Origin: Planctomycetota bacterium
Lineage (GTDB): Bacteria; Planctomycetota; UBA8108; UBA1146
Length of the DNA stretch: 16,269 nt
NCBI GenBank assembly: GCA_002691835.1
Contig: NZJA01000052.1
Coordinates: 1 to 16,269, forward strand
Direction of reading: 5' to 3'
Shown here: in pieces, positions 1 through 16,269 of the stretch
Numbering within the stretch: position 1 is the stretch's first letter
Layout of the letters: each line of letters starts with the position of its first letter
The notes under the pieces: model-generated
Database searches by the model: none
Seen by the model: the letters and a program-made list of their open reading frames with translations, nothing else
Told to the model about the DNA's origin: nothing
Made by a program: the position numbers and the translations under genes

Positions 1-488
1 ATAAAGACTCCCAAGCATTTCCATATTCTTTGCCGGGAACCTGGGGCCTCAGGAGCCATGCTGACGAGGGCCATGCAAAACCCCCAGCCCAATGAGGACA
101 GAGGCCACCAGAGTATAAAAAGACCGATTCCAGAGAGCCAAGCGGTCCATGAGCCCGGATCCCCAAGAACAAAGATTCCAAGGTAGTTTTTAGCGGCCAG
201 TGCGATCCACGGTAAAGACGCTCCTTGAACTCCTAGGCCAAAAACCCAGCCCAACAGGAGAGATCGGCGAAAACCGCAGCGATCGGTCGCCAATGCCAAC
301 AACATGAATGCGAAAGGCATGAGAAAGCTCAAGCCCCAAGGATCGAAGCCGAGGGGCACCATGATTCCGGCAAAAAATGAAAGAGTCAAAGGGACCCGAA
401 GGGATCCAGCTCCTAGGGAAGCCATGCTCAGAGAGGGGTTTTCAGGCCCTTTAGAGTGATTTTCAGAGCTTTTATCTGGATTGCTCAA
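1..488 (-). CDS. lnt: Apolipoprotein N-acyltransferase-like membrane protein, N-terminal part (runs off the left edge)
   Basis: About 160 residues of a leftward gene are visible; the stop lies outside the window. Several hydrophobic segments follow a polar N-terminus of about 25 residues. The arrangement of a Pro-rich PLGFDPWGLSFL segment, then a long hydrophobic run, a basic loop (DRCGFRRS) and LLLGWVFGLGVQGASLPWIA resembles the N-terminal transmembrane region of Lnt, the inner-membrane enzyme that adds the third acyl chain to lipoproteins. The catalytic nitrilase domain is not in the window, so this rests on N-terminal pattern only. I chose the TTG at 488 because AGGGGG (500-495) lies 6 bases upstream. 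The in-frame ATG at 425 has no SD and would remove only the polar leader. Another polytopic membrane protein is the main alternative. Confidence 0.6.
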   Translation of the reverse strand, partial: MSNPDKSSENHSKGPENPSLSMASLGAGSLRVPLTLSFFAGIMVPLGFDPWGLSFLMPFAFMLLALATDRCGFRRSLLLGWVFGLGVQGASLPWIALAAKNYLGIFVLGDPGSWTAWLSGIGLFILWWPLSSLGWGFCMALVSMAPEAPGSRQRIWKCLGVF

Positions 489-570
489 ATCAGTCCCCCT
501 GTTTTTTGCCCCGAATGACCCTGAATCGAGCCATGGGCCTGATCCTGATCCCTAAGTTTGGTTCTGTCCA

Positions 571-840
571 GTGCCGAAGAATCGCCATCCGGAAGAAACG
601 GCCCCTTTCTTCTGCTTCCCTTGCCACAACATCGGGCATCCCCTACAATTCCTGTTTGCCATTGGTTTTACGGAGTCAGGATTCTGCTCCCGAGACTGCT
701 GGCTAAATCGTGATCTGCTTTCGACCCGGATATGCGAACTCTACAGACGTAACTTTAGAGACGTGAATCTGGATCCGATGCCGCAGGATACCCAGCGGGG
801 TTTACCCCCGTTACCTCACTTTGTTACCTCACTTTGTTGA
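571..840 (+). CDS. Doubtful small ORF with two cysteine pairs (possible zinc-binding protein)
   Basis: This is an 89-codon frame from GTG 571 to TGA 838-840, ending 16 bases before the rpsU start. The protein has FFCFPC near residue 18 and GFCSRDCW about 25 residues later. A CxxC...CxxxC layout like this is compatible with a small zinc ribbon or treble clef. Against it, no SD precedes the GTG, an in-frame stop at 553-555 leaves no better start, and the last codons run through a short tandem repeat. A second open frame (506-706) overlaps it, so a frameshifted remnant is also possible. No family was recognised. Confidence 0.25.
810..835. repeat. 13-bp tandem repeat, 2 perfect copies
   Basis: GTTACCTCACTTT occurs at 810-822 and again at 823-835, followed by a further GTT. 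It sits 9 bases upstream of the rpsU SD (AGAGG) and would be in the rpsU leader or at its promoter. Confidence 0.9.
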
Positions 841-856
841 GAGAAAGAGGACTGAC

Positions 857-1084
857 TTGATCCGTGTGACAATTCGCAGCGGGGAAACTCCCGAAAAGCT
901 GCTGCAACGATTCAAGAGAACTGTCGCCAAAGAGGGCCTTCTCAAAGAGATCAAAAAAAGAAGCTTCTATGAGAAGCCTTCTGAAGAGAAGCGCCGCAAG
1001 CAGCGGGAGTTTGAAAAATTGATGCGCAAAAAAGACCGCAAGATCAGCATCAAGGAAACCCGCAGAAAGCACCGCCGCCGATAG
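857..1084 (+). CDS. rpsU: 30S ribosomal protein bS21
   Basis: This encodes a 75-residue, very basic protein matching bS21, a small-subunit protein that helps translation initiation. The signature blocks are an N-terminal IRVTIR strand, then a helix with [20 protein letters not shown] and [14 protein letters not shown], then a Lys/Arg-rich tail ending in RKHRRR. The TTG at 857 is chosen because AGAGG lies 6 bases upstream and translation then begins with the usual bS21 first strand; an earlier in-frame codon at 821 would add 12 atypical residues encoded by the repeat. The tail is somewhat longer than in minimal bS21 proteins. A strong terminator follows directly, so the gene is probably transcribed alone or as the last gene of its unit. 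Confidence 0.93.
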
Positions 1085-1093
1085 GCGATTCGG

Positions 1094-1136
1094 AACGGTG
1101 TGGGCGGCTCCTTATTCAGGCCGCCCACCCCGTTTT
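1094..1136 (+). terminator. Intrinsic terminator of rpsU
   Basis: A GC-rich stem starts 9 bases after the rpsU stop. AACGGTGTGGGCGGC (1094-1108) pairs with GCCGCCCACCCCGTT (1120-1134) across an 11-base loop, with a single T/C mismatch, and runs into TTTT (1133-1136). The stem is near perfect but the T tract is short. Confidence 0.88.
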
Positions 1137-1195
1137 CGAGGGTGCTCTTTCCAAAACCTTATGCCCATGATCCGGTTTCAGCGGGAGGCTGTCAG

Positions 1196-2392
1196 TTGAG
1201 TAAGTATGGACTCTGGCTCGTCGGTGCCCGCGGAGGAGTCGCGACGACCGTCACTGCAGGCCTTGCAGCACTGACCCGACAACTCTCCCCGCCCATCGGG
1301 TTGATTACTGAGCACCCAGAGTTTTCAAACTGCCAGCTCCCACCTTTGGAATCCTTTATCGTGGGTGGTCATGAGATCCGTGAAGGATCACTGATCGAAA
1401 GCGCGAAAACCATCGAGGAGGATTCGGGCAGCCTGTCCCTCCCCTTGATCGAAGCGATTCGCGAAGACCTTCAGAGTGTCGACCAACGAATCCGGCCAGG
1501 AATTCTCATCAATGCCGGCAAAGCGATCTGCGAACTGGGGTCAGCGACAAAAGAGCCCGCTGGGCAAACTCCGTCAGCAGCATTTGAACAGGTCACTTCT
1601 GACCTCAGGGAATTCCAGACCCGTCATCAGCTTCAGGGAATCGTTGTCGTCAATCTCTCATCGACAGAAGCTCCGGTTCCAAATCATCCGGCACACTCTT
1701 CTGCGGAAGCTCTTATGGAGGCCTTGAAGAACAACGATGCCAGTGCTTTTCGTTCCAGCACGATCTATGCGATGGCTGCTGCTGAAGTCGGTGCTGCATA
1801 CGTCAACTTCACGCCCTCTTCTGCAGCTTTGGTTCCCGCCACCAGACAGTTACTGGAGGAAGCCGGTTGCAGCTATTGCGGAAGCGATGGAAAAACTGGA
1901 GAGACGCTGGTCAAGTCCGCACTCGCTCCCATGTTTGCCCAGAGAGCCATGCAAGTATTGAGTTGGCAAAGCTACAACATGCTCGGTGATCGAGATGGCG
2001 AGATCTTGGCTCACGAAGAAAACAAACGTAGTAAAATTGCCTCCAAAGGTGAGCTGATTCATGAACTCCTCGGAGAAGACGTCCATAGTCAGGTCAGGAT
2101 CGATTACGTTCCCAGCCTCGGTGACAACAAAACAGCATGGGACCTGATTCACTTCAAAGGATTTCTGGGTCACAGAATGTCGATGCAATTTACGTGGCAA
2201 GGTTGCGACGCAATTCTTGCTGCGCCCTTGGTGATCGATCTTGCCCGACTGCTGACTCACGCACAAAGCCAGGGCGAAAAGGGATTGCAGAAATACTGCT
2301 CTCTCTTTTTCAAGAGTCCGATCGACGGATCCAGCCATGCACTCTCCCACCAGTTTGATGAGCTCATCGAAAAAGCGCGGAACTGGTCCTGA
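1196..2392 (+). CDS. ino1: Myo-inositol-1-phosphate synthase
   Basis: The 398-residue product matches the NAD-dependent inositol-3-phosphate synthase family, which cyclises glucose 6-phosphate to inositol phosphate in the cytosol. Visible landmarks are the Rossmann loop VGARGGVATT (9-18), VNLSSTEAP (152-160), YVNFTPS (202-208), the lysine-containing GSDGKTGETLVKS (229-241), NMLGDRDG (261-268) and DNKTAWDLIHFKGFLG (310-325). The length is normal for the bacterial/archaeal type. The TTG at 1196 is supported by GGGAGG (1183-1188) 7 bases upstream and by starting directly at the first strand of the NAD domain. The upstream GTG at 1100 lies inside the rpsU terminator stem and is unlikely. The product could feed phosphatidylinositol or another inositol phosphodiester; no partner gene is in the window. 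Confidence 0.9.
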   Translation: MSKYGLWLVGARGGVATTVTAGLAALTRQLSPPIGLITEHPEFSNCQLPPLESFIVGGHEIREGSLIESAKTIEEDSGSLSLPLIEAIREDLQSVDQRIRPGILINAGKAICELGSATKEPAGQTPSAAFEQVTSDLREFQTRHQLQGIVVVNLSSTEAPVPNHPAHSSAEALMEALKNNDASAFRSSTIYAMAAAEVGAAYVNFTPSSAALVPATRQLLEEAGCSYCGSDGKTGETLVKSALAPMFAQRAMQVLSWQSYNMLGDRDGEILAHEENKRSKIASKGELIHELLGEDVHSQVRIDYVPSLGDNKTAWDLIHFKGFLGHRMSMQFTWQGCDAILAAPLVIDLARLLTHAQSQGEKGLQKYCSLFFKSPIDGSSHALSHQFDELIEKARNWS

Positions 2393-2544
2393 TCCTTAGA
2401 GAGTCGTTAATAAAATCGCAGAATCTTCCTCTTTGTTATTGAATAAAATGGTCTCGGCAGAGTTCCCTGCATTCTGAAGGTTTGTCTGTCCAGCGAGCTG
2501 GCACTCGAATCAGCGATCTTTGAAACGGGCTTATGAAAACCTGC

Positions 2545-2612
2545 GATTCTGGAAAGAACGAGATTCTGGAAAGAACGAGATTCTGGAATGACCGAGATTC
2601 TGGAATCGAAAG
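2545..2612. repeat. 17-bp tandem repeat, 4 copies
   Basis: Two copies of GATTCTGGAAAGAACGA (2545-2561, 2562-2578) are identical. A third, GATTCTGGAATGACCGA (2579-2595), and a fourth, GATTCTGGAATCGAAAG (2596-2612), diverge after GATTCTGGAA. The invariant first half contains TTCTGGAA. Confidence 0.93.
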
Positions 2613-2624
2613 CGCCCCCCCACA

Positions 2625-2656
2625 GTACCAAATCTCAGCAGTGCCAAATCTCAGCA
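2625..2656. repeat. 16-bp tandem repeat, 2 copies
   Basis: GTACCAAATCTCAGCA (2625-2640) is followed by GTGCCAAATCTCAGCA (2641-2656), one mismatch apart. It lies 12 bases after the 17-bp repeat but has an unrelated unit. Confidence 0.9.
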
Positions 2657-2708
2657 GCGAGTCTTTTTATCTCTGAAAAGCACCGCCGGATCGCTCAGCC
2701 TTGTTTTC

Positions 2709-2752
2709 AAAAAAAAAGAGGCGCCGCTGGTAGAGGATACCAGGAGCGCCTC
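2709..2752 (-). terminator. Strong leftward intrinsic terminator
   Basis: Read on the minus strand, GAGGCGC (2752-2746) pairs with GCGCCTC (2724-2718). A 2x2 internal loop leads to CTGGTA (2743-2738) pairing with TACCAG (2732-2727) around a 5-base loop. Nine T residues (2717-2709) follow. It faces transcription coming from the thioredoxin-like gene, whose stop is 275 bases away, or from a closer start site. Confidence 0.9.
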
Positions 2753-2776
2753 ATGGGCTCTGAAAGGTGGGATTGC

Positions 2777-2805
2777 AATTTAACTTGGCGAGCAGAGTCT
2801 GTCAA
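2777..2805 (-). promoter_or_regulatory. Possible sigma70-type promoter, leftward
   Basis: On the minus strand a perfect TTGACA (2805-2800) is separated by exactly 17 bases from TAAATT (2782-2777, 4 of 6 matches). Transcription from about 2770 would reach the strong terminator after about 60 bases. This is a motif match only. Confidence 0.35.
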
Positions 2806-2893
2806 CAACATCGCAAGCGCCTGTTACTTTAACAAAAAGCTAACAAATGTCGGTCCCCTATAAGCTCAGCCACTGGGCCACTCTATGACTCTC

Positions 2894-2967
2894 TTTGGGG
2901 AACTCTCTCACAACGCCTGAGTCATTCATATATGAAGACGCAGGGGATTCCAAAGGAGTTCCCTGAA
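2894..2967. repeat. Nested inverted repeat around a 12-bp palindrome
   Basis: GGGAACTC (2898-2905) is the inverse of GAGTTCCC (2956-2963). As plus-strand RNA the stem could extend to 12 pairs with two wobbles (2894-2905 with 2956-2967). Inside lie CCTG/CAGG (2916-2919 and 2941-2944) and the perfect palindrome TTCATATATGAA (2925-2936). ATGACTC (2885-2891) and GAGTCAT (2919-2925) form an additional overlapping inverted pair. It could be an operator or part of a structured RNA. Confidence 0.55.
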
Positions 2968-3026
2968 ATTATTGACGAATAGGACGGAATTTGGAGGGGG
3001 ATGTCGGACGAATTAAATCGCCAAAC

Positions 3027-3410
3027 TCAGGAAGAGGATTCCTGGTCCTTGGGTTTGGGGACAATTCCAGGTTCTGTATGAAACGACACTGTATCCTGGA
3101 GGAATTGACGTAACTCAGCAGGGAGCAGGATTCGCTCAAGGCGCTCGACGATCTGGTCTCCTTTGAAAATCAGAATCGTCGGCAGGGATCTGACCTGAAA
3201 ACGCTGAACCACCTCGACTTGTGTCAGCTGAAGTTCGATCTCGATCATCTGAAGGTCTCCCTGAAATTCCGGAGAAATGATCGACAGGCTTCTTCTCATA
3301 AAGTTGCAAGAAGTCACCAACGAGCTTCCAAAATGAACCAGTTGTAACCCTGCAGTCGTCGTCAGATGCGTGTCGAGACTCTCTGCATCCAGAAATTTAA
3401 AATCTGCCAT
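3027..3410 (-). CDS. Thioredoxin-fold protein lacking the first active-site cysteine
   Basis: The 127-residue product follows the thioredoxin pattern: a first strand LQLVHF (22-27), the active-site loop, a helix, a second strand QMIEIEL (54-60), then the cis-proline loop RSLPTILIFKGDQIVERL (74-91) and a C-terminal helix AELRQFLQDTV. Where thioredoxin has WCGPC this protein has LVTSC (31-35), so the nucleophilic cysteine is valine while the resolving position (Cys35) and cis-Pro77 remain. Ordinary dithiol-disulfide exchange is therefore not expected; a monothiol, redox-sensing or structural role is more plausible. There is no signal peptide, so it is cytosolic, and it ends in a polar tail. The ATG at 3410 has GGGGAG 6 bases upstream. 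It is divergent from mrp, which may only reflect chance. Confidence 0.82.
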   Translation of the reverse strand: MADFKFLDAESLDTHLTTTAGLQLVHFGSSLVTSCNFMRRSLSIISPEFQGDLQMIEIELQLTQVEVVQRFQVRSLPTILIFKGDQIVERLERILLPAELRQFLQDTVSFHTEPGIVPKPKDQESSS

Positions 3411-3747
3411 GATTTACTCCCCAGTAAATGCTGAATAAAAACTCTTCTCTCGACATCCAGATCATAGCCACTGCCCAGACCCGGTGCCTGTTTACACCTC
3501 CTTTGAGGGCATATGGGTCACAAAAGAAAGGAAGCCCCCTTCATAGAGTGCGTCGGATTTGCCGAATTAACGTCAAACATGACTTCCATCGGGTAAAAAA
3601 CGACAAATTTGCTTACTTCGCCTCCCCCCAATGGGAGACAATGAAGAGGTTAATCATCGCTTACTGGCAAGATTCTTGGGACCGGTAGACCCAGACTTCC
3701 CAATGAGTTGCAGAAGTGTCACTTGAGACAGATCACAGGAGAGACCC
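3411..3747. other. Divergent intergenic region between the thioredoxin-like gene and mrp
   Basis: This 337-bp region should hold the promoters of both flanking genes. Apart from the SD sequences of the two genes I see only small inverted repeats, such as CTCCC/GGGAG near 3622-3636. An 86-codon frame at 3428-3688 has no recognisable protein features and no SD. Confidence 0.5.
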
Positions 3748-4860
3748 ATGGCATTTGATAAAGCTCGCGTTCTCGAAGAGATTCAAACAACTCTTGCGGA
3801 AATTCCACTCCCCGGTTCGCCAGGAAACGTGGTTCAAGCAGGACTGATTCAGAGAGTGATTGCCCATGAAGGTGAAATCACACTCGTCGTAGAATTCCCG
3901 GTGGAACTCACCAATCAGCAAGGCTCATTAAGCGAACGTCTCGAGGACGAGATCGGACGCATCGATGGAGTCCAGAAGGTCACGATCCTTCACAAAAAAC
4001 CTGAAGACTCCTCTGGGGATGCGGCCGCAGCTGGACCGGGAAGTGAAGGTCAAGGAGCCCAGGGCCCTGGACCCAATACGGTCGGGGCGCAGGATATCCC
4101 AGGGGTCAAACATGTGATTGCCGTCGCCAGTGGCAAAGGTGGTGTCGGAAAATCAACCGTTGCCGTCAACCTCGCAATTGCGCTGCAAAAGATCGGTAAA
4201 AAGGTCGGTCTCCTCGACGCCGACGTCTATGGTCCCTCGACACCGAAGATGTTGGGAACCGAAGAGGACCGCCCTCAGGCGACGGAACAGGAAACCATTC
4301 TGCCAATCGAATCCCACGGTCTGCAGACGATGTCGATCGGGTATCTACTGGAGGAAGACTCCCCAGTGATCTGGAGAGGTCCAATGGTCACCGGCCTATT
4401 GAGGCAATTCCTCTTTCAAGTCGAGTGGGGTGATCTGGATTTCCTGGTTCTCGATCTGCCACCAGGAACTGGAGATGCCCAGTTGACTCTTGTTCAGTCC
4501 CTATCGCTGGCAGGCGGAGTCATTGTGACGACCCCACAGGATGTCGCCCTGCTCGATGTTCAGCGAGGCATTCAGATGTTTCAAAGGACCAGCGTTCCGA
4601 TCCTCGGCGTGATCGAAAACATGAGTCACTTTGAGTGTCCCCAATGCCAACATGTGACTGAGATCTTTCCGGGAGCCGGTGGAGAAGACATCTCCAATCG
4701 CTATGAAGTCCCCTTCCTTGGAAAAATTCCTCTGGAGCCATCCACGGCAATGCAGGGTGATTCTGGAGTTCCAGTGATGGTCAGCCAACCGGATGGAGCC
4801 CTTGCCGGAACGATGCTTTCCATCGCCCATCAAATGGCAGAAGCTCTCGTCCAGGACTAG
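3748..4860 (+). CDS. mrp: Mrp/ApbC-family iron-sulfur cluster carrier ATPase
   Basis: The 370-residue protein has the standard bacterial Mrp layout. An N-terminal MIP18/DUF59-like domain spans about residues 1-85, followed by a Gly/Pro/Ala-rich linker (about 88-115) and a deviant-Walker P-loop ATPase. Seen directly are GKGGVGKST (129-137) with the signature lysine, DVYGPSTP of the switch region, DLPPGTGD (236-243), and the conserved CPQC (Cys297, Cys300) that binds a bridging [4Fe-4S] cluster in the dimer. Known members load apo-proteins with Fe-S clusters in the cytosol. The ATG at 3748 is preceded by AGGAGAG. The gene stands alone and converges with the waaF end, with an 88-bp spacer containing a tandem repeat and no clear terminator. 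Confidence 0.95.
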
Positions 4861-4897
4861 CATTCGGGAACCGTTTTCAGGACCAGCTTCGATAGCA

Positions 4898-4939
4898 GCG
4901 GCTTGAGTCTGGCGGCTTGAGTCTGGCGGCTTGAGTCTT
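4898..4939. repeat. 14-bp tandem repeat, 3 copies
   Basis: GCGGCTTGAGTCTG occurs at 4898-4911 and 4912-4925, then GCGGCTTGAGTCTT at 4926-4939 with one change. It fills half of the convergent spacer between the stops of mrp and waaF. Confidence 0.93.
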
Positions 4940-4948
4940 GGGACAGGA

Positions 4949-5989
4949 CTATGACTGAGGTTTCTGGGCGAGCCACGAACGCGCTGCCGCCAAGACCTCT
5001 TCAGGCTCAATGGCCTTCATGCACTGGTGATGGCCCAACGGGCACACCTTTTTCTGGCAGGGACTGCAATCGATCTGTTTTCGTATCACCGTCGTGGTCT
5101 CAAGAAATGCATCGGTGTAATCAGGACTGGTCGGCCCCATCAAGACCACCTGAGGTGTCGACATCCCCGCAGCGATATGCCGAGGTCCCGTATCACCGGT
5201 GATCAGCAGAGCGAGTTTCTCCATCAGAACCTTGAGCTCATCGAGAGGCCAAAGCCCAGCTGCCAGATTGATCACAGGGCCGTCGATTCGAGCCTCCAGG
5301 TCTTGGGCCAATTCCTCTTCTCCGGGTCCACAGGTGATCACGATTTCACACCCGTCGACATCGCGAAGTTCCTTTGCGACTCTTGCGAGACGGTCGAGAG
5401 GCCAAATCTTTGAGGGCCCAAAAGCGGCACCCGGATGCAGACCAACCCATGGACGATCTTCAGAAATTGACCAGCGTTGCCAACGCTCTTGAGCCCGCAG
5501 ACGACAATCCTCGGACGCAGCCAGCTGCGAGCCTTCCCCGTCGCCGTCCACTCCCAGGGTCGCAACGACTTCCAGATACTCATGGTGCATGGGGTAAGCC
5601 CTGCGCCCCGGGGCGAGACGGGGCATTTTCAAGGGGTCTGAAAGCAAACAGCTTCGCCATTGGCGGGCCATGCCGATTCGACGAGGGACACCGGCACGCC
5701 ATGTTTCCCATGCTGTCCGAAAGGAGTGAGGCAGAATGATGGCCAGATCAAACTGGCCCTCTCGGATCCTTTGAATATTCGTCCGGACTTTCTGGGGCCC
5801 CGAACCAACGGTGATCCAGGCGTCAAAGAGGTTCGCCTCCGCAAGGAGCGGCTGTAGATGGGCCCCTCCCATGACGGAAATTTCTGAATCCGGGAATCGT
5901 CTTCTCAACCCCCGCAATGCGGGAGTCGCCATGACGGCATCTCCGACCCATGTCGGAATGCGAACGAGAATTCTCTCACCCGATTGCAA
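4949..5989 (-). CDS. waaF: ADP-heptose:LPS heptosyltransferase, WaaF-like (GT9)
   Basis: The 346-residue protein belongs to glycosyltransferase family 9, which transfers heptose from ADP-heptose to the LPS inner core at the inner face of the cytoplasmic membrane. The N-terminal acceptor domain starts with RIPTWVGDAVMATPAL (10-25), the WaaF-type form of this motif. The donor domain shows GLHPGAAFGPSKIWP (183-197) and TGDTGPRHIAAG (264-275). A four-cysteine segment CSPC...C...CM lies at 308-324. The TTG at 5989 is the natural start: the SD (AAGGGG) overlaps the last codons of pilT and the two genes are only 4 bases apart, suggesting translational coupling. Its donor substrate would be supplied by hldE three genes upstream. 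Heptosyltransferase II is the best specific call, but acceptor specificity cannot be read from sequence. Confidence 0.88.
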   Translation of the reverse strand: MQSGERILVRIPTWVGDAVMATPALRGLRRRFPDSEISVMGGAHLQPLLAEANLFDAWITVGSGPQKVRTNIQRIREGQFDLAIILPHSFRTAWETWRAGVPRRIGMARQWRSCLLSDPLKMPRLAPGRRAYPMHHEYLEVVATLGVDGDGEGSQLAASEDCRLRAQERWQRWSISEDRPWVGLHPGAAFGPSKIWPLDRLARVAKELRDVDGCEIVITCGPGEEELAQDLEARIDGPVINLAAGLWPLDELKVLMEKLALLITGDTGPRHIAAGMSTPQVVLMGPTSPDYTDAFLETTTVIRKQIDCSPCQKKVCPLGHHQCMKAIEPEEVLAAARSWLAQKPQS

Positions 5990-5993
5990 TCGA

Positions 5994-7058
5994 TCACCCC
6001 TTCAGGAGGTGTTGAAACTTCTTCTTCTCTGCAGCCCAGCGATAGGCGTTTTCTGCAGAGATCGAACCCTCTTTCAAACGAGCAAGAATCGCATCATCCA
6101 TCAGCTGCATTCCCTTGCCCCTGCCGCCCTCGATCAGGGAGACGATCTTGTGAACCGCACCTTCACGAATAATGTTCGGCAATGCGCCATCATGAAAAAG
6201 AAGCTCATTGACAACCACCCGGCCTTTGCCGTCCTTCTTGGGAATCAGTAGCTGAGCAATAATCCCCTTGAGTGAACAGGAGAGCATCGTTCGAACCTGG
6301 TTTTGCTGCTCTTCCGGAAACACATCGATGATCCGGTCGACCGTTTTGGCCGCGCTATTGGTGTGCAGTGTTGCAAAAACCAGATATCCCATTTCTGCGG
6401 CAGTAATCGCCAACCCGATCGTCTCGAGGTCTCTCAATTCACCCACGAGAATCACATCCGGGTCTTGACGACCGACCGACCGAAGAGCTTTGGCGAAAGA
6501 TTCAGAGTCGATGCCCACTTCACGCTGAGTAATCTGCGACATTTTGTTCGCATGCACGAATTCAATCGGCTCTTCAATGGTAACGATGTGCCTCGACTGA
6601 TTTTGATTGATGTAATCGATCAAAGCAGCCAGCGTCGTTGACTTTCCACTTCCTGTGGGCCCGGTACAAAGAACCAGTCCATTTCGCAGATGGCAGAACT
6701 TTTCAATGTGGGTGGGCACTCCCAAAGCTGAAACCGGAAGAATCTCTTCGGGGATCATTCGAAAAACCCCAGCTAAACCGTGCTGCTGCCTGAAAAAGCT
6801 GCAGCGGAAACGAGCGACTCCGGGCATCGCATAAGCCCAGTCGAGATCATTTTTTTCAGCCAGCTGTTTTTGACGTTTCTCATCAAGCATCGGCAACAGC
6901 AGCTGCTCAGTTTGCTCGGCGGTGAGTGGATCCTTGGTCACAGGACGGAGATGTCCATGGACACGAATCTTCGGTGGCATTCCAGCACTCACGTGAAGGT
7001 CTGAACCATCCAGATCTTTGATCATCTTCAGTAATTTATCGATTTGTTCGGTGCTCAT
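5994..7058 (-). CDS. pilT: Type IV pilus retraction ATPase PilT
   Basis: The 354-residue protein is full-length canonical PilT, the hexameric cytoplasmic motor that depolymerises type IV pili. An N-terminal PAS-like domain begins SDLHVSAGMPP (19-29). Walker A is GPTGSGKST (133-141), the Asp box is IVTIEEPIEF (about 158-167), Walker B is DPDVILVGELRD (about 200-211), and the His box is ATLHTNSA. The C-terminal PNIIREG corresponds to the AIRNLIRE retraction motif. The ATG at 7058 has AGGAGAG overlapping the TAG stop of the upstream PilT-like gene. No pilin, pilB, pilC or secretin gene is present, so the pilus itself must be encoded elsewhere. It sits between another PilT-like gene and waaF. Confidence 0.95.
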   Translation of the reverse strand: MSTEQIDKLLKMIKDLDGSDLHVSAGMPPKIRVHGHLRPVTKDPLTAEQTEQLLLPMLDEKRQKQLAEKNDLDWAYAMPGVARFRCSFFRQQHGLAGVFRMIPEEILPVSALGVPTHIEKFCHLRNGLVLCTGPTGSGKSTTLAALIDYINQNQSRHIVTIEEPIEFVHANKMSQITQREVGIDSESFAKALRSVGRQDPDVILVGELRDLETIGLAITAAEMGYLVFATLHTNSAAKTVDRIIDVFPEEQQNQVRTMLSCSLKGIIAQLLIPKKDGKGRVVVNELLFHDGALPNIIREGAVHKIVSLIEGGRGKGMQLMDDAILARLKEGSISAENAYRWAAEKKKFQHLLKG

Positions 7059-7065
7059 AACTCTC

Positions 7066-8424
7066 CTAACCCTTCATCGTCGAGGGGTCTTCCGCGTGAT
7101 AGCGGGCCACCTCCGGTGTGATCACGCCCTTTTTCAGCAGTTCACGAATCGAATCATCCATCGTGATCATTCCCTGCTTGCGTCCGGTCTGGAGAACCGA
7201 GGGCAGTTGGAAAGTCTTGTTTTCCCTGATCAGGTTCCCCACAGCCGGTGTGGCAAACATGATTTCCAGAGCCGGCTCTACGCCGGTTCCATCTTTTCGA
7301 GGTAGCAACTGCTGGGAGATGACCCCACGCATCGATTCCGAAACCATGGCCCGAATCTGCTCCTGCTCCCTCGGTGGGAAGACATCGATGAGGCGGTCCA
7401 GAGATCGAACGGCATTCGTCGTATGCAAGGTTGCCAATACCAAATGCCCGGTTTCGGCAGCCGTGATGGCCATCGAAATCGTTTCAACATCTCGCATTTC
7501 CCCCACCATGATGACATCGGGGTCTGCACGCATCGCCGATTTGAGGGCTGAATAAAAACTTTCGGTATGACGTCGCACGTGACGTTGATTGATGTTCGAT
7601 CCAGAGGCTTCAAAAATGTACTCGATCGGATCCTCAACCGTCACGATATGGTCGTTTCGATTTTTGTTCACGAGGTCGACCAAAGCCGCCAAAGTCGCCG
7701 ATTTTCCACAACCTGAAGGCCCCGTGACCAACACGATTCCCTGGTTGTACTGGGTAAACTCTTTGAGAATTGCCGGCATGTGCAATTCTTCCAGCGACGA
7801 GACCTTTTTCGGAATCAGGCGGAAGATCGCTTCCTTGCCTTTTCGCTGAACGAAACAGTTGGCACGGTAGCGACCGTGATCTTCTGTCTCCAAGCAGAAA
7901 TCCAGATCGAGATGCTCTTCCAGCTCACGCATTTGCTCAGCATCCAGCAACTCACGAATCGCTTTTTCTGTGTCCTCTGCCGAAAGGGTCGGATGCTTCA
8001 AACGAATCAGCTGCCCATGGAGACGGACCAACGGTGCTGAATCGACCTGGAAGTGAAAGTCGGAGCAACCGAGCTCTCTCGCCTTCCGCAAATATTGGTC
8101 GATGGGCTTGCCGCTCAGTTCGGTAAAATCCATTCTCTGGACGTCGGCGACCGTAGGGCCTGACCCCGCAGACGCAGTCGCTGCCGAAGTGGCGGTTGCC
8201 GAAGCAGCAGCCCCCCCCAAACGCTCCTCAATCTTTTTCTGAATCGCTGAAGCATGCTGTGCAGTAATCAATCCTTTGGCCACCAGCGTCTCACCGAGGT
8301 CTCCTCCCTCAGGCAAACCGGCCATCACCTTTTTCAAGGCGGCTTCATCGACCAATTTGTTTTTGAGGACGATGCGACCGAACATCGTTGCCATCGCGGA
8401 ACGATCCCGTGTCTCTTCAGTCAT
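7066..8424 (-). CDS. PilT-like ATPase with MshEN-like N-terminal extension
   Basis: The C-terminal 350 residues are a PilT-type motor: SDFHFQVDSAP (121-131), Walker A GPSGCGKSA (235-243), Asp box IVTVEDPIEY (260-269), Walker B DPDVIMVGEMRD (301-312) and His box ATLHTTNA (331-338). Before it lies a region absent from normal PilT. Residues 15-68 carry two helical repeats, FGRIVLKNKLVDEAALKKVM and LGETLVAKGLITAQHASAIQ. These look like the GSPII_E N-terminal/MshEN repeat known from PilB and GspE, and an Ala/Ser/Thr linker (71-90) follows. Walker A has Cys and Ala at places usually occupied by Ser and Thr. The ATG at 8424 has GGGGAG 6 bases upstream. It is probably a PilU/PilT2-like accessory motor; the extension suggests regulated assembly, which is inference. 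Confidence 0.9.
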   Translation of the reverse strand: MTEETRDRSAMATMFGRIVLKNKLVDEAALKKVMAGLPEGGDLGETLVAKGLITAQHASAIQKKIEERLGGAAASATATSAATASAGSGPTVADVQRMDFTELSGKPIDQYLRKARELGCSDFHFQVDSAPLVRLHGQLIRLKHPTLSAEDTEKAIRELLDAEQMRELEEHLDLDFCLETEDHGRYRANCFVQRKGKEAIFRLIPKKVSSLEELHMPAILKEFTQYNQGIVLVTGPSGCGKSATLAALVDLVNKNRNDHIVTVEDPIEYIFEASGSNINQRHVRRHTESFYSALKSAMRADPDVIMVGEMRDVETISMAITAAETGHLVLATLHTTNAVRSLDRLIDVFPPREQEQIRAMVSESMRGVISQQLLPRKDGTGVEPALEIMFATPAVGNLIRENKTFQLPSVLQTGRKQGMITMDDSIRELLKKGVITPEVARYHAEDPSTMKG

Positions 8425-8496
8425 TTTTTCTCCCCGAACTTTGGGCTAAGGAATCTCCGAATCACCTGCGGTGAAGATTTCTTCGATTCCAGGCTT

Positions 8497-8525
8497 CCCG
8501 GGAATGGGCTTTTGGGAATCCCGGG
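8497..8525. other. Small GC-rich inverted repeat between hldE and the PilT-like gene
   Basis: CCCGGGA (8497-8503) and TCCCGGG (8519-8525) flank 15 bases in the 113-bp spacer after the hldE stop. No T tract follows on either strand, so it is not a convincing terminator. It could be an RNA-processing or attenuating hairpin inside the long minus-strand unit. Confidence 0.4.
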
Positions 8526-8537
8526 CAAGTCCGTATC

Positions 8538-10046
8538 CTAGCCTTCAGGGGTTTCGGGGCAAGATCGTGTCCCACTCCTGATTTGCTCAATCAGGCCAGA
8601 GGTCGAGAATCCAGGCTTCAAAGTCACTGTTTCCACCCTTCCTCCCGCCGCTTCGACCACTTCCCTGCCCACCACCTCTTCAATCGAATAATCAGCCCCT
8701 TTGACCAAAACATCCGGAAGTAACTGACCGATCAGTGATTCCGGGGTGTCTTCATCAAAAATCACGACATGGTCGACATTAGAGAGGGCTCCCAAGAGAC
8801 GGGCTCTTTCCGTCGCTGGCAGGATGGGTCGCTCGGGTCCCTTCAGACGGGTCACCGATGCATCCGAGTTCAAACCGACAATCAAGGCATCGCCAAAAGC
8901 TCTCGCCGCTTCAAGCAGCTGTAAATGCCCCGAGTGCAAAAGATCGAAACAACCGTTCGTGAAGACGACTGTCTGCTGGGAAGACCGATACTGATCCATG
9001 ATCAGAACCATCTCTTCGATACTGTGTCCGGGATCTTTCTGTAATCCACAATAAGCATCTCGGGCAGAAGAGAGCTCCCAAAGTTCCACCGGCTGAACAC
9101 CGACTTTTTGGATTTCTAAACCCGCACCGAGATTCGCCAACTGACACGCATCATCCATCGACCAGCCAGAAGCCAATGACAAGCCCAGAAGCGAAAGCAC
9201 CATGTCACCTGCACCGGCGACATCGGTCACTGCCTGAATCCGGGTCGGATGACGGCGAAGTCCTCCACCCTTGGAAACGCGAGTGATTCCATCCCGGTCG
9301 AGAGTCAAAATGCAGTGCTCCAAATGAAGCTTTTCAACAAGGGCTTCCCCAACCCGAGCGTGATCAGCAACCTCATCGCCGACCTCCATGCCACTGGCAG
9401 CAGAGGCCTCGTATCTGTTGGGACAAATCAGGGTTGCCCCCCGGTACTTCTGCCACTCCCCCGACCGGCCAGGATCGACCAAGACAGGGATTCCTCTCGC
9501 CCGAGCCTCATTCAGCAATTCCTGAAGCAACTCTTCGCCGAGAAGCCCCTTCTCGTAGTCGGAAACCAAAATGATCGACAAGGGTTGATCAAGAATCCGC
9601 TTCAATGCCTGACGACATGCGGAAAACTCAGACTCACTCAGGGGTTGGACCTGTTCCCGATCTAATCGAAGAATCTGCTGCTGTCCTCTTCCCGCATGCT
9701 GAACGCCTGCCAATATCCGGGTCTTGCAGCTGGTGGGACGATCCTTGGAAACCACGATATCGGAGACATCTGCGCCCAAAGACGCCAGAGCTTCACGGAT
9801 ATGTTCTCCAGCCTCATCGTTGCCGATCAGGCCAATGACGTGGGTAGAGACACCCAGTGCTGACAGATTTGCGACAACACTTCCGGCTCCACCAACCCGA
9901 CGTTCATGCTGTTGCGATCTGACGACTGGAACCGGAGCTTCCGGTGAAACCCTCTCGACGTCACCGTAGTGATATTCGTCAAGCATCAAATCACCGATGA
10001 CCAGAACCGGTTTTTCAACCTGGATCGATTCGATTTCAGGAATCAT
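8538..10046 (-). CDS. hldE: Bifunctional heptose-7-phosphate kinase / heptose-1-phosphate adenylyltransferase
   Basis: The 502-residue protein has both HldE domains. The N-terminal PfkB/ribokinase-type kinase (1 to about 330) shows GDLMLDEYHYGDVERVSPEA (18-37), VGGAGSVVANLSALG (51-65) and the anion-hole GAGD (278-281). The C-terminal nucleotidyltransferase (about 355-490) shows FTNGCFDLLHSGH (362-374), GLNSDASV (391-398) and VKGADY (448-453). Together they turn sedoheptulose-derived heptose 7-phosphate into ADP-heptose for the LPS core. The epimerase (hldD), isomerase (gmhA) and phosphatase (gmhB) are not in the window. Minor departures from the usual kinase motifs are Gly-Ser where Ala-Asn is common after VGGA/PGGA, and Met after GAGD. 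The ATG at 10046 overlaps the upstream stop as ATGA, with AAAGGA as SD, so translation is probably coupled. Confidence 0.95.
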   Translation of the reverse strand: MIPEIESIQVEKPVLVIGDLMLDEYHYGDVERVSPEAPVPVVRSQQHERRVGGAGSVVANLSALGVSTHVIGLIGNDEAGEHIREALASLGADVSDIVVSKDRPTSCKTRILAGVQHAGRGQQQILRLDREQVQPLSESEFSACRQALKRILDQPLSIILVSDYEKGLLGEELLQELLNEARARGIPVLVDPGRSGEWQKYRGATLICPNRYEASAASGMEVGDEVADHARVGEALVEKLHLEHCILTLDRDGITRVSKGGGLRRHPTRIQAVTDVAGAGDMVLSLLGLSLASGWSMDDACQLANLGAGLEIQKVGVQPVELWELSSARDAYCGLQKDPGHSIEEMVLIMDQYRSSQQTVVFTNGCFDLLHSGHLQLLEAARAFGDALIVGLNSDASVTRLKGPERPILPATERARLLGALSNVDHVVIFDEDTPESLIGQLLPDVLVKGADYSIEEVVGREVVEAAGGRVETVTLKPGFSTSGLIEQIRSGTRSCPETPEG

Positions 10047-10996
10047 GAGGTTCCTTTCGCCAATCTTTGGAGGAGAGCCATCCGGAATAAGGGCAAATTG
10101 ATTTCATGATGCCCAATCAGCGAGATGCCACGTTCAACCGGTCGCTGGAGAACATTCCGACTGGTTCGGTAATGAGGAATCATGTCAAAGTTAATCGCCG
10201 TCACTCCTGCAAGTTCTTGACCCAGATTTCGGGCAATATTAATGACTTTCAGAAAAACTTCCGGCATGACGACAGCCGAGCCAATATTCAGCCAGCAGCC
10301 GTTTTCAAGATCTTGAACGACCGCGGCCAAAAGACGGAAATCGATGGCGGTCGCCTCCCCCATATCCGCTCCAGCAACCCCCGGATGCATGTGGACAATA
10401 TCCGTTCCCACAGCGACGTGAACCGTTGCAGGAATTCCCAGACGGCGGGCACTCGCTAAAATGGAAATCTCTGCATGAGGAAATTTTGAATCGAAAATAT
10501 AATCACCCAGTGCTGCCCCAAGTCCGACTCCGGTGGAACCCGATTTTGCCGCCTCACGAAATGCTTCCGCAGTTTCGGCAGACATCCCAAATGAACCATC
10601 GGCAATGTGGGTCGCCACATCCTCCGAAGTTTCACCGATCATCGCCAGTTCAAGATCATGAATCGCGGTCGCACCATTCATCGCCAAAGCCTGAATGACA
10701 CCCCGTTCCATCAAGTCTATGAGAATCGGTCCCATCCCGACCTTCACGACATGCCCTCCGAGTGCAGCCACTACAGGAGCCTCGGCAGCATGCGCTGTCA
10801 CGACCGCATCGACTGCAGCACGTAACTCGCCGGCAGCGAGAATATCGGGAAGGTGGTCGAGCCACTCACTAAAAGACGCATCCACCGGACACGGCTTCCG
10901 AAATTGACTTCGGCGAACAATATTGTGCCGATCACGGATCGGGGTGGCTTGGATTCCGTCAAGATCGAGTGGTTGCCAACGGCTCTCTCGGTTCAT
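10043..10996 (-). CDS. Conserved-looking protein of unknown function in the LPS cluster
   Basis: The 317-residue soluble protein could not be assigned to a named family. Striking blocks that look like active-site motifs are GGHVVKVGMGPILIDLMERG (80-99), MNGATAIHDLELAMIGETS (106-124), GTDIVHMHPG (197-206), GSAVVMPEVFLK (239-250), NFDMIPHYRTSRNV (269-282) and GHHEI (295-299). The Gly-rich start followed by alternating strands and helices suggests a Rossmann-like enzyme. A distant link to the deoxyhypusine-synthase fold is a guess only. The ATG at 10996 has GAGGAG 5 bases upstream, which excludes a 46-residue upstream extension. It lies 73 bases after lpxK and overlaps hldE by 4 bases, so a role in lipid A or heptose metabolism is plausible. 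Confidence 0.8.
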   Translation of the reverse strand: MNRESRWQPLDLDGIQATPIRDRHNIVRRSQFRKPCPVDASFSEWLDHLPDILAAGELRAAVDAVVTAHAAEAPVVAALGGHVVKVGMGPILIDLMERGVIQALAMNGATAIHDLELAMIGETSEDVATHIADGSFGMSAETAEAFREAAKSGSTGVGLGAALGDYIFDSKFPHAEISILASARRLGIPATVHVAVGTDIVHMHPGVAGADMGEATAIDFRLLAAVVQDLENGCWLNIGSAVVMPEVFLKVINIARNLGQELAGVTAINFDMIPHYRTSRNVLQRPVERGISLIGHHEINLPLFRMALLQRLAKGTS

Positions 10997-11069
10997 GGAA
11001 ACTCCTCTTCGGCATTTCGGGATGCTATCAGAGAGAGCTTTGTACTTCACGCCTCCCCGGAAACTGATC

Positions 11070-12176
11070 TTAGGGCTGACCAGCCGTCCATCTTGAAAGA
11101 ATGGCTTCCACAGGGAAATCATGCTCAATCTCAAGAACGAGAATCCTGCGCCGTAAAGGCTCAGGAAGGCCTAATTCTGCAACCTTGGCCGAATCTTTGG
11201 CAGTACAGACCAATGCTTGACATCCATTTTGGTCAGCAAGACTCAGAAGCTGATCCAGATCTCGCTCAGAAAAATGCCGATGATCCTGGTAACGAACCTC
11301 TTTCAGAACCCGAATTCCGGTGGATTGCAGGGAGTTCAGGAACCCATCCGGGTCACCCAATGCACTAAAGGCCAGGCAGGAATCTACCTCTGCAGGAACT
11401 GGATCTCCCCCATCGAGGGGTCGAAATCCAAGAACTCGAGTCTGGCAAAGATCCACAGGAATCTGCGGATGAAGCTGACGGAAATATCCGGTGACCTGAT
11501 CCAACCACTCCGGCGAACAACGCTCGGTGCGTGTCAGGAGAATGTGATCCGCTTCTGAAACGGCGTCGATCGGTTCTCTTAATCGGCCGAGCGGAAGACA
11601 GTAGCCACCGCCAAAGGGATCCTGCGCATCACAGAGGAGAATATTGAGATCCCGGTACAAGCGACGGTGCTGAAATCCATCGTCGAGCAGAAGAAGGTCG
11701 ACTTCAGGGTGCTTTGTGAGAAGAAGCTTACCGACGTGAAAACGGTCTTTATGCTGGAAATGCGGAACATCGGGAAGCTTTTCCTGCAGCATTTGAAACT
11801 CATCGTTCACACTTTGCCTGGAACCGCTCTCAGATCCGGCTCTCGGTCTAGACTCTGCACCATAGCCTCGACTCAAAATTCCAGGACGACCTCCCAGATC
11901 TTTCCAGGCCTTTGCCAATGCCAAAACTGTGGGAGTCTTTCCCGTACCGCCAACGGTGATATTTCCGAGACTGATGACCGGAACCGGGAGACGTAAAGGC
12001 CATTCACCCGATCGGAATTTCGCTGATTCTCGACGCTTTTTTTGGCTCACACCCCAACGCCACAACTTCTCAAGGATTTGCAGAAGAGGACCCGGGAGCG
12101 GGAGGACCGGACGGGCGGACAAGGGCATTGAGCGGCTCAGATTACTTCTCCTCGACACCTTCTCGGGGACGGTCAT
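11070..12176 (-). CDS. lpxK: Tetraacyldisaccharide 4'-kinase LpxK
   Basis: The 368-residue protein matches LpxK, the membrane-associated kinase that phosphorylates the 4' position of the lipid A disaccharide precursor to give lipid IVA. Seen are a hydrophobic N-terminal helix region, the P-loop SLGNITVGGTGKTP (69-82), ILSRGYG (100-106), NDEFQML (124-130), LLLDDGFQHRRL (162-173) and DPFGGGYCLPLGRLREP (186-202). The start is uncertain. The ATG at 12176 overlaps the preceding small gene by 35 bases and has no SD. An ATG at 12128 is also possible. A CTG at 12140 lies 7 bases after GAGGAG and just behind the upstream stop, but CTG starts are rare. The family core is unaffected by the choice. Confidence 0.93.
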   Translation of the reverse strand: MTVPEKVSRRSNLSRSMPLSARPVLPLPGPLLQILEKLWRWGVSQKKRRESAKFRSGEWPLRLPVPVISLGNITVGGTGKTPTVLALAKAWKDLGGRPGILSRGYGAESRPRAGSESGSRQSVNDEFQMLQEKLPDVPHFQHKDRFHVGKLLLTKHPEVDLLLLDDGFQHRRLYRDLNILLCDAQDPFGGGYCLPLGRLREPIDAVSEADHILLTRTERCSPEWLDQVTGYFRQLHPQIPVDLCQTRVLGFRPLDGGDPVPAEVDSCLAFSALGDPDGFLNSLQSTGIRVLKEVRYQDHRHFSERDLDQLLSLADQNGCQALVCTAKDSAKVAELGLPEPLRRRILVLEIEHDFPVEAILSRWTAGQP

Positions 12177-12372
12177 GAATGATCGTCAGGACTTCCAGAA
12201 CCTGCTTCTCTTTCATATGTCCAAGGTCGATCAATATCTGGCCGAGAAAACGGTGGGATTCACCCCGGGCCTCATCGCGAGCCTGAACGGCAAGACCTTC
12301 ATAGAGTTGGGCGGTGGTGATGTATTGCAGTTCGAAGGCGACTTCTCCGAACAGTCTCATTTCTTCTGGCAA
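12142..12372 (-). CDS. Small stand-alone MshEN-like protein
   Basis: The 76-residue product consists almost entirely of two helical repeats: LFGEVAFELQYITTAQLYEG with VQ (7-29), and FLGQILIDLGHMKEKQVLEV (42-61). Each fits the pattern hhGxhhhxxxxhxxxxhxxxh seen in the N-terminal GSPII_E/MshEN domain of PilB/GspE ATPases, where two such motifs can bind cyclic di-GMP. Residues between the repeats (QARDEARGESHR) are charged. The same kind of module forms the extension of the PilT-like ATPase in this cluster. The TTG at 12372 is supported by AAGGAGG 5 bases upstream. It overlaps the annotated lpxK start. Family membership is judged from pattern only; whether it binds a nucleotide is unknown. Confidence 0.78.
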   Translation of the reverse strand: MPEEMRLFGEVAFELQYITTAQLYEGLAVQARDEARGESHRFLGQILIDLGHMKEKQVLEVLTIIHDRPREGVEEK

Positions 12373-12468
12373 AAAAACCTCCTTGTCAACTCTGGGATAT
12401 CACTACTAAAAGGATACCCGTCTCGCCATTCAAGGACCAGTAGAGCATCTTCCAAACGTATTCCCTCG

Positions 12469-13491
12469 TTAAAGGTCACGTCGGCGTCTTTCCATTTGCT
12501 GGCGATCATAAAGCTGATTGGCATCCAGCCGCAAATCTTCGACTTCAAGAAGCCTCTGAACCAAATCTTTGGGCAGTCCCGATTCTCCGCTGCAGGCTCC
12601 GGCGAGTGCTCCCCCAATTGCCGCTGTCAACTGAACTGCCCCACCAGCCTGTAAACAGGAGAGCAGGACTGACCGCGGAGATCCGGGATCTCTGAACCAG
12701 GAATACAATGCCACCATAAAGATGGGGAGGCAGCGATCCTCAACACCGATCCGATCAGGAGAAACATCTCTGTGATCACCCAAGGAAGCGAGTTTCAAAA
12801 ATGCATCTTGTTCATTCAGTGTCAGCATTCCAGGAATTTGCTGAATCGCCTCTGCAACTTCAGAATCGATACGACTCGCCGCAACAGCTGCTGCATCGAG
12901 AACGACACCCAAAACAATCTCATGATGAGTCAAGCAGTGAGCAATAATCGTTGCCAGCGCCGCATTCACTGCACGAACCCGAGTATCCTCATGAGTGATA
13001 GAAGTCAGGCGATCGACCGCATCATTCAGCTCTTCTGGAGCATCGTGACACCAAAGTCCCACAAGAATGCTGCACAAGAGAGCCGAAGCCCCATCTTCTC
13101 CAGGAGGACAGGCACAGCCCCGGGCTGAGCTTCCCTGACGCAACCACCGGGACATTGCTCCATCGATGTCTGACAGACGCTCGATCATTCGATTTTCACG
13201 CCACAGTGGAATCCACGCCTCAACGATGGAACCTTCCCGGATCAACCCCTCTTGAGAGATCGATTGGGAAGCGAGGGAAAGTAATTGAATCGACGCGCCA
13301 TGCTGTCCCTCTGGAAAGTAGCCCGATCGATGACGGACATATCCGTCGACAGCTTCTTCCCCCAGAGCGCGCATGAAGATGCGTGAAGAACCCGCATAAG
13401 GAAAACCGAGAGCACTGCCCACCGCTGCCCCAAGAAAGGCTCCCCTGAAACGATCTTGTAGCTGCTCCTTGAGAGTCAGAGACGATTTCAT
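12469..13491 (-). CDS. Degenerate ADP-ribosylglycohydrolase-fold protein
   Basis: The 340-residue protein follows the all-helical ADP-ribosylglycohydrolase (DraG/ARH) pattern. DRFRGAFLGAAVGSALG (13-29) is the family start, THEDTRVRAVNAALATIIA (166-184) the central helix and GGAVQLTAAIGGALAGACSG (283-302) the C-terminal motif. The metal-binding residues are missing. The usual GDALG reads GSALG, the TDDT segment is replaced by GQHGASIQ (62-69), and the C-terminal GGDxDT reads GGAVQL. The fold is therefore likely kept while dimetal hydrolysis of ADP-ribose bonds is lost, as in crystallin-type relatives. The ATG at 13491 overlaps the upstream stop as ATGA, tying it to the FGGY-like gene. A 96-bp gap follows before the next gene. 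Confidence 0.8.
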   Translation of the reverse strand: MKSSLTLKEQLQDRFRGAFLGAAVGSALGFPYAGSSRIFMRALGEEAVDGYVRHRSGYFPEGQHGASIQLLSLASQSISQEGLIREGSIVEAWIPLWRENRMIERLSDIDGAMSRWLRQGSSARGCACPPGEDGASALLCSILVGLWCHDAPEELNDAVDRLTSITHEDTRVRAVNAALATIIAHCLTHHEIVLGVVLDAAAVAASRIDSEVAEAIQQIPGMLTLNEQDAFLKLASLGDHRDVSPDRIGVEDRCLPIFMVALYSWFRDPGSPRSVLLSCLQAGGAVQLTAAIGGALAGACSGESGLPKDLVQRLLEVEDLRLDANQLYDRQQMERRRRDL

Positions 13492-14600
13492 TTCGATTCA
13501 CCCTGATCTGTCACTGGTGGGGAAGGATCTGAATGAGACTTGCGCCATTCGGCGAGTGTCTGCAAAGGACAACGCTTACGCCAAAAAGGCTTCATATCCC
13601 GAAACCACCCCAAGCCGACCCCTGCAAGGAGTGCGGGGCCCCTTGAAGGTTTTCCAAAATCTGCTGACAGTCGAATCTCTTCTGCATTCCCAGACCAGTC
13701 GTATGCCGCCGCGTCATCGATGCTGTCGTAAATGACATCGATCTCCGGCTCTGCGCCTTTTCTGGGATCGGCCGCTTCAGTCTTGGCTTGAACATACCAG
13801 TGGTCTCCATGCGGAGACGGAAGAGCATTTCGAGAATCACCTTCAAAATCACTGGCGGGCACGACCGTCCAGGTTTGAGCGCCCTGCTGATCGAGAAGTA
13901 CAATGCGTTGGCCAGAAATCGGCTCGCATGCCATCCATAATCGGGCAGCAACGGGTGTAGTGCCGGCCATGAACCAGGTCCCCCTCGGCAAACCCGTATC
14001 ACGAACGAGTTCCTCCTGAAGGATGCCCACCCTTTGGTATGCGGGCATCACTGGCGGAAGCTGACCCGAAGCAAGACCCACCCCATCCACTTTGGCAGGA
14101 TCCCAACGCTCAATCGAGTGAGCTCCCGGGGTCAGTCCCGATTGCCATGCAAAAGAGGTCGTCGTCGCGAGAGCACCAGTCCAGCGATAACGCAGCCAAT
14201 CCTGAACATCCAGAACCGCAACCAAACTGCGGGTCAGACCCGGTTGAGCAGAAAGTGTTGTTGGTATTCTTTCATCAATGTTTGCTTCAGGTGGAGATTC
14301 AGAAGTCCAGCCGAGAGCTCTCGGAGGAACAGGCTCCATCTCTGCATCGACGAGAACCAACCCTGTACTGCTGGCGATCCCGATGGCCGCGACAGAACCA
14401 GGACGAATCTTCCCCTCCTGAAGAGCATGCTGGAGCAATGCCCTGACAGAACGAACCTTCTCGTCCGGGTGAGTCTTCCAATCCTCGCTGAAGGAGGAGG
14501 GGACTTTCTCTGTAACGACCGCCAGAACCGAACCACGACGGTCGACGGCCTGTAAAACCAGAGTATTTCCGCAGAGTTCAAGACCTAGCATGACACTCAT
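13488..14600 (-). CDS. Degenerate FGGY-family carbohydrate kinase-like protein
   Basis: The 370-residue product resembles xylulokinase/glycerol kinase-type FGGY enzymes but is shorter than their usual near-500 residues. The N-terminal actin-like half has LGLELCGNTLVLQAVDRRG (5-23) where DLGTT is normal, then AAIGIASSTGLVLVDAEMEP (71-90). The block GLPRGTWFMAGTTPVAARLW (203-222) matches the region that normally reads GxxGGGDxxAAxxG, so the catalytic aspartate is missing. The C-terminal half is compressed but keeps SRGPALLAGVGLGWFRD (319-335). A catalytically inactive pseudokinase is the simplest reading. The ATG at 14600 has AGGAGG 6 bases upstream, which removes 23 upstream residues. It is the first gene of the minus-strand cluster and overlaps the next by 4 bases. 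Confidence 0.75.
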   Translation of the reverse strand: MSVMLGLELCGNTLVLQAVDRRGSVLAVVTEKVPSSFSEDWKTHPDEKVRSVRALLQHALQEGKIRPGSVAAIGIASSTGLVLVDAEMEPVPPRALGWTSESPPEANIDERIPTTLSAQPGLTRSLVAVLDVQDWLRYRWTGALATTTSFAWQSGLTPGAHSIERWDPAKVDGVGLASGQLPPVMPAYQRVGILQEELVRDTGLPRGTWFMAGTTPVAARLWMACEPISGQRIVLLDQQGAQTWTVVPASDFEGDSRNALPSPHGDHWYVQAKTEAADPRKGAEPEIDVIYDSIDDAAAYDWSGNAEEIRLSADFGKPSRGPALLAGVGLGWFRDMKPFWRKRCPLQTLAEWRKSHSDPSPPVTDQGESK

Positions 14601-14629
14601 GGAAAACCTCCTGACAAATTTCCTCAGAC

Positions 14630-14635
14630 AGTATA
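14630..14635 (-). promoter_or_regulatory. Possible -10 element for the minus-strand cluster
   Basis: TATACT on the minus strand (14635-14630) lies 30 bases before the first start codon and would give a short leader containing the AGGAGG SD. At 17-base spacing the -35 region matches only 3 of 6 positions, so this is weak. Confidence 0.3.
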
Positions 14636-14689
14636 CAGATCCCCTGATTCGGGTTCCATTTTGACCCAACAGGGTTCATTCTAACGTCC

Positions 14690-15760
14690 GTGAGACCACT
14701 TCCTAGCAAACCCCTGTCACCAGAGAGAATCCTCGTCATCCGGCTCAGTGCCCTCGGCGACGTCATCCAGGTCCTCCCTGCTCTGGAGGCCCTCGGTCGA
14801 CTGTTTCCCGGAGCCCAGATCGACGCGATCACAGAATCTCTGTCTTTTCCGCTTTTGCAAAACCACCCGCGACTCGATCACGTTTTCTGCTTTCCAAGGT
14901 CCGAAATTCGCAGAGACTGGCGCAATCCCGAAACTCGAGGCAATGCCCGCGACCGCTGGGAAGAAATGCGATCCCAGCTTCATGGCCACTTCTACGACCT
15001 CGTGATCGACTGGCAATCCAATTTGCGTTCAGCATACATCCGCATGCTCACCCGGAATCGTCATGTCCTGCAGTTGCATCCCGAAGATGGCGGTGAACTG
15101 CCGGGTTGGTGGCCGGGGTGGAGACCCCGACACGCAGCGGGGCGAGTCCATCGAAGCGAACGGGCGATGCATCTCGTCCGTGAGTTGGGCTACTCCGATT
15201 CCACTCCAGCAGGTGAACTCGCTTTGGGGGCCTCTCCCGTGATCCCAAGGAATCATGAATCGGAGCAACCTCCTCGACCGATTCTTCTTCATCCATTTGT
15301 CAGCGCATTTGGACGCTTCAAAGAATGGCCTCTTTCCCATTGGCGAAGACTGGCTCTCGCACTTGCAGACCGGGGTGAGAGGGTTTGGCTTTCTGGCGGT
15401 CCCGGAGAAAGAGAAAGACTCGCAGACTTGCTGGATTCTGAAAAACCAGCGATCACTCTGGCTCCAGCAACGAAAGACACCGCAGACCTCGGTCGAATGA
15501 TTCAGCAATGCCGCGCCGTGGTGGCTGCAGATACTGGGGTGATCCACCTCTCCGCCCTGCTCGGACTGCCTTCAGTCGGCCTGTATGGGCCCAAAGATCC
15601 GCTCGTTCATGGACCCAGAGGGCCCCGTGCATTGGCTCTCCGATCCGGAGTTCCCTGTTCTCCATGCTTGCTGAGAGACTGTGATCACTCGGTCTGCATG
15701 AGTTCTCTGGAAGTGGATAAAGTGGTGCAAGGACTCGATTCCCTGCTGGAATCTGTTTGA
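14690..15760 (+). CDS. Glycosyltransferase family 9 protein, heptosyltransferase I-like
   Basis: The 356-residue protein is a second GT9 member. The N-terminal ILVIRLSALGDVIQVLPAL (14-32) and YDLVIDWQSNLRSA (102-115) resemble WaaC (heptosyltransferase I) more than WaaF. The donor half has FGRFKEWP (207-214), SGGPGE (235-240) and AADTGVIHLSALLGLPSVGL (279-298). A C-terminal CSPC...C...CM segment (323-337) parallels the one in the WaaF-like protein. The GTG at 14690 is the only upstream start in frame near the conserved region, but no SD is visible, so the start is uncertain. It is divergent from the long LPS/pilus cluster and precedes an acyltransferase gene by about 100 bases, consistent with LPS core synthesis. 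Acceptor and donor sugars cannot be deduced. Confidence 0.88.
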   Translation: MRPLPSKPLSPERILVIRLSALGDVIQVLPALEALGRLFPGAQIDAITESLSFPLLQNHPRLDHVFCFPRSEIRRDWRNPETRGNARDRWEEMRSQLHGHFYDLVIDWQSNLRSAYIRMLTRNRHVLQLHPEDGGELPGWWPGWRPRHAAGRVHRSERAMHLVRELGYSDSTPAGELALGASPVIPRNHESEQPPRPILLHPFVSAFGRFKEWPLSHWRRLALALADRGERVWLSGGPGERERLADLLDSEKPAITLAPATKDTADLGRMIQQCRAVVAADTGVIHLSALLGLPSVGLYGPKDPLVHGPRGPRALALRSGVPCSPCLLRDCDHSVCMSSLEVDKVVQGLDSLLESV

Positions 15761-15861
15761 GTCCCTCAACACCCTGTTTTTCGTCGCCCAGATCGCACTG
15801 AAAGAAGAAGCATCGAAAATTCAGATTGACCCGATCCCGGTCAACAACGGATGCTGTCTCC

Positions 15862-16269
15862 ATGAGTTTCAATCCGCGAACCACTGCCCACGAATCCCCC
15901 AACGGGATGGAGTCCGACTCCGCTCCTGAGCACCCCTACCGCTGGAGTGGAAAGGTGATTGCTGGAGTCATCGATTCGTTGATGCAATCCCTCGACCTTC
16001 GTTGGTACGGAGGAGAGCATGCCATCCGTGCCCTTCAAGATCATGGAAATCTGGTAGTCACCTTCTGGCATGAATGGGTTCTCCCTCTCAGCTATACCCT
16101 GAAATCGAATGGCTTCTGTGCGTTGACGAGTCGCCACCACGACGGTGCCCGCCTTGGCTCGGCCTTGCGCTGGCTGGGAGTAGAGGTTTGTCATGGATCC
16201 AGCTCAAGAGGTGGGTTGAGAGGTTTTCAAGAACTCGAAACCTTGGCGCGAACCCGTCTCTCCCCCGTC
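15862..16269 (+). CDS. DUF374 lysophospholipid acyltransferase-like protein, N-terminal part (runs off the right edge)
   Basis: The 136 visible residues match the DUF374 family, related to membrane-associated glycerolipid and lipid A acyltransferases. After a polar leader come VTFWHEWVLPLSYTL (66-80), then ALTSRHHDGARLGSALRWLG (87-106), and CHGSSSRGGLRGFQEL (110-125). The SRHxDG and GSSSRGG blocks are typical of the family. The C-terminal half is outside the window. No SD precedes the ATG at 15862; an in-frame TTG at 15826 and an ATG at 15907 are alternatives. Its place after a heptosyltransferase-like gene suggests a role in lipid A or LPS assembly, probably at the inner membrane, but the substrate is unknown. 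Confidence 0.87.
   Translation, partial: MSFNPRTTAHESPNGMESDSAPEHPYRWSGKVIAGVIDSLMQSLDLRWYGGEHAIRALQDHGNLVVTFWHEWVLPLSYTLKSNGFCALTSRHHDGARLGSALRWLGVEVCHGSSSRGGLRGFQELETLARTRLSPV

What the first reader, a model, noticed from the sequence alone, without database searches (positions are those of the whole stretch)
12142..14600. Coupled pseudoenzyme pair plus a small MshEN-like protein: a possible regulatory module
The degenerate kinase and degenerate glycohydrolase overlap by 4 bases. After 96 bases comes a 76-residue protein made only of MshEN-like repeats. All lie immediately upstream of lpxK, and hldE, two PilT-type motors and waaF follow on the same strand. Three probable ligand-binding but non-catalytic proteins in a row look more like a sensing and control unit for envelope or pilus output than like metabolic genes. 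I know of no described system with this composition.
Basis: inference. Interest (0 to 1): 0.7.

Follow-up and report, generated by a model that had tools for sequence, protein, structure and literature searches.

The report
Coupled dead enzymes in LPS operon
In a group of uncultured Planctomycetota, a gene cluster for making the outer-membrane sugar-lipid carries two enzyme look-alikes with ruined active sites and a tiny helical protein, all kept intact by selection, which points to a binding or control role that nobody has yet tested.

Summary
In detail: three genes at the stated places, a 4-base kin/GH overlap and a 96-base gap; one gene between lpxK and hldE was missed. The FGGY-like protein models with both kinase lobes (pLDDT 91), but its catalytic-Asp position is Pro. 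The ADP-ribosylglycohydrolase-like protein keeps 0 of 6 metal ligands in the window and in 13 of 13 close relatives. The 76-residue protein is MshEN-like but lacks the c-di-GMP motif. These are not decaying genes: pairwise dN/dS is 0-0.14 and the 4-base overlap recurs in 13 of 13 loci. In the 29-genome class GH occurs in 27, next to lpxK in 26; the small gene is in 22 of those 27 loci, the linked kinase in 16. The distribution is nested, so the trio was assembled stepwise. Two linked homologues keep 6 of 6 ligands; other complete ones keep 0-4. Best reading: non-catalytic, ligand-binding proteins serving an LPS-core/PilT operon. An ADP-heptose sensor is the boldest reading not excluded. Function is inferred, not shown.

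The parts
13488..14600 (-). FGGY-type pseudokinase ('kin'), 370 aa; both actin-like lobes with a shortened second domain; catalytic Asp position is Pro216
12469..13491 (-). ADP-ribosylglycohydrolase-fold pseudoenzyme ('GH'), 340 aa; all six metal ligands replaced
   Evidence: PF03747 2.5e-28; profile hits MJ1187, DraG and ARH3 structures; ligand table
13488..13491 (-). ATGA stop/start overlap of kin and GH, suggesting translational coupling
   Evidence: sequence; the same 4-base overlap in 13 of 13 core loci
12142..12372 (-). 76-aa stand-alone MshEN-like four-helix protein, TTG start with Shine-Dalgarno AAGGAGG
12373..12468 (-). 96-base intergenic gap; no consensus promoter or terminator found here on the minus strand; no Rfam match in the window
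11070..12176 (-). lpxK, tetraacyldisaccharide-1-P 4'-kinase
   Evidence: PF02606 7.5e-72
10043..11050 (-).
   Evidence: NF052581 374 bits, cut-off 250
8538..10046 (-). hldE, ADP-heptose synthesis
   Evidence: NF008454 427 bits (under its cut-off of 521) and TIGR02199 193 bits (over its cut-off of 181.5)
7066..8424 (-). PilT-family ATPase 1 with a ~100-aa N-terminal extension that is weakly MshEN-like
   Evidence: TIGR01420 432 bits; NF053729 21.3 bits, under its cut-off of 38
5994..7058 (-). PilT-family ATPase 2
   Evidence: TIGR01420 435 bits
4949..5989 (-). waaF, heptosyltransferase II
   Evidence: TIGR02195 184 bits, cut-off 134.6
14690..15760 (+). divergent GT9 heptosyltransferase, best match heptosyltransferase I (WaaC-like)
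   Evidence: TIGR02193 131.6 bits, under its cut-off of 185.3; PF01075
15826..16269 (+). DUF374 acyltransferase-like gene, cut by the window end
   Evidence: PF04028 2.2e-9

Best explanation
These are intact genes of an LPS core/lipid A and PilT operon. An ancestrally metal-dependent ADP-ribosylglycohydrolase gene, linked to lpxK across this Planctomycetota class, lost its two-metal site in the lineage of the window. A compact FGGY pseudokinase sits directly upstream and is translationally coupled to it, and a stand-alone MshEN-like protein lies between GH and lpxK. The most likely function is non-catalytic: the two pseudoenzymes form or join a complex that binds small molecules (an ADP-sugar and a sugar or sugar phosphate) and tunes the output of the lpxK-hldE-heptosyltransferase pathway, with the small helical protein as adaptor or sensor. 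Shown here: anatomy, loss of active-site residues, conservation, gene overlap, nested distribution. Inferred: translational coupling from the overlap, ligand binding, complex formation, direction of control.
For: GH keeps 0 of 6 metal ligands in the window and in 13 of 13 core loci; the metal-coordinating acidic residues of ARH3 are critical for hydrolysis, and ARH3 D77A, which loses one metal, bound ADP-ribose 23-fold tighter (passages of PMC8141533). The GH locus is the only PF03747 gene found in each of the 13 core genomes. Kinase: the SePSK-D221 position is Pro in 18 of 21 aligned rows and Ser in 3, never Asp; D8A, T11A and D221A mutants of SePSK have much lower activity (passage of PMC4880283). 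Constraint: NG86 dN/dS 0.024-0.138 kin, 0.026-0.125 GH, 0-0.139 small, against 0.096-0.171 lpxK. The 4-base kin/GH overlap recurs in 13 of 13 core loci. GH lies within 1.4 kb of lpxK in 26 of 27 class loci, on the opposite strand in 6 of those 26. Of homologues outside the class, 0 of 9 fetched loci show lpxK by tblastn (9 of the 15 out-of-class genomes with a match were fetched).
Against: No experiment or expression data. ARH3 D314A, which loses the other metal, bound ADP-ribose worse, about as metal-free ARH3 (passage); the core GH lacks both metal sites, so its ADP-ribose-type binding could equally be weak. Former pocket segments of GH are not significantly more invariant than the rest (22 of 41 against 117 of 299; 49 of 339 circular shifts reach it). 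Much of the surrounding gene order is also conserved in the core clade (mrp in 11 of 13 core loci), so linkage there is partly general synteny. Complex formation was not modelled.
Confidence: 0.5

Rival explanations
1. Independent functions: the three proteins do unrelated jobs and stay together only because this clade keeps gene order; the trio is no module.
For: Neighbours such as mrp and the thioredoxin-like gene are also syntenic in most core loci; distributions are nested, not identical; short FGGY relatives occur unlinked in 4 outer genomes.
Against: The ATGA overlap is exactly kept in 13 of 13 core loci; GH-lpxK adjacency holds in 26 of 27 class loci although GH is on the opposite strand in 6 and many other neighbours differ in the outer genomes.
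Confidence: 0.27
2. Changed catalysis: GH and/or kin have a new, metal-independent or different activity (for example on a heptose or ADP-heptose intermediate) rather than being dead.
For: Core-specific conserved residues appear at the old site (ARGCAC..GE, HGA..Q, GGAVQ/GGAVE in most); linked homologues in G014 and G017 keep 6 of 6 ligands, so an enzymatic role at this locus existed or exists there.
Against: All six metal ligands plus the GDALG Asp and the following Glu are gone in the window and 13 of 13 core loci; I could not name an alternative catalytic set.
Confidence: 0.17
3. The small protein is a genuine c-di-GMP receptor acting on the PilT motors, and the pseudoenzymes are bystanders.
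For: MshEN-like by sequence and model; GGDEF domains in 16 of 16 genomes; PilT genes in the same operon, one with a weak MshEN-like N-terminus.
Against: 0 of 16 family rows carry even the relaxed MshEN motif of Wang et al., and the two motifs are 6 residues further apart (G-G 35 against 29); the MshE stretch printed does match the same patterns. Caution: 12 of 12 other PF05157 domains tested from these genomes fail the pattern too, so failing it is common in this lineage and no canonical receptor was found for comparison.
Confidence: 0.12
4. Decaying pseudogenes carried along in an operon.
For: Active sites are lost.
Against: Open frames without stops in all 13 core genomes for GH and kin; dN/dS at most 0.139 in the pairs computed; the window's GH (83%) and small protein (92%) are more alike to L002's than LpxK is (65%).
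Confidence: 0.02

Closest known systems
ADP-ribosylglycohydrolase family (DraG / ARH3, PF03747)
   Same: Full-length Pfam match and profile matches to MJ1187, DraG and ARH3 chains; the G017 homologue aligns over its length to MJ1187 and ARH3
   Different: 0 of 6 metal ligands in the core clade; linked to lpxK
ADPRHL1, the vertebrate pseudo-ADP-ribosylhydrolase
   Same: An ADP-ribosylhydrolase-family protein lacking catalytic residues, with a role in heart development (starts of abstracts in a search listing)
   Different: Vertebrate protein; the planctomycete forms lost the site separately (inference from linked relatives with 6 of 6 ligands)
FGGY carbohydrate kinases (xylulokinase, glycerol kinase, SePSK)
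   Different: 370 residues against 418-527 in those rows; catalytic Asp and Thr positions not kept
MshEN c-di-GMP domain (MshE, PilF GSPII-B)
   Same: Two tandem helix-turn-helix motifs, four helices; best Foldseek and VIA hits
   Different: Stand-alone; the motif Arg positions are not Arg (an Arg usually sits one residue earlier), spacer 6 longer, second Gln missing

Membership tests
ADP-ribosylglycohydrolase enzymes (ARH/DraG) | Pfam PF03747 over cut-off along the whole domain | tested here: met
   100 bits, cut-off 26.2, profile 1-287 of 287
ADP-ribosylglycohydrolase enzymes (ARH/DraG) | Binuclear metal ligands (T/S)DD and D-x-D-(T/S) | tested here: not met
   0 of 6 in the window and in 13 of 13 core loci; residue equivalence through the L067 homologue aligned to ARH3 chain 2qty; ligands from the coordination table in PMC8141533 (passage)
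ADP-ribosylglycohydrolase enzymes (ARH/DraG) | Hydrolase activity | not testable with these tools
   needs assay
FGGY carbohydrate kinases | FGGY fold with both domains | tested here: met
FGGY carbohydrate kinases | Catalytic Asp in the A-G-x-x-D loop (SePSK D221) | tested here: not met
   A-G-T-T-P216 in the window; Pro in 18 and Ser in 3 of 21 rows; equivalence from the 5vm1 alignment; D221 role from PMC4880283 passage
FGGY carbohydrate kinases | N-terminal loop Asp/Thr (SePSK D8, T11) | tested here: not met
   window GLELCGNT: Glu8, no G-T at the next positions; 7 of 21 rows keep the Asp (P0028, P0031, P0034, P0035, P0037, L072, L075), none the G-T (position by simple counting and alignment)
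FGGY carbohydrate kinases | FGGY_C Pfam domain | tested here: not met
   only PF00370 (N-terminal) matched at E<=1
MshEN domain | MshEN four-helix fold | tested here: met
MshEN domain | NCBIfam NF053729 over cut-off | tested here: not met
   34.7 bits, cut-off 38
MshEN domain | Two RLGxx(LVI)(LVI)xxG(LVI)(LVI)xxxxLxxxLxxQ motifs, 5-residue spacer | tested here: not met
   strict 0 of 16 rows, relaxed 0 of 16; 0 and 1 of the 120 listed homologues (of 421); G-G distance 35 in 16 of 16 (motif from PMC5013675 passages); MshE stretch as control matches
MshEN domain | c-di-GMP binding | not testable with these tools
   needs ITC/DSF

The most novel reading that the evidence does not exclude
A three-protein non-catalytic metabolite sensor for LPS core synthesis: the pseudo-ADP-ribosylhydrolase has been turned into a receptor for ADP-heptose (an ADP-sugar like ADP-ribose, made by HldE in the same operon and used by the WaaC/WaaF-type transferases on either side), the FGGY pseudokinase reads a heptose or heptose phosphate, and the MshEN-like adaptor passes the state to LpxK and/or the PilT motors. 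This would be a new kind of envelope-precursor sensor.
Probability: 0.15. Interest if true: 0.8.

Novelty: new variant of a known kind. Interest (0 to 1): 0.5.

Why it matters
The papers that my searches found on pseudoenzymes of the ADP-ribosylhydrolase family chiefly concern vertebrate ADPRHL1 (listing). Here a bacterial class shows a graded series at one locus, from 6 of 6 metal ligands to 0 of 6, which would let the change from enzyme to non-enzyme be followed step by step. If the proteins bind LPS precursors, they would expose an unknown control of lipid A/heptose flux, possibly tied to pilus motors, in Planctomycetota, whose envelope regulation is poorly known (general knowledge).

Tried and rejected
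Pseudogene decay: rejected (dN/dS, open frames). Canonical c-di-GMP receptor: motif test negative; as a control the MshE stretch printed matches the patterns, but 12 of 12 other PF05157 domains from these genomes (12 of the 42 matches were fetched) do not (a first try with some wrong frames was), so I withdrew the argument that these genomes hold other, canonical MshEN receptors. Co-decay of both active sites: an Asp in the G014 and G017 kinases (GSDP, GGGDP) looked at first like the catalytic Asp, but it lies one residue before the SePSK-D221 position, which is Pro there too; dropped. Pocket conservation in GH: not significant. MshEN-likeness of the PilT1 N-terminus by profile comparison with the small-protein alignment: not supported (hhalign Probab 0.22, E 0.28), only a sub-cut-off NF053729 hit. 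A fusion idea from a precomputed Pfam label (PF14332) on P0088 was dropped after reading its sequence, which looks like a tandem of the same repeats. dN/dS for the GSU2086 gene came out wrong for some pairs because trimmed hits held upstream stops; not used. Single-sequence searches of PDB with the L065 kinase gave nothing at E<=1, with the L067 kinase only weak matches, chiefly of its N-terminal part. The GH tree warns of long-branch joins, so the order of events rests on the concatenated tree of pilT1, pilT2, lpxK, hldE and waaF, which used the window, L002-L013, L065, L067, L068, L071, L073, L076, L078, L080, L081 and L082, rooted by me on L080/L081; L001, L066, L070, L074 and L077 (short contigs) were not in it. 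In the GH tree the truncated rows L079 and L082 were left out. GH homologues P0015-P0019 keep most or all ligands, but their gene neighbourhood was not examined. A fifth outer genome, G018, has a weak match to the kinase profile (E 1.1e-4, 668-aa frame), not followed. Plasmid search with GH: one distant Rubrobacter match, 27.7%. Literature searches: 'pseudoenzyme'+'ADP-ribosylglycohydrolase' 0 papers, 'pseudoenzyme'+'FGGY' 0, 'FGGY'+'pseudokinase' 3 papers, none relevant by title, 'lpxK'+'Planctomycet'+'c-di-GMP' 0, 'ADP-ribosylglycohydrolase'+'lpxK' 0, 'MshEN'+'Planctomycet' 1 paper, on Verrucomicrobia by its title; the library holds open-licence papers only. Rfam scan of the window: nothing. 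Pfam scan of four outer-locus lipoprotein-like sequences: nothing.
Full report
What is there. On the minus strand the window encodes a kinase-like protein (13488-14600), a glycohydrolase-like protein (12469-13491), a 76-residue protein (12142-12372), then lpxK, a GSU2086-family gene, hldE, two PilT-family ATPases and waaF. A divergent heptosyltransferase-I-like gene and a DUF374 acyltransferase-like gene lie upstream. No consensus promoter or terminator was found at the junctions on this strand, but such scans are near chance level here.

Glycohydrolase-like protein. PF03747 covers it end to end, and its profile finds MJ1187, DraG and ARH3 structures. The equivalents of the ARH3 metal ligands T76, D77, D78, D314, D316, T317 (coordination table in PMC8141533, passages; equivalence through the alignment of the L067 protein to ARH3) are all replaced in the window and in 13 of 13 core loci. 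The linked homologues of G014 and G017 keep 6 of 6; the other complete class members keep 1 to 4 (L066 3; L068 3; L070 3; L071 3; L073 2, with one unread residue; L074 3; L076 3; L077 4; L078 3; L080 1; L081 1), and G018 is split over two contig ends. Erosion of the metal site is thus widespread at this locus, complete only in the core clade. In the tree of neighbour genes the core clade is sister to L067 (G017), then L065 (G014). If a full site is never regained, the losses in the core clade, in G016 and in the outer genomes are at least three separate ones (inference). In all 13 core genomes this is the only PF03747 gene found; G014 also has one, G016 and G017 two.

Selection and coupling. 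NG86 dN/dS is 0.024-0.138 (kin, 9 pairs), 0.026-0.125 (GH, 8 pairs with finite dS of 9) and 0-0.139 (small, 9 pairs), against 0.096-0.171 (lpxK, 7 pairs) (the window-L002 pair is saturated at synonymous sites). The 4-base kin/GH overlap is present in 13 of 13 core loci, while in L066 and L067 the two genes are +7 and -8 bases apart; the GH-small gap varies from 90 to 162 in these 15 loci, with starts chosen by me.

Distribution. A genome-contig scan gave 13 loci, all with kin, GH, small gene and lpxK in the window's order (L001 ends inside lpxK). In the 29 genomes of that class, GH is found in 27. In the 27 loci examined, lpxK lies beside GH in 26 (the 27th contig ends first), the small gene is present in 22, and kin in 16; GH and lpxK are on opposite strands in 6. 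In 4 outer genomes relatives of kin (24-26% identity) sit away from GH; in G022, G023 and G026 a DUF374 gene, the family of the window's acyltransferase-like gene, is next to it or one gene away. Across 294 genomes drawn from the phylum, kin at E<1e-60 occurs in 14, all of them genomes of that class; 16 more have weaker matches. The small-protein profile matches 192 of 294, many inside larger frames, so MshEN-like repeats are common in the phylum, while matches at E<1e-35 (16 genomes) were all in the class. At E<=1e-25 the GH profile matches 35 of 294, 15 of them outside the class; I fetched loci of 9 of those 15, and tblastn with the window's LpxK found none beside GH (two of the nine are contigs under 4 kb). 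The class name is not given by the tools; named members include Planctomycetia bacterium TMED53.

How it may work. The locus makes lipid A and heptose core. A protein fold built to hold ADP-ribose, stripped of its cleaving metals, beside the gene that makes ADP-heptose, suggests binding of an ADP-sugar. Published ARH3 mutants cut both ways: D77A binds ADP-ribose 23-fold tighter, D314A binds it worse (passages). An FGGY fold is built to hold small sugars. From this I infer a ligand-binding, non-catalytic complex that tunes LPS precursor flow, with the small protein as adaptor. Loss of metal ligands and gene overlap are shown; ligand, partner and direction of control are not. Pocket conservation gave no significant support.

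Novelty. The folds are known, and a pseudo-ADP-ribosylhydrolase is known from vertebrates (search listing). The trio at an lpxK locus was not found in the searches listed under Tried and rejected. I rate it a new variant of a known kind, interest 0.5.

Noticed in passing
10043-11050 (minus strand): GSU2086-family (deoxyhypusine-synthase-like) gene between lpxK and hldE; found in 14 of 27 class loci (some contigs end before it), not seen in the outer ones.
   Followed up: partly
7066-8424 (minus strand): PilT-family ATPase with a ~100-residue N-terminal extension that weakly matches NCBIfam's MshE-related model (21.3 bits, cut-off 38).
   Followed up: partly
L068, L070, L077, L078, L082, between lpxK and GH/small gene: In these outer class loci a ~200-residue lipoprotein-like protein (signal-like start, GC-type lipobox, 'ENET'-like motif, recognised by eye) sits next to lpxK; no Pfam match for the four tested.
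   Followed up: partly
L149, L150, L151: A second small MshEN-like paralogue lies within a few genes of groEL; in L151 it follows a murC-murB-ftsQ-like run directly, in L150 after one more gene (names by eye from ORF translations).
   Followed up: no
G014:C287 and G017:C236 (L065, L067): Same gene order from kin to waaF as the window but GH with all six metal ligands: natural comparison proteins.
   Followed up: yes
15826-16269 and L031, L072, L075: DUF374 acyltransferase-like gene near the FGGY-like gene both in the window and in three outer genomes where the kinase relative is unlinked from GH.
   Followed up: partly
L153-L164: 12 of 12 PF05157 (MshEN) domains tested from these genomes lack the published c-di-GMP motif, so MshEN-type domains may generally not bind c-di-GMP in this lineage.
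   Followed up: partly
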